In this document: piece by piece, positions 1 to 58,653 of the stretch
Position numbering within the stretch: position 1 is the first letter of the stretch
Layout: each line of letters opens with the position of its first letter
Origin: Propylenella binzhouense
GTDB lineage: Bacteria; Pseudomonadota; Alphaproteobacteria; Rhizobiales; Afifellaceae
Direction: 5' to 3'
Length of the DNA stretch: 58,653 nt
NCBI RefSeq assembly: GCF_009866965.1
Contig: NZ_SPKJ01000015.1
Location: forward strand, 1 to 58,653
The notes under the pieces: model-generated
What the model was told of the DNA's origin: nothing
Databases searched by the model: none
The model's input: only the letters and a program-made list of their open reading frames with translations
Translations under genes and position numbers: made by a program

Positions 1-1
1 G

Positions 2-898
2 GCCCCGGCTCCGCGCGGTTCGCCGATGGCGGCGGGCGGCGCCGCGCCGCGGACGCCGGCCGGAGCAGGCGCCCAGCAGCAGAAGCCGGGCGTGCCGGGC
101 GTCGACGCCATCATCGCCGTCGCTTCGGGCAAGGGCGGCGTCGGAAAGTCCACCACCGCCGTCAATCTCGCGCTCGCGCTCCAGGCCAACGGGCTGCGGG
201 TCGGCATGCTCGACGCCGACATCTACGGCCCGTCGCTGCCGCGGCTCCTTCATCTCTCGGGAAAGCCGGAGCCGCTTCACGGCCGCGTGCTCAAGCCGCT
301 CGACGGCTACGGCATGAAGGTCATGTCGATGGGCTTCCTCGTGGACGAGGACACGCCGATGATCTGGCGCGGGCCGATGGTGGTGTCCGCGCTCACGCAG
401 ATGCTGCGGGAGGTCGCCTGGGGCGAACTCGACGTGATCGTCGTCGACATGCCGCCCGGCACCGGCGACGCCCAGCTCACGATGGCGCAGCAGGTTCCGC
501 TCGCCGGCGCCGTCATCGTCTCCACCCCGCAGGACCTCGCGCTCATCGACGCGCGCAAGGGCCTCAACATGTTCCGGCGGGTGGACGTGCCGGTCCTCGG
601 CATCGTCGAGAACATGAGCTACTTCGTCTGTCCGCATTGCGGAGGGCGCTCGGACATCTTCGGCCATGGCGGCGCCGAGGCCGAAGCCGGCCGGATCGGC
701 ACGCCGTTCCTCGGAGCGGTTCCGCTCCACATGGAGATCCGCGAGCGTTCCGATGCCGGCGTGCCGGTGGTGGTCGCCGATCCCGACGGCCCGCACGCGG
801 CGATCTATAGGGAGATCGCCCGCAAGGCCTGGGACGGCGTTCAGGCCCATCGCGCGGGCGGGACCCGGCAGGCGCCGCGGATCGTGATCGAGGAGTAG
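2..898 (+). CDS. apbC: Mrp/ApbC/NBP35-family Fe-S carrier P-loop ATPase (5' partial)
   Basis: This cytosolic ATPase is thought to bind and hand over Fe-S clusters. A P-loop of the deviant GKGGVGKST type follows an Ala/Pro/Gly-rich linker, and the family features VDMPPGTGD (Walker B region) and a CPHC cluster-binding pair are present. The reading frame is open to the left edge with no stop. The in-frame ATG at 26 lies inside the linker that normally joins an N-terminal DUF59 (MIP18-like) domain to the ATPase domain. I therefore read the gene as truncated by the window edge rather than starting at 26. The next gene starts 4 nt after its stop codon, with its Shine-Dalgarno site inside this coding end. 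Confidence 0.93.
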   Translation, partial: APAPRGSPMAAGGAAPRTPAGAGAQQQKPGVPGVDAIIAVASGKGGVGKSTTAVNLALALQANGLRVGMLDADIYGPSLPRLLHLSGKPEPLHGRVLKPLDGYGMKVMSMGFLVDEDTPMIWRGPMVVSALTQMLREVAWGELDVIVVDMPPGTGDAQLTMAQQVPLAGAVIVSTPQDLALIDARKGLNMFRRVDVPVLGIVENMSYFVCPHCGGRSDIFGHGGAEAEAGRIGTPFLGAVPLHMEIRERSDAGVPVVVADPDGPHAAIYREIARKAWDGVQAHRAGGTRQAPRIVIEE

Positions 899-901
899 GC
901 A

Positions 902-1102
902 ATGTCGGACGAGCGCAACGAAGACCGGTTCAACATGTCGATGCGGAAGTTCCTGAAGCAGGTCGGCGTGACCTCGCAGCGCGAGATCGAACGCGTCGTC
1001 GGCGAGGCCCATCTCGGGGGCAAGCTCAAGGTGCGCGCCGTCGTCACGGCCGAGGGCACCGACCTGCATCACGTGGTGGAAGGCGAGATCGACCTCGGCT
1101 GA
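902..1102 (+). CDS. DUF6494-like small protein
   Basis: A 66-residue soluble, charged protein with the pattern FNMSMRKFLKQVGVTSQREIE near its start. This resembles the small DUF6494 family, whose function is unknown. The start is supported by AGGAG at 891-895, six bases before the ATG and inside the end of the Mrp/ApbC gene, so the two genes are probably cotranscribed. Family assignment is from memory of the conserved pattern; no catalytic motif or membrane segment is visible. Confidence 0.75.
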   Translation: MSDERNEDRFNMSMRKFLKQVGVTSQREIERVVGEAHLGGKLKVRAVVTAEGTDLHHVVEGEIDLG

Positions 1103-1129
1103 GCGCCCTGCGGCGGGCTGCGGACCGCC

Positions 1130-2362
1130 TCAGCGGCGGCCGGTGCCGATTGCGTGGGCGGCCGCCAGGGCGACGGCCGAGGCAGCCAGCATCACCCAGA
1201 ACATCGGGAGGGCGGTCGCGCTTCCCTGCAGGAGCGTTCCGACCAAGGTCGAGAACACGGCACCCGTGGCGATCTGGATGGCGCCCGTCAGGCCGGCCGC
1301 GGCGCCTGCGATCTCGGGCCGCACGCTGATCGCGCCCGACAGCGAATTGGGCAGGACCAGGCCGTTCGCGATTCCCGCGACGGCCATCGGCAGGAAGAGC
1401 GCCCAGGGCTCGGGATAGCCCACAGCGAACAGCGCCATGGCCGCGGCGGTCGCCAGCAGCGCGAGATAGGAACCCCAGAGGATGAGGACCGACAGGCCGA
1501 GCCGTTCCGTGAGCCGGGCCGTGACGTAGTTGCCGATCGCGTAGCCGATCGCGAGCAGGCCGAACCACAGGCCGTAGACCGAGGGGCCGATCTCCAGGAT
1601 GTGCTCCGAAACGAAGGGCGCCCCGCCGAGAAACGCGAAGAAGGCGCCCGCCGTCAGGCCCGTGCTCGCCGTATAGAGGCGGAACGGGCGCTCCGAGAGG
1701 AGCAGGCGGAAGTCGCGCGCCATCGTGCTGAAGCTGAGGTGGGGCGTGCGCGCGAGGTTCGTCTCGCCGATATAGGCCCACGTGATCGCCAGGCAGGCGA
1801 GCCCGAATGCCGCCATGAACAGGAACACCGCCTGCCAGCCGATGAATTCCTGCAGGATCCCGCCGCAGAACGGCGCGACCATCGGGGCCATCGCAAGGCC
1901 CATCGTGACATAGCCGAGCATGCTCGCGGCCTGCCGCCTGTCGAAGAGGTCCCGGACGATGGCGCGCCCGAGCGTGATGCCGACGCAGCCGCCGACACCC
2001 TGCACGATCCTGAGGGCGATCAGGACGCCGATCGTCGGCGCGGCGGCGGCCGCCGCGCTCGACACCGTGAACAGCACGAAGCCGGCGAGCAGGACCGGCC
2101 TGCGCCCGAAGCGGTCCGAAACGGGGCCGACCAGCATCTGGCCGGCGGCGACCGCGACGAGGAAGAGGGAGAGGACGAACTGGACCGTACCGTAGCCGGC
2201 GCCGAAATGGCGCTGGATTGCCGGCATCGAGGGCACGATCACGTTGATTGCGAACGGCGAGACCGACGAGATCGCCACGAGCGCGAGAATCGGAGGTCGC
2301 CGCCTGCCGCCCGCGGTTCCGCTCCCGGGCGGGGCGAATGCTTCCGGAGCGGGCGCGTTCAT
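1130..2362 (-). CDS. Bcr/CflA-type MFS drug efflux transporter
   Basis: A 410-residue inner-membrane transporter with about 12 hydrophobic segments. The loop 2-3 signature GPVSDRFGRRPVLL is typical of the major facilitator superfamily, and the overall sequence fits the Bcr/CflA drug:H+ antiporter group, whose members export chloramphenicol, bicyclomycin or similar compounds. Its ATG overlaps the stop codon of the upstream DMT transporter gene by 4 nt (ATGA), so translation is probably coupled. It is the last gene of the likely moaA-DMT-MFS run on the minus strand. The natural substrate cannot be told from sequence. Confidence 0.9.
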   Translation of the reverse strand: MNAPAPEAFAPPGSGTAGGRRRPPILALVAISSVSPFAINVIVPSMPAIQRHFGAGYGTVQFVLSLFLVAVAAGQMLVGPVSDRFGRRPVLLAGFVLFTVSSAAAAAAPTIGVLIALRIVQGVGGCVGITLGRAIVRDLFDRRQAASMLGYVTMGLAMAPMVAPFCGGILQEFIGWQAVFLFMAAFGLACLAITWAYIGETNLARTPHLSFSTMARDFRLLLSERPFRLYTASTGLTAGAFFAFLGGAPFVSEHILEIGPSVYGLWFGLLAIGYAIGNYVTARLTERLGLSVLILWGSYLALLATAAAMALFAVGYPEPWALFLPMAVAGIANGLVLPNSLSGAISVRPEIAGAAAGLTGAIQIATGAVFSTLVGTLLQGSATALPMFWVMLAASAVALAAAHAIGTGRR

Positions 2363-3282
2363 TCGGGACTCGGCCCGGCGAGCGCGGCCGACGCCGGCTT
2401 CACCTTGCCGCGGCTGCGTTCCCGGTGAAAGGTGTAGAGGCCGGTGCCGACGAGTATGGCACTGCCGATCAGGGTCGCCGTGTCCGGCCATGCGGCGAAG
2501 ACCACGACCTGGAGCGCGATCGCCCAGATCATGTTGGAGTACCGGAACGGGGCCACGACCGCGACATCGCCGCTGCGCATCGCGCGGAGGATCAGGACGT
2601 AGCCGGCCGAGAGGAGGGCGGCCGAGCCGGCGATCCGGACGAGATCGACGGCGGGGACCGCTTGCCAGTCCTCTCCGAGCCGCATCAGCAGGCCGACGCA
2701 ACCGGTCGCAAGAGACGTGAGCGCCGAGACGGTGAAGACCGGCACCCGGTCCGGGAGAAGCCGGGACGAAAGGTCGCGCGTCGTCACGAAGAGCACGGAG
2801 ACGAGCGCAAGCACGGACCAGTGGTCGAAGCCGGCCGTTCCGGGCCTGACGATCACGAGCGCGCCCAGAAAGCCGGTGGCGATCGCCGCCCAGCGCCGGG
2901 CGCCGACCGGCTCGCCCAGGAAGAGCGATGCGCCTGCGGTGGTCGCGAGGGGCACGAGAAGAAGGATTGCGGTCGCGTTCGCGATCGGAAGATGGGCGAG
3001 TGCGCTCAAGTAGAAGCTGGTCGAGCCGATCTCTCCGAGCGTCCGCAGCGCGACGGAGGGATGGAGCAGCGTCCGGGAATGGCGCAGGCGCTCGCCCTGG
3101 ATGATGCCGACCGCCAGCAGAAGCGGTGTCGCGAAGAGGCTTCGCAGGAAGATGATCTGTCCGACCGGAAGATCGGCCGCCGTGAGCTTCACGAGCGTGT
3201 CGTTGCCGAGGAACGCGGCCATGGCGGCGAGCATCAGGACGATGCCGCGGCGATTGTCCGAGCCGGAACTGATTGGGCGCAT
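2359..3282 (-). CDS. DMT-superfamily (EamA/RhaT-like) transporter
   Basis: A 307-residue integral membrane protein with about ten hydrophobic helices arranged as two EamA repeats. The pattern around FLGNDTLVKL near the N-terminus and the GASLFLGEPV stretch in the first repeat are typical of the drug/metabolite transporter superfamily. Members export or import amino acids, metabolites or drugs; the substrate here is unknown. It lies 87 bp downstream of moaA on the same strand and overlaps the following MFS gene by 4 nt, giving a two-exporter unit behind a cofactor biosynthesis gene. Confidence 0.88.
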   Translation of the reverse strand: MRPISSGSDNRRGIVLMLAAMAAFLGNDTLVKLTAADLPVGQIIFLRSLFATPLLLAVGIIQGERLRHSRTLLHPSVALRTLGEIGSTSFYLSALAHLPIANATAILLLVPLATTAGASLFLGEPVGARRWAAIATGFLGALVIVRPGTAGFDHWSVLALVSVLFVTTRDLSSRLLPDRVPVFTVSALTSLATGCVGLLMRLGEDWQAVPAVDLVRIAGSAALLSAGYVLILRAMRSGDVAVVAPFRYSNMIWAIALQVVVFAAWPDTATLIGSAILVGTGLYTFHRERSRGKVKPASAALAGPSPE

Positions 3283-3369
3283 GGGAACCGATCGAGGATC
3301 CGCCCGGACCTGTCGCAGGTCCGGGGGACAAAGAGGCGTGGAAAGATGTCGGCGCGGAGCCGGAAGGCG

Positions 3370-4401
3370 TCAGCCGCCGGTGACGCTCATGTGACGCTTG
3401 ACGCCGGGCCGGCTCGTCCGCCGGTCGATCACGAAGTCGTGACCCTTCGGCTTGCGCGAGATCGCCTCCTCGATCGCCTTGTCGAGGAGCTCGTTGCCCT
3501 CCGAGGCGCGGAGCGGTGCGCGGAGGTCGGCGGCGTCCTCCTGGCCGAGGCACATGAAGAGCGTGCCGGTGCAGGTGACGCGGACCCGGTTGCAGCTCTC
3601 GCAGAAATTGTGCGTCAGCGGCGTGATGAAGCCCAGCCTGCCGCCGGTTTCCGCCACGCGCATGTAGCGGGCCGGGCCGCCCGTGCGATAGGCGCTCTCC
3701 TCGAGGGTGAAGAGCTCGGCGAGGCGTGCCCGCACGAGCGAGAGCGGGAGGTACTGGTCGGTGCGGTCGCCGTCGATGTCGCCCATCGGCATCGTCTCGA
3801 TGAGCGTCATGTCCATGCCCTGGCCGTGAGCCCAGCGGATCATCTCGGGAAGCTCCGCCTCGTTCACGCCCTTGAGGGCAACGGCATTGATCTTGATCTG
3901 GAGCCCGGCCTTCTGCGCGGCGTCGATCCCGGCCATCACCTTTCCGAGTTCGCCCCAGCGCGTGATCGCCTTGAATTTCGCGCGGTCGAGCGTGTCGAGC
4001 GAGACGTTGATGCGCCGCACGCCGGCATCGTAGAGGGGCTGGGCGAAACGCTCGAGCTGCGATCCGTTGGTGGTCACGGTCAGCTCGTCGAGCCCGGCGC
4101 CGACCTGGCGGCCGAGCGCCTGGAACAGCGTCATGATGTTGCGCCGGACGAGGGGCTCGCCGCCGGTGATCCGGATCTTCCGAACGCCCTTGGCGATGAA
4201 GGCCATGCAGAGCCGCTCGAGCTCCTCGATCGTCAGCAGGTCCTTCTTCGGCAGGAACGTCATGTCTTCCGCCATGCAGTAGACGCAGCGGAAGTCGCAG
4301 CGATCGGTGACGGATACGCGCAGATAGGTTATCGCCCGCCCGAACGGGTCGACCATGCGCGGTCCGGTCTGCTCCACGGTCTGGATGAGCGTGATCGCCA
4401 C
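3370..4401 (-). CDS. moaA: GTP 3',8-cyclase MoaA (molybdenum cofactor biosynthesis)
   Basis: MoaA is a radical-SAM enzyme that, with MoaC, turns GTP into cyclic pyranopterin monophosphate, the first step of molybdopterin synthesis. The N-terminal cluster motif CDFRCVYC (CX3CX2C) and the C-terminal second cluster motif [11 protein letters not shown]...C are both present. The protein ends in the Gly-Gly tail needed for catalysis (SVTGG). I chose a GTG start at 4401 because a strong GGAGAGGGAGG lies just upstream and the resulting 343 residues match the family length; longer in-frame extensions add non-homologous sequence. A Mo-enzyme maturation cluster occurs elsewhere in the window at 48-53 kb. 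Confidence 0.95.
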
Positions 4402-4510
4402 TTGTGCCTCCCTCTCCGGGCGGCCGTGATGCCCGAAGCGCTTCGCCGCCCAATGTAGTGATTTGCCCGCGCCGGCCAAGCCCCGGCGCCTGTCCGATGA
4501 GGAGGATAGA

Positions 4511-4876
4511 ATGGCCGAACCCTGGCCGACCGAAATCCGTTTGTCAAAGGACAGGCGGACCCTCACCGTGCGCTTCGACACCGGCGAGAGCTACGAGCTC
4601 GGCGCGGAGCTGCTTCGGGTCGTCTCGCCCTCGGCCGAGGTGCAGGGGCACTCGCCGGAACAGCGCGTGACCGTCGCCGGCAAGGCGGACGTCGCCATCG
4701 CGGCGGTCGATCCGGTCGGAAACTACGCCGTCAGGCTGCGCTTCGACGACCGGCACGACACCGGCATCTATTCCTGGCCCTATTTGCTGAAGCTCGGCCG
4801 CGACCGGGAGCAGATCTGGGCGCGCTATCTCGCCGAGATCGAGGAGAAGGGCCTCTCCCGGAGCCGCCGCAGCTGA
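4511..4876 (+). CDS. DUF971 (GBBH-like N-terminal domain) protein
   Basis: A 121-residue soluble protein made of a single DUF971 domain, the fold also found at the N-terminus of gamma-butyrobetaine hydroxylase. Recognisable parts are the [22 protein letters not shown] opening region, the central [21 protein letters not shown] and the closing [15 protein letters not shown]. Members often sit beside Mrp/ApbC or molybdenum cofactor genes and are suspected to help Fe-S or Moco pathways, but no reaction is established. It starts at the ATG at 4511 with GGAGG at 4501-4505, divergent from moaA. Confidence 0.85.
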
Positions 4877-4884
4877 GACGCGAA

Positions 4885-4906
4885 CGGCCGGCGCAAGCGC
4901 CGGCCG
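4885..4906. terminator. Bidirectional hairpin between convergent genes
   Basis: A perfect 10-bp GC stem (4885-4894 with 4897-4906) closed by a 2-nt AA centre lies between the ends of the DUF971 gene and the convergent L,D-transpeptidase gene. There is no clear T run, so it may work with Rho or as an mRNA end-protecting hairpin. Confidence 0.6.
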
Positions 4907-4930
4907 CACCCCGGAGGATGAAATCTGCGA

Positions 4931-5527
4931 TCAGCGCAGGACGACCACCCGCGTGCCGACGCTCACCTTCTCGTAGAGATCCACGACGTCCTCGTTGGTC
5001 ATCCGGAGGCAGCCCGACGAGACCGCCTGCCCGATCGTCCAGGGCTCGTTGGAGCCGTGGATCCGGTAGAGCGTGTTGCCGATATACATGGCGCGCGCGC
5101 CGAGCGGGTTGCCGGGCCCGCCTTCCATGTGGAGCGGCAGCCCGGGCTGGCGCTTGCGCATCTGGGGCGGGGGGGTCCAGCCCGGCCATTCCGCCTTGCG
5201 GGTGATGTGATGGGTGCCCGCCCACTGGAAGCCTTCGCGTCCGACGCCGACGCCGTAGCGGATCGCCGTGCCGTCGCCGAGGACGTAATAGAGCCGGCGT
5301 TCGCTCGTGTTGACGACGATCGTGTTCGCGCCGTACGGGCCGTCATAGTCGACCACCGTGCGCGGCACGGGATTCTTGTGGGACCGCGCGCCGGGTCCGT
5401 AGGTGATCCAGGTCTTGGTCGCAGGATCGAAGAAGCGCTGCGTGCCTGCCGTCATGGCCGCGAGCGCTTCGGATTGGACCGCTGAGAACAACGTGGCCGC
5501 GACAGCGACTGCAAGTATGGACTTCAT
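4931..5527 (-). CDS. L,D-transpeptidase (YkuD domain), exported
   Basis: A 198-residue secreted enzyme of the YkuD family, which forms 3-3 cross-links in peptidoglycan or anchors proteins to it. It starts with a signal peptide (MKSILAVAVAATLFSAVQSEALA). The catalytic block is complete: HGSNEPWTIGQAVSSGCLRM supplies the HG...SxGC(L)R histidine and nucleophilic cysteine close to the C-terminus. I preferred the ATG at 5527 to one eight codons upstream because it places the signal peptide at the very N-terminus. It is convergent with the DUF971 gene. Confidence 0.92.
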   Translation of the reverse strand: MKSILAVAVAATLFSAVQSEALAAMTAGTQRFFDPATKTWITYGPGARSHKNPVPRTVVDYDGPYGANTIVVNTSERRLYYVLGDGTAIRYGVGVGREGFQWAGTHHITRKAEWPGWTPPPQMRKRQPGLPLHMEGGPGNPLGARAMYIGNTLYRIHGSNEPWTIGQAVSSGCLRMTNEDVVDLYEKVSVGTRVVVLR

Positions 5528-5732
5528 GACCGACTGATACCCGCTAAGCAACTCGAGTGAGAAGAGCTTAGCATTGCCGGCTTGGCAATCCGTTAAGCCG
5601 CGCGGGCCACGCAGACGTGAAGTCTCGCGCCGAAGCGTGATTCGAGATCGGGGGGCGGGAAGCTACGGTCTCTCGGCGGCAGTCGCGACGGAGCCGCGCT
5701 GGATGGCTCTCGCGCCGCTGGAGGAAGCCGTC

Positions 5733-6389
5733 ATGTTCTCAGCAGTGAATGGCCGGGCGGGGAGCGCGTTGCTCGCTGCCGCGCTTGCGCTTGGAATGGT
5801 GGTGTCGGGAACGCTCGCCTCGTCGGCGATGGCGGCCGGCGGCGGAGGAGGCGGAGGAGGTGGCGGCGCGGGCGGCGCCGGCAGTTCCGGAGGAGGCAGC
5901 GCGGGAGGCGGCGGCACGGGCGGCAATGAGGGTGCCCGCGGCCAGGGCCGCGCGACCGACCTGAACACCTGCCGGAAGGGCCTCGTCTGGGACCGCCAGA
6001 AGCACATGTGCGTGACCGCGTCGCGCGACGCGCTGCCCGACGAGGAGATGGCCGAATACGCCTTCGCGCTCGCCAAGGCGGAACGTTTCGACGAGGCGCT
6101 CGGAGTGCTCGACCTGCTCCGGGATCCGAACACCGCGCGGGCGCTCAATTATCGCGGCTACGCCACCCGCAAGCTCGGTCGCCTGGACGAGGGGATCGGC
6201 TATTACCTGCGTTCGACGGCGCTCGACCCGACCTATGCGCAGGTCCGCGAATATCTCGGCGAGGCCTATGTCATCAAGGGAAGGCTCGATCTCGCGCAGG
6301 AGCAGCTCGACGTGATCCGCGGGCTCTGCGGCACGACCTGCGAGGAATACGAGGATCTCGCCGAGGCGATCGAAGCGGTGAAGGGCTGA
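5733..6389 (+). CDS. Exported TPR protein with poly-glycine segment
   Basis: A 218-residue protein with a hydrophobic signal sequence (residues about 10-35), then a strongly Gly/Ser/Ala-rich low-complexity stretch of about 40 residues, a Cys-containing KGLVWDRQKHMCV element and two to three tetratricopeptide-like helical pairs. A CGTTCEEY motif near the end could form a disulfide. The architecture suggests a periplasmic scaffold with a flexible tether; no enzymatic motif is seen. The ATG at 5733 has GGAGGAAG just upstream, while the longer in-frame reading from 5574 is not supported by any ribosome site. Confidence 0.82.
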   Translation: MFSAVNGRAGSALLAAALALGMVVSGTLASSAMAAGGGGGGGGGGAGGAGSSGGGSAGGGGTGGNEGARGQGRATDLNTCRKGLVWDRQKHMCVTASRDALPDEEMAEYAFALAKAERFDEALGVLDLLRDPNTARALNYRGYATRKLGRLDEGIGYYLRSTALDPTYAQVREYLGEAYVIKGRLDLAQEQLDVIRGLCGTTCEEYEDLAEAIEAVKG

Positions 6390-6414
6390 CCCGGGCCCCG
6401 GGACACCCCTGGCA

Positions 6415-6873
6415 TCAGGTCCGGCTCGAGACAGGGCCGATCGGAGCGGCCCGGGCGGCCGCTCCCCCGCTTATCCTGGCCGCGCGCCGACGGGCCAGCA
6501 AGGCGTCGAGCGACCAGTCGCCCGGGCCGAACGCCACCAGCGCCAGCATTCCGCCGGCGATCACGATATTCTTGTGGAAGTGGAACGCCTGCATCTGATC
6601 AGCGAAATCGAGGTGGAAGAAGAGCGCCGCCAGCACGGAAAAGCCGGTCAGGCCGAACGCCGCGGGCCGCGTGAGGAGCCCCGCGAGCACGAGCAGGCCG
6701 CCCCCGAGTTCCGAGAGGATGACGAGCGGCAACAGGAATGCGGGCACGCCGTAGCTCCGCATGTAGTCCGCCACGCCGGCATAGCCGAGGATGGCGAGCC
6801 ACCCCTCCCAGATGAAGAAGTAGGAAAGGAGAACGCGGGCGAGCAATGCGACCGCCGCTTCCCTGCGCTGCAT
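6415..6873 (-). CDS. DoxX-family membrane protein
   Basis: A 152-residue integral membrane protein with four hydrophobic segments, of the DoxX/SURF4-like fold. It contains the typical N-terminal R-LLSYFFIWEGW and the later FFHLDFADQMQAFHFHKNI region that family members share. Homologues are linked to redox stress or respiratory quinone functions in a few bacteria but most have no tested role. It converges on the TPR gene and marks the last clearly core, high-GC gene before the AT-richer accessory block. Confidence 0.87.
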   Translation of the reverse strand: MQRREAAVALLARVLLSYFFIWEGWLAILGYAGVADYMRSYGVPAFLLPLVILSELGGGLLVLAGLLTRPAAFGLTGFSVLAALFFHLDFADQMQAFHFHKNIVIAGGMLALVAFGPGDWSLDALLARRRAARISGGAAARAAPIGPVSSRT

Positions 6874-7020
6874 GGCGCGTCACCTCCGGACGGCGGGATC
6901 ATCGCACGGGACGCGGCGGAGCGGCATTCGCATTCGCGTGAGCACGCCGCCCGCTGCCGGCGGCCGACCAGGAGGCGATGACGGGCGGCGATCTCCGCCC
7001 GTCCGCCTTCGGCCCTCCGG

Positions 7021-7809
7021 CTAGGCGGGTTGGGCCACCTCCACTGATCCTCGGATGATATTAATAACCTCGTCCGGCCGCTCGGGCGGTACCATCTCGC
7101 CAAACTCACGCATTTCGCTCAACTCGGTCGAATAGCCAAACAGTCGAAAATCTTCCGCATATATCGTTCTGACGAGATGAATTGCCTCGTCATTATAATA
7201 TTGGACAGTGGGAGTTTTGATGCGACTCGCGCCAAGCACTCGGTTCTCAATGGGAACGCCGGCTGAGGTCATATAGGCAAAAGTATCCTGCGCCGATTCA
7301 AGTCTCCCAATAAATGCAAATTCCGTAGAATGGTATAAAATATCAAGATATTGCGGCCGAAAGTGCTGATCCCATGTGGTCGTATCTGGGCTAGACGCCA
7401 AGGTGCGTAGAAAGTCTAGAAAGGAATAGTCGCGCTTTGTTAGAGTTGGATCGATGTCATGGATGCGACAAAAGTTTTCCCATGCATGATTGCTGCGGAC
7501 GTTACCAATCTTATCGCTATATGCCGAAACAGCTCGGGAAAACGGGTTGCGTACCATTGTCACAAACGGCTTTCCTGAGAACGACGAAAAATCATAATTG
7601 CCGTTGAACACATTAACAAAGGGGCTCGCCCTGCGATCATGTGCATTTCCAACGAACGTCACCTTTCCACGCATTGTATCTATGTATTCCCAGAGAGAAG
7701 CCTTGATAGTTGTGCAGGCAACCTTGGGGTTCTGTATGTACACAAAAGGCAGTTCGTCGGCATAAATGATGGCCTGTACAATGCGTTGGCGAAGAGCGTG
7801 GTCCGTCAT
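7021..7809 (-). CDS. Sulfotransferase family 2 protein (first copy)
   Basis: A 262-residue protein of the carbohydrate sulfotransferase type (Sulfotransfer_2), expected to move sulfate from PAPS to a hydroxyl group of a glycan or lipid. The PAPS 5'-phosphosulfate loop is seen as QNPKVACTTIKASLWEY, and the 3'-phosphate loop as VRNPFSRAVSAYSDK. The ATG at 7809 places the first loop about 25 residues in, as usual; AGGAA lies just upstream. Base composition is clearly AT-richer than the flanking genes and codon use is different, a sign of transfer. No glycosyltransferase or sulfate-activation gene lies nearby, so the acceptor is unknown. Confidence 0.87.
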   Translation of the reverse strand: MTDHALRQRIVQAIIYADELPFVYIQNPKVACTTIKASLWEYIDTMRGKVTFVGNAHDRRASPFVNVFNGNYDFSSFSGKPFVTMVRNPFSRAVSAYSDKIGNVRSNHAWENFCRIHDIDPTLTKRDYSFLDFLRTLASSPDTTTWDQHFRPQYLDILYHSTEFAFIGRLESAQDTFAYMTSAGVPIENRVLGASRIKTPTVQYYNDEAIHLVRTIYAEDFRLFGYSTELSEMREFGEMVPPERPDEVINIIRGSVEVAQPA

Positions 7810-7902
7810 GTTTCCTAATGCTCCGAAAAAATATGAACAAAGGCCATATGCCGCGCGCGACCGACGAGGTGGTGACCGGCCGCAGTCGGCCACCAACAAG
7901 CC

Positions 7903-8079
7903 TCACTCCGTCGGGAGCGCAGCAACCTGCTCCTTCAGCGATTGCTGCTCGGCCCTGAGTTCGTCGAGGCGGAACTTCGCGGCCTTAGCTTCTTCGCGGG
8001 CTCTGGCGGCTGTCTCCCGAATGGAGGCGATTTCTTCGTTGACCTCACGCAAGCGCTTACGAATCGGATTCGGTGCCAT
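7903..8079 (-). CDS. Small coiled-coil protein, copy A
   Basis: A 58-residue, highly charged helical protein beginning MAPNPIRKRLREVNEEI and rich in Arg/Glu/Ala heptads, so very likely a coiled coil. It has a clear AAAGGAG ribosome site ahead of the ATG. Copy B at 9732-9911 has the same layout, with RKRLREVNEE, RETA-RAR-EAK and ELxAE shared, and the two genes also share their 20-nt leader. I do not recognise a named family. It lies upstream of the first sulfotransferase on the same strand, 93 bp from that gene's start, so the two could be cotranscribed. Confidence 0.7.
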   Translation of the reverse strand: MAPNPIRKRLREVNEEIASIRETAARAREEAKAAKFRLDELRAEQQSLKEQVAALPTE

Positions 8080-8109
8080 GTCTCGGCTCCTTTGTTGGTT
8101 TGATCGCGG

Positions 8110-8322
8110 TCAATCCAGCCCCGTCATTGTGATCGTTTCCAAGCGAGAGTCCACCCCGCACGCATACCCCGTCTGGGTCGTATCCAATTGGGCGCGCTGG
8201 CTCCTTTCAAGCGTTGCAATCTGGCCACTCAGCGCGAGATCAAGGTGAGAGCGGACGGCCCAGGACCATGGATGATCAGGAAGCTTCTCTGTTCTACAAG
8301 AGCATCGGTGACTAGGAAATAG
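8110..8322 (-). pseudogene. Open frame without start codon, possible gene remnant
   Basis: A 70-codon open frame ending 30 nt upstream of coiled-coil copy A on the same strand. The peptide looks protein-like (for example QIATLERSQRAQLDTTQT, with heptad-like spacing) but has no ATG, GTG or TTG near its N-terminal end; the only Met is near the C-terminus. It may be the tail of a gene whose front was lost when the island was rearranged, or chance. No family is recognised. Confidence 0.25.
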
Positions 8323-8609
8323 TCAACTAACTAAACCAGCCACGAGAAGTCGTCAATCAGTACTTTCTAAAGCGTGTCGATTCGGCGGCTAGTCCCTCAT
8401 CTGCTCTGTTTTCTTTTCTTTGATGGCGCGTTTTTCTTGTGTGTCGTTGCCTCCAAGTTGCGTCAATGGTCCACGGGTTGCGCCTAACGTCGCTGTGATG
8501 CCGTCGTCTCCGATGGCCATCTTGTCGCGTGTCTCAGCAGTGGGATCGATCTGGTATAGACTGGCCGAGCAGCCGCCGTTATCGTGCGGTCGAACTCAGG
8601 AGGGCAGTT
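8323..8609. other. Intergenic stretch of the accessory block
   Basis: This AT-richer interval upstream of the second sulfotransferase holds no convincing gene. The short plus-strand frame from 8420 lacks a ribosome site and a recognisable product. A candidate -10 (TATAGA, about 8557-8562) may serve the sulfotransferase gene that starts at 8610, but no good -35 was seen. Confidence 0.4.
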
Positions 8610-9425
8610 GTGACTGGGAATCTTGATAGTAACGATATGATCCAGTTCGTGCTGGAAAACATGGGAACGAAGGACACGCTATGGTTATTCCATCACATCC
8701 CGAAAACGGCTGGAAGCTCTCTCCGTGCAGAGCTGGTTAACGCCACGAGGTCACAATATAACATTTATGAAGGCGCTGTAATTCCGGATGATCCGGCGCT
8801 TCGTACGCCGATAATATTGCTAAATCTTGCATGTGATGACTTCTTTATTAAGCACGCCGAGCGTCCGCGCCGGTTTGTATCCGGACATCTACTTCGTACT
8901 CACGTTGAGAGAATACTTTCTCTTGGAAATGTGAAAATGTTCACGTTATTGCGTGAGCCATTCGACCGTTTGGTATCATCATATCGCTATCAACAGACTC
9001 CAACGCATCCACAGCATAACGAATTTATCGCTCGGTTCCCGGATTTTTCTAATTTTATTGAATTCGAGCACTCCGCAAATGCCATGGCCAAATACATAAC
9101 CGGAGATGAAGAACCAAGTGCTGAGAAGTGCATTGAAATTCTGCGGCGAGATTATGTATTTGTCGGGACAATTGAGCGATACTCAATTTGTCGGCTCATG
9201 CTCTTCGAGCTGATAAACGCTGAAGCGCCGGAAGAGGAAACTCGCGAACGTGAGTCCGCGCCAACAGTCCCTAATGAGATAGACGACAAGGAACGATATC
9301 GTGAGCTATTCCGAGAACGGAACCGGGTCGACTACGAAGTGTATGACTTCGTCAGAAACCGAATTGAAAGTCAAGTTGAGTCAATGAAGTGTGCAATCCA
9401 CACATTAGGGATGGCAAGCGTCTGA
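8610..9425 (+). CDS. Sulfotransferase family 2 protein (second copy)
   Basis: A 271-residue carbohydrate sulfotransferase-like protein. The N-terminal HHIPKTAGSSLRAEL is the 5'-phosphosulfate-binding loop of heparan sulfate/uronyl 2-O-sulfotransferase-type enzymes, and LLREPFDRLVSSYRY is the 3'-phosphate loop. I chose a GTG start at 8610 because AGGAGGG at 8598-8604 sits at ideal distance; an upstream ATG at 8529 would add residues with no such site. It is AT-rich like the first sulfotransferase, lies on the opposite strand and is only distantly similar to it, so the pair is not a recent duplication. The acceptor is unknown; a surface polysaccharide is a reasonable guess. Confidence 0.87.
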   Translation: MTGNLDSNDMIQFVLENMGTKDTLWLFHHIPKTAGSSLRAELVNATRSQYNIYEGAVIPDDPALRTPIILLNLACDDFFIKHAERPRRFVSGHLLRTHVERILSLGNVKMFTLLREPFDRLVSSYRYQQTPTHPQHNEFIARFPDFSNFIEFEHSANAMAKYITGDEEPSAEKCIEILRRDYVFVGTIERYSICRLMLFELINAEAPEEETRERESAPTVPNEIDDKERYRELFRERNRVDYEVYDFVRNRIESQVESMKCAIHTLGMASV

Positions 9426-9449
9426 GTTCTAGAGGCCGCTCCATGTTTT

Positions 9450-9578
9450 AGATCACGGCCATCTCGGCGACGGCGTTCGCTTCGGCGCGGAGTCCGTAAG
9501 CAGTTGATCTTTTCGCAAAGTTCCTGCAAACGCTTTTGTTCAAGGCTCGCTGCTATTCGTCTCGATTCTTTGTTGGTT
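9450..9578 (-). pseudogene. Decayed third copy (C) of the small coiled-coil gene
   Basis: On the minus strand the leader of copy A (AACCAACAAAGGAGCCGAGAC at 8080-8100) recurs at 9559-9578 with its ribosome site changed to AAAGAATC. It is followed by a frame reading KRLQELCEKI, parallel to KRLREVNEEI of copy A. The ATG is gone and the rest fits better in another frame (GLRAEANAVAEMA then stop), suggesting a frameshift. The remaining parts of 9426-9731 show no other gene. Confidence 0.45.
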
Positions 9579-9731
9579 GGCCGCGCAGTCCCAACGACCG
9601 CCTCTTTAGGTCTGTAGCGACAGTCCGCCGCCGATAGATGAAGTCCGCAAGCAACCCTCCAGTTCAAGAACGGCATTGCCGTGAACCCGATAAGGCGGCC
9701 GGGGAGAGCCCCGACCGCCAATCTGAGGAAA

Positions 9732-9911
9732 TCAGGCGCTCGCCGGTTCGGCGTCGACCTTCGCCTTCAGCTCGATTCGCTCGGCCTGCAGTTCCTTCAC
9801 CCGGGCGGCGGCGGTTTTGGCCTCGTCTCGTGCCCTGGTTGCGGTCTCGCGCGTCCGCTTCAGTTCCTCGTTCACCTCGCGGAGGCGCTTGCGATCAGGA
9901 TTGGCAGCCAT
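9732..9911 (-). CDS. Small coiled-coil protein, copy B
   Basis: A 59-residue Arg/Glu/Ala-rich helical protein starting MAANPDRKRLREVNEEL, paralogous to copy A across its whole length. A ribosome site AAAGGAGC precedes the ATG, and the leader is shared with copy A. Its base composition is nearer to the genome average than that of copy A. It is the third gene of the block on the minus strand, 184 bp downstream of the 92-residue protein gene. Function unknown; the heptad-rich sequence suggests oligomer formation or binding to a partner coiled coil. Confidence 0.72.
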   Translation of the reverse strand: MAANPDRKRLREVNEELKRTRETATRARDEAKTAAARVKELQAERIELKAKVDAEPASA

Positions 9912-10095
9912 GTCTTGCTCCTTTGTATTTTGCACCGGAGGTTCCGGCGCGCGCAGTCTTCCCCCTCCGACTCCCGTTGTCCAGCGCGCCGGGAGGGGAA
10001 CGCGGCTGCGAAACGGGGTTCTCGCACCTGCAACATCCTTGCCTGGAACGCATTCTCGCAGGTGCCTGCGGCCTATTACCGCCCCGTCCTTTCGT

Positions 10096-10374
10096 TCACG
10101 CCTCCACCACCCGCCAGCCGTCTCCGCCGAGATATCGTCTATCGGTGCCGTAGGACCCGTCCTTCCTCTGCGGGTTCCCGTAGACGGTCGGGCCGGAACG
10201 GCCATGCGTCTTCAGCATCGCGACCCGGTAGCGCCTGCCGTCCTTCTCGATAATCGAGCCTTCCTTCACGCCCGCCGCTTCGCAGACGATCCGGTGGCGC
10301 TCCTCCCTGAGGCTCGCGAGCTGCGCCTCGAGCTCCTTCTCGCGGCGATCGAGTTCGTCCAGAGGGTCATTCAT
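10096..10374 (-). CDS. 92-residue protein with N-terminal coiled coil
   Basis: The first 35 residues (LDELDRREKELEAQLASLREE) form a predicted coiled coil. The remainder looks like a small beta-rich domain with VKEGSIIEKDGRRYRV and TVYGNPQRKDGSYGT. I do not recognise a family. The heptad-rich start recalls copies A and B, but no direct homology is visible. It lies between copy B and the tRNA-Val gene and probably belongs to the same accessory block. Codon use is close to the genome average, and the reading frame is free of stops with an ordinary ATG. Confidence 0.65.
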   Translation of the reverse strand: MNDPLDELDRREKELEAQLASLREERHRIVCEAAGVKEGSIIEKDGRRYRVAMLKTHGRSGPTVYGNPQRKDGSYGTDRRYLGGDGWRVVEA

Positions 10375-10565
10375 CGTGCGGTCTCCAGAAGGCGGGAGTG
10401 GGAAGAATTGAACACTTTCGGCCGACAGTCTGTCGACGGCAAGGAATAGCCCGAGGTGCTTCGGTGCCTGGAGGACGCCTGTCCGGCGGCTGCAGGGCGG
10501 CCTCGGCAGCGCCTCTCGTTCCGGAGCGCCGCGGCATCGGTCGTCGAAAAGCGGTATCGCGAGGA

Positions 10566-10640
10566 TGGTGGGCGCGACAGGGATTGAACCTGTGACCCCT
10601 CCCGTGTGAAGGGAGTGCTCTCCCGCTGAGCTACGCGCCC
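10566..10640 (-). tRNA. tRNA-Val (anticodon CAC)
   Basis: The minus strand folds as a standard cloverleaf: acceptor GGGCGCG/CGCGCCC, D arm GCTC-AGCGGGA-GAGC, anticodon arm CTCCC-TTCACAC-GGGAG with anticodon CAC, and T loop GGTTCAATCCC. The discriminator A and the 3' CCA are encoded (10566-10569). The gene's 3' end faces the accessory block to its left, the usual side for elements that integrate at a tRNA. Confidence 0.95.
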
Positions 10641-10695
10641 GTTCCGCGGCGGTCCCGCGCGGGTGGGTGACTAATAGGTAGCGCCTCCGGCGGCG

Positions 10696-11388
10696 TCAAG
10701 ACGCCTCCGCCCGCGCGCGCCGGGCGAGCAGGCCGTCGAGCACGCCCGCCGTGAGCGCATCATAGCGGTCGATGACGAGATCCGGCACCAGTTCCGCCAT
10801 CGGGACCGGCGTGTAGCCGAAGCTGACGCCGACGAAGGGAATGCCCGCCGCGCGGGCCGTCTCCACGTCGGTCCTTGAATCGCCGACCATCACGGCGCGG
10901 TCCGGGTCGCCGCCGGCGCGCGCGATCGTGCGCAGCAGGTGTCCGGGATGCGGCTTGCGCATCTCGAACGTGTCGGCGCCGCAGATCGCCAGGAACCGTT
11001 CGGCAATGCCGAGCGTGGTGAGCAGCTCCCGCGACAGGCCCTCGAGCTTATTGGTGCAGATGGCGAAGCGCCAGCCGGCCGCCTCGAGGGCGTCGAGCGC
11101 CTCGAGGGCGCCCGGATAGGGGCGGCTGCCGTCGCAGATATGCGCCGAATAGTGGCGCAGGAAATCGGCGTGCATGCGGTCGAGGAGGGCCGAGGACGCC
11201 ACCGTTCCCTGGCGGTGGAGCGCCACCTCGATCAAGTGGCGGGCGCCGTGGCCGATCCCGTCCCGTGCGGATGGTCCCGCGGGCGGAAAGCCGTGCTCGC
11301 GGAGCACGGCGTCGAGCGCCGCGAGGAGATCCGGCGCCGTGTCGACGAGGGTGCCGTCGAGATCGAAGACGAGGAGGGAATCAGGCAT
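10696..11388 (-). CDS. gph: Phosphoglycolate phosphatase-like HAD hydrolase
   Basis: A 230-residue HAD-superfamily phosphatase. Motif I is [10 protein letters not shown], motif II the ICTNK region, and the late motif [15 protein letters not shown] carries the metal-binding aspartates. Its length and cap fit the Gph/PGPase subfamily, which clears 2-phosphoglycolate made by ribulose bisphosphate oxygenation or DNA repair. An ATG at 11388 and a GTG one codon earlier are both possible starts. It is divergent from rpiA, a common neighbour in alphaproteobacteria. Substrate assignment within the HAD family is by similarity only. Confidence 0.87.
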
Positions 11389-11524
11389 CACGGCACTATA
11401 CCGGGATTGGCCGCGGCTGCACGCCCGCGCATGCGGCGGACGGCCCCGGCGGCATGCCGCGATGGCGATAAGGGACGCCCTGTGTTATGCGGCCCACACT
11501 GGCCGCTGGCCGATCGGTAGGGCG

Positions 11525-12214
11525 ATGGCTGACGAACTGAAGAGAACCGCTGCGGAGGCCGCGCTCTCCCATGTCCGGAACGGCATGCGGATCGGGCTCG
11601 GTACCGGCTCCACGGCTGCCCATTTCGTCAGGGCTCTCGGCCGGCGCGTGGCGACCGGGCTCGAGGTCGTCGGCGTTCCGACGTCCGAGGCGACGGCCGC
11701 GCTCGCGCGCGAGGCCGGAATCCCGCTCGCCACGCTCGACGACTATCCGGAGCTCGACCTCGTCGTCGACGGCGCGGACGAGATCGGCCCGGGCCTCTCG
11801 CTCGTAAAGGGCGGGGGCGCGGCGCTGCTTCGGGAAAAGATCGTCGCCTACGCGGCGGAGCGCATGATCGTGGTCGCCGACGGCTCCAAGCTCGTCGATG
11901 CGCTCGGGGCATTTCCGCTGCCCATCGAGATCGTTCCGTTCGGCGCGACCGCCACCACCCTGGCGGTCGAGCGGGCGGCGATCGATTGCGGCCTTCGCTG
12001 CGCGCTCGATCTCCGGACCCGGGACGGCGCGCCGGTCGTGACCGACGGCGGCAACTGGATCGTGGACGCATCATTTGGCCGCATTCCGGACCCAGAACCG
12101 CTGGCTTGCAGGCTCTCGGCGCTGCCGGGCGTCGTCGAGCACGGTCTGTTCCTCGACTTCGCCGATCTGGCGCTCGTCGCCTTTCCCGACGGTCTGAAGG
12201 AGATCGGGGCGTGA
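11525..12214 (+). CDS. rpiA: Ribose-5-phosphate isomerase A
   Basis: A 229-residue cytosolic enzyme interconverting ribose 5-phosphate and ribulose 5-phosphate in the pentose phosphate pathway. Signature stretches are [12 protein letters not shown] (phosphate binding), [24 protein letters not shown] (catalytic Asp/Glu and Lys) and [10 protein letters not shown]. The ATG at 11525 gives the normal family start [14 protein letters not shown]. It leads a likely three-gene unit with the DUF2059 protein (62-bp gap) and glutathione reductase (7-bp gap). Confidence 0.95.
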
Positions 12215-12276
12215 GGCGCCCGGCCTGTCAACGAATGCACGGCGTCCGGGCCGACGCCGCAAACGGAGTCCCTTCG

Positions 12277-12834
12277 ATGAAACGTTTCGTACGCGCCGCC
12301 GCTCTGGCGCTCGCCGTGGCAATGGCCGCGCCGGCATCTGCGCAGAGCCCCGCTCCCGCTTCCGCACCCGATGCCGAAACCCTCGCGATCGCGCACAAGG
12401 TCGTCCGGGCGAGCGGTTCGGGCCGCATGTTCGACGAGATCCTGCCGAACGTCGCCGAGCGGGCCAAGACCACCTTCATCCGGTCCAATCCGCAGATGCA
12501 GCTCGGCGTCATCAAGGTGGTCGACGAGGTCGCCCTCGATCTCGTCGATCGTCGGAAGGATCTCGACGACAGGCTCGCCGAGGTCTGGGCCGGCTTCTTC
12601 GACAAGGATCAGCTGCGGGCGGTGCTCGACTTCTACAACTCGCCGGCCGGGCAGCGCTTCGCCGAAATCCAGCCCCAGGTGCTGGGCCGCCAGCTCGAGG
12701 TCGCGGATGACTGGGCTCAGGAGATCGGGCAGGAGATCGCGAAGCGCGTCACCGACGAGCTCAACGCGATGGTGAAGGACGAAACGAGCAAGCTCGAGCA
12801 GCCGGGCACCACTGCGAAGCCCCAGGCTCAGTAG
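12277..12834 (+). CDS. Exported DUF2059 protein
   Basis: A 185-residue periplasmic protein: a signal peptide ending at ASAQS, then one DUF2059 domain with the pattern FDKDQLRAVLDFYNSPAGQRF. DUF2059 proteins are widespread helical periplasmic proteins of unknown role. It is sandwiched between rpiA and gor, an arrangement common in Hyphomicrobiales. The C-terminal tail is low-complexity (Thr/Ala/Gln/Pro). Confidence 0.87.
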   Translation: MKRFVRAAALALAVAMAAPASAQSPAPASAPDAETLAIAHKVVRASGSGRMFDEILPNVAERAKTTFIRSNPQMQLGVIKVVDEVALDLVDRRKDLDDRLAEVWAGFFDKDQLRAVLDFYNSPAGQRFAEIQPQVLGRQLEVADDWAQEIGQEIAKRVTDELNAMVKDETSKLEQPGTTAKPQAQ

Positions 12835-12841
12835 GCCTGCG

Positions 12842-14233
12842 ATGGCGCGGGACTACGACCTCTTCGTGATCGGCGCCGGGTCGGGTGGCGTGCGCGCCGC
12901 CCGCAAGGCGGCCGAGGCGGGCGCCCGGGTGGCGATCGCGGAGGCCGATCGGGTCGGTGGAACCTGCGTCATCCGCGGCTGCGTGCCGAAGAAGCTCTTC
13001 GTCTACGCATCGCAGTTCTCCGAGGCGTTCGAGGATTCCGCCGGCTACGGCTGGACGCTGGGGGAGGCACGGTTCGACTGGCCGACGCTCGTCGCCAACA
13101 AGGACCGCGAGATCGCCCGCCTGGAGGGCATCTACCGCGCGAATCTCGGCCGTGCCGGCGTGGAGCTCTTCGAGAGCCGGGCGGTTCTCGCCGGCGGGCA
13201 CGAGGTCCGGCTGGAGGCGCTCGGCCGGACCGTGACGGCCGACACGATCCTCGTCGCGACCGGCGGCAGGCCGAACCCGCACGCCGACCTGCCCGGCCAC
13301 GAGCACTGCATCACCTCGAACGAGGCCTTTCACCTCGATCGCCTTCCGGAGAAGGTCCTGATTGCGGGCGGCGGCTATATCGCGGTGGAGTTCGCCGGGA
13401 TCTTCAACGGTCTCGGCGTCGACACGACGCTGGTCTATCGCGGCCCGGAGCTTCTTTCCCGCTTCGACATGGACCTCCGGCGCCTCCTCCATGCGGAGAC
13501 CGAAAACAAAGGTATCCGCGTTCGCTGCAAGACGATCTTCAGCCGGATCGAGAAGCTTTCGGACGGTCGCCTGCGGGCCCTGCTGTCCGATGGATCCGTG
13601 GAGGAGGCCGACGCGATCATGCTCGCCGTCGGGCGCCTTCCCAACAGCGCGGGCCTCGGCCTGGCGGAAGCGGGCGTGAAGCTCAATTCCCGCGGCGGCG
13701 TCATCGTCGACGAATACTCGCGGACCGCCGCCGGACACATCTGGGCGATCGGCGATGTCACGGACCGCCTGCAGCTTACGCCGGTCGCGATCCACGAGGC
13801 GATGTGCTTCGTCGAGACGGTCTACCGCGGCCGGCCGACCAGGCCCGACCACGATCTCGTCGCGACCGCGGTGTTCTCGCATCCGGAGATCGGCACCGTC
13901 GGCCTCACGGAGGACGAGGCGCGCAAGCGCCATCGCGATCTCGACATCTACAAGGCAGTGTTCCGGCCGATGCGGCACACGCTGTCGGGCCGCTCGGACC
14001 GCATGCTCCTGAAGCTGGTCGTGGAGCCGGCCTCGGGGAAGGTGCTCGGCGCCCATGTGCTCGGGCCGGATGCGGGCGAGATGGCGCAGCTTCTCGGCAT
14101 CCCGCTGAAGATGGGTGCCACCATCGCCGATTTCGATCGCACGATGGCGGTGCACCCGACCGCGGCGGAGGAACTCGTGACCTTCTCCGGTCCGACCGAG
14201 CGGATCAGGTCCGGAGAGACCGTCGCCGCCTGA
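12842..14233 (+). CDS. gor: Glutathione-disulfide reductase
   Basis: A 463-residue FAD enzyme that reduces oxidised glutathione with NADPH. Visible features in order: FAD-binding GAGSGGVRAARKAAEAGA, redox-active pair in GGTCVIRGCVPKK, the NADPH-binding GGGYIAVEFAGIFNGLG and the C-terminal HPTAAEE with the catalytic His-Glu. It begins 7 bp after the DUF2059 gene. Other thiol-linked genes in the window (msrA/msrB, GST, GFA protein) are consistent with a glutathione-based redox system. Confidence 0.95.
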   Translation: MARDYDLFVIGAGSGGVRAARKAAEAGARVAIAEADRVGGTCVIRGCVPKKLFVYASQFSEAFEDSAGYGWTLGEARFDWPTLVANKDREIARLEGIYRANLGRAGVELFESRAVLAGGHEVRLEALGRTVTADTILVATGGRPNPHADLPGHEHCITSNEAFHLDRLPEKVLIAGGGYIAVEFAGIFNGLGVDTTLVYRGPELLSRFDMDLRRLLHAETENKGIRVRCKTIFSRIEKLSDGRLRALLSDGSVEEADAIMLAVGRLPNSAGLGLAEAGVKLNSRGGVIVDEYSRTAAGHIWAIGDVTDRLQLTPVAIHEAMCFVETVYRGRPTRPDHDLVATAVFSHPEIGTVGLTEDEARKRHRDLDIYKAVFRPMRHTLSGRSDRMLLKLVVEPASGKVLGAHVLGPDAGEMAQLLGIPLKMGATIADFDRTMAVHPTAAEELVTFSGPTERIRSGETVAA

Positions 14234-14246
14234 CGGCCAAGGCCGT
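14233..14246. terminator. Short hairpin between convergent gor and Spy-like gene
   Basis: Six-base GC stem ACGGCC/GGCCGT with an AA centre immediately after the gor stop codon. Weak as a terminator on its own and without a T run. Confidence 0.35.
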
Positions 14247-14272
14247 CGGCCGCACCTGGTGCTCGCGGCCGC

Positions 14273-14800
14273 CTAAAGGCGGGCCTGGCGCGCGGGCGAG
14301 GAATAGCCGCGCAGCTCCGCATAGCGGGCGCGCTGGGCGGGATCGAGCACGGCGGCCGTCGCGATGTGGTGGCGGAGATAGGCGGTCCGGATCTGGGCCT
14401 GCGTCCGGTTGATCTCGAGGATGGCGGCGGAGAGCCCCTCGGGCGTGATCGTCTGGTCGGCGAAGGCGCGGTCGAGCGCAGCCTCCTGCTGCGCGAGGCG
14501 GGCGCGGAGCTCGCCGGCTTCGGTCTGCATCTCCGCCGCGATCTCCTCCACCTCGCGCTTCTGCTCGTCGTCGAGGCCGAGCGCATCGGACAGGCCGAGA
14601 ACGAGGTCCGGGCCGGGATAGCCGTTGATCTCGGCGGCGAGCGACATGGCCCTGCCGTGGCCGGCCCGGATGTCGGTCATCTCGTCCGGGGAGAGCTGCC
14701 GTTCGATCGGGCGTGCTTGTTCCTCTGCCGGATGCGCGGTTTCGGCCGGAGCGCTGCTGATGAAGGAGAATGCGAGGATCGCGACGAGGATCGAATGCAT
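14273..14800 (-). CDS. Spy/CpxP-like periplasmic protein
   Basis: A 175-residue exported helical protein. A short signal sequence (ending near SSAPA) precedes a long alpha-helical region with two LTxxQ-type motifs, GLDDEQKREVEEIAAEM and LDPAQRARYAELRGY. These are the hallmark of the Spy/CpxP/CnrX periplasmic chaperone and metal-sensor group. There is no two-component system or efflux pump beside it to reveal the signal. It converges on gor and is divergent from the DAHP synthase gene. Confidence 0.72.
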   Translation of the reverse strand: MHSILVAILAFSFISSAPAETAHPAEEQARPIERQLSPDEMTDIRAGHGRAMSLAAEINGYPGPDLVLGLSDALGLDDEQKREVEEIAAEMQTEAGELRARLAQQEAALDRAFADQTITPEGLSAAILEINRTQAQIRTAYLRHHIATAAVLDPAQRARYAELRGYSSPARQARL

Positions 14801-14913
14801 GGAGGCCGACTCTGGTGGGGCGACAGCCCTAGCATGCTGTCGGCGGTCCGGCGATTCCGGATGATGTCGCGGCGGCTCGGATGGGCTTGGTCCGGCGCGC
14901 CCGGGGATAGCCT

Positions 14914-14973
14914 TTGTCTGGCGGGACCGGCGCGATCTCTATATAAGCTCCCGCCAGGGCTGTGGCCTGGCGG
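14914..14973 (+). promoter_or_regulatory. Candidate promoter and leader hairpin of the DAHP synthase gene
   Basis: TTGTCT at 14914-14919 and TCTATA at 14938-14943 (18-nt spacer) make a sigma-70-like promoter. Just after the expected start of transcription lies a perfect hairpin CCGCCAGG/CCTGGCGG (14951-14958 with 14966-14973). About 80 nt of leader follow before the coding start, including a ten-codon GTG frame with one Trp codon (15007-15039). Confidence 0.4.
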
Positions 14974-15055
14974 CGGGGGCGTTCCGCCGAACCCGTGTCG
15001 TTCGGAGTGAAGAAGTGGCCGCCGGAGTGCGGCAGGTGAGTTTCGGGAGCCTGTG

Positions 15056-16438
15056 ATGAGCGAGAATTGGACACCGGCGAGCTGGCGGTCGAAGCCGATC
15101 GTGCAGGTGCCGGACTATCCGGACAGGGAGGCCTTGGCGCAGGTCGAAGGGCGCCTGGCGACCTATCCGCCGCTCGTCTTTGCTGGCGAGGCCCGGGCGC
15201 TGAAGCGTCACCTCGCAGAGGTCGCGGCGGGCAAAGCGTTCCTGCTCCAGGGCGGCGATTGCGCCGAGAGCTTCGTCGAACACCGCGCCGACAACATTCG
15301 CGATTTCTTCCGCGTCTTCCTGCAGATGGCGGTGGTTCTCACATTCGCCGCGAAATCGCCGGTGGTGAAGGTTGGCCGCATCGCCGGCCAGTTCGCCAAG
15401 CCGCGTTCCGAGCCGATGGAACGTCAGGGCGACAAGCTGCTGCCGAGCTATCGCGGCGACATCATCAACGCGACCGACTTCACGGAGGAGGCCCGCACGC
15501 CCGATCCGGTCCGGCTCGAAATGGCCTACCGGCAGTCGGCTGCGACGCTGAACCTTCTGCGCGCCTTCGCGCAGGGTGGCTACGCGAACCTCGAGCACGT
15601 GCACCAGTGGATGCTCGGCTTCGTGGCGGACAGCCCGCAGCGCGAGCGCTACGAGCAACTCGCCGACCGGATCACCGAGACGCTCGGCTTCATGCGGGCG
15701 ATCGGCATCGATGCCGACCGGACGCCGGAGCTGCGCCAGACCGACTTCTTCACGAGCCACGAGGCGCTGCTCCTCGGCTATGAGGAGGCCCTGACGCGGA
15801 TCGATTCCACGACCGGCGACTGGTACGCGACCTCGGGCCACATGATCTGGGTCGGCGAGCGCACGCGGCAGCTCGATCACGCCCATTTCGAATATTGCCG
15901 CGGTGTCAACAACCCGATCGGGCTGAAATGCGGGCCGAACATTCAGCCGGACGAGCTCGTCCGCTCGATCGCGCTTCTCAACCCGAAGAACGAGCCCGGC
16001 CGGCTCACGCTGATCATGCGGTTCGGGGCTGACAGGCTCGCCGAGCGCCTGCCGCGCCTCATCCGGGCGGTCGAGCGCGAGGGCTCCGCGGTCGTGTGGT
16101 CGTGCGACCCGATGCACGGCAACACGATCAAGGCCGCGACCGGCTTCAAGACGCGGCCGTTCGAGCTGATCCTGCGCGAGGTCGAGAACTTCTTCGCCAT
16201 CCATCGCGCCGAGGGGACCCATGCCGGCGGCATCCATATCGAGATGACCGGCAAGAACGTCACCGAATGCACGGGCGGCGCGCGTGCGATTTCCGAGCAG
16301 GACCTGTCCGACCGCTACCACACGCATTGCGACCCGCGGCTCAACGCCGACCAGGCGCTCGAGCTCGCCTTCCTGGTGGCCGAGCTCCTGAACAAGGAGC
16401 AGTTCGGGGAGCATGCCAGGGTCGCGAAGGGCGCGTGA
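15056..16438 (+). CDS. Class II 3-deoxy-7-phosphoheptulonate (DAHP) synthase
   Basis: A 460-residue enzyme joining phosphoenolpyruvate and erythrose 4-phosphate, the first step of the shikimate pathway. It is of the plant/actinobacterial class II type. Diagnostic blocks are [41 protein letters not shown] and CDPMHGNT, plus [12 protein letters not shown] near the end. The ATG at 15056 has GGGAG six bases upstream; a GTG one codon earlier is also possible. It is followed by a strong hairpin, so it is probably monocistronic. Confidence 0.94.
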
Positions 16439-16444
16439 CCCGTT

Positions 16445-16465
16445 CCGGCCGGCGACGCCGGCCGG
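16445..16465. terminator. GC hairpin after the DAHP synthase gene
   Basis: Perfect 9-bp stem CCGGCCGGC/GCCGGCCGG with a GAC loop, starting 6 nt after the stop codon. No strong T tract follows. Confidence 0.55.
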
Positions 16466-16584
16466 CCGATTCCGCGGGGATTTGCCGGTTGGCGCCGGGA
16501 TCGCTACCGTGTGACCGGCGTGCTGCGGCACACGGCCGGCCCGCCGCGCGGCGGGCGGGCGGCGAACACGACCAGGCAGGGAAG

Positions 16585-17028
16585 ATGAGCACCGAGGAGA
16601 TCGGGGAGCCGCCCCGCAGCGCCGTCTTCGGCAATGGCCGCCGGCCCTCCGCGCTGCCGGGACAGGGTGGCCTCGGCCGCATTGTCGATTCCGCGCTCAA
16701 CTCCGCCCGCGGCATCCGCGCCGGGCTGCGGACCGAGGCGGCCATCCAGCAGGAATTCGCGATCGCCGCGATCCTCCTGCCGCTCTCCTTCGTCGTCGCC
16801 TCTTCGGCCTGGACCTGGATGGCGCTTGTCGGGAGCCTCTTCTTCGTTTTCGTCGTTGAGTTCCTCAACACGGCCGTGGAGCGGCTCTGCAATCACGTCA
16901 CGCCGGAACGGCACGAGGCGATCCGGGTGACGAAGGACCTCGCCTCCGCCGCCGTGTTCTTCGCGCTCCTGACGGCCGGTCTGGTCTGGATCGTCGCGGC
17001 GCTGACGCGGTTCGGCCTGCTCTCCTGA
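16585..17028 (+). CDS. dgkA: Diacylglycerol kinase
   Basis: A 147-residue inner-membrane kinase that phosphorylates diacylglycerol to phosphatidic acid, recycling lipid from osmoregulated glucan or LPS modification. The family hallmark is intact: an N-terminal segment with SALNSARGIRAGLRTEAAIQQEF, then FVVEFLNTAVERLCN with the catalytic glutamates, and three hydrophobic helices. The 35-residue polar N-terminal lead is longer than in E. coli. The ATG at 16585 has a GGCAGGGAA site ahead of it. Confidence 0.92.
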   Translation: MSTEEIGEPPRSAVFGNGRRPSALPGQGGLGRIVDSALNSARGIRAGLRTEAAIQQEFAIAAILLPLSFVVASSAWTWMALVGSLFFVFVVEFLNTAVERLCNHVTPERHEAIRVTKDLASAAVFFALLTAGLVWIVAALTRFGLLS

Positions 17029-17138
17029 CGGCCGGCCGTGAACGCTGCGTCGCCGATTCGGCGGCTGGCGGCGGCGGGTGCTGTTCCGTATCTCTCCCCG
17101 TGACGGGCCGCCGCGCCGGTGGCCGGGGAGATTTCACG

Positions 17139-17681
17139 ATGAACCACCACCACGATCCGTCGGATCCGCCTGCGAGCCCGCGCGGTCCGATCGGTCCGGG
17201 CGTGCGTATCGGCCACGTCCACCTGAAGGTCGCCGACCTGGACCGGGCGCTCGCCTTCTATTGCGGCGTCCTCGGCTTCGAGCTGACGCAGCGCTACGGG
17301 ACGCGCGCCGCCTTCGTGTCGGCGGGCGGCTATCACCATCACATCGGGCTCAACACGTGGGAGAGCCTTGGTGGCCATCCGCCTGCGCCCGGCACGACCG
17401 GTCTTTACCACGTCGCGATTCTCTACCCGACGCGGGCGGAACTCGCCGACGCCCTCCGGCGTCTCGTCGAAGCCGGCATTCCGCTCGACGGCGCTTCGGA
17501 CCACGGCGTCAGCGAGGCGCTCTACCTGCGCGACCCGGACGAGAACGGGATCGAGCTCTACTGGGACAGGCCGGAAGCGGATTGGCCGCGCGGGCCGGAC
17601 GGCGAGCTTGCCATGGTGACGCGCCGGCTCGATCTCGCGAACCTGCTCGCGCAAGCGCCGGAGAAGCTTCCCGCCCGCTGA
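17139..17681 (+). CDS. VOC-family protein (glyoxalase/extradiol dioxygenase fold)
   Basis: A 180-residue metalloenzyme-like protein built from paired beta-alpha-beta-beta-beta modules. Metal ligands expected for this fold are present: His in [18 protein letters not shown], His in [15 protein letters not shown], and Glu in [12 protein letters not shown]. The spacing matches catechol 2,3-dioxygenase-like members (CatE/YfiE group). The reaction cannot be assigned. The ATG at 17139 follows GGGGAG; a His-rich start (NHHHD) may bind metal or be fortuitous. Confidence 0.85.
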
Positions 17682-17821
17682 TTGCCGCGGTGGGGCTGGC
17701 GGTCTACATGGCGCGCCATGAGCGATCCGCACCGCGACGACCCGCCGGGCATCTGTGCCGCAACGCCGACCGGGCGCGATCCCGCATGCCCTTGGTCCTC
17801 CGAGGCCGAGAGGGGCCGGCG

Positions 17822-19207
17822 ATGAGCCCGGTCGTCCGCTTTGCCCCGTCGCCGACCGGGCGCATTCACATCGGCAATGCCCGGACGGCGCTCTTCAACT
17901 GGCTCTATGCCAGGTCGCGGGGCGGCGCTTTCCTGCTGCGCTTCGACGACACCGACGCCGAGCGGTCGCGGCCCGAATTTGCCGAGGCGATCGCGGCCGA
18001 TTTGCGCTGGCTCGGCATCGCGCCGGATCGCGTGGAGCGGCAGTCGGACCGGCTGGCGGTCTACGAGGCGGCGGCCGGCCGCCTCAGGGCCAAAGGCGTG
18101 CTCTATCCCTGCTACGAGACGGCGGAGGAGCTCGACAGGCAGCGCAGGCGACAGCGGCTCCGCGGGCTCCCCCCCGTCTATGACAGGCGGGCGCTTGCAC
18201 TCTCCGAGGCCGAGCGCGATGCCCTCGAGGCGGAGGGTCGCAGGCCGCACTGGCGCTTTCTGCTACCGAACTTCGCCGAGGATCCGACGGCGCCGCGCCG
18301 GACCGAGATAGGCTGGACGGATCTCTTCCGGGGCGAGCAGGGGATCGACATCGCCTCGATGTCGGACCCCGTCCTCGTGCGTGCGGACGGCAGCTTCACC
18401 TACACGCTGCCGTCCGTTGTCGACGACATCGATCTCGGCATCACGCACGTGATCCGCGGCGACGACCACGTCACGAATACCGGGGCGCAGATCGCGCTTT
18501 TCCGGGCGCTCGGAGCCGAGCCGCCCGTCTTCGGACACCACAATCTCCTGCAGGCATCGAGCGGCGAGGCGCTGTCGAAGCGGAATGCCGCGCTCTCGCT
18601 TGCGTCGCTGCGGGCCGCGGGCATCGAGCCGCTCGCGGTTGCGGCCTTCGCCACCCTGATCGGAACGGCGGAGGCGATCCGGCCCGTCGGGTCGCTCGAC
18701 GAGCTTGCGGCGCTCTTCGCGCCCGAAAAGGTGAACAAGGCGCCCGCGCGCTTCGCTCTGGAGGAACTGGAGGCCCTCAACGCACGTCTGGTCGCCACGC
18801 TTCCCTATGAGGCCGTGGCCGAACGCCTCGCCGATCTCGGAATCGGCGGAGGGGCGGCGTTCTGGCTCGCCGTTCGGGGAAATCTCCAGCGCGTGGCCGA
18901 TGCGCGACGCTGGTGGGAGATCGCGACCGGAGCGGTCGAGCCGGCGGTCGCCGAGGCCGATCGCGCGTTCCTGGCCGAGGCGGCGGCGCTGCTTCCGCCC
19001 GAGCCGTGGGACGCCTCGACCTGGTCGGTCTGGACCGGACGGCTGAAGGCGGCGACCGGTCGGAAGGGCAGGGCGCTCTTCATGCCGCTCCGCCTGGCGC
19101 TCACCGGGCTCAGTTCGGGACCGGAGTTAGCAGCACTTCTTCCTTTTGTCGGGCGCCCCAATACGCTGGCCCGACTATGCGGATCTTCTTCTCCTCCGGC
19201 GGGCTGA
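17822..19207 (+). CDS. gltX: Glutamate-tRNA ligase (second-type GltX)
   Basis: A 461-residue class I aminoacyl-tRNA synthetase charging tRNA-Glu (and often tRNA-Gln in alphaproteobacteria). The HIGH-type motif is [14 protein letters not shown], the [11 protein letters not shown] block follows, and the KMSKS-type motif reads [11 protein letters not shown], lacking the usual first Lys. Alphaproteobacteria normally carry two GltX paralogues; this resembles the GltX2 type. The C-terminal anticodon-binding region ends in [13 protein letters not shown]. The final 98 nt overlap the convergent DUF2865 gene. Confidence 0.92.
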
Positions 19208-20183
19208 CCTCCTTGGAGGCGACCGCGCCGGCGGTCGCGGAAGCCTTCGGCGCGTAGTTCCCGGCCCTGTTGTCGAGCGTCTCCGGGTCCTCTCCGAATC
19301 CCGGCCGGGGCTCGGGCGGGGCGACCGTATCGACGGAAGCGGTCTGGTCCGGACCATCGGCAGGCTTGGGAGCGCTGAACGCCGTCGAGACCACCGAGAA
19401 GTTGCGCGGCCGGTCCGCGCCGCACGTGCAGCTCTTGTCGAACGTCCGCCGGTACTTGAAGGCGTTCGGCATCTCCGAATAGGGCGTGCCGGCGAGGGAG
19501 ATCATCGCCTCGGAATCCGTCCCCGGGTTCGGATGGAAATAGAGGTCGACCCTGGTGCCGGGACAGAGCGCCTGGCAGGTCTCGAGATCGCTCGCGAACT
19601 TCTCGCGCGTGGTCGCGAAGCTCACCGGGAAGTAGTAGCCGTCGCAGCTTCGCACGCAGAGCGTCCGGTAGGTGCCCCGCCCGGCGAAGGTTTGCGGAGC
19701 GCCCGGGCCTGGTGCGCCTGCCGGCGCCTCGGGCAGGTTGCGCAGGCTTTCGCCGCTCTCGGAGCCGCTCGAGAGCGCCTCGCGCCCGCAGCCCTGCCGC
19801 GCCATCAGGGTCCTGATCTGGCGGACGTCGCCGGATATGCCCGCGCCGCCGGCGCGCGCCCGCAGCCGGTCGAGCTTGGCGAGATTTGCCTCCATCGCAT
19901 CGATCTTCGGAAGGAGCGTGCGGCAGGCCGGCTGCGGCTGCGCGCGGAAGATGAAGAAGCCGCCGCCGAAGCAGCCGGCCTGGCGCGCGCGGTTGCGGGC
20001 CTGCTGCAGGACATAGGCCTGCTCCTGGTATGCCCGCTGGTACTGCAGGACGAGCGCGGACTGGCTTCCTCCGTTCTGGAGCCGGGCGAGCTCGGTCTGC
20101 AGCGCGCGGCAGCTCGCTGCCTCGGCTTGGCCGCCTCCCGCCATCGCTGCCAGGGCGAAGCAGAGGATCGCGCGTCGGAACAA
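19110..20183 (-). CDS. Exported DUF2865 protein
   Basis: A 357-residue protein of the Hyphomicrobiales-restricted DUF2865 family. Order: signal peptide (about 22 residues), a Cys-rich helical section, then the family block [20 protein letters not shown]...[17 protein letters not shown] and a later FDKSCTC, which together offer several likely disulfides. A Pro-rich tail ends with RIVGPAYW. The start is a TTG at 20183: AGGGAGA lies at the right distance upstream and the signal peptide begins there. Function unknown. Its end overlaps gltX by 98 nt on the other strand. Confidence 0.9.
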
Positions 20184-20334
20184 CTCGGTTCTCCCTGTTC
20201 TCGATCAGCATAAGGGCCGGAGCGGCGCATCATGCAAGCCTCGGCTGAATGTCGGCTGAACCCGCCGGCATCGCGGCGGCCTCGCATCCGCGCCGGCGCC
20301 GACCTATGTGACCGCCGTCCCCAAGGAGGATCCC

Positions 20335-20835
20335 ATGCGCCGCTGGCTTGCCCTCGTCCTCGCCCTCGTTCTTGCCGGACCGGCGCTCGCCGAGGGGCCG
20401 GACCTCATCTTCAAGAAGTCGACCGTGTTCAAGCTGCTTACGCCGGACCACAAGCTCGCGGTCTACGGCATAGACGATCCGGTCGTGGAGGGCGTCGCCT
20501 GCCACTACACGCAGCCGGAGAAGGGCGGCGTGGCCGGCATGTTCGGCGTGGCGGAGGAAGTGTCCGACATCTCGCTTGCCTGCCGCCAGGTCGGCCCGAT
20601 CCGCTTCACGGAGAAGTTCGACCAGGGCGATACGGTCTTCAGCGAGCGGCGCTCGCTCATCTTCAAGCGGATGCAGATCGTGCGGGGCTGCGATGCCAAG
20701 CGGAACGTGCTCGTCTACCTCGTCTATTCCGACAAGCTGATCGAGGGCTCGCCGAAGAACTCCACCTCGACCGTGCCGATCATGCCGTGGGGAGACGAAG
20801 AGCCGCCACGCTGCGCGGACTGGGTGAGGGGCTAG
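20335..20835 (+). CDS. creA: CreA-family exported protein
   Basis: A 166-residue periplasmic protein of the CreA family, conserved but of unknown function. After a signal peptide (ending ALAEG) it shows FKKSTVFKLLTPDHKLAVYGIDDP, VACHYTQPEKGG, EVSDISLACRQVGPI and LVYSDKLIEGSPKNSTSTVP, all typical of the family. The ATG at 20335 has a strong AAGGAGGATC just upstream; a frame opening 27 nt earlier has no such site. Confidence 0.92.
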   Translation: MRRWLALVLALVLAGPALAEGPDLIFKKSTVFKLLTPDHKLAVYGIDDPVVEGVACHYTQPEKGGVAGMFGVAEEVSDISLACRQVGPIRFTEKFDQGDTVFSERRSLIFKRMQIVRGCDAKRNVLVYLVYSDKLIEGSPKNSTSTVPIMPWGDEEPPRCADWVRG

Positions 20836-20855
20836 CGTCGGTTTCTCGGGGCAGC

Positions 20856-20994
20856 CTCGCCCTTCGAGGCTCCGCTTCGCCTCGCTCCTCAGCACGAGGC
20901 CGAGGGCCGCGCCGCGATGCACCTCCTCATCCCAAGCTTCCGGCGGCGTCCGGTCTGCTTCGCCGCACCCTGGAGCGCCGGATCAGGTCCGGCG
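20856..20994. repeat. Intergenic repeat fragments of rhizobial type
   Basis: Two elements that recur between genes in Hyphomicrobiales chromosomes are seen here: the CCCTTCGAGGC...GCTCCTCAGCACGAGG type (20856-20907, with inner stem CGAGGC/GCCTCG) and CGCCGGA-TCAGG-TCCGGCG followed by ATGACG (20976-20994). Identification rests on recall of these common elements; only one copy of each is in the window. Confidence 0.5.
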
Positions 20995-21399
20995 ATGACG
21001 ACGGAGAAGGTCGCGGGTTCGGCGCGCATGGTCCGCCATCTCGTCCGTTCCTGGATCGAGCGCGGGGAGCCCCGCCATCACCTCGACCCGGAAATCCTGC
21101 GCGCGATGCTGGTGACGCCGGTCGTGCAGCGGCCTGTCCGCATGCAGCCGGACGAACGCCTTCCGGAGGGTTTCATCCGCAGCCTGGTCGAAACGGCCCT
21201 GGAGGGGGCCGCGTCCGCACGCGGAAGAATGATGCCGGCTCCGGCCGTTCCCTGCCGATGCCGGCATAGCGTCCGATTGGCGCAGGGGGCGCAGGCGGTT
21301 GGGTTCGGTGATAAGCTTCCGGCGGGAGTTCGCCCGCGACGGGGACGTCCATGCGCCACCCGCCTCGGACAGGGGGCTTGGCTGCGAAAGGAATCTTGT
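20995..21399. other. Stretch upstream of the CBS gene; uncertain coding frame
   Basis: The plus-strand frame of the CBS protein stays open leftwards to about 20917 and its codons from 20995 to 21235 have high third-position GC, as in real genes (MVRHLVRSWIERGEPRHHL and onwards). No family is recognised, no ribosome site precedes it, and 21236-21399 looks non-coding (Arg/Pro/Gly/Cys-rich). It may be a decayed gene or an N-terminal extension that is not used. Confidence 0.3.
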
Positions 21400-21834
21400 A
21401 TGAACGTCGCCGAAATTCTGTCCGCCAAGGGCTCTGCGGTCGTCACCGTGCGGCCCGAGCAGACGATCGAGATGGTTGTCCATCGCCTCCGCATGGAGAA
21501 GATCGGTGCGGTGATCGTGAGCTCCGACGGAAACAGCATCGACGGCATTCTGTCCGAGCGTGACATAGCCTGGGGGCTCACCGATCACGGGGCGGAGCTC
21601 ATGCACAAGCCGGTCGGCGAGCTCATGACGAAGAGCGTGATCACATGCTCGCCCGACGACCACGTCGCGCAGATCGCCCGCGTCATGACGCAGCGCCGGA
21701 TCAGGCACCTGCCGGTTGTCGAGCACGGCAGGCTGATCGGCATCGTCAGCGTCGGCGACGTGGTGAAGCACCGCCTCGCGGAGCTCGAGCTCGAGGCGAA
21801 CGTCCTGCGCGACTACGCCGTGTCGCGGCGCTGA
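21400..21834 (+). CDS. Stand-alone CBS-pair domain protein
   Basis: A 144-residue cytosolic protein made of two CBS motifs (VRPEQTIEMVVHRL...GAVIVSS...GILSERDI and ITCSPDDHVAQIARVMTQRRIRHLPVVE...GIVSVGDVVKHRL). CBS pairs usually bind adenine nucleotides such as AMP, ATP or NADH and regulate a partner. With no fused effector domain the partner is unknown. The ATG at 21400 has AAAGGAA nine bases upstream. It is convergent with maeB and ends 73 bp from it, with a hairpin between. Confidence 0.92.
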   Translation: MNVAEILSAKGSAVVTVRPEQTIEMVVHRLRMEKIGAVIVSSDGNSIDGILSERDIAWGLTDHGAELMHKPVGELMTKSVITCSPDDHVAQIARVMTQRRIRHLPVVEHGRLIGIVSVGDVVKHRLAELELEANVLRDYAVSRR

Positions 21835-21848
21835 CCGCCCGCCCGTAG

Positions 21849-21873
21849 GAGCCGGATCCGCGCGGTCCGGCTC
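21849..21873. terminator. Hairpin between convergent CBS gene and maeB
   Basis: Stem GAGCCGGA/TCCGGCTC (8 bp) with a 9-nt loop, placed midway between the two convergent stop codons and suitable for either strand. Confidence 0.5.
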
Positions 21874-21906
21874 GCCCGCCGTTTCTCCGGCCGCGACGGC
21901 CGATCG

Positions 21907-24195
<2,289 letters not shown>

Positions 24196-24277
24196 CTGGC
24201 TTCGCTGGAACTGTCGGTCCGTTCGGCGCAGTCTATTCGGACCGTTCGCCGACGCTGGCAAGCCCCCGTCCGGCATT

Positions 24278-24415
24278 CTAGCGCTGCAGGGCGTAAATCA
24301 GAACCAGTCCCGCTTCCGTCGGAAACCGGCTGTCCCGGCTCTCGAGCCCTCCGGCAGCGCCGGCGCCCGCCCCGATCAGTCCGGCCACGATTGCGAGATA
24401 GAGCACGCGAACCAT
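24278..24415 (-). CDS. Small 45-residue hydrophobic protein
   Basis: A short gene with an excellent GGGGAGGAACGG ribosome site directly before its ATG. The product starts with one hydrophobic helix of about 20 residues (LYLAIVAGLIGAGAGAAGG), then a short polar tail ending in YALQR. It could be a single-pass membrane protein or have a cleaved signal. It lies between the ceramidase-like gene and maeB on the same strand, 82 bp from the maeB start. No family is recognised. Confidence 0.5.
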   Translation of the reverse strand: MVRVLYLAIVAGLIGAGAGAAGGLESRDSRFPTEAGLVLIYALQR

Positions 24416-24494
24416 CCGTTCCTCCCCGATTGCCCGGGGGATTCGGTAGCCGGCTTCGCTTGAACCCTCGCTGAGGGGCGGATTCAGGAGGCGT

Positions 24495-25166
24495 TCAGGA
24501 TGGTTGACGGATCGCGGCTGCGTCCGGGGGCGGGTAGCGGATCGCGGCGACGAGCAGGAGACCGAGCGTCGTCGCGTTGAGGATGTGCCACAGAAAGTGC
24601 GTGCCGATGGGCAAGGCGGGGCAGAGCGGCAGGTCGGCGATCCGGAATCCGAGCGAGACCAGGAAGATCGCTCCGGCGGCCAGGATGGTGCCGCCAACCG
24701 GGCGGCCCCTTGCAAAAAGGAGCAGCCCGATCCCCAGCATGGCAAAAAGCGCCGGCACGTAGCCGGCCGAGCCGCCGAGGAATGGGCGGAGGCCGATCTC
24801 CAGGGCGAAGGACAGCGCGGCGAACACGACGAGGCCGAGAAGCGCCGCGGGCCAGCTTATGCCGACGAAGCGGCGCAGCGCGAGCGCCAGGTAGCCGTAG
24901 ATGAAGACGGCGATCGGGATCGTGTCGGCGAGCACGGACCAGCCGTTCGCGAAAGTGTGGAAGAGGAACGAGCCGATCCCGATCACGAAGACGAGTGCGA
25001 TGAGGGCCGCGACGGCAGGGTCGCTGCTGCGCTCGCGCCGATAGAGGAATCCGGCGAGCGAGGCCGCGCCGATGAAGGCGAGGTTCGACGTCGCGCCGAA
25101 CGGCTCGGCCCAGAAGCCGGGACCGAGCCGTTCGCAATAGAGGTCGATCGGAGCGAACCAGTCCAT
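24495..25166 (-). CDS. Ceramidase-domain (CREST-like) membrane protein
   Basis: A 223-residue polytopic membrane protein with about seven helices. The N-terminal IDLYCERLGPGFWAEPFGATSNLAFI, the GIGSFLFHTFANGW block with Ser and His, and the later GTHFLWHILNA with paired His residues match the alkaline ceramidase-like membrane hydrolase superfamily, where Ser/Asp/three His residues bind zinc. The true bacterial substrate is unknown; an amide-linked lipid is possible. The ATG at 25166 fixes the N-terminal motif. It is divergent from cysS. Confidence 0.82.
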   Translation of the reverse strand: MDWFAPIDLYCERLGPGFWAEPFGATSNLAFIGAASLAGFLYRRERSSDPAVAALIALVFVIGIGSFLFHTFANGWSVLADTIPIAVFIYGYLALALRRFVGISWPAALLGLVVFAALSFALEIGLRPFLGGSAGYVPALFAMLGIGLLLFARGRPVGGTILAAGAIFLVSLGFRIADLPLCPALPIGTHFLWHILNATTLGLLLVAAIRYPPPDAAAIRQPS

Positions 25167-25201
25167 CAGCGGCTTCCTCGCATTGCTGCGGCCGCTCTCT
25201 C

Positions 25202-25231
25202 TTGACGAAACTGCGGTGGTCAGTCCATAAG
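25202..25231 (+). promoter_or_regulatory. Candidate sigma-70 promoter for the cysS operon
   Basis: TTGACG (25202-25207) and CATAAG (25226-25231) with an 18-nt spacer. Transcription would begin near 25238, about 140 nt before cysS and almost at a 21-codon hydrophobic open frame (25239-25304). Confidence 0.4.
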
Positions 25232-25379
25232 CCCGCGCATGAACGGCGATCCGATCACGACCGCTTCGGCGGCGATCATCTGCGGGATCATCATTATCGG
25301 CTAGCAATCCGCTGGCTGGACCCGTTCGCGCATCTCGCTCCAAACGATCCGAACGCCCCGGCCAGCGGCCGAGGTGGGC

Positions 25380-28295
<2,916 letters not shown>

Positions 28296-28299
<4 letters not shown>

Positions 28300-29909
28300 A
28301 GGAACGCCTTTACCTCTTCGATACGACGCTGCGGGACGGCCAGCAGACGCCGGGCGTCGATTTCGGGCTGGAGGACAAGCTCCTGATCGCCCGCATGCTC
28401 GACGATCTCGGCGTCGATTACGTCGAGGGCGGCTATCCAGGCGCGAATCCGACCGACACTGCCTTCTTCGGGCAGCGGCGGACGCGACGGGCGAAGTTCA
28501 CCGCCTTCGGCATGACCAAGCGCGCCGGCCGGTCGGTGGAGAACGATCCCGGGGTGGCCGCGCTTCTCGACGCGCGGGCAGATGCGATCTGCTTCGTGGC
28601 GAAGAGCTGGGATTATCACGTCCGCGTCGCGCTCGGCTGCACGAACGAGGAGAATCTCGAAGGCGTCGCCCAGTCGGTCGAGGCGGCGGCGCGGGCCGGG
28701 CGCGAAGCGATGCTCGACTGCGAGCACTTCTTCGACGGCTACAAGGCGAACCGCAACTATGCGCTCGCCTGCGCCCGGACGGCCTGGGAAGCCGGCGCAC
28801 GCTGGGTCGTGCTCTGCGACACGAATGGCGGCACCATGCCGGAGGAGGTCGCGCGCATCGTCGCCGACGTCGCGAGCGTCGTGCCTGGCAGCCATCTCGG
28901 CATACACGCGCACAACGACACCGGACAGGCGGTCGCGAACAGCCTTGCGGCGGTGCGCGCGGGGGCCCGCCAGATCCAGGGGACGCTCAACGGAATCGGC
29001 GAGCGCTGCGGCAATGCCGATCTCGTCACGCTTATCCCGACGCTGATGCTGAAGGCCGATTATCGCGAGCGCTTCGAGCTCGGCGTCACGCAGGAGGCGC
29101 TGGCGGGCATCACCCATCTCTCGCGCGCCTTCGACGAGATCCTGAACCGGGCGCCGAATCGGCAGGCGCCCTATGTGGGCTCGTCGGCCTTTGCCACCAA
29201 GGCGGGCATCCACGCCTCGGCGATCGTGAAGGAGCCGGAGACCTACGAACACGTTCCGCCGGAGACCGTCGGCAATCGGCGCCGCGTGCTCGTCTCCGAC
29301 CAGTCGGGCAAGTCCAACCTTCTCTCCGAGCTCGCACGGCTGGGCATCCCCGTCGACCGCCACGACGAACGGCTCGACGGCCTCCTCTCCGAGATCAAGG
29401 AGCGCGAGGCGCAGGGCTATGCCTACGAGGGCGCCGACGCTTCGCTCGAGCTTCTCGTCCGCCGTCGGCTCGGCAGCGTTCCCGCCTTCTTCCGGGTGGA
29501 GAGCTTCCGGGTCAACGTCGAACGCCGTTTCGATGCGATGGGACGGCTGAAGACGGTCTCGGAAGCGGTGGTAAAGGTGGACGTCGGCGGCGATGTCCGC
29601 ATGTCGGTCTCGGAGGGCAACGGCCCGGTCAATGCGCTCGACCGCGCGCTCCGGAAGGATCTCGGCGAACTCAATGCCTGGATCGACGACCTCGAGCTCG
29701 CCGACTACAAGGTGCGCATCCTGAACGGGGGCACGGAGGCGGTCACGCGCGTGCTGATCGAGAGCCGGGACGGCGAGGGCAATCGCTGGATGACGGTTGG
29801 CGTCTCGTCGAACATCATCGACGCCTCCTTCGAGGCGCTGATCGACGCGATCACGTTCAAGCTGCTCAAGGCCTCGACCGGCGAGGCGATGCCGGCCGCC
29901 GCCGAATAG
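28296..29909 (+). CDS. cimA: Citramalate synthase
   Basis: A 537-residue enzyme of the isopropylmalate synthase family (CimA/LeuA-like), condensing pyruvate and acetyl-CoA into citramalate on the pyruvate route to isoleucine. Seen: the TIM-barrel start LYLFDTTLRDGQQTPGVDF, the metal-binding HAHNDTGQAVANSLAAV, GNADLVTLIP, and a C-terminal LeuA-type regulatory domain (from about 395) that likely senses isoleucine. The ATG at 28296 forms an ATGA overlap with the Gfa-type gene; an ATG 24 nt upstream is a less likely start. Confidence 0.9.
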
Positions 29910-30521
29910 CTACATGCGGCGGATCGGCTCGGCCTCGGCGGTCGCGTCCAGCGCGGTCTGCGGCCGCTTCGCGGCGGCCGCCTCGAGCATCGGGACGATC
30001 TCGTCGCAGGTCTCTGCAACGAGGCAGGAAACGTGCAGGCCCGGCCTGATGAAGGTTTCGGTCCGCATCCGCTCGAGAAGCGCGATCAGCGGATCCCAGT
30101 AGCGGTTGATGTTCGCGATGAGCACGGGCTTGGCATGCCGGCCGAGCTGCGCCCAGGTCATCTGCTCGACGAGCTCCTCGAGCGTGCCGACGCCGCCCGG
30201 CAGCGCGACGAAAGCGTCCGCGCGCTCGAACATCAGCATCTTCCGCTGGTGCATGTCGTCGGTGACGACGAGCTCGGTCACGTCCTCGAAGAGCTGCTCG
30301 CGGCGCTGCAGGAAATGCGGGATGATGCCGGTGACCTCGCCGCCGCTGTCGAGAGCGGAACGCGCGAGGATTCCCATCAGCCCGACCGCTCCGCCGCCAT
30401 AGACGAGGCGGAGGCCTGCTTGCGCGAGATCCCGTCCGAGCTGCTCGGCGGCTTCCGCGAAGGCGGGGTCGAGGCCGCGACCGGAGCCGCAATAGACGCA
30501 TACGCTTCGGAGCTTTGCCAT
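29910..30521 (-). CDS. LOG-family nucleotide 5'-monophosphate phosphoribohydrolase-like protein
   Basis: A 203-residue Rossmann-like protein (TIGR00730). It starts with VCVYCGSGRG and contains the catalytic PGGVGTLEELVEQMTW motif. Plant relatives activate cytokinins by cleaving ribose 5-phosphate from the nucleotide, while bacterial ones act on AMP/cytokinin nucleotides or have unknown roles. The stop codon abuts that of cimA with no gap, so the genes are tail to tail and any terminator must lie in coding sequence. The ATG at 30521 gives the family start. Confidence 0.9.
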   Translation of the reverse strand: MAKLRSVCVYCGSGRGLDPAFAEAAEQLGRDLAQAGLRLVYGGGAVGLMGILARSALDSGGEVTGIIPHFLQRREQLFEDVTELVVTDDMHQRKMLMFERADAFVALPGGVGTLEELVEQMTWAQLGRHAKPVLIANINRYWDPLIALLERMRTETFIRPGLHVSCLVAETCDEIVPMLEAAAAKRPQTALDATAEAEPIRRM

Positions 30522-30664
30522 GCCGACCGCATCGCATCGGCCAGAGTCGGCGTCAAGCTGGCCCCGCGACGGATTCCATTCGCTTGAGATAGACTTGGCG
30601 GAAGCATAAGAGATCAAGAATGGAGTTATGCCGGATTGGTTCCGGCGGAGACGCTGACAAGGCC

Positions 30665-32599
30665 ATGCCCGCCCCGCTCAAATTCTTGCTGTTCGCATTC
30701 GGCCTCGTCATCGCCGGGGGCGGCGCGGTCCTCGTCTGGCACGAGGCCGGGCGCCGCGACACGGTCGCGGAACGCGGGGTTCCCGCGCCGGAAGGGACGG
30801 CGGGAGAGGCGTCCGGCGCAAGAATGGCGGCCGGACAGGCGGCGGCCGGGCGGGAGGAGCAGGTCCCACCGCCCGGAGCGGGCGCGGAAGGCAAGCTCCC
30901 GCCGGAAGCCGACGCTTCCGACGCACCGATCTTCGACATCGTGCGCGTCGAGCCGACCGGGGCGATCCTGGTCGCGGGCCGGGCGATGCCGAATGCCGAG
31001 ATCGAGGTTCTTTCCAACGGCAAGGTGGTGGCGCGGACACGCTCGGACGGGACGGGCTCGTTCGTGGCGCTTCCCGAGGAGAATCTTCCGCCGGGCAGCC
31101 ACAATGTGACGCTCCGCGCGAAGCCGGACGGCGAGGCTCCGCGCGAATCGGAGCAGCAGGTCGCGGTCGCGGTCCCCGACACGCCGAACCGGGAACCGCT
31201 CGTGGTGCTGAACGAGCCCGGCGCGCCGAGCGAGATCATCTCGAGGCCGGACGCGGCTCCCGAAGAGAAGATGGCGGCAGGCGCCGGCGGGGGCCGCAAG
31301 GGCGAGGAGAGGCCGGCCGGCGGCACGGGGAATCTCACGGCATCCGTTTCACCTCCGACGCCCTCCGACAGGGCTTCCGGCGGCCCGGAGGCGGGCCGGC
31401 CCGCCTCCGGCCCGGGTTCGCCAGGGGAAGAGGGTTCCCCAGGAGAAGAGAAGAAGGGCTCGATCGCGTCCGCGGAGCAGGCGGGCGCCATGGAATCCGG
31501 CCCGGGACCGTCTTCCGACGCGGGCGGGGCGGGAGGCGAACGCGCGTCCGAAGCCCGGCCGCCGTCGGCGCCCGCCGACGCGCCGAGCGCGCATCCGGAC
31601 CCGGCGCCGGTCCCGGAGAAGCCGGTCGCAATGGCTTCCGCAGATCGGGCGGACCCCCGCGAGCCGGCCCGGGAGCAGTCCTCCCGATCCGGCGGGCCGG
31701 CTGGGCAGGGCTCCTCCGGAACCGGGCCTTCGGGGGCGGTCCGGAGCCCGTCCCGCGAACCGGCCGGAGCGCCTGCGCCGGACAAGCCTGCCGCAGGCGA
31801 GGAGCCCGGCGCGCGCGCGTCGGATGAGGGCGCATCTCCTGCCGCCGGCGCCACGAGGGTTGCCGGCGTGCTGACCGAGCCGCCCGGGCGGGAGGAACGG
31901 CTGGCGCCTCCGGCGGAGGAGGCTGGCGGAACGGCGGACCCGGCCGGGACGGGAGCATCGCCGGCAGGGAATGGCCCGGACACGGGCGGGACCGGGCCGG
32001 CCGGCAATGCGGAGGCGGGTTCCTCCGGCGGGCCGGCGATGGCCGGCAATGGCGAACCAGCGGCTCCGCATGTCTCGGTCGACGCGGTCGAGACCGAGGA
32101 CGACAAGCTCTATGTTGCGGGGGCGGGGAAACCCGGTCTCAAGGTCCGCGTCTATGTCGACAACGAGTTCGTCGGCGAGACGGAGCCCTCGCCGGAGGGC
32201 CGCTGGCTGCTGCAGGCGGACAGGAAGGTCAAGGAAGGCGACGTGACGGTGCGCGCCGACCAGCTCGGCCGGGGCGGAGGGGAGGTCGACGCGCGCGCCG
32301 AGGTTCCGTTCGTGCGCCGCTTCGACCGCACCGACCTCGTCCCCGCCTCGCAGGCCGGCACCGGGGCGAATGCCGGCGCCGCGGGCGAGCTGCCGCCGCC
32401 GAACACCGTCATCATCCGACGCGGCGACAATCTGTGGACCATCTCCCGCCGCACCTATGGGGCCGGCATCCGCTATACGACCATCTACGGCGCCAATCAG
32501 GACCAGATCCGCGACCCCGACCGGATCTATCCGGGGCAGATCTTCGTTCTCCCGACACGCGACAGGGCGTGGGAGGAGGAGACCGAGGCCAAGCGCTGA
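30665..32599 (+). CDS. Large exported Ig-like/LysM protein
   Basis: A 644-residue protein anchored by one N-terminal hydrophobic helix (FLLFAFGLVIAGGGAVLVW). A bacterial Ig-like module follows (about 80-170), then roughly 300 residues of Ala/Gly/Pro/Glu-rich disordered linker, a second Ig-like module (about 465-560, DKLYVAGAGKPGLKVRVYVD) and a C-terminal LysM domain (VIIRRGDNLWTISRRTYG...YPGQIFVLP). LysM binds peptidoglycan, so the protein probably spans the periplasm to the wall. An ATG at 30620 would add 15 polar residues; I prefer 30665 because the helix then starts the protein. Confidence 0.87.
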   Translation: MPAPLKFLLFAFGLVIAGGGAVLVWHEAGRRDTVAERGVPAPEGTAGEASGARMAAGQAAAGREEQVPPPGAGAEGKLPPEADASDAPIFDIVRVEPTGAILVAGRAMPNAEIEVLSNGKVVARTRSDGTGSFVALPEENLPPGSHNVTLRAKPDGEAPRESEQQVAVAVPDTPNREPLVVLNEPGAPSEIISRPDAAPEEKMAAGAGGGRKGEERPAGGTGNLTASVSPPTPSDRASGGPEAGRPASGPGSPGEEGSPGEEKKGSIASAEQAGAMESGPGPSSDAGGAGGERASEARPPSAPADAPSAHPDPAPVPEKPVAMASADRADPREPAREQSSRSGGPAGQGSSGTGPSGAVRSPSREPAGAPAPDKPAAGEEPGARASDEGASPAAGATRVAGVLTEPPGREERLAPPAEEAGGTADPAGTGASPAGNGPDTGGTGPAGNAEAGSSGGPAMAGNGEPAAPHVSVDAVETEDDKLYVAGAGKPGLKVRVYVDNEFVGETEPSPEGRWLLQADRKVKEGDVTVRADQLGRGGGEVDARAEVPFVRRFDRTDLVPASQAGTGANAGAAGELPPPNTVIIRRGDNLWTISRRTYGAGIRYTTIYGANQDQIRDPDRIYPGQIFVLPTRDRAWEEETEAKR

Positions 32600-32727
32600 G
32601 GCGGCCTGCGCGCCCGCCGCGGGCGCTCTGTCCGCTCGGCACCTGCCGACCGTGTTCCGTACTGGGAGGCGCCCGGCCGGGATCCGGTTGGAACTCGGTC
32701 CGGTGGTGGATGTTGCGTTCATCGTTG

Positions 32728-32743
32728 ATCGTCGATATACGAT
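32728..32743. promoter_or_regulatory. Palindromic operator, probably for the ArsR regulator
   Basis: ATCGT-CGATAT-ACGAT, a 16-bp inverted repeat, lies 50 bp before the arsR-type gene, the usual place and size of an ArsR/SmtB box. Binding here would make the regulator and the overlapping ABC transporter self-controlled. Confidence 0.5.
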
Positions 32744-32792
32744 GAAGTTCTCGCGCGGCTGAGCCGCTTCCACACCATCTCGGGGCAATGGC

Positions 32793-33137
32793 ATGACCGG
32801 CGAGCACGACGCCGAAGCCCGCTTCTGCGAGCAGCTGCGCGCGCTCGGCCATCCCGCGCGGCTGGCGATCCTGCGCGCGCTCGAGGAGCGCTCGCGCTGC
32901 TGCTGCGGAGATTTCTGCCGCGACCTTCCGCTCGCTCAGTCGACGGTCTCGCAGCACCTGAAGGTGCTCACGGAATCCGGGCTGGTCAGGCTCGAGCGCG
33001 CGGGACTGCGCTCCAACTACACGCTCGACCTTCAGGCCTTGTTCCAGCTGCGGGCCGCTCTCGACCGGGTGCTCGCGGCGCGGGCCGCGCCCGCGGAGGA
33101 GGAGGTTCGGGCCGAGATCGGACAGTGCCGATGCTAG
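32793..33137 (+). CDS. ArsR/SmtB-family metal-responsive repressor
   Basis: A 114-residue winged-helix repressor: LGHPARLAILRAL, then the recognition region LPLAQSTVSQHLKVLTESGLVRLERAG. Unusually many cysteines precede the DNA-binding helix (RCCCGDFC), a likely site for soft metals or a thiol/Fe-S signal, and the protein ends QCRC. Its stop lies 7 nt inside the start of the Atm1-like transporter gene, so both are made together. The metal is not known; arsenite, mercury or cadmium are candidates. Confidence 0.9.
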   Translation: MTGEHDAEARFCEQLRALGHPARLAILRALEERSRCCCGDFCRDLPLAQSTVSQHLKVLTESGLVRLERAGLRSNYTLDLQALFQLRAALDRVLAARAAPAEEEVRAEIGQCRC

Positions 33138-35032
33138 CGCCCCTTTCCGCCGAGCGCCGGCGCAGGATCTCCGCCGAGGGTTCGGTGCTCGCCACGCTCC
33201 GGGATCTCTGGCCCTATATGTGGCCGGCGGACCGCCCGGACCTGCAGCGGCGCGTCGTGGTCGCCCTCGGCGCGCTCATCGTCGCGAAGGTGGCCACCGT
33301 CCTCATTCCCTATCTTCTGGCCTGGGCGACCGATGCCCTTTCCGGAGAGGGCGGGGTACCCGGGTTTCTCCCGCTCGCGCTTGCCGGCCCGGTCATGCTG
33401 GTCGTCGCCTATGGCGCCGTCCGGATCGTCTCCGTGGCGTTCAACCAGCTCCGCGACGCGCTCTTCGCGCGCGTCGGCCAGCACGCGGTTCGCCAGCTCG
33501 CCTACAAGACCTTCGTTCACCTGCACGGCCTCTCCCTCCGCTTCCACCTGGCGCGTCGCACCGGCGGCCTCTCCCGCGTTATCGAGCGCGGCACGAAGGG
33601 GATCGAGACCGTCGTCCGCTACACCATTCTCAATTCGGTGCCGACGGTCATCGAATTCGCCTTCACGGCGGGCATCATCTGGTACCACTTCGATGTCGTG
33701 TACGTGATCGTGATCGGCGCGACCGTGTGCGCCTATGTCTGGTTCACGGTGCAGGCGAGCAACTGGCGGATCGCCATCCGGCGCGAGATGAACGACTCCG
33801 ACACGGATGCGAGCTCGAAGGCGATCGACTCGCTGCTGAACTTCGAGACCGTCAAGTATTTCGGCAATGAGCGGATGGAGGCCGTACGCTTCGACGGCTC
33901 GATGGCGCGCTACGAAGTCGCCGCGATCAAGACCTGGACGTCGCTCGCCTGGCTGAATTTCGGGCAGACCTTCATCTTCTCGATCGGCATGGCGGCCTGC
34001 ATGGTGCTGTCGGCGCGCGCCGTGATGGCGGGGACCCAGACCATCGGCGATTTCGTCCTCGTCAACGCGCTGCTGATGCAGCTCTCGATCCCGCTGAACT
34101 TCATCGGCTCCGTCTACCGCGAGATCAAGCAGGGCGTCACCGACATCGAGGCGATGTTCGAGCTTCTCGAGGTCGAGCCCGAGGTGCGGGACCGCGCGGA
34201 TGCGGTGCCGCTCCGGGTCAGCCACGGTGCCATCCGCTTCGAGGACGTGCACTTCCACTACGATCCGGACCGGCCGATCCTGAAGGGGATCAGCTTCGAC
34301 GTGCCGCCGAATGCGACCGTCGCGATCGTGGGCCCCTCGGGCGCGGGCAAGTCGACGCTGTCGCGGCTGCTCTTCCGCTTCTACGACGTGACCGGCGGGC
34401 GGATCCTGATCGACGGCCAGGACATTCGGGACATCACGCAGGAGAGCCTGCGCGCCGCGATCGGGATGGTGCCGCAGGACACCGTCCTCTTCAACGACAC
34501 GATCGGCTACAACATCCGCTACGGGCGCTGGGGCGCATCCGAGGCGGAGATCGGCGCGGCCGCCGAGATGGCCCAGATCGCGCGCTTCGTGGAGGGCCTG
34601 CCGCAGGGCTACCGCACGCCGGTCGGCGAGCGCGGGCTCAAGCTTTCCGGCGGCGAGAAGCAGCGCGTGGCGATTGCCCGCACCATCCTGAAGGCGCCGC
34701 CGATCCTCATTCTCGACGAGGCGACATCCGCGCTCGACACGGCGACCGAGCAGGAGATCCAGGCGGCGCTCGACCAGGTGTCTCGCGGCCGGACGACGCT
34801 CGTCATCGCCCACCGGCTCTCGACCGTCGTGAACGCCGACCGCATCTTGGTCCTCAAGGACGGGCGGATCGAGGAGCAGGGCACGCATGGCGAGCTGATC
34901 GCCCGGGACGGGCTCTATGCGGCGATGTGGGCGCGCCAGCGCGCCGCGGACGAAGCGGCCGAGCAACTGCGCCGTGCCCGCGAGGAGGACGAGGAAGGAT
35001 TCGTCGTGCGGGGCCCGGTCGCCGCCGAGTGA
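33131..35032 (+). CDS. Atm1/ABCB7-type ABC half-transporter
   Basis: A 633-residue inner-membrane half-transporter that probably works as a homodimer. The membrane domain (about 30-320) includes the family-specific GTKGIETVVRY and SLLNFETVKYFGNE stretches. The ATPase domain follows: Walker A GPSGAGKST, Q-loop MVPQDTVLFND, signature LSGGEKQR, Walker B ILILDEATSALD. Bacterial Atm1 proteins export glutathione conjugates or glutathione-bound metals and protect against heavy metals. I chose the ATG at 33131; a GTG at 33125 is also possible. Cotranscription with an ArsR repressor supports a metal-export role. Confidence 0.93.
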   Translation: MLAPLSAERRRRISAEGSVLATLRDLWPYMWPADRPDLQRRVVVALGALIVAKVATVLIPYLLAWATDALSGEGGVPGFLPLALAGPVMLVVAYGAVRIVSVAFNQLRDALFARVGQHAVRQLAYKTFVHLHGLSLRFHLARRTGGLSRVIERGTKGIETVVRYTILNSVPTVIEFAFTAGIIWYHFDVVYVIVIGATVCAYVWFTVQASNWRIAIRREMNDSDTDASSKAIDSLLNFETVKYFGNERMEAVRFDGSMARYEVAAIKTWTSLAWLNFGQTFIFSIGMAACMVLSARAVMAGTQTIGDFVLVNALLMQLSIPLNFIGSVYREIKQGVTDIEAMFELLEVEPEVRDRADAVPLRVSHGAIRFEDVHFHYDPDRPILKGISFDVPPNATVAIVGPSGAGKSTLSRLLFRFYDVTGGRILIDGQDIRDITQESLRAAIGMVPQDTVLFNDTIGYNIRYGRWGASEAEIGAAAEMAQIARFVEGLPQGYRTPVGERGLKLSGGEKQRVAIARTILKAPPILILDEATSALDTATEQEIQAALDQVSRGRTTLVIAHRLSTVVNADRILVLKDGRIEEQGTHGELIARDGLYAAMWARQRAADEAAEQLRRAREEDEEGFVVRGPVAAE

Positions 35033-35087
35033 TCGGCGGACGCGCCGAGGAGTGGCCGTCGGCGGCGCGATGCCCTAAGACCAGCGC

Positions 35088-35798
35088 ATGTCGCTCGTTC
35101 CGCGCTCCGTCCGCGAGGCCATTCACCCCGTTCACAGCGCGGGCTGGCCGTTCATCGCCGCCACCATCGTCCTCGCCATCGCGCTGGGCATTCTCTGGCA
35201 GCCCCTCTTCTGGATCCTCCTCGTCGTCGCCGGCTGGATGCTGGTCTTCTTCCGGGACCCGACGCGGGTCTCGCCCATCGCGCCGGGCCTGGTGATCAGC
35301 CCGGCCGACGGACGGGTCGAGCCGCCGGTCGCCGTCGTGCCCCCCCTGGAGCTCGGGCTCGGGCCGGAGCCGCGTCAGCGCATTTCCGTCTTCATGGACA
35401 TCTTCGACTGCCACATCAACCGCGCCCCGGTCGCTGCTCGGATCACCCGCGTCGCCTACAAGCCGGGCAAGTTCGTGAGCGCCGACCTCGACAAGGCGAG
35501 CGAGGACAACGAGCGGAACGGCTTCGTCATGGAGACGCCGGAGGGGCACACGCTCGGGGTCGTGCAGGTGGCCGGGCTGGTGGCCCGCCGGATCCTGGTC
35601 TGGAAGCGGGAGGGCGCAGCCGTGGCGCAGGGCGAGCGGATCGGCATGATCCGCTTCGGCTCGCGGCTCGACGTCTACCTGCCCTCGGGCTCGACCGTGC
35701 TGGTGGCGGCCGGCCAGCGCGCCATCGCCGGCGAAACCGTGCTCGCGCACCTTCCCGGCGCCGCGCCGCTGCCGCCATACCCGACCCGGGTCGACTAG
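35088..35798 (+). CDS. psd: Phosphatidylserine decarboxylase (short type)
   Basis: A 236-residue pyruvoyl enzyme converting phosphatidylserine to phosphatidylethanolamine. There is an N-terminal hydrophobic region (20-55), then FFRDPTR, SPADGRV, FMDIFDCHINRAPV and the self-cleavage site RFGSRLDVYLP, where Ser192 becomes the pyruvoyl group of the small alpha subunit. The ATG at 35088 gives the family's normal N-terminus (VHSAGWPFI). The following pssA starts 2 nt after the stop codon. Confidence 0.95.
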   Translation: MSLVPRSVREAIHPVHSAGWPFIAATIVLAIALGILWQPLFWILLVVAGWMLVFFRDPTRVSPIAPGLVISPADGRVEPPVAVVPPLELGLGPEPRQRISVFMDIFDCHINRAPVAARITRVAYKPGKFVSADLDKASEDNERNGFVMETPEGHTLGVVQVAGLVARRILVWKREGAAVAQGERIGMIRFGSRLDVYLPSGSTVLVAAGQRAIAGETVLAHLPGAAPLPPYPTRVD

Positions 35799-35800
35799 GC

Positions 35801-36664
35801 GTGGACGCGCTCTTTCCCGCGCCGGACCCATCGCCGAAGCGCCGCATCCGGCGCCTGCGGCGGGCCGTGCCGTTCCGCCAGGTGGCACCCAACCTGGTGA
35901 CGCTCCTGGCGCTCTGCGCCGGGCTGACGGCGATCCGGATGGGGATCGAGGGCCGTTACGACATGGCGGTCGCCGGCGTCGTCTTCGCCGCCGTGCTCGA
36001 CGCGATCGACGGCCGCCTCGCGCGCATGCTGAAGACGACCTCGCGGTTCGGCGCCGAGCTCGATTCGCTCGCGGACTTCGTCAGCTTCGGCGTTGCTCCG
36101 GCCTTCCTGATCTATGTCTGGCGGATCGACACGCTGGAATCGCTCGGCTGGATCGCGGGTCTCGTTTTCGCGATCTGCGCCGCCTTGAGGCTGGCGCGCT
36201 TCAACGCCGCCCTGGCCGATCCCGACCAGCCGCACTGGCACAAGGACTTCTTCGTCGGCGTCCCCGCGCCGGCCGGCGCGATCTGCGGTCTCCTGCCGAT
36301 CTTCCTCGAACGCATGGGCGTACCGGTCCCGGAGGAGGCGGCGGGCTTCGTCGCGCTCTATCTCGTGGCGATCGGCGTGCTGATGGTGAGCCGGCTGCCG
36401 ACGCTCTCCGGCAAGCGGCTCGGCGCGCGCATTCCCCGCGATGTCGTGCTGCCGGTCCTGGTCGCCAGCGTTCTCGTCGCCGCGCTCGGCATGAGCTATC
36501 CCTTCACGATGCTTGCGGCGGCGGCGATCGCCTATCTCGGCCATCTGCCGCTCGCCTGGCGCATCTGGCAGCGCAGGTCGCTCGAGCACCGGCGCGCGGA
36601 GGGGACCGGCCGCAGGACGGGGGATTCCGGATCGGAGCCGGCGGACGACGTGCCGGAGGACTGA
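35801..36664 (+). CDS. pssA: CDP-diacylglycerol-serine O-phosphatidyltransferase
   Basis: A 287-residue membrane enzyme making phosphatidylserine, the substrate of the upstream Psd. The CDP-alcohol phosphotransferase signature is complete: DAIDGRLARMLKTTSRFGAELDSLAD (D-DG-AR-G-D-D), followed by several hydrophobic helices. It begins at a GTG at 35801, two bases after psd ends, so the two genes form the usual psd-pssA unit for phosphatidylethanolamine synthesis. The last 40 residues are polar and probably disordered. Confidence 0.94.
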   Translation: MDALFPAPDPSPKRRIRRLRRAVPFRQVAPNLVTLLALCAGLTAIRMGIEGRYDMAVAGVVFAAVLDAIDGRLARMLKTTSRFGAELDSLADFVSFGVAPAFLIYVWRIDTLESLGWIAGLVFAICAALRLARFNAALADPDQPHWHKDFFVGVPAPAGAICGLLPIFLERMGVPVPEEAAGFVALYLVAIGVLMVSRLPTLSGKRLGARIPRDVVLPVLVASVLVAALGMSYPFTMLAAAAIAYLGHLPLAWRIWQRRSLEHRRAEGTGRRTGDSGSEPADDVPED

Positions 36665-36789
36665 AGCGGGCCGATTTCTTGCCTCGGTCTCGGCGAGGCT
36701 GTTCCCCCGCGGCGATCCATGCCCTAGCCTAATCGCGGGGCGGCGCATCGTAAGGAGGCGGACTGGCGCGCGCGCCGTCCGGGACCGAC

Positions 36790-37734
36790 ATGAAGCAAGC
36801 GATCGTAACCTTCGTCCTGGCGGTGGTGGCGAGCCTGACTTCCGTCGCGGCCCTGGGGCAGGAATCCCGAAAACCCGAGATCGTGGTGGTGACGCACGGC
36901 AGGGCCGCGGAACCGTTCTGGGCCGAGGTGAAGCGCGGAGCAGAGGCCGCCGGCGTCGACTTCGGAGCGAATGTCGACTACCGGGCGCCCGGGACGTTCG
37001 ACGTGGAGGCGATGGCGCGGCTCATCGACGAGGCGGTGACGGAAAGGCCGGCCGGGCTCGTTCTCTCCGTGCCGGATGCCGATGCCCTGGCGCCCCATAT
37101 CCGCGCCGCCGTCGCGACCGGCATCCCGGTGCTCGGCATCAATTCCGGGCTCGACGTGTCGCACGCGCTCGGCGTGAAGCTCCATGTCGGACAGAACGAA
37201 TACGAAGCCGGCCGCGCCGCCGGCGAGGCGATGCGGGATGCGGGCGGCCGCCGCGCGGTGTGCATCAACCACGAGCTGGGCAATATCGGCCTCGACCTGA
37301 GGTGCAAGGGCTTCATCGACGGGTTCGGAGGTTCGGTCGAGGTGCTCGCGGTCCCTCCGGAGCCGCAGAAGATCGAGGAGACGCTCGCGGACCGCCTGAA
37401 GGCGACGGAATCGATCGACGTCGTGCTCGCGCTCAGCGCATCGACGGCGGGAGACCCGGCGCTCCGCGCGATCGCCGGCAGCGGAAGGCCGGAGAAGATC
37501 CGCTTCGCCACCTTCGACATATCCGATCCGGTGCTGCGGGCGCTTGCGGACGGCAAGGCCGATTTCGCCATCGACCAGCAGCCGTTCCTGCAGGGCTATC
37601 TGCCGGTCGAGTTCCTGATGCTCGCCCGCCGCGAGGGCGTCATGCCGGTGGCGAGCATCCGTACGGGCCCCCGCTTCGTGCGTGCCGAGGAGGCGAAGGC
37701 GGCTCTGGTCCGGGGCGCCACCCGGAAGGACTGA
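36790..37734 (+). CDS. Periplasmic sugar-binding-type protein (type 1 SBP)
   Basis: A 314-residue exported protein of the Peripla_BP_4 fold used by ribose/inositol-type ABC importers. After the signal peptide (ending ALGQE) it shows the paired-domain pattern VVVTHGRAAEPFWAEVKRGAEAAG, GLVLSVPDADAL, GIPVLGINSG, GQNEYEAGRAAGEAM and DQQPFLQGYLPVEFL. No permease or ATPase gene is adjacent, so it may serve a distant transporter or a sensor. The next gene, a methylmalonate-semialdehyde dehydrogenase, hints at myo-inositol as ligand; this is an inference only. Confidence 0.85.
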   Translation: MKQAIVTFVLAVVASLTSVAALGQESRKPEIVVVTHGRAAEPFWAEVKRGAEAAGVDFGANVDYRAPGTFDVEAMARLIDEAVTERPAGLVLSVPDADALAPHIRAAVATGIPVLGINSGLDVSHALGVKLHVGQNEYEAGRAAGEAMRDAGGRRAVCINHELGNIGLDLRCKGFIDGFGGSVEVLAVPPEPQKIEETLADRLKATESIDVVLALSASTAGDPALRAIAGSGRPEKIRFATFDISDPVLRALADGKADFAIDQQPFLQGYLPVEFLMLARREGVMPVASIRTGPRFVRAEEAKAALVRGATRKD

Positions 37735-37804
37735 CTTTCGGCCGGCTGGACGGCCGGTCGCGCACGCACTATCCGGGATTGCGATCCGGAAGCGGGAGGA
37801 AGCG

Positions 37805-39316
37805 ATGGCGGCAAGCGAGCTGCGCGAGATCGGACATTTCATCGGCGGAAAGCACGTTCCCGGCACGAGCGGGCGCGCCGGCGACGTCATGAAGCCGATG
37901 ACGGGGGAGGTGCAGGCGCGCGTTGCGCTCGCCTCGCGAAGCGAAGTGCGGCAGGCCGTCGAGAATGCGCGCGCGGCGCAGCCGGGCTGGGCGGCGACCA
38001 ACCCGCAGCGCCGCGCCCGCGTGATGATGCGCTTCCTGGATCTCGTCCATGCCGAGTATGACGCGCTCGCGGAGCTCCTGGCGCTCGAGCACGGCAAGAC
38101 CATCCCCGATGCCCGCGGCGACATCCAGCGCGGGCTCGAGGTCGTCGAGTTCGCGATCGGGATTCCCCATCTCATGAAGGGAGAATTCACCGATGGCGCC
38201 GGCCCGGGCATCGACGTCTATTCGATGCGCCAGCCGCTCGGCGTCGTGGCCGGCATCACGCCGTTCAATTTCCCCGCCATGATCCCGATGTGGAAGTTCG
38301 CGCCGGCGATCGCCTGCGGCAATGCGTTCATCCTGAAGCCGTCCGAGCGCGATCCGGGCGTGCCGATGCGGCTCGCCGAGCTGCTGGTCGAGGCGGGCCT
38401 GCCGGCCGGCATCCTCAACGTCGTGAACGGCGACAAGGAGGCCGTCGACGCCCTTCTGGACGACCCCGACATAAGGGCGATCGGTTTCGTCGGCTCGACC
38501 CCGATCGCGGAATACATCTATGCGCGCGGCGCGGCCGCCGGAAAGCGCGTGCAGTGCTTCGGCGGCGCCAAGAACCACATGATCGTCATGCCGGACGCCG
38601 ACATGGAGCAGGCGGTCGATGCCCTGATCGGCGCGGGCTACGGCTCGGCCGGGGAACGCTGCATGGCGGTGTCCGTGGCGGTACCCGTCGGCGAGGCGAC
38701 GGCGGATCGCCTGCTCGAGAAGCTCGTCCCGCGGGTGGAAGGGCTGAAGATCGGCCCTTCGACCGATCCCGAAGCGGATTTCGGCCCGCTCGTCACGCGC
38801 GAGGCGGTGGAGCGCGTCCGCGGCTATGTCGATCTCGGCGTCGAGGAAGGCGCCGACCTCCTCGTCGACGGCCGCGGCTTCTCCATGCAGGGCTACGAGA
38901 ACGGCTTCTATATGGGGGGCTGCCTGTTCGACCGGGTCAGGCCGGACATGCGGATCTACAAGGAGGAGATCTTCGGGCCGGTCCTCTCGGTCGTGCGCGC
39001 CAGGGATTACGAGGAGGCGCTCCGGCTGCCGTCGGAGCACGAATACGGGAACGGCGTGGCAATCTTCACGCGGGACGGCGACGCGGCCCGGGATTTCGCG
39101 GCCAAAGTGAATGTCGGAATGGTCGGCATCAACGTGCCGATCCCGGTGCCGATCTCCTATTACACGTTCGGCGGGTGGAAGCGTTCCGGGTTCGGCGACC
39201 TCAACCAGCACGGCCCGGATTCGATCCGCTTCTACACCAAGACCAAGACCGTCACCTCGCGCTGGCCTTCCGGCGTGAAGGAGGGGGCGGAATTCGTGAT
39301 CCCCACCATGCGCTGA
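37805..39316 (+). CDS. mmsA: CoA-acylating methylmalonate-semialdehyde dehydrogenase
   Basis: A 503-residue aldehyde dehydrogenase-family enzyme that converts methylmalonate or malonate semialdehyde plus CoA to propionyl- or acetyl-CoA, in valine and myo-inositol breakdown. Key features: GITPFNFPAMIPMWKFAPAI, FVGSTPIAEYIYARGAAAGKRVQ, the subgroup-specific GGAKNHMIVMPDAD, and the catalytic Cys in GSAGERCMAVSVAV. The ATG at 37805 has GGGAGGAAG immediately upstream. Confidence 0.94.
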   Translation: MAASELREIGHFIGGKHVPGTSGRAGDVMKPMTGEVQARVALASRSEVRQAVENARAAQPGWAATNPQRRARVMMRFLDLVHAEYDALAELLALEHGKTIPDARGDIQRGLEVVEFAIGIPHLMKGEFTDGAGPGIDVYSMRQPLGVVAGITPFNFPAMIPMWKFAPAIACGNAFILKPSERDPGVPMRLAELLVEAGLPAGILNVVNGDKEAVDALLDDPDIRAIGFVGSTPIAEYIYARGAAAGKRVQCFGGAKNHMIVMPDADMEQAVDALIGAGYGSAGERCMAVSVAVPVGEATADRLLEKLVPRVEGLKIGPSTDPEADFGPLVTREAVERVRGYVDLGVEEGADLLVDGRGFSMQGYENGFYMGGCLFDRVRPDMRIYKEEIFGPVLSVVRARDYEEALRLPSEHEYGNGVAIFTRDGDAARDFAAKVNVGMVGINVPIPVPISYYTFGGWKRSGFGDLNQHGPDSIRFYTKTKTVTSRWPSGVKEGAEFVIPTMR

Positions 39317-39438
39317 ACGTGCGCGGCGCGATCGGCCGCAGCAACGTTCCTGCCGCATCGGCGTTGATGGTCTCTCCGGCGGTCGCCGCTTCCCGCGGCG
39401 GCCGTCTTTTTCCGGGGGACGCAGAAGGAGAGCCGCAA

Positions 39439-39777
39439 TTGGCAGGCAGAAAGCAATCGGCAGACCATATCCGGGCCATCGGCGTGCTGGCGCCGGTCGT
39501 CATCTCCGCCCGGCTCCAGATGCTCGGGCTCGAGCTCATGAAGCCGACCGCGGCCGGCCGGCGCGAGACGATCGACATGATCGCGGAGAAGCCGCTCGCC
39601 CTCATGCTCGCCGGCATGGCGATCCAGGCCGAGATGGTCCGGCAGGCGATCGGCTTCTGGCAGAACCTCCTCGTACCGCAGGCATGGAGCGCCCGGGATT
39701 GCGAAGCGCTCGCCGCGGCGGCGCTCGCGCCGGTCGCCCGGCAGGTGAGGGCGAATGCGCGCAGGCTGACGCGCTGA
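39439..39777 (+). CDS. 112-residue helical protein of unknown function
   Basis: A mostly helical protein with hydrophobic patches but no clear transmembrane helix (RAIGVLAPVVISARLQMLGLEL; LALMLAGMAIQAEMVRQAIGFWQ). The length, the repeated amphipathic helices and the Trp/Gln-rich middle recall small phasin-like proteins, but I cannot confirm this. The start is a TTG at 39439 with GAAGGAGA at the right distance. It is 122 bp downstream of mmsA on the same strand and ends before a strong hairpin. Confidence 0.6.
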   Translation: MAGRKQSADHIRAIGVLAPVVISARLQMLGLELMKPTAAGRRETIDMIAEKPLALMLAGMAIQAEMVRQAIGFWQNLLVPQAWSARDCEALAAAALAPVARQVRANARRLTR

Positions 39778-39793
39778 ACCGCTGGATGCGGTG

Positions 39794-39816
39794 CCGGACC
39801 GGGCCTGCCGGTCCGG
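39794..39816. terminator. Hairpin between convergent unknown gene and the Anbu gene
   Basis: Perfect 9-bp stem CCGGACCGG/CCGGTCCGG with loop GCCTG, placed 16 nt after the 112-residue gene and 6 nt after the end of the Anbu gene on the other strand. Confidence 0.6.
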
Positions 39817-39822
39817 TGCGCG

Positions 39823-40620
39823 TCAGTCCATGCGCTCCCGCTCACGCTCGGTCAGGCCGCGCGGCTTCATCCAGGAGGGTTCCTCCTCGGTCTGATATTC
39901 CTCGAGCCGCGAGAAGGCGTCCCGGAGCGCGTCCGCCCAGGCCTTCGACAGCATCCGGAAATAGGGATCCTCGGCCTCGAGACGCCGTTGTTCGCCGACC
40001 TGGAGCGTGTCCTTGCGGTAGATCAGCAGGTCGATCGGCATGCCGACGGAGAGATTGGACCGGAGCGTCGAATCGAAGGAGACGAGGAGCAGCTTTGCCG
40101 CCGTCCCCATGCGCATGTCCGGCTTGGCGACCCGGTCGATGATCGGCTTGCCGTATTTGTGCTCGCCGATCTGGAAATAGGGCGTGTCCTTGGTCGCCTC
40201 GATGAAGTTCCCTTCCTGGTAGATCTGGAAGAGCCGCGGCGTGTCCTCGGCGATCTGGCCGCCGAGGATGAAGCTGGCCGAGAACAGCGACGGGTTCTGC
40301 TCGATCGCCTCGCGATCGATGCGCCTGACCTCGCGGATCGTCTCGCCGATGAGCCGCGCGGCCTGGAACATCGTGTCCACGGTGAGGAGCGAGGGCCGCT
40401 CGTCGTCTCCGCCATGGTCGACCCCCTCGTTGAGAAGGCTGACGACCGACTGGGTCATGGCGAGATTGCCGGCCGAGAGGAGCACGATGACGCGGTCCCC
40501 CTTGCGCTCCCAGATATGCATCTTGGAAAAAACGGCGATGTTGTCGACGCTCGCGCTCGTGCGCGTGTCCGAGGCGAACACGATGCCGCGGTCTAGCCTG
40601 AGCGCCACGCAATAGGTCAA
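39823..40620 (-). CDS. Anbu proteasome-like peptidase
   Basis: A 265-residue member of the Anbu (ancestral beta subunit, HslV/20S-like) Ntn-hydrolase family. Translation from a TTG at 40620, preceded by AGAGGA, puts the catalytic Thr directly after the initiator Met (TYCVALRLDRGIVFASDTRT), giving Thr1, Asp17 and Lys32 in the expected positions. An ATG at 40677, inside the end of the upstream gene, would instead add a 20-residue leader. It is last in a four-gene minus-strand operon with ATP-grasp, alpha-E and transglutaminase-like genes, the known Anbu neighbourhood. The substrate is unknown. Confidence 0.9.
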   Translation of the reverse strand: MTYCVALRLDRGIVFASDTRTSASVDNIAVFSKMHIWERKGDRVIVLLSAGNLAMTQSVVSLLNEGVDHGGDDERPSLLTVDTMFQAARLIGETIREVRRIDREAIEQNPSLFSASFILGGQIAEDTPRLFQIYQEGNFIEATKDTPYFQIGEHKYGKPIIDRVAKPDMRMGTAAKLLLVSFDSTLRSNLSVGMPIDLLIYRKDTLQVGEQRRLEAEDPYFRMLSKAWADALRDAFSRLEEYQTEEEPSWMKPRGLTERERERMD

Positions 40621-40642
40621 GGCCGAATCCTCTACCGGCAGT

Positions 40643-41446
40643 CTACTGCTGCTGTTGATGGACGGTGACGTCGACATCAAGCCTCTCGCCCGATCCCCCC
40701 CGCCGGACGCCAACGATCGGCGCCGCCGAGGGGGCATCGAAGCCGCAGGCGAGCCGGACATAATGCTGCGTCGGACAGATCCGGTTCGAAACGTCGAACC
40801 CGACCCAGCCGAGATCCTCGACCCAGGCCTCGGCCCAGGCGTGGTGCGCGACCGCCGCCTCTTCCGTCGCGATATGAAGATAGCCGGTCACGTAGCGGGC
40901 GGGAACGCCGAGACGGCGGGCGGCGGCCGCAAAGATGTGGGTATGGTCCTGGCAGACCCCCCGGCGGCGCGCGAAGGCCTCCGCGGCGCTGGTTCCGGCA
41001 TGCGTCGCGTCGGTGTCGTAGGTGACCCGGTCCGCGGTTGCCTCGATGAGGGCGTGAAGCTTGGCGAGCGTCGTGGCCCCGCGGATCTCCTGGACGAAGG
41101 AATCCATTTCCGGCGAGAGGCTCGTGAGCGGCGTGGAGCGCAGGAAGACGGCCGGGTTCGCGGCTTCCGGAAGGGTGCCCATCAGGCCGTCCTGGTCCGA
41201 CGTCTCCACGGTGCCGACGGCCGTCACCGTCCATTCCTGGTGCGTCGCCACGGACGTGATGAAATGGGTCCGGTTGCCGAAGCCGTCCGTATAGACGGCC
41301 GCTTCCGCGATTCCCGGCGCCTCGATCCGCCAGTCGAGCACGCGCTGCGCCCGGTTGTCGGCGGGCGTGAGCCGCAGCCGGTGCACGGCGAAGGTGCCGG
41401 GGGCATCGTAGAGGTAGCGGGTGGCGTGGCGGATCGAAAGCAGCAT
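40643..41446 (-). CDS. Transglutaminase-like cysteine protease-fold protein (Anbu operon)
   Basis: A 267-residue protein with an N-terminal bacterial transglutaminase-like beta domain (LLSIRHATRYLYDAP) and the catalytic core. The Cys is in RRRGVCQDHTHIFAAAARRLGVPARYVTGY, the His in AHHAWAEAWVEDLGWVGFDVSN, with the downstream Asp also present. Such proteins cleave or form amide bonds in peptides. The gene starts 4 nt after the alpha-E gene and ends about 23 nt before the Anbu start, consistent with one transcript. The C-terminus is a short Gln run (HQQQQ). Confidence 0.92.
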   Translation of the reverse strand: MLLSIRHATRYLYDAPGTFAVHRLRLTPADNRAQRVLDWRIEAPGIAEAAVYTDGFGNRTHFITSVATHQEWTVTAVGTVETSDQDGLMGTLPEAANPAVFLRSTPLTSLSPEMDSFVQEIRGATTLAKLHALIEATADRVTYDTDATHAGTSAAEAFARRRGVCQDHTHIFAAAARRLGVPARYVTGYLHIATEEAAVAHHAWAEAWVEDLGWVGFDVSNRICPTQHYVRLACGFDAPSAAPIVGVRRGGSGERLDVDVTVHQQQQ

Positions 41447-41450
41447 CGCC

Positions 41451-42392
41451 TCAGCCGAAATGATAGTCGCGGGAAAGCGCGGCCGTGACCTGGTTGTTGC
41501 GGGCCACGAACTCGCACAGGAACTCGTGCAGGCCCTGGCGGAAGATCGCCTGCATGTCCGAATCGCGCAGCATGGCACGCGTTTCGGCGATGACGTCCGC
41601 CGAAGGCGAGCGCTCGCCGTAATGGGTCGCGAGCCCCTCGACCGAGGTGGAAAGCCAATCGTAGCAGAAGCGGAGCGAACGCGGCATTTCGGGCCGAAGG
41701 ATGAGGAACTCCGCGACTGAAGCGGCGCGGTACTGCTCGTCGAAGACGTGGCGGTAGGCGCGGTGCGCGGACACGGCCCGAAGGATCATCTCCCACTGGA
41801 GCGTGTCGATATCGCCGCCGACCGGCTGGTTGATCGGCAGGAGGATGAAGTATTTCACGTCCATGATGCGGGCGGTGTTGTCCGCCCGTTCGATGAACGC
41901 CCCGAGCTGGCTGAAATAGTAGGTGTCGTCGCGCAGGATGGTGCCGAGCAGCGCGCCGCGGAAGAGGGCCGTGCGCTCGCGCACCCAGTCGAGGAACTCC
42001 GGCAGGCGCGGATGGCTCACCTCGGTCGGCTTCACCTCCTCGAAGGAGAGCCAGGTGGAGTTCATCGCCTCCCACATGTCCCGCGTGATCTTCGTCCGGA
42101 CGAAGCGCGCATTATTGCGTGCGGTGGAGAGGCAGCTCCTGACGGAGGAGGGATTGTCTGCGTCGAAGAGCAGGAAGTCGACCACAGTGGCCGTGGCGAA
42201 GCGGTCGCCGTGCTTCTTGACGTAGCCATCCATCACGCCGGCGCTCTGGAGCGTCGAGCGCCATTCCTCGCCGTGGCCCTCGCCGTTGGTGAGCGTCATG
42301 CGGAAGCCGGCCTCGGTGAGCCGGGCCATGTTCTCGGCGCGCTCCATGTAGCGCGACATCCAGAACAGGCTGCTGGCGGTCCGTCCCAGCAT
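41451..42392 (-). CDS. Alpha-E domain protein (DUF403)
   Basis: A 313-residue all-helical protein beginning LGRTASSLFWMSRYMERAENMARL, the signature of the alpha-E family. Later parts, STWLSFEEV and FIERADNTARIMDVKYF, also fit the family. Alpha-E proteins always accompany circularly permuted ATP-grasp proteins and are thought to help them form peptide-like bonds. The gene starts 2 nt after the ATP-grasp gene ends and is followed 4 nt later by the transglutaminase-like gene. Confidence 0.93.
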   Translation of the reverse strand: MLGRTASSLFWMSRYMERAENMARLTEAGFRMTLTNGEGHGEEWRSTLQSAGVMDGYVKKHGDRFATATVVDFLLFDADNPSSVRSCLSTARNNARFVRTKITRDMWEAMNSTWLSFEEVKPTEVSHPRLPEFLDWVRERTALFRGALLGTILRDDTYYFSQLGAFIERADNTARIMDVKYFILLPINQPVGGDIDTLQWEMILRAVSAHRAYRHVFDEQYRAASVAEFLILRPEMPRSLRFCYDWLSTSVEGLATHYGERSPSADVIAETRAMLRDSDMQAIFRQGLHEFLCEFVARNNQVTAALSRDYHFG

Positions 42393-42394
42393 GC

Positions 42395-43861
<1,467 letters not shown>

Positions 43862-43965
43862 GCACAAACGTTAGCCAACCGCAAACCCCCGGTCACGCAT
43901 AAAGATGCAGCCGATCCTGCCTCTATTCTCGCCAGCCTCCGGGGACAGCCTGGCCGCAAAAGAAA

Positions 43966-43990
43966 TCTCCGGCGAGATGATCGCCGGAGA
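43966..43990 (-). terminator. Rho-independent terminator of the ABC transporter operon
   Basis: A perfect 10-bp stem TCTCCGGCGA/TCGCCGGAGA with a 5-nt loop, followed on the minus strand by TTTCTTTT. It lies 30 nt after the stop codon of the binding-protein gene and before the Anbu operon, so it separates the two transcripts. Confidence 0.85.
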
Positions 43991-44020
43991 CAGCAATGGT
44001 GCGGCCGCTTCCGCGCGGCG

Positions 44021-45106
44021 TCAGATCGAGGCGGGCCGCTTCGGCAATCCGAGCGCTTCCTGGGCCGCCCAGACGTACTTCATGTCGACCACCTTCCGCC
44101 AGTCGACGTCCTTCGGGACGCCGCCCGTCTCCGCGAGCTGGGCGAGGAAGGTGTCCATGACTTCCGCGCTCTCGAAGCCGCCGTCCGGGCTCAGCTGGTC
44201 GAGCTCGACCTTGTACTGCTCCTCGAACGCGGGCGGGATGTCGTAGCCGTAGTCCCGCATGATCTTGTACGCCTGATCCTTGTTCTTCGGATCGAACAGC
44301 CACTGGCGCGCCTTGAGGTCGGCGAGCGTCCAAGCATAGACCGTATCCTCGTTCTTCTCGACCCAGGGGCCCATCGCGCCGAAGGCTTCCTGGGGCGCCG
44401 AGGTGAGCTCCTCGAACAGGAACTTGCCGCCGGATTCCTCGATCCCCTTCTTGTGGCGCGGGAACACGCTCGCCGCGTCGAGGGTGCCGTTGATGAGGGC
44501 GGCCATCCGGTTGTCCGAGGCGCCGGAGGTCGGGACGAAGGTGACGTCCTTCTCCGGGTCGAGCCCCATCTTCTTCAGGATCTGCTTCTGGACCCAGGTG
44601 TTGCGCCCGTCGAGCGCGCCGCCCGAGATCTTCGCCCCCTTGAGGTCCTCGGGCTTCTCGATGCCCTTCCGGACGCCCATGATCCAGTATTCCTTGTCGC
44701 GGAACATGCTGATGATCTTGATCGGCAGTCCGCTCGCCTGCGCCGAGCCGAGGAACACGCTGGTATCGCCATGCGTGATGTCGAGGCTGCCGCCCACCAT
44801 GCCCGGGATGTACTGGTCAGAGAGGATGATCTCGACGTCGTCGATGCCGCTCTCCTTCATGTAGCCGAGCGTCATGGCGATCACGACCGGCCACTTATTG
44901 ACGTAGTTCGGGTTGAAGTCGCCGTAGACGACCTTCTTGAGGTTCGCCTTGATGTTCTTGATCGAGGGCGTCTTGTCCTGCGCGGAGGCGCCGTTGGTGG
45001 TGGCGACGGCGAGCATCATGCCCATGACGCCGAGGCCGCCCATCTTCAGGAACTCGCGGCGCTCGAGCCACCTCTTGTGGTCGTCGAACAGATCAATCGG
45101 CTTCAT
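44021..45106 (-). CDS. NitT/TauT-family ABC substrate-binding protein
   Basis: A 361-residue exported binding protein of the SsuA/NrtA/TauA type. The N-terminus has ERREFLKMGG, a twin-arginine-like motif, ahead of a hydrophobic stretch ending in ASAQD. Further on, GGSLDITHGDTSVFLGSAQASGLPIKI and KPEDLKGAKISGG are family landmarks. Ligands in this family include sulfonates, nitrate, cyanate, pyrimidine precursors and aromatic acids; the sequence does not decide. The ATG has GGGAG upstream. It is the last gene of the operon. Confidence 0.88.
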   Translation of the reverse strand: MKPIDLFDDHKRWLERREFLKMGGLGVMGMMLAVATTNGASAQDKTPSIKNIKANLKKVVYGDFNPNYVNKWPVVIAMTLGYMKESGIDDVEIILSDQYIPGMVGGSLDITHGDTSVFLGSAQASGLPIKIISMFRDKEYWIMGVRKGIEKPEDLKGAKISGGALDGRNTWVQKQILKKMGLDPEKDVTFVPTSGASDNRMAALINGTLDAASVFPRHKKGIEESGGKFLFEELTSAPQEAFGAMGPWVEKNEDTVYAWTLADLKARQWLFDPKNKDQAYKIMRDYGYDIPPAFEEQYKVELDQLSPDGGFESAEVMDTFLAQLAETGGVPKDVDWRKVVDMKYVWAAQEALGLPKRPASI

Positions 45107-45166
45107 CGCTTTCTCCCTTCCCTAGACGAAGTTGTTGCCGGGGTGATCCCTCTTGCCGGCCCCGGG

Positions 45167-45187
45167 CCGGCCGCCCCGCCCGGCCGG
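45167..45187 (-). promoter_or_regulatory. Intra-operon hairpin between permease and binding-protein genes
   Basis: Stem CCGGCCG/CGGCCGG with a 7-nt loop in the 111-bp gap between the permease and binding-protein genes. In such operons hairpins here often set unequal levels of binding protein and membrane parts by stabilising or cutting the mRNA. This role is inferred from position only. Confidence 0.3.
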
Positions 45188-45217
45188 CAGCCGCGCGAGG
45201 CCCCGCAGCCGGACACC

Positions 45218-46105
45218 TCAGAGACGGTCGATCCGGCGCCACGGCGCCACGTAGGCCTCCAGCCAGCGGGTCAGCTGGATCAGCGTCAGCGAAACCACGA
45301 CGAGCAGGAACAGGACGGCGTACATCAGCGCCGAATTGAACGTATCGGCGGCGCGCTGGATCAGGTAGCCGAGGCCCTTCGAGCCGCCGAAGATCTCGGC
45401 GATGATCACGCCGATCAGGCCGCGGCCGATGCCCTGCTGGACCCCGGAGATGATGAAGGGCAGCGTGTAGGGGAGCACGACCTTCGTATAGAGTTCGCGC
45501 CGGCTCGCCCCGAAGACCTTGGCGGCCGCCAGGAGCGACTTCTCGGTCGTCTTCACGCCCGCCCAGGCGTTGATGATGATCGGGAACACCGCGGAGAGCA
45601 CGATGATCGTGACCTGCATCTTCACGGTGAAGCCGAGGAACAGGATGAAGAGCGGCACCAAAGCGATGCGCGGCAGCGAGGCGAGCGCCCAGACATAGGG
45701 GCTCAGCACCGTCTCGATATACCGGTTCCCGCCCATCAGCAGACCGGCCGGGATGCCGATGAGGCAGGCCAGGAAGAGCCCCAGGGAGAGATTGCCCAGG
45801 CTGTAGAAGAGGTGGTCCCGGATGCTGCCGGAGATCACCGATCCGGGCGGCGAGGTGGTGGTCAGCCCGGTCCATAGCGCTTCGAACATGCTGCTCGCCG
45901 GCGGCAGGAAGAGCGGGCTGATGGCTCCGCTGCGCGCGAACAGCTCCCAGACGACGAAGAAGATCGTGAGGTTCGCGACCGTGACGAACCACGAGCCGTA
46001 GCGCTTCCAGAACTCGCGCATCGACCATTCGGTCTTGACGATACGGGCCGGTTCCGAGGGTGCCATCGTCGCCATGGCCTGGTCTCCTCCTGTGGCGCTC
46101 ATCAT
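45218..46105 (-). CDS. NitT/TauT-family ABC permease
   Basis: A 295-residue inner-membrane protein with about six helices and the ABC permease EAA loop ([38 protein letters not shown]). The C-terminal [18 protein letters not shown] is typical of SsuC/TauC-like proteins. Its ATG-ATG start overlaps the stop of the ATPase gene and has GGAG upstream. It forms a complete importer with the ATPase and binding protein. Confidence 0.92.
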
Positions 46106-46971
46106 TTCGCTCCGCGGGCGGTCTGAAGCGCCTCGTCCTTCACGAGTCGCCAGATGTGGTCGCGAAGCTCGCCGTATTCCGGAAGCATCTTCACGTCGTA
46201 GTCGAAGCGCGGACGGGGCAGGTTGACGTTGACGATCTCCTTGATGCGGCCGGGGCGATAGGAAATCACGACGACGCGGTCCCCCAGCGTGACCGCCTCG
46301 TCAATCGAGTGGGTGATGAAGACCACCGTCTGCCGCGTGTTCGTGACGAAGCGCTCGAGCTCGCTCTGCATCGCCTCGCGGGTCATCGCGTCGATGGCGG
46401 CGAAGGGTTCGTCGGCGAGCAGGATGTCGGGTTCGGAGACGAGCGCGCGCGCGATTCCGACGCGCTGCTTCATGCCGCCGGAGAGCTCGTAGGGGAACGA
46501 GTTCTCGAAACCGGTGAGATCGACGAGGTCGATATAGCGCCGGACCCGCTCGTCCATCTCCTTCTGCGACAGCCCGAGCTTCTGCATCTCGAACGGCATC
46601 CGGATGTTCGATTCGACGGTCCGCCAGGGCATGAGCGCGTAATCCTGGAACACCATCGCGCGGTCGGGACCGGGACCGGTGACCGGGCGTCCGTTCACCT
46701 CGATGCTGCCTTCCCACGGCTTCACGAGCCCGGAGATGGCATTGATGAAGGTGGTCTTGCCGCAGCCGGAGGGACCGACGAGCACGACGAACTCGCCCCG
46801 GTTGACCGTGAGGCTGATGTCGCGGAGCGCCGTCAGCCGCTGCCGCTCGCGATGGAGCTCGTAGCCGACGGTCAGGTTCTTGGAGACAATGACCGGTGCG
46901 GAATCCTGCGGCCCGGCGGCGATGGTCGGTGCTGCGGCCGTCCGCCCGACATCTGCTTCTGCAACCCTCAT
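46102..46971 (-). CDS. NitT/TauT-family ABC ATPase
   Basis: A 289-residue cytosolic ATPase. Walker A is GPSGCGKTT, the Q-loop is [13 protein letters not shown], the signature LSGGMKQR and Walker [16 protein letters not shown] with the H-loop in THSIDEAV. It is first in the ATPase-permease-binding protein operon, transcribed away from the GST gene. The ATG at 46971 gives a 20-residue polar lead; upstream in-frame extension has no family resemblance. Confidence 0.93.
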
Positions 46972-47402
46972 TACGCCTCTGTTCCTCCCTGAAATCGCGC
47001 TGTGGCGGGGCCGTTCTTGCGCGGCGCCTCGGTTCGTCCGTCTGGTCCTCAAACGTTCGGCGAGGCCTCCGATTGGCCGCGCCGCTTGGCTTTGCGTGCC
47101 GGCTGGCCGCCTGCCTGTTCCGGACGTCTCTCCTTCGCTCCGAGGTCTCGACCCGAACGTGTCGCAAACGATTGCATACCAAGATTCTTCGGAATGCAAG
47201 TCGCTAGTCTCGAACAGCCCGTGAACCGGCATCCGCCAGAACGGACCGGCCGGGACAATCCACTCGTGGACCGTATGATGATACTACAATCCGGTCAATG
47301 GCCTTGCGGCCGGCGCCGCTGCGACGTGGCAGCCGCGGTCTTCTTGACCGGCGGCGGCCGCGACGATACCGTCGTCATACGATCATACGATCCGGGGCGG
47401 AA
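46972..47402. promoter_or_regulatory. Divergent intergenic region with repeated 8-bp sites
   Basis: This 431-bp gap separates the ABC importer operon from the GST gene. Tandem GTCATACG-ATCATACG copies end 13 bp before the GST start (47374-47389), and the inverted site CGTATGAT occurs at 47272-47279 as part of CGTATGATGATAC. These look like half-sites of a regulator controlling one or both operons. No gene was found in the gap. Confidence 0.4.
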
Positions 47403-48200
47403 ATGCTCGAGCTCTACAACTTTGCCCAGTCCACCTGCAGCCTCAAGGTGCGGATCGTCCTTCACGAGAAGGGGCTTGATTGGGAAGACCGGCGCCTCGT
47501 CTCGAAGAACCACGATCATCTTTCGGACTGGTACCTGAAGCTCAACCCGAACGGCGTCGTCCCGACGCTCGTGCATGACGGGGTGCCGGTCATCGAGTCC
47601 TCGGTGATCGTGCAATATCTCGACGAGGTGTTTCCGGCGGTTCCGCTGGTGTCGGACGACGCGGTGGGGCGGGCCCGCATGCGCGCCTGGCTCGCCTTCG
47701 TCGACGCGGTTCCGACGCCGGCCGTGCGCTATCCTTCGTTCCAGTTCGGCGGGCTGCGGCGGAAGTTCGAAACGATGACGCCGGAGCAATTCGCGGAGAA
47801 CGCGAAACGGCGTCCGCTGAAGTCGAGCTTCTACGAGAAGATGGGGCAGGGCGGATTTCCGCAGGCCGACGTCGACAAGGCGCTGGAGGACATCCGCAAG
47901 ACGGCCGCGCGGATGGACCGGATGTTCGACGAGAGCGGGGGACCGTGGCTCCTCGGCGAGCGCTACACGCTGGCCGACATCTGCGTCGCGCCCCTCATCG
48001 ACCGGATGGAGGATCTCGGCCTCGCCGCCCTCTGGGCCGACCGTCCTCGCGTCGCGGAATGGCTCGCCGGGATTCAGGCCCGGCCCGCCTACCAGAAGGC
48101 CTTCTACGAGGGCTCGCGCCTGTCCGAGATCTATCCCGATATCGTGCCCGGCCGTGCCGGCGCCCGGCCTTTGCCGCAGGAGGCGGCGCCGGCCGCCTGA
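47403..48200 (+). CDS. Glutathione S-transferase-family protein
   Basis: A 265-residue GST. The N-terminal thioredoxin-like domain has LYNFAQSTCSLKVRIVLHEKGLDWE with an active-site Ser/Cys region, then NPNGVVPTLVHDGVPVIESSVIVQYLDE (glutathione-binding Pro and Glu-Ser). The C-terminal helical domain has LLGERYTLADICVAPLIDRM. The sequence has features of the LigE/LigF-like (etherase/dehalogenase) type, but this is not certain. The ATG at 47403 follows GGGGCGG. Confidence 0.88.
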   Translation: MLELYNFAQSTCSLKVRIVLHEKGLDWEDRRLVSKNHDHLSDWYLKLNPNGVVPTLVHDGVPVIESSVIVQYLDEVFPAVPLVSDDAVGRARMRAWLAFVDAVPTPAVRYPSFQFGGLRRKFETMTPEQFAENAKRRPLKSSFYEKMGQGGFPQADVDKALEDIRKTAARMDRMFDESGGPWLLGERYTLADICVAPLIDRMEDLGLAALWADRPRVAEWLAGIQARPAYQKAFYEGSRLSEIYPDIVPGRAGARPLPQEAAPAA

Positions 48201-48322
48201 TCGATTTCGGGCCACGCCCGGCCCGATCTGCATCGCGGGAGCGGATCGGCGCTACGCAGGTGCACAGCGGCGGCTCATCCCCTATATAGACCGGGCTGAC
48301 CCTCCGTTTCCCACGAGATCGC

Positions 48323-49246
48323 ATGACGCGGCGCCCGGTCCCGACCTCCATCGAAGAGACGCTTGGCCTCCTCCAGGCGGCCGGCTACATCGCTGACCGC
48401 TCGCTCGCGACCGTCGTGTTCCTGAGCCTCAGGATGAAGCGGCCGCTCTTCCTGGAGGGCGAGGCCGGCGTCGGCAAGACCGAGATCGCCAAGGTGCTGG
48501 CCGAGGGCCTCGGACGGAATCTGATCCGGCTCCAGTGCTACGAGGGGCTCGACCTCGCGAGCGCGGTCTACGAGTGGAACTACGCGGCCCAGATGATCGA
48601 GATCCGGCTCGCCGAGGCGAGCGGAGATGTCGATCGCGAGACGCTCGCCAAGGATATCTTCACGGAGCGCTTCCTGATCGCGCGGCCGGTTCTGCAGGCG
48701 CTCGAGCCGGACCTCCGCGGCCCGCCCGTTCTCCTCATCGACGAGCTCGACCGTGCCGACGAGGCATTCGAGGCCTTCCTGCTCGAGGTGCTCGCCGATA
48801 ATCAGGTCACGATCCCGGAGTTCGGGACGGTGCATGCGGCCGAGCCGCCGGTCGTGATCGTCACCACGAATCGGACGCGCGAGATCCACGACGCGCTGAA
48901 GCGCCGCTGCCTCTATCATTGGGTGGACTATCCGACCGCCGAGCGCGAACTCGCGATCGTCCTCAGCAAGGTTCCCGGCATCCATGAGCGCCTCGCCGGC
49001 GACGTCGTGGCCTTCGTCCAGAGGCTTCGCCGCGAGGAGCTCTTCAAGAAGCCGGGCATTGCCGAGACGCTCGACTGGGCGGGCGCGCTCACCGAGCTCG
49101 ACCAGGTGGCGCTCGATCCCGCGATGGTGTCGGACACGCTCGGCGTTCTTCTGAAGTACCAGGACGACATCGCCCGGCTTGAGGGAAGCAGGACCAGGCA
49201 GCTTCTCGACGAAGCGCGGGCGGAGTTCGCATCCGCGGCGGAGTAG
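48323..49246 (+). CDS. MoxR-family AAA+ ATPase (CoxD-like)
   Basis: A 307-residue AAA+ chaperone with Walker A in EGEAGVGKTE, Walker B LLIDELDRADEAFEAF and sensor 1 VIVTTNRTREI. The order MoxR-VWA-XdhC-XdhC-MobA-like matches the maturation genes of aerobic CO dehydrogenase clusters (CoxD/CoxE/CoxF), where CoxD and CoxE help insert the Mo/Cu centre. The next gene starts 3 nt after its stop. Assignment to maturation is by context. Confidence 0.9.
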   Translation: MTRRPVPTSIEETLGLLQAAGYIADRSLATVVFLSLRMKRPLFLEGEAGVGKTEIAKVLAEGLGRNLIRLQCYEGLDLASAVYEWNYAAQMIEIRLAEASGDVDRETLAKDIFTERFLIARPVLQALEPDLRGPPVLLIDELDRADEAFEAFLLEVLADNQVTIPEFGTVHAAEPPVVIVTTNRTREIHDALKRRCLYHWVDYPTAERELAIVLSKVPGIHERLAGDVVAFVQRLRREELFKKPGIAETLDWAGALTELDQVALDPAMVSDTLGVLLKYQDDIARLEGSRTRQLLDEARAEFASAAE

Positions 49247-49249
49247 GCG

Positions 49250-50470
49250 ATGGTCCCGGACGGCGACGAAGGCGGGCCGGGCGGCGGCCGGATCGCAGAC
49301 AACATCGTCCATTTCGCGCGCGCGCTCCGGAAGGCCGGCCTGCCGGTCGGTCCGGGCGCCACCGTCGACGCCATCCGCGCCGTCGAGGCGGCCGGGATCG
49401 GCTCGCGCGAGGACTTCTACTGGGCGCTCCACGCCGTCTTCGTGAAGAAGCGCGAGCACCGCGCCGTCTTCGAGCAGGCCTTCGCGATCTTCTGGCGGCG
49501 GCGCGGCCTGCTCGACAAGCTGATCGCGATGATGTCGCCGACCGCGCCCCCGAAGCCCGCCGCGCCGGAGAAGCCGAAGCCGGGCGCCGCGCGCGTGCAG
49601 GAGGCTCTCGCGCCGGACCGCGCGCCGCTGCGCGAGGAGCCGGAGACGATCGTCGATGCCCGGTTCACCCTCTCGAACCGCGAGCTCCTCCAGGCCAAGG
49701 ACTTCGCCCAGATGAGCGCGGCCGAACTCGCGGAGGCCCGGCGGCTCATATCGCGGCTGGCGATGCCCGACGACAGGCTCCGGGTCCGCCGGCTCAAGGC
49801 GGCGGCGCGCGGCGCCTTCGATCCGCGCGCCACGATGCGCGCATCGCTCCGCCTGGGCGGATCGATGATCCTTCCCCGCTTCAAGGCGCCCGACGAGATC
49901 GCGCCGCCGATCGTCGCGCTCTGCGACATATCCGGCTCGATGAGCGACTATTCGCGCGTGCTCCTGCATTTCCTACATGCGCTTTCGGAGCGCCGGCGCG
50001 TCGGCTCCTTCGTGTTCGGCACGCGGCTCACCAATGTCACGCGCCAGCTCCGGCTCAAGGATGTCGACGAGGCGCTTGCCGGCTGCTCCGAGGCGGTCGC
50101 GGACTGGTCCGGCGGGACGCGCATCGCCGCCGCCATTCACAGCTTCAACCTCAACTGGTCGCGCCGCGTGCTGGGGCAGGGCGCCGTGGTGCTCCTCATC
50201 ACGGACGGGCTCGAGCGCGATGCCGACGCCGATCTCGGCCGCGAGATGGACCGGCTGCACAGGTCCTGCCGGCGCCTGATCTGGCTCAACCCCCTCCTGC
50301 GCTTTTCCGGCTTCGAGGCCAAGGCGGGCGGCATCCGGGCGATGCTGCCGCATGTCGACGAGTTCCGGCCCGCCCATTCGCTGAACGCGATCGCCGACAT
50401 CGTCGCCGCGCTCAACGGCGAGACGGGCAAAGCGGGGACCGACCCGCGCACCTATCTGAAGGCAGCATGA
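49250..50470 (+). CDS. VWA-domain protein (CoxE-like)
   Basis: A 406-residue cytosolic protein whose C-terminal von Willebrand A domain holds an intact metal-ion site (CDISGSMSDYSR, then a Thr/Asp in ITDGLERDADADL). The first 150 residues form the CoxE-type helical domain, followed by a Pro/Lys-rich link. MoxR-VWA pairs act as chaperones for metal cofactor insertion. It overlaps the following XdhC gene's alternative start by 4 nt, so translation is coupled to it. Confidence 0.9.
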   Translation: MVPDGDEGGPGGGRIADNIVHFARALRKAGLPVGPGATVDAIRAVEAAGIGSREDFYWALHAVFVKKREHRAVFEQAFAIFWRRRGLLDKLIAMMSPTAPPKPAAPEKPKPGAARVQEALAPDRAPLREEPETIVDARFTLSNRELLQAKDFAQMSAAELAEARRLISRLAMPDDRLRVRRLKAAARGAFDPRATMRASLRLGGSMILPRFKAPDEIAPPIVALCDISGSMSDYSRVLLHFLHALSERRRVGSFVFGTRLTNVTRQLRLKDVDEALAGCSEAVADWSGGTRIAAAIHSFNLNWSRRVLGQGAVVLLITDGLERDADADLGREMDRLHRSCRRLIWLNPLLRFSGFEAKAGGIRAMLPHVDEFRPAHSLNAIADIVAALNGETGKAGTDPRTYLKAA

Positions 50471-50481
50471 TGGAGGTTGCC

Positions 50482-50826
50482 ATGTCCGCAAACCAGACGG
50501 CCGCCGAGAGCGGCCTCGACATACTCGGCACGGCCGAGACCTGGCTCGGCGAGGGACGCCGGATCGCGCTGGCGACCGTCGTCGAGACATGGGGCTCCGC
50601 GCCGCGGCCGGTCGGAAGCCATCTCGTCATCGACGAGGAGGGCAATTTCCAGGGATCCGTCTCGGGCGGCTGCGTCGAAGGGGCGGTGGTCGGCGAAGCC
50701 ATCGACGTGATCGGCAGCGGCGCACCGCGCATGCTCGAGTTCGGCGTGGCCGACGAGACCGCCTGGCGGGTCGGCCTGTCCTGCGGCGGTCGCATCCGCG
50801 TCTATGTCGAGCCGGTGGGCCCGTAA
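50482..50826 (+). CDS. XdhC N-terminal-type protein (CoxF/CoxI-like)
   Basis: A 114-residue protein equal to the N-terminal XdhC/CoxI domain, with ATVVETWGSAPRPVGSHLVI, DEEGNFQGSVSGGCVEGAVV and VGLSCGGRIRVYVEPVG, including the Cys residues that hold molybdopterin-linked sulfur in such proteins. XdhC inserts sulfurated Moco into xanthine-dehydrogenase-type enzymes. The ATG at 50482 has GGAGG five bases ahead; an ATG at 50467 in the VWA stop (ATGA) is also possible. Its stop overlaps the next start (TAATG). Confidence 0.92.
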   Translation: MSANQTAAESGLDILGTAETWLGEGRRIALATVVETWGSAPRPVGSHLVIDEEGNFQGSVSGGCVEGAVVGEAIDVIGSGAPRMLEFGVADETAWRVGLSCGGRIRVYVEPVGP

Positions 50827-51521
50827 TGCGCAGGGACCTTCTCGTCGCGCTCAATGCGGCCCGCCAGGCGCGTCGCGCCGTCATCCTGGTCACCGATACG
50901 CCGTCCGGCGAGGCGCGCCTCGTCGGCGAGGAGGATGCGGCGCGGGATCCGCTCGCCCCGGAGCTCGACAAGCGGTTCCGGAGCGGGCGCTCCGGAATGC
51001 TCGAGGACGGCCGCACCTTCCTGACCGTCCAGGTGCCGCCGCCGCGGCTCGTGGTGATCGGCGCGGTCCATATCAGCCAGGCGCTCGCCCCGGTCGCCCG
51101 CATCGCCGGCTTCGACATGGTCGTGATAGACCCGCGGACGGCATTCGCCTCCGAGGAGCGCTTCCCCGACGTTCCGCTGATTGCGGAATGGCCGGACGAG
51201 GCGCTGAAGGGCGTGCCGCTCGACGCCTATACGGGCCTCGTCGCGCTCACCCACGATCCGAAGATCGACGACGGGCCGATTCTCGCGGCGCTTGCGGCGA
51301 ACTGCTTCTATGTCGGGGCGCTCGGCAGCCGGAAGACCCACGGAAAGCGGGTGGAGCGGCTGCTGCAGGCCGGTGCCTCGGCCGCCGAGCTCGAGCGCAT
51401 CCACGCCCCGATCGGAATGAATATCGGCGCCCAGTCGCCCGCGGAGATCGCGATCGCGATCATGGCGGAGGTGATCGCGACCCTGCGCACGAGCGCCGAC
51501 AGCCGCCGGGCGGTCGCTTGA
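50826..51521 (+). CDS. XdhC Rossmann-domain protein (CoxF/CoxI-like)
   Basis: A 231-residue protein with the C-terminal XdhC Rossmann domain: PPPRLVVIGAVHISQALAPVARIAGFDMVVIDPR, ALTHDPKIDD, FYVGALGSRKTHGKRVERL and IGMNIGAQSPAEIAIAIMAEVI. It is split from the N-terminal XdhC domain encoded just upstream, so the two products probably act together in giving sulfurated Moco to the enzyme. The start at 50826 overlaps the preceding stop by one base, and its own stop overlaps the next start. Confidence 0.92.
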   Translation: MRRDLLVALNAARQARRAVILVTDTPSGEARLVGEEDAARDPLAPELDKRFRSGRSGMLEDGRTFLTVQVPPPRLVVIGAVHISQALAPVARIAGFDMVVIDPRTAFASEERFPDVPLIAEWPDEALKGVPLDAYTGLVALTHDPKIDDGPILAALAANCFYVGALGSRKTHGKRVERLLQAGASAAELERIHAPIGMNIGAQSPAEIAIAIMAEVIATLRTSADSRRAVA

Positions 51522-53128
51522 GGTTCGGGCCGGTTCCGGTCGCCGAAGCCGAGGGGTCGATCGCGGCCCATTCGGTGCGGCTTGCGGGGCGGACGATCAA
51601 GAAGGGAACCCGTCTCGGGCCGGAGCAGATCGCCGCCCTGACGGAGGCCGGGATTGCCGAGGTCGTGGTCGCCGTGCTCGATCCGGCCGATATCGGCGAG
51701 GACGATGCGGCGGAGCGGGTCGGCAGCCGCCTGCTCTGCCCGAGCCTGCGGGCCGATCCGCCCTTCACCGGGCGGTGCAACATCTTTGCGAAAGAGGCCG
51801 GCCTCTTCATTGCCGACCGCGAATCGGTCGACGCATTGAACAGGCTCGATCCCGGGCTGACGCTCGCGACGCTGCCCTCCCACACGCCGGTCGAGGCGGG
51901 GCGCATGGTGGCGACGGTGAAGGTGATTCCCTTCGCCGTCCGCGAGGAGGCGGTGGCGAAGGCCGAAGCGCTTCTCGCCGGAGGCGGGGCGCTCGAAGTC
52001 GCGGCGTGGCGGCCGGCAAGGGTGGGCATGGCGGCGACCGTGCTGCCCGGCCTCAAGCCCACCGTCATGGACAAGACGCGCCGCGTGTTCGAGGAGCGGC
52101 TGAAGCCGACCGGATCCACCATTCTCTCCGAGCGGCGGGTGCCGCACGAGGTGGAGCCGCTTGCCGAGGCGATCGCGGGGCAGCTTCGCGACGGCAGCGA
52201 GCTGATCGTGGTCTTCGGGGCCTCGGCCATCACCGACGCGGGCGACGTCATTCCGGAGGCGGTGCGCCGGGCGGGCGGCAGGATCATCCATTTCGGGATG
52301 CCCGTCGATCCGGGCAACCTTCTTCTCGTCGGCGAACTCGGCGGCGTTCCGGTCCTGGGCGCGCCGGGCTGTGCGCGCAGCCCCGCCGAGAACGGCTTCG
52401 ACTGGATCCTCCAGCGGCTTCTCGCCGGGATTCCGGTCGAACCCGAGGACATCACGGGCCTCGGGGTCGGAGGACTGCTGATGGAGATCGTCTCGCGTCC
52501 GCAGCCCCGGAACCCGGCCAGGGAGCAGACCGGCAAGAGCGTGGCGGCGGTCGTGCTTGCGGCCGGGCAGTCGCGCAGGATGGGGGGGCCGAACAAGCTG
52601 CTCGCCACCTTCGATGGCGAGCCGCTCGTCCGCCGCACCGTCAGGGCCGCGCTCGCGTCCGCCGCGGACCCGGTGATCGTCGTCACCGGGCACATGCGGG
52701 ACGAGGTCGCGAAGGCGCTTTCTGATCTTCCCGCGACGGTGGTCGAGAACCCGGATTTCGCGGACGGGCTCGCCACCTCGCTCAAGGCGGGCGTCGCCGC
52801 CGTCCCGCAGGAGGCATCGGGCGCGATCGTGCTCCTCGCCGACATGCCCATGATCACCACGGCGAATATCGACGCACTGATCGCCGCCTTCGATCCGGAG
52901 CGCCCGGGCATCGTGCTTCCCACGGTTTCCGGAAAGCGCGGCAACCCGGTGCTCTGGTCGCGCCATTTCTTCCCGGAGCTGCTCGGTGCGTCGGGCGACG
53001 TGGGCGCCCGCCACCTCATCGCCCGCTATCCCGACGCCGTGACCACCGTCGAGCTCGGCGCCGCCGCCGGGCTCGATGTCGACACGCCCGATGCCCTGGT
53101 TGCGGCGGGCGGCATCTTGCCCGAATGA
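51518..53128 (+). CDS. Molybdopterin-binding domain/MobA-like nucleotidyltransferase fusion
   Basis: A 536-residue fusion. Residues 1 to about 335 form a MoeA-like molybdopterin-binding domain (AHSVRLAGRTIKKGTRLGPEQIAAL; VVFGASAITDAGDVIPEAVRRAGG; GMPVDPGNLLLVGELGGVPVLGAPGCAR). From about 345 is an NTP transferase of the MobA/MocA type (VVLAAGQSRRMGGPNKLLATFDGEPLVR; LLADMPMITTANID), expected to attach CMP or GMP to Moco. The start is a TTG in a TTGA overlap with the previous gene. Oligotropha-type cox clusters carry similar maturation genes, so this likely makes MCD for a CO-dehydrogenase-like enzyme. Confidence 0.88.
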   Translation: MRFGPVPVAEAEGSIAAHSVRLAGRTIKKGTRLGPEQIAALTEAGIAEVVVAVLDPADIGEDDAAERVGSRLLCPSLRADPPFTGRCNIFAKEAGLFIADRESVDALNRLDPGLTLATLPSHTPVEAGRMVATVKVIPFAVREEAVAKAEALLAGGGALEVAAWRPARVGMAATVLPGLKPTVMDKTRRVFEERLKPTGSTILSERRVPHEVEPLAEAIAGQLRDGSELIVVFGASAITDAGDVIPEAVRRAGGRIIHFGMPVDPGNLLLVGELGGVPVLGAPGCARSPAENGFDWILQRLLAGIPVEPEDITGLGVGGLLMEIVSRPQPRNPAREQTGKSVAAVVLAAGQSRRMGGPNKLLATFDGEPLVRRTVRAALASAADPVIVVTGHMRDEVAKALSDLPATVVENPDFADGLATSLKAGVAAVPQEASGAIVLLADMPMITTANIDALIAAFDPERPGIVLPTVSGKRGNPVLWSRHFFPELLGASGDVGARHLIARYPDAVTTVELGAAAGLDVDTPDALVAAGGILPE

Positions 53129-53199
53129 GCCGCCTGTCCTTCTTTCGCCGGGCCCGCCCGTCATCCTGGTGCCGTCGGGACGGGGAATCAGGCTGCGCC

Positions 53200-53511
53200 A
53201 TGAGGGTTGCGATCGCCTGGGCGGTCCTTCTCTGCGCGACGTCCGTCTCCGTCGCCTCGCCGATCGAGGATGGCCGGCGCTTCGCGGAGAAGAATTGCGG
53301 TCGCTGCCACGCAATCGGCCGGGAAGGTGACAGCCCGCTTCCCGGCGCGCCGGCGTTCCGCACCCTTTCCGAGCGCTATCCGATCGAATCGCTTGCCGAG
53401 GCGCTCGCCGAGGGCATCGTGACGGCACATCCCGACATGCCGGAATTCGTGCTCGAGCCGGAAGAGATCGACGCGCTCCTCTCCTATCTGGAGAGCATCC
53501 AGGCGCGCTGA
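53200..53511 (+). CDS. Small monohaem c-type cytochrome
   Basis: A 103-residue periplasmic cytochrome. A signal peptide (ending SVAS) precedes the haem-binding CGRCH in EKNCGRCHAIGREG, and a Met ligand is present in AHPDMPEFVLEPEEIDALLSYLESI. The small size and terminal helix fit class I cytochromes. It follows the Moco maturation genes by 71 bp on the same strand and could accept electrons from the Mo enzyme those genes serve. The ATG at 53200 has no strong ribosome site. Confidence 0.88.
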   Translation: MRVAIAWAVLLCATSVSVASPIEDGRRFAEKNCGRCHAIGREGDSPLPGAPAFRTLSERYPIESLAEALAEGIVTAHPDMPEFVLEPEEIDALLSYLESIQAR

Positions 53512-53725
53512 GCGAGCAATGCGTGACGGCAGGCTGGTTGTGGCGCGGCCGAAAACCGCCGCTCTTCGCGGGCGGAAAGGGCAGGCGGGCTCTGCGGCTT
53601 TCTCAGGGCGCTAGCAGCAGTCGCTCGGTGGAGCTGCTAACTTACTGAACTAATTGGCAATCTTCTTGCATCACCCTATTCTGCCGAGAGGGCCGACTGG
53701 TGGCCCGGAAGAATGGGGATACGGA

Positions 53726-54007
53726 ATGCGAGACACCGATTTCCATTGGATCGCCGAGGATCCGCGCGCCGGCTACGGCCTGACGACCGCGAACATCCTC
53801 TATCACATGCCCGACCATCCTGACCTCCTGCAGGCGTTCGTATGGCAGTTCTACGACGTCTGCCCGGACTATCCGCGGCTGGAGAAGTTCCTGGCCTACT
53901 GGCGGCGCGAGATCGAGGCGGCGATCCATTCGGTCGAGATCTCGCACAAGCGCCTCGTCACGCCTTCCGAGGTGCGGCTCGCTTCGTTTCACGGCCAGCT
54001 GCACTGA
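53726..54007 (+). CDS. usg-family protein
   Basis: A 93-residue soluble protein of the small usg family found in Hyphomicrobiales, recognised by GYGLTTANILYHMPDHPDLLQAFVWQFYDVCPDYP, FLAYWRREIEAAIHSVEISHKRLVTP and a C-terminal FHGQLH. Usg has no known function and often lies near tryptophan genes, which is not the case here. The ATG at 53726 gives the family start; the in-frame extension to 53654 is not homologous. Confidence 0.9.
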   Translation: MRDTDFHWIAEDPRAGYGLTTANILYHMPDHPDLLQAFVWQFYDVCPDYPRLEKFLAYWRREIEAAIHSVEISHKRLVTPSEVRLASFHGQLH

Positions 54008-54020
54008 GATCGGCTTCGCG

Positions 54021-54049
54021 CCGCGCTCGGAGCGCCGTCCCGAGCGCGG
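54021..54049. terminator. Hairpin after usg
   Basis: Stem CCGCGCTCGG/CCGAGCGCGG (10 bp) with a 9-nt loop, 13 nt after the usg stop codon and 11 nt before the MerR-type promoter. No T run follows. Confidence 0.55.
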
Positions 54050-54059
54050 CACCGGGGCC

Positions 54060-54090
54060 TTGACCTTCCAGTCGCTGGAACCCATCTCGT
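54060..54090 (+). promoter_or_regulatory. MerR-type promoter/operator (CueR-like)
   Basis: TTGACC (-35 position) leads into a dyad CTTCCAG-TCG-CTGGAAC, matching the ACCTTCCAG-type copper boxes bound by CueR. A poor -10 (TCTCGT, 54085-54090) sits at the long 19-nt spacing usual for MerR-controlled promoters. The gene behind it is the regulator itself. Confidence 0.6.
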
Positions 54091-54122
54091 CCGCGTTTGT
54101 GAGAGTTGGGGCGGAGCGTGGA

Positions 54123-54515
54123 ATGAACATCGGACAGGCCTCGCGCCGGAGCGGGCTGCCGGCGAAGACGATCCGCTATTACGAGGAGATCGGGCTCGTC
54201 CAGCCGAGCCGGCTCGAGAACGGCTACCGGGATTATTCCGCCGGCGAGCTCGATGCGCTGCGCTTTCTCGCGCGCGCCCGCTCTCTCGGCTTCTCGATCG
54301 AGGAATGCCGGCGGCTTCTCTCGCTCTATTCCGACAAGAGCCGCGCGAGCGCCGACGTGCGCCGGCTGGCGGAAGCGCACATCGTCGAGGTGGACGCCAA
54401 GATCGCCGAGCTGCAGGCGATCAGGGCGGCCCTCGCACGGCTCGTCTCTGCCTGCCACGGCGATCACGCGCCCGATTGCCCGATCCTGGACGAACTCGCC
54501 GGCAGCGCTGCCTGA
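54123..54515 (+). CDS. cueR: Cu(I)-responsive MerR-family regulator CueR
   Basis: A 130-residue activator. The DNA-binding part is NIGQASRRSGLPAKTIRYYEEIGLVQPSR, then RSLGFSIEECRRLLSLYSDKSRASADVR, a dimer helix and the metal loop ACHGDHAPDCPIL with the two Cys residues and spacing that bind Cu(I) in CueR. The operator upstream suggests autoregulation. No copper ATPase, oxidase or chaperone lies next to it, so target promoters must be elsewhere. A 45-codon membrane-protein frame begins one base inside its stop codon. Confidence 0.88.
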   Translation: MNIGQASRRSGLPAKTIRYYEEIGLVQPSRLENGYRDYSAGELDALRFLARARSLGFSIEECRRLLSLYSDKSRASADVRRLAEAHIVEVDAKIAELQAIRAALARLVSACHGDHAPDCPILDELAGSAA

Positions 54516-54652
54516 TGCCGGCACGCGTCGTCCTGCTCGCCACGGCGGCGGCACTCGTCGTCGGCATGCTGGTCCTCCTTGCCCGAAGCGGCACCGCGTT
54601 CGCACCGGCATTCCCGGAGCGGGGGCCGGGCGCAGCGATCGCGCCGCGCTGA
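54515..54652 (+). CDS. Possible 45-residue single-pass membrane protein
   Basis: A short frame beginning in a TGATG overlap with cueR. The first 25 residues are a hydrophobic helix (VVLLATAAALVVGMLVLLA), the rest polar and Pro/Gly/Ala-rich. Coupling to cueR makes expression likely if the cueR mRNA continues. No family is recognised and there are no Cys or Met clusters to suggest copper binding, so it may be chance. Confidence 0.45.
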   Translation: MPARVVLLATAAALVVGMLVLLARSGTAFAPAFPERGPGAAIAPR

Positions 54653-54693
54653 GGGGTGCCCTCCGGCACGGCCTGCCTGCGTTGCCGGGGACG

Positions 54694-54939
54694 TCAGGCG
54701 GCGAGCGGTCGAAGTGCCTGGACGAGTTCCTCCGCATCGGGCCGAAACCCGTCCTGGACGACGCGATCGTCGGGCGCGATCACGACGAACCAGGGGGTCC
54801 CGCCGGAACGGTAGGCCTCCATGATGGCGGGCACGGCGCCTGCCGAGGCCGGCGCGGCGCGGCGCTCGTCGCCATCTTCGTCGATCCACCGGACATGCTC
54901 GAGCGGAGGAGCAGGCGGACCGAGGTTTCCCGTCTCCAC
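54694..54939 (-). pseudogene. Remnant of a thioredoxin-fold (redoxin) gene with internal deletion
   Basis: An 81-codon frame 49 nt downstream of msrA. Its first part (GPPAPPLEHVRWIDEDGDE) resembles the N-terminus, and its second part (VPAIMEAYRSGGTPWFVVIAPDDRVV then GFRPDAEELVQAL) the C-terminus, of thioredoxin-fold proteins of about 160-180 residues. The intervening region with the WCPGCH-type Cys pair is missing: the two parts are joined directly. The frame is open from a GTG at 54939 with GGGGA upstream, so a short product may still be made. I recall the family pattern but not a tested member. Confidence 0.6.
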
Positions 54940-54988
54940 GAAATCCCCGTTGGCGGGCTCGCGGCGCCGTGCCGCGAGCCCGACCTTG

Positions 54989-55501
54989 TTAGGCGGCAGC
55001 GCCGGTCCTGCGCGGCAAAACCCAGTTCGGGCGTGGGAAATGACAGGTATATCCGTTCGGAATACGTTCCAGATAATCCTGGTGCTCGGGCTCGGCCTCC
55101 CAGAAATCGCCGGCCGGCTCGACTTCCGTGACGACCTTGCCAGGCCAAAGTCCCGACGCATCGACGTCTGCGATCGTATCGAGCGCAACGGCCTTCTGCT
55201 CGTCGCTGGTGAAATAGATCGCCGAACGGTAGCTCGTGCCACGATCGTTTCCCTGGCGGTTGAGCGTCGTCGGATCGTGGATCTGGAAAAAGAACTCGAG
55301 CAAGCGCCGGTAGGTGATCTGCGAAGGATCGAAGATGATCTCGATCGCCTCGGCATGGCTGCCGTGATTGCGGTATGTCGCATTCGGCACGTCGCCGCCC
55401 GTATACCCGACCCTGGTCGAGATCACGCCGGGCAGCTTGCGGATGAGGTCCTGCATGCCCCAGAAGCAGCCGCCGGCGAGAACAGCGCGTTCGGTCGTCA
55501 T
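54989..55501 (-). CDS. msrA: Peptide methionine sulfoxide reductase A
   Basis: A 170-residue enzyme that repairs methionine-S-sulfoxide in proteins. The catalytic motif GGCFWGMQD is at residues 10-18, followed by [37 protein letters not shown] and [20 protein letters not shown]. The ATG overlaps the msrB stop by 4 nt (ATGA). No Cys remains near the C-terminus, so reduction must use another route than the E. coli-type C-terminal relay. Confidence 0.94.
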
Positions 55502-55947
55502 GAGATGTCCTCCACCTGGTTGAGATATTCGCCGTAACCCTGCTCCACCATCTCGTCGCGCGGCACGAAGCGCAGCGAAGCAGAATTGATGCAGTAGCGC
55601 AGGCCGCCGCGGTCGCTCGGTCCGTCAGGGAAGACGTGGCCGAGATGGCTGTCGCCATGTGTCGAACGCACTTCCGTCCGGATCATGCCGTGGCTGGTGT
55701 CGCGCAGCTCGTTCACGTTCGCGGGTTCGATCGGCTTGGTGAAGCTCGGCCATCCGCAGCCCGACTCGTACTTGTCCGACGATGCGAACAGCGGTTCGCC
55801 CGAGACGATATCGACGTAAATGCCCGGTGCCTTGTTGTGGAGAAGCGCCCCGGTCCCTGGGCGTTCGGTCCCGCTCTGCTGTGTCACCCGAAATTCCTCG
55901 GGCGACAGCCTGGCGATCGCGGCGTCTGTTTTCCTGTAGGCAGCCAT
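55498..55947 (-). CDS. msrB: Peptide methionine (R)-S-oxide reductase B
   Basis: A 149-residue enzyme that repairs methionine-R-sulfoxide. The family blocks are [28 protein letters not shown], and [14 protein letters not shown] then [11 protein letters not shown] with the catalytic Cys in RYCIN. The zinc-binding CxxC pairs seen in many MsrB are absent. The ATG at 55947 has AAGGAG upstream. It forms an operon with msrA and the redoxin remnant. Confidence 0.94.
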
Positions 55948-56212
55948 GGCCGAACTCCTTCGATTCCGCCATCGAAGATGGGTCCTCGACCCGGAGGTGT
56001 CCAATAGGCCGCGACCATAGTTTCGATGTCACCGGTGCGCCACCGACTCACGACCACCCAAAGCGCTCGATCGGCACGCGAAGCTGCCGCAAGGCCGCTG
56101 CCGGGCGGCGACATCGGGAAGCGGTCCGCACGCCTGATCCCGTCGGCGAGCCGGCGGGCTCGAAGCGGGCGATCGCCTCCGCTTCGGAGACGAAGGGGCC
56201 GCCGTGCCGCCC

Positions 56213-56914
56213 TCACATCAGCCCTGTGCCCTTGAAGCTCACATGGCCCTCGCGGCCGATGATCAGGTGATCGTGCACCACGATCCCGAGCGGCTTCGCC
56301 ACGTCGATGATCGTCTGCGTCATCTGGATGTCGGCGCGCGAGGGAGTCGGGTCGCCGGACGGATGGTTGTGAACGAGAATGATGGCGGAGGCCGAAAGCT
56401 CGAGCGCGCGGCGAACCACCTCGCGCGGATAGACCGGCGTGTGGTCGACCGTTCCGGTCTGCTGCACCTCGTCGGCGATGAGGCCGTTCTTCTTGTCGAG
56501 AAAGAGGATCCGGAACTGCTCGCGCTCCTCATAGGCCATCGCCGTGCGGCAATAGTCGAGGAGCGCGCTCCAGGAGGAGAGCACGGTGCGCTTGCGCACC
56601 GCCTCCTGGGCGAGCCGCTCGGAGAGCGCCTTGATGAGCTTCAGCTCGAGGACGACCGCCTCCCCGACGCCCTCGATCTCGCGCAGCCTGGCCGGCGAAG
56701 CCGAAAGCACCTCGGCGATGGTGCCGAACCGCCTCAGGAGCGCCTTGGCGATCGGCTTCGTGTCGCGCCGCGGCAGCGCGCGGAAGAGCGCCAGCTCGAT
56801 GAGCTCGTAATCCGCGAGCGCCGCCGCCCCGCCGTCCCTGAAGCGGGATCTCAGGCGGTCGCGGTGGCCGAGGAAATGGGGAAGGTCGGGCCCCGAATCC
56901 TCAAGCCCCGCCAT
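56213..56914 (-). CDS. radC: RadC-family JAB-domain protein
   Basis: A 233-residue protein: N-terminal helix-hairpin-helix part ([23 protein letters not shown]) and C-terminal JAB/MPN metalloprotease-like domain with [33 protein letters not shown] (the HxH...S...D zinc motif intact). Despite its name the family has no proven DNA repair role. Its ATG lies 14 nt inside the end of map, so both belong to one minus-strand unit. The 265-bp gap to msrB contains no gene. Confidence 0.94.
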
Positions 56915-57749
56915 CGACGCTGCCCTGCGCCATCGGGCCGTAGGGCGGCTTGTGCCGTCCGTTCGGTGAAAGCGTGAAGACCTCCACGCCGTCCTCGGTG
57001 ATGCCGACCATGTGCTCGAACTGCGCCGAAAGCGAGCGGTCCCGGGTCACCGCCGTCCAGCCGTCGGAGAGGAGCTTCACGTGCGGACGTCCGAGATTGA
57101 TCATCGGCTCGATGGTGAAGACCATTCCCGGCCGGATCAGCGCGCCCTCGCCGGGCCGCCCGTAATGAAGCACGTTCGGCGGCTCGTGGAACGAGCGCCC
57201 GACGCCGTGGCCGCAGAAGTCGCGCACCACCGAGCAGCGCTCCGATTCCGCGTAGCTCTGGATGGCGTGGCCGATGTCGCCGAGATGCCCGCCGGGATGC
57301 GTCGCCGCGATGCCGCGCATCAGGCACTCGTAGGTGACCTCGATCAGCCTCTCGGCGGCGCGCTTGGCCGTGCCGGCAACATACATGCGGCTCGAATCGC
57401 CGTGCCAGCCGTCGAGGATGAAGGTGACGTCGATGTTGACGATGTCGCCTTCCCTGAGCGGCTTCTCGTTGGGAATGCCGTGGCAGACGACGTGGTTGAG
57501 CGACGTGCAGGTCGAGTGCCTGTAGCCGCGATAGTTGAGGGTCGCGGGCACCGCGCCGTGCTGCATGGCGAAATCGAAGACGAAGTCGTCGATCGTCTTG
57601 GTCGTCACGCCGGTCGCCACGATGTCGGCCAGTTCGTCGAGGCAGAGCGCCGCCAGCCGGCCCGCCCGCCGCAGCCCGTCGAAGGCCTCGGCGTCATAGA
57701 GGAGGATCGTATCCCGCGCCCGCGTGATATCAGCCAATTCTTCCTGCAT
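56901..57749 (-). CDS. map: Methionine aminopeptidase type I
   Basis: A 282-residue metalloprotease that removes the initiator Met. Metal ligands are Asp in [19 protein letters not shown] (two), His in [14 protein letters not shown], Glu in [11 protein letters not shown] and Glu in [12 protein letters not shown]. The N-terminal 25 residues precede the catalytic fold. The gene overlaps radC by 14 nt at its end and is divergent from the CinA-type gene. Confidence 0.95.
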
Positions 57750-57886
57750 TCCCGTCCAGGCTCCATTTCGCCCCTAAGCTAGTGCATCGGCGCCGAACTT
57801 ATAAGGCCGTCCACGCGCCGCGGGCCCTGTGATTCCCGCCCGCCCTCCGCTAAGTGAGGGCGTCCGCACCTCGATCGCGCATAGCC

Positions 57887-58621
57887 ATGTCCGATGAAAG
57901 ACCCACCACCGCCGCCATGCTCGTCATCGGCGACGAGATCCTCTCGGGCCGGACCAAGGACCGCAATATCGGGTTTGTCGCCGACACGCTGACCGATATC
58001 GGAATCGATCTCGAGGAGGTCAGGATCGTGGCCGACCGGATGGCGGCCATCGTGGAGGCGGTGAGGGCGCTCAGCGGGCGCTACGACTACGTCTTCACGA
58101 GCGGCGGCATCGGCCCGACCCACGACGACATCACCGCCGACGCGATCGCGGAGGCTTTCGGCGTCCCGCTCCGCTACGATCCCCGCGCCACCGCCATCCT
58201 CCAGGCCTATTACGAGGGCCGCGGCATCGAGATGAACGAGGCCCGCCGCCGGATGACCCGGATCCCCGAAGGGGCGGACCTGATCGCAAACCCGGTTTCC
58301 GCGGCACCCGGATTCGCCATTCGGAACGTCTTCGTCATGGCCGGCGTGCCGGCGATCATGCAGGCGATGATGGACGACGTCGTGAAGCGGCTTCCGGCCG
58401 CGCGCCCGCTCGTCAGCGAGACCATCGAGGCCGGCCGGGGAGAGGGCGACGTCGCCGCCGCGCTGACGGGCATCCAGGAGCGCTTTCCGGACGTCCGGAT
58501 GGGCTCCTATCCCTATCACGACGGCACGCGCTTCACGACGCGGCTGGTGCTCCGGAGCCGGGACGTCGCGGCGCTCGCGGCGGCGGCGGCAGCGCTCCGC
58601 GCCGCCCTCGCTGCCCTCTAG
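57887..58621 (+). CDS. CinA N-terminal-type (MoCF-like) protein
   Basis: A 244-residue protein with the competence/damage-inducible CinA N-terminal domain (fold shared with molybdopterin-binding proteins). Landmarks: AAMLVIGDEILSGRTKDRNIGFVADTL, YDYVFTSGGIGPTHDDITADAIAEAFG, and VFVMAGVPAIMQAMMDDV. The C-terminal CinA deamidase domain is not part of this gene, which is normal for alphaproteobacteria. Roles proposed for this domain include ADP-ribose or NAD-related phosphatase activity. The ATG at 57887 gives the usual start. Confidence 0.92.
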   Translation: MSDERPTTAAMLVIGDEILSGRTKDRNIGFVADTLTDIGIDLEEVRIVADRMAAIVEAVRALSGRYDYVFTSGGIGPTHDDITADAIAEAFGVPLRYDPRATAILQAYYEGRGIEMNEARRRMTRIPEGADLIANPVSAAPGFAIRNVFVMAGVPAIMQAMMDDVVKRLPAARPLVSETIEAGRGEGDVAAALTGIQERFPDVRMGSYPYHDGTRFTTRLVLRSRDVAALAAAAAALRAALAAL

Positions 58622-58653
58622 CCGGGCCGCGTGGCGAGGCGTCGGCCGGTCCG

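Follow-up and report, generated by a model that had tools for sequence, protein, structure and literature searches.

A tiny coiled-coil gene that appears to travel with surface-sugar genes in alphaproteobacteria

Hha and truncated forms of H-NS are partial nucleoid or silencing proteins, which are small, confined to an oligomerization function, and carried on islands. DUF1127 genes, as described in PMC12218461, are small, often monocistronic and present in several copies per genome in alphaproteobacteria, some of them being tied to sugar use or biofilm, and the proteins they encode are arginine-rich. Here we describe a family of small genes with a different protein design. A 58,653-nt stretch of DNA from Propylenella binzhouense (contig NZ_SPKJ01000015.1), referred to below as the window, carries three copies, two of them intact and one decayed, in or next to a foreign-looking patch that also encodes sulfation enzymes.

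The intact copies, A (7903..8079, minus strand) and B (9732..9911, minus strand), are open frames of 58 and 59 codons that encode coiled-coil proteins of 58 and 59 amino acids, and A is also recovered by a profile match. The two proteins are 60% identical, and in a pairwise alignment of the genes 106/174 nt are the same. Their protein alignment scores 157, and none of 1000 shuffles in which every residue stays in its heptad phase goes above 83; the match is therefore more than coiled-coil composition. Their leaders, AACCAACAAAGGAGCCGAGAC in the case of A (8080..8100, minus strand) and AAAATACAAAGGAGCAAGAC in the case of B (9912..9931, minus strand), are alike and include the same ribosome site, CAAAGGA. 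In all these respects the original prediction of two small heptad-rich genes of common layout with matching leaders, whose similarity should go beyond compositional bias, was borne out. It is true that charged low-complexity sequences yield many weak library matches, which might suggest that A and B are unrelated coiled-coil frames that look alike by chance; in view of the heptad-preserving shuffles, the common leader and the existence of homologs with the same expression unit, we regard this explanation as refuted and its remaining probability as negligible.

Differences between A and B are distributed over the first, second and third codon positions as 19/14/35, and the estimated dN and dS are 0.37 and 1.88 by the NG86 method and 0.45 and 0.89 by YN00. 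Synonymous sites, which had been named beforehand as a decisive place to look, thus reveal that both frames are under constraint, by YN00 more weakly than by NG86. The split between A (G+C content 0.61) and B (0.67) is not recent, and they are not recent local duplicates.

The surroundings of the two copies differ in composition. A, the decayed copy and two sulfotransferase genes sit in DNA of 45-59% G+C (about 7.0-9.7 kb), flanked by a DoxX gene and a tRNA-Val gene, while B lies just outside this AT-rich patch, in DNA of 62-66% G+C; the G+C content of the genome, averaged over sampled stretches, is near 70%. Sulfotransferase 1 (PF03567; 7021..7809, minus strand; E 2e-20, 74.5 bits with the cut-off at 22, scanned from the longer frame 7024-7899) has a G+C content of 0.48 and follows A in the same orientation after a gap of 93 nt. 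Sulfotransferase 2 (PF03567; 8637..9425, plus strand; E 7e-7, 30.1 bits with the same cut-off of 22, scanned from the frame start at 8529) has a G+C content of about 0.47 and is located between the decayed copy and A. Read along the minus strand, the order is B, the decayed copy, sulfotransferase 2 (itself on the plus strand), A and sulfotransferase 1. Among plasmid records, the window's glutathione reductase and DAHP synthase come closest to Sinorhizobium (64% and 76%), which agrees with an alphaproteobacterial origin. The tRNA-Val gene (CAC; 10566-10640, minus strand) near the edge of the AT-rich stretch is a possible integration site. Between it and B, 184 nt upstream of B and on the same strand, there is a 92-aa frame (10096-10374, minus strand), whose N-terminal half looks helical and for which Pfam offers only DUF7526 at E 0.14 and PADLOC no match.

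The third copy (9476..9617, minus strand) is closest to A and has lost its start codon and reading frame, with a recognizable leader at 9559-9578. Its alignment with the A unit starts before the leader, continues into the frame and scores 90, the maximum in 500 doublet-keeping shuffles being 78, and the decayed copy is the best match outside the training copies in 788 kb (E 0.032) of a DNA profile built from the nine intact units introduced below. Two protein pieces of this copy, taken alone, match A weakly (17 and 71 of 1000 shuffles were as good). The leader followed by frame-broken family sequence is therefore confirmed, and the DNA-level kinship among the three loci held for A with B and for the decayed copy with A; it did not hold for the decayed copy with B, where 40/500 shuffles were equally good. 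Sulfotransferase 2 is thus bracketed by two direct repeats, the decayed copy and A. We considered the unit as a repeated anchor for the swapping of cargo and rejected the idea, which rests on this one locus, as the DNA profile found no second unit in other islands.

Further searches brought the number of intact copies to nine, in six genomes and one plasmid, at eight loci. Scanning 84,980 species genomes with patterns from the alignment of A and B, which are short exact peptides and hence insensitive, gave one confirmed locus, L014, in Poseidonocella sp. HB161398, whose 52-residue protein begins MAANPDRKKMREV. The same genome (G443) contains a second copy, L018, and tblastn revealed another, L017, on a plasmid of Paracoccus saliphilus, where it is annotated as a hypothetical protein with a start that by our reading is 75 nt too far upstream. 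In the family of Poseidonocella 10/394 genomes gave matches, of which those in G443, G669 (locus L029), G727 (L030) and G786 (L031) were retained and those in G602 (L032), G572, G603, G740, G796 and G836 were dropped; within the genus, copies are present in 3/4 genomes, adding G1089 (L041). Members beyond HB161398 thus come from two more genomes of its genus and two others of its family. The order to which G443 belongs gave matches in 3/390 genomes (G443 and G727 kept, G997 dropped). In the window's own order 8/397 genomes gave matches, with credible copies only in the window's own genome and seven genomes dropped, and in the class 8/385, where the seven besides the own genome and one extra match in the own genome were dropped. 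With B alone as the query, a match was obtained in 1/61 genomes (60 relatives and the own genome), namely the own one. Viral contigs searched with A1, A2 and the leader pattern, and phages and plasmids searched with B, gave no match.

The 24 dropped loci, including one further match in the own genome, were inspected: none has the leader pattern and all except G602 are partial matches inside other frames. For example, G008 and G004, from the window's own family, read ADPDRKRLR..., but antisense to a 607-residue frame. In the case of G602 (L032, 3077-3262) the frame has 61 residues, is of the coiled-coil type and begins in much the same way, with MAKTPKKRLREI, but lacks the leader; it is possibly a distant member.

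Among the retained copies, not only A and B but also 9/10 other tested pairs score above all 1000 heptad-keeping shuffles, the exception being B with the G786 copy (64, with a shuffle maximum of 72), and the third codon position differs most in 7/7 pairs counted. The search for relatives and their neighbors, which the original prediction had suggested, brought up homologs in other genera and a sulfotransferase-bearing context that recurs around them. As credible copies among the 397 genomes sampled from the window's own order are confined to its own genome, the copies in the window look imported or relict. The proposal of repeated gain and loss within 2 kb accordingly stands in one part and falls in the other: one local decay is seen, but the divergence of A and B, their differing G+C content and the homologs in other genera indicate that the gene was not born in the window. 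Import, an old or imported duplication, and a single local decay fit better than birth on the spot.

The proteins share a MAxNPxRKxLRE-like N-terminal start, from which L017 deviates most, followed by an uninterrupted heptad helix. The heptad periodicity that had been predicted for A and B is real, being matched by 0/2000 shuffles, and a heptad core is found in 9/9 proteins at p 0.03 or lower. AlphaFold2, run on three sequences, yielded for B one helix spanning residues 5-54 with a mean pLDDT of 92. In the family alignment A and B are longer than the others by seven residues, i.e. by one heptad, and alanines occupy the middle of the core; net charge differs among the nine proteins, between -1.5 and +4.5. 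The product would be a soluble rod made of one uninterrupted coiled-coil helix, as predicted by the model, and would be expected to assemble into cytoplasmic dimers or trimers. A type I toxin was considered and rejected, as no hydrophobic segment is seen in the nine sequences.

Conservation seems to involve an entire expression unit, about 250 nt long, which the original prediction had missed and which extends beyond the protein and its ribosome site to an upstream box, a hairpin, the leader and a second hairpin behind the stop codon. T(T/G)GAC occurs at -72 to -79 from the ATG (typically near -76) in 8/9 copies, with TTCACT at -80 in L017. The -35-like box of A, TGGACT (8148..8153, minus strand), has p 0.13 taken alone and shares its position with other copies, while that of B, TGGACA (9978..9983, minus strand), reaches p 0.02 together with its -10 partner; as most -35/-10 matches are not significant singly, it is the common position that carries the argument. 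Hairpins upstream of the ribosome site have a combined z of -5.1 over the nine copies and p < 0.05 individually in 6/9, with shuffles that keep base composition only. In the case of B the hairpin, GCGCCGGA/TCCGGTGC (9932..9950, minus strand), has -14.3 kcal/mol and p 0.04 for a wider stretch, while that of A (8096..8117, minus strand) is weak (-4.8 kcal/mol in the -40..-1 fold) and, like those of L014 and L018, no better than shuffles. Another hairpin starts at most 26 nt from the stop in 8/9 copies, few of which have a T run, as judged from folds without a shuffle control; on the same footing, A has a terminator-like hairpin with no clear T run (7851..7889, minus strand) and B a strong one with no T run (9689..9723, minus strand; -24.9 kcal/mol).

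Across 8 records, which add up to about 38.7 Mb in rounded sizes, the leader pattern CAAAGGANC(3-5)ACATGGC occurs seven times, always in front of a family member, and its backwards version has 0 sites in the same records; as the pattern was drawn from family copies, its absence elsewhere is the actual test. It is exact in A, B and 5/7 other intact copies, with L017 and L018 deviating. A family member would thus be a self-contained unit with a promoter-like box, a strong conserved ribosome site and a frame of 47-59 codons, usually with one hairpin close to where the transcript is expected to start and a terminator-like one just behind the stop. From this arrangement of putative promoter, transcript start and terminator we infer strong independent expression.

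The upstream hairpin, the short length and the hairpin behind the stop also resemble a small RNA gene, in which case the structured transcript would act as a regulatory RNA and the frame would be secondary or one of two functions. We find this very unlikely: the preponderance of third-position differences in every pair counted indicates that the frame is what is kept, the upstream hairpin sequences differ from copy to copy, and Rfam gave no match at seven loci.

The original prediction had linked the small genes to the sulfotransferase region of the window, and this link recurs in other genomes: glycan-type genes lie within about 5 kb at 7/8 loci and sulfotransferase-like genes at 5/8, counts that include weak assignments, as the sulfotransferases outside the window are identified by Pfam scores below the curated cut-offs or by mutual similarity. 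L014 is accompanied by a family-2 glycosyltransferase and two sulfotransferase-like genes, and the G1089 copy by glycosyltransferases of two kinds and two sulfotransferase-like genes. Beside the G669 copy there are a sulfotransferase-like gene and an AlgX-like SGNH gene, both below the cut-offs, and beside L018 a GDSL/SGNH-like gene, also below the cut-off. The G786 copy neighbors a GSCFA gene (127.5 bits) and a sulfotransferase-like gene recognized by similarity to the others only, and L017 neighbors rfbABCD. In G727 no glycan gene was seen, and the neighbor is an AT-rich gene of unknown kind (L030 6802-7524; 43% G+C) without a Pfam or PADLOC match, directly preceded by what we take to be lepA. 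What we read as insertion-sequence-like frames near the Poseidonocella small gene (L018 1-2000) resemble frames of the Paracoccus plasmid (L017 6200-6900), with up to 67% protein identity.

Most copies also have AT-rich DNA nearby. Within 2 kb of 8/9 copies there is a 500-nt stretch with less than 48% G+C, the G786 copy having 56% (0.562), and the DNA around the plasmid copy is just slightly poorer in G+C than its wider surroundings. In sampled stretches of five genomes about 5/1759 control points have a stretch below 50%, all 5 in the window's genome (n=589, the 5 being back-calculated from a printed fraction of 0.008), and in the rest of the window 0/184 do so; in this comparison the limit was 0.48 for members and 0.50 for controls, neighboring points overlap and are not independent, own-genome stretches shorter than 4 kb (5/20) were left out, and the controls include none for G1089 or the plasmid.

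That the strongest common factor is AT-rich DNA and not one particular enzyme is what would be expected of a regulator of foreign DNA, a coiled coil that acts as a partial nucleoid or silencing protein and tunes the island on which it resides, and the small size and oligomer-only design agree with such a role. The net charge, which spans the range given above, argues against it, as do the lack of any visible DNA-binding motif and the absence of the H-NS family from the profile-scan matches listed (two of the lists show at most 25 families), and we consider a role of this kind improbable.

Orientation of the small gene and its side relative to the glycan genes vary by locus, and there is no fixed operon. 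Most copies have their own hairpin behind the stop, and only A, ahead of sulfotransferase 1, and the G786 copy, ahead of the GSCFA gene, look able to read into a glycan gene. Among frames of at least 35 codons compared at E 1e-3, no gene other than the small one connects all eight loci. Its occurrence in both orientations and at both island edges, the cargo that differs by locus, the decayed copy, and the AT-rich DNA of G727 without a glycan gene would all agree with a passenger that hitchhikes in mobile AT-rich DNA, being small and cheap or selfish, and has no tie to glycan enzymes. On the other hand, the constraint on the frame between distant copies and the kept leader point to selection for expression, and the unit itself has neither a transposase nor an integrase. 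Passenger status is unlikely in our opinion, but together with a silencing-type role it is the main rival to a partnership with the enzymes.

Taken together, the data suggest that this tiny gene travels with surface-sugar genes. The best joint explanation, to which we assign a probability of roughly 0.45, is a mobile, self-contained accessory gene of surface-glycan islands that encodes a coiled-coil oligomer partnering the island's enzymes. The unit would be carried horizontally among alphaproteobacteria with AT-rich surface-glycan DNA comprising sulfotransferases, glycosyltransferases, SGNH or GSCFA proteins and rfb genes; transfer is deduced from patchiness and G+C content, while the association itself was encountered repeatedly. 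The product would most likely have an accessory role, binding or assembling the glycan enzymes of the island, some of which have helical-looking tails. This partnership, taken on its own, is the weakest step and a doubtful one, put forward because of the coiled-coil nature of the protein, its association with islands, and the charged, helical-looking tails that end three sulfotransferase-like proteins (L014 11163-12191, L029 1807-2814 and L041 3812-4852); in the two sulfotransferases of the window a coiled coil is not clearly visible at the C terminus (for sulfotransferase 2, one of the analyses read the tail out of frame). A bolder version, which we consider distinctly unlikely, is a dedicated, horizontally moving coiled-coil adaptor: foreign sulfation and glycosylation islands would bring their own scaffold gene, each time in the same expression unit, to plug their newly acquired enzymes into the surface assembly of the host or to tune them, and the gene would thereby mark and enable the exchange of coats among alphaproteobacteria, with phage receptors being exchanged as a consequence.

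Genes of fewer than 60 codons that look like generic coiled coils are easily missed or given a wrong start, as illustrated by L017, and the leader pattern provides a specific DNA probe for the family. If the companion role is true, the gene gives access to the question of how surface-coat enzymes of foreign origin are made to function in a new host, and it could serve to flag islands through which coats are exchanged. No paper on the family was found in the literature, as judged by titles and abstract openings, and the view that it belongs to no named family agrees with Pfam, NCBIfam, PHROGs, PADLOC, Rfam (seven loci) and PDB, none of which gave a fit beyond generic coiled-coil noise. In PHROGs, the best match was phrog_7208 (204 positions, unknown function), for the G727 copy only (E 9e-5, 39 residues), with none at 0.01 for B, L018, L029 and L031. 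In PADLOC, the matches of A were confined to stretches of DndD and LmuB (E 0.001-0.02), and B had none. A fold search with the helix gave no match, and the sequence matches in PDB are generic and designed coiled coils.

Compared to known systems, the family resembles ZapB (PF06005) and DivIC (PF04977) in its short heptad helices and in weak matches of single members, but the scores are far under the curated cut-offs (e.g. 15.8 vs 31.5 bits for ZapB). With Hha and truncated H-NS it has in common small, oligomerization-only proteins that arrive with AT-rich DNA; it differs in that the profile scans gave no match to them and that its charge is not conserved. DUF1127, which is absent from the profile-scan matches listed (two of the lists show at most 25 families), is similar in comprising small, often monocistronic genes, some of them tied to sugar use or biofilm, but its proteins are arginine-rich according to PMC12218461, whereas those of the new family consist of a heptad coiled coil throughout and are very rare. 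Finally, the loci resemble surface-polysaccharide islands in being AT-rich clusters of sulfotransferase-like, glycosyltransferase and SGNH/GSCFA genes, and differ from them in that the small gene is an unnamed companion and no pathway enzyme. On present evidence, we regard these genes as a small new family found in a specific context and not as a new kind of system.
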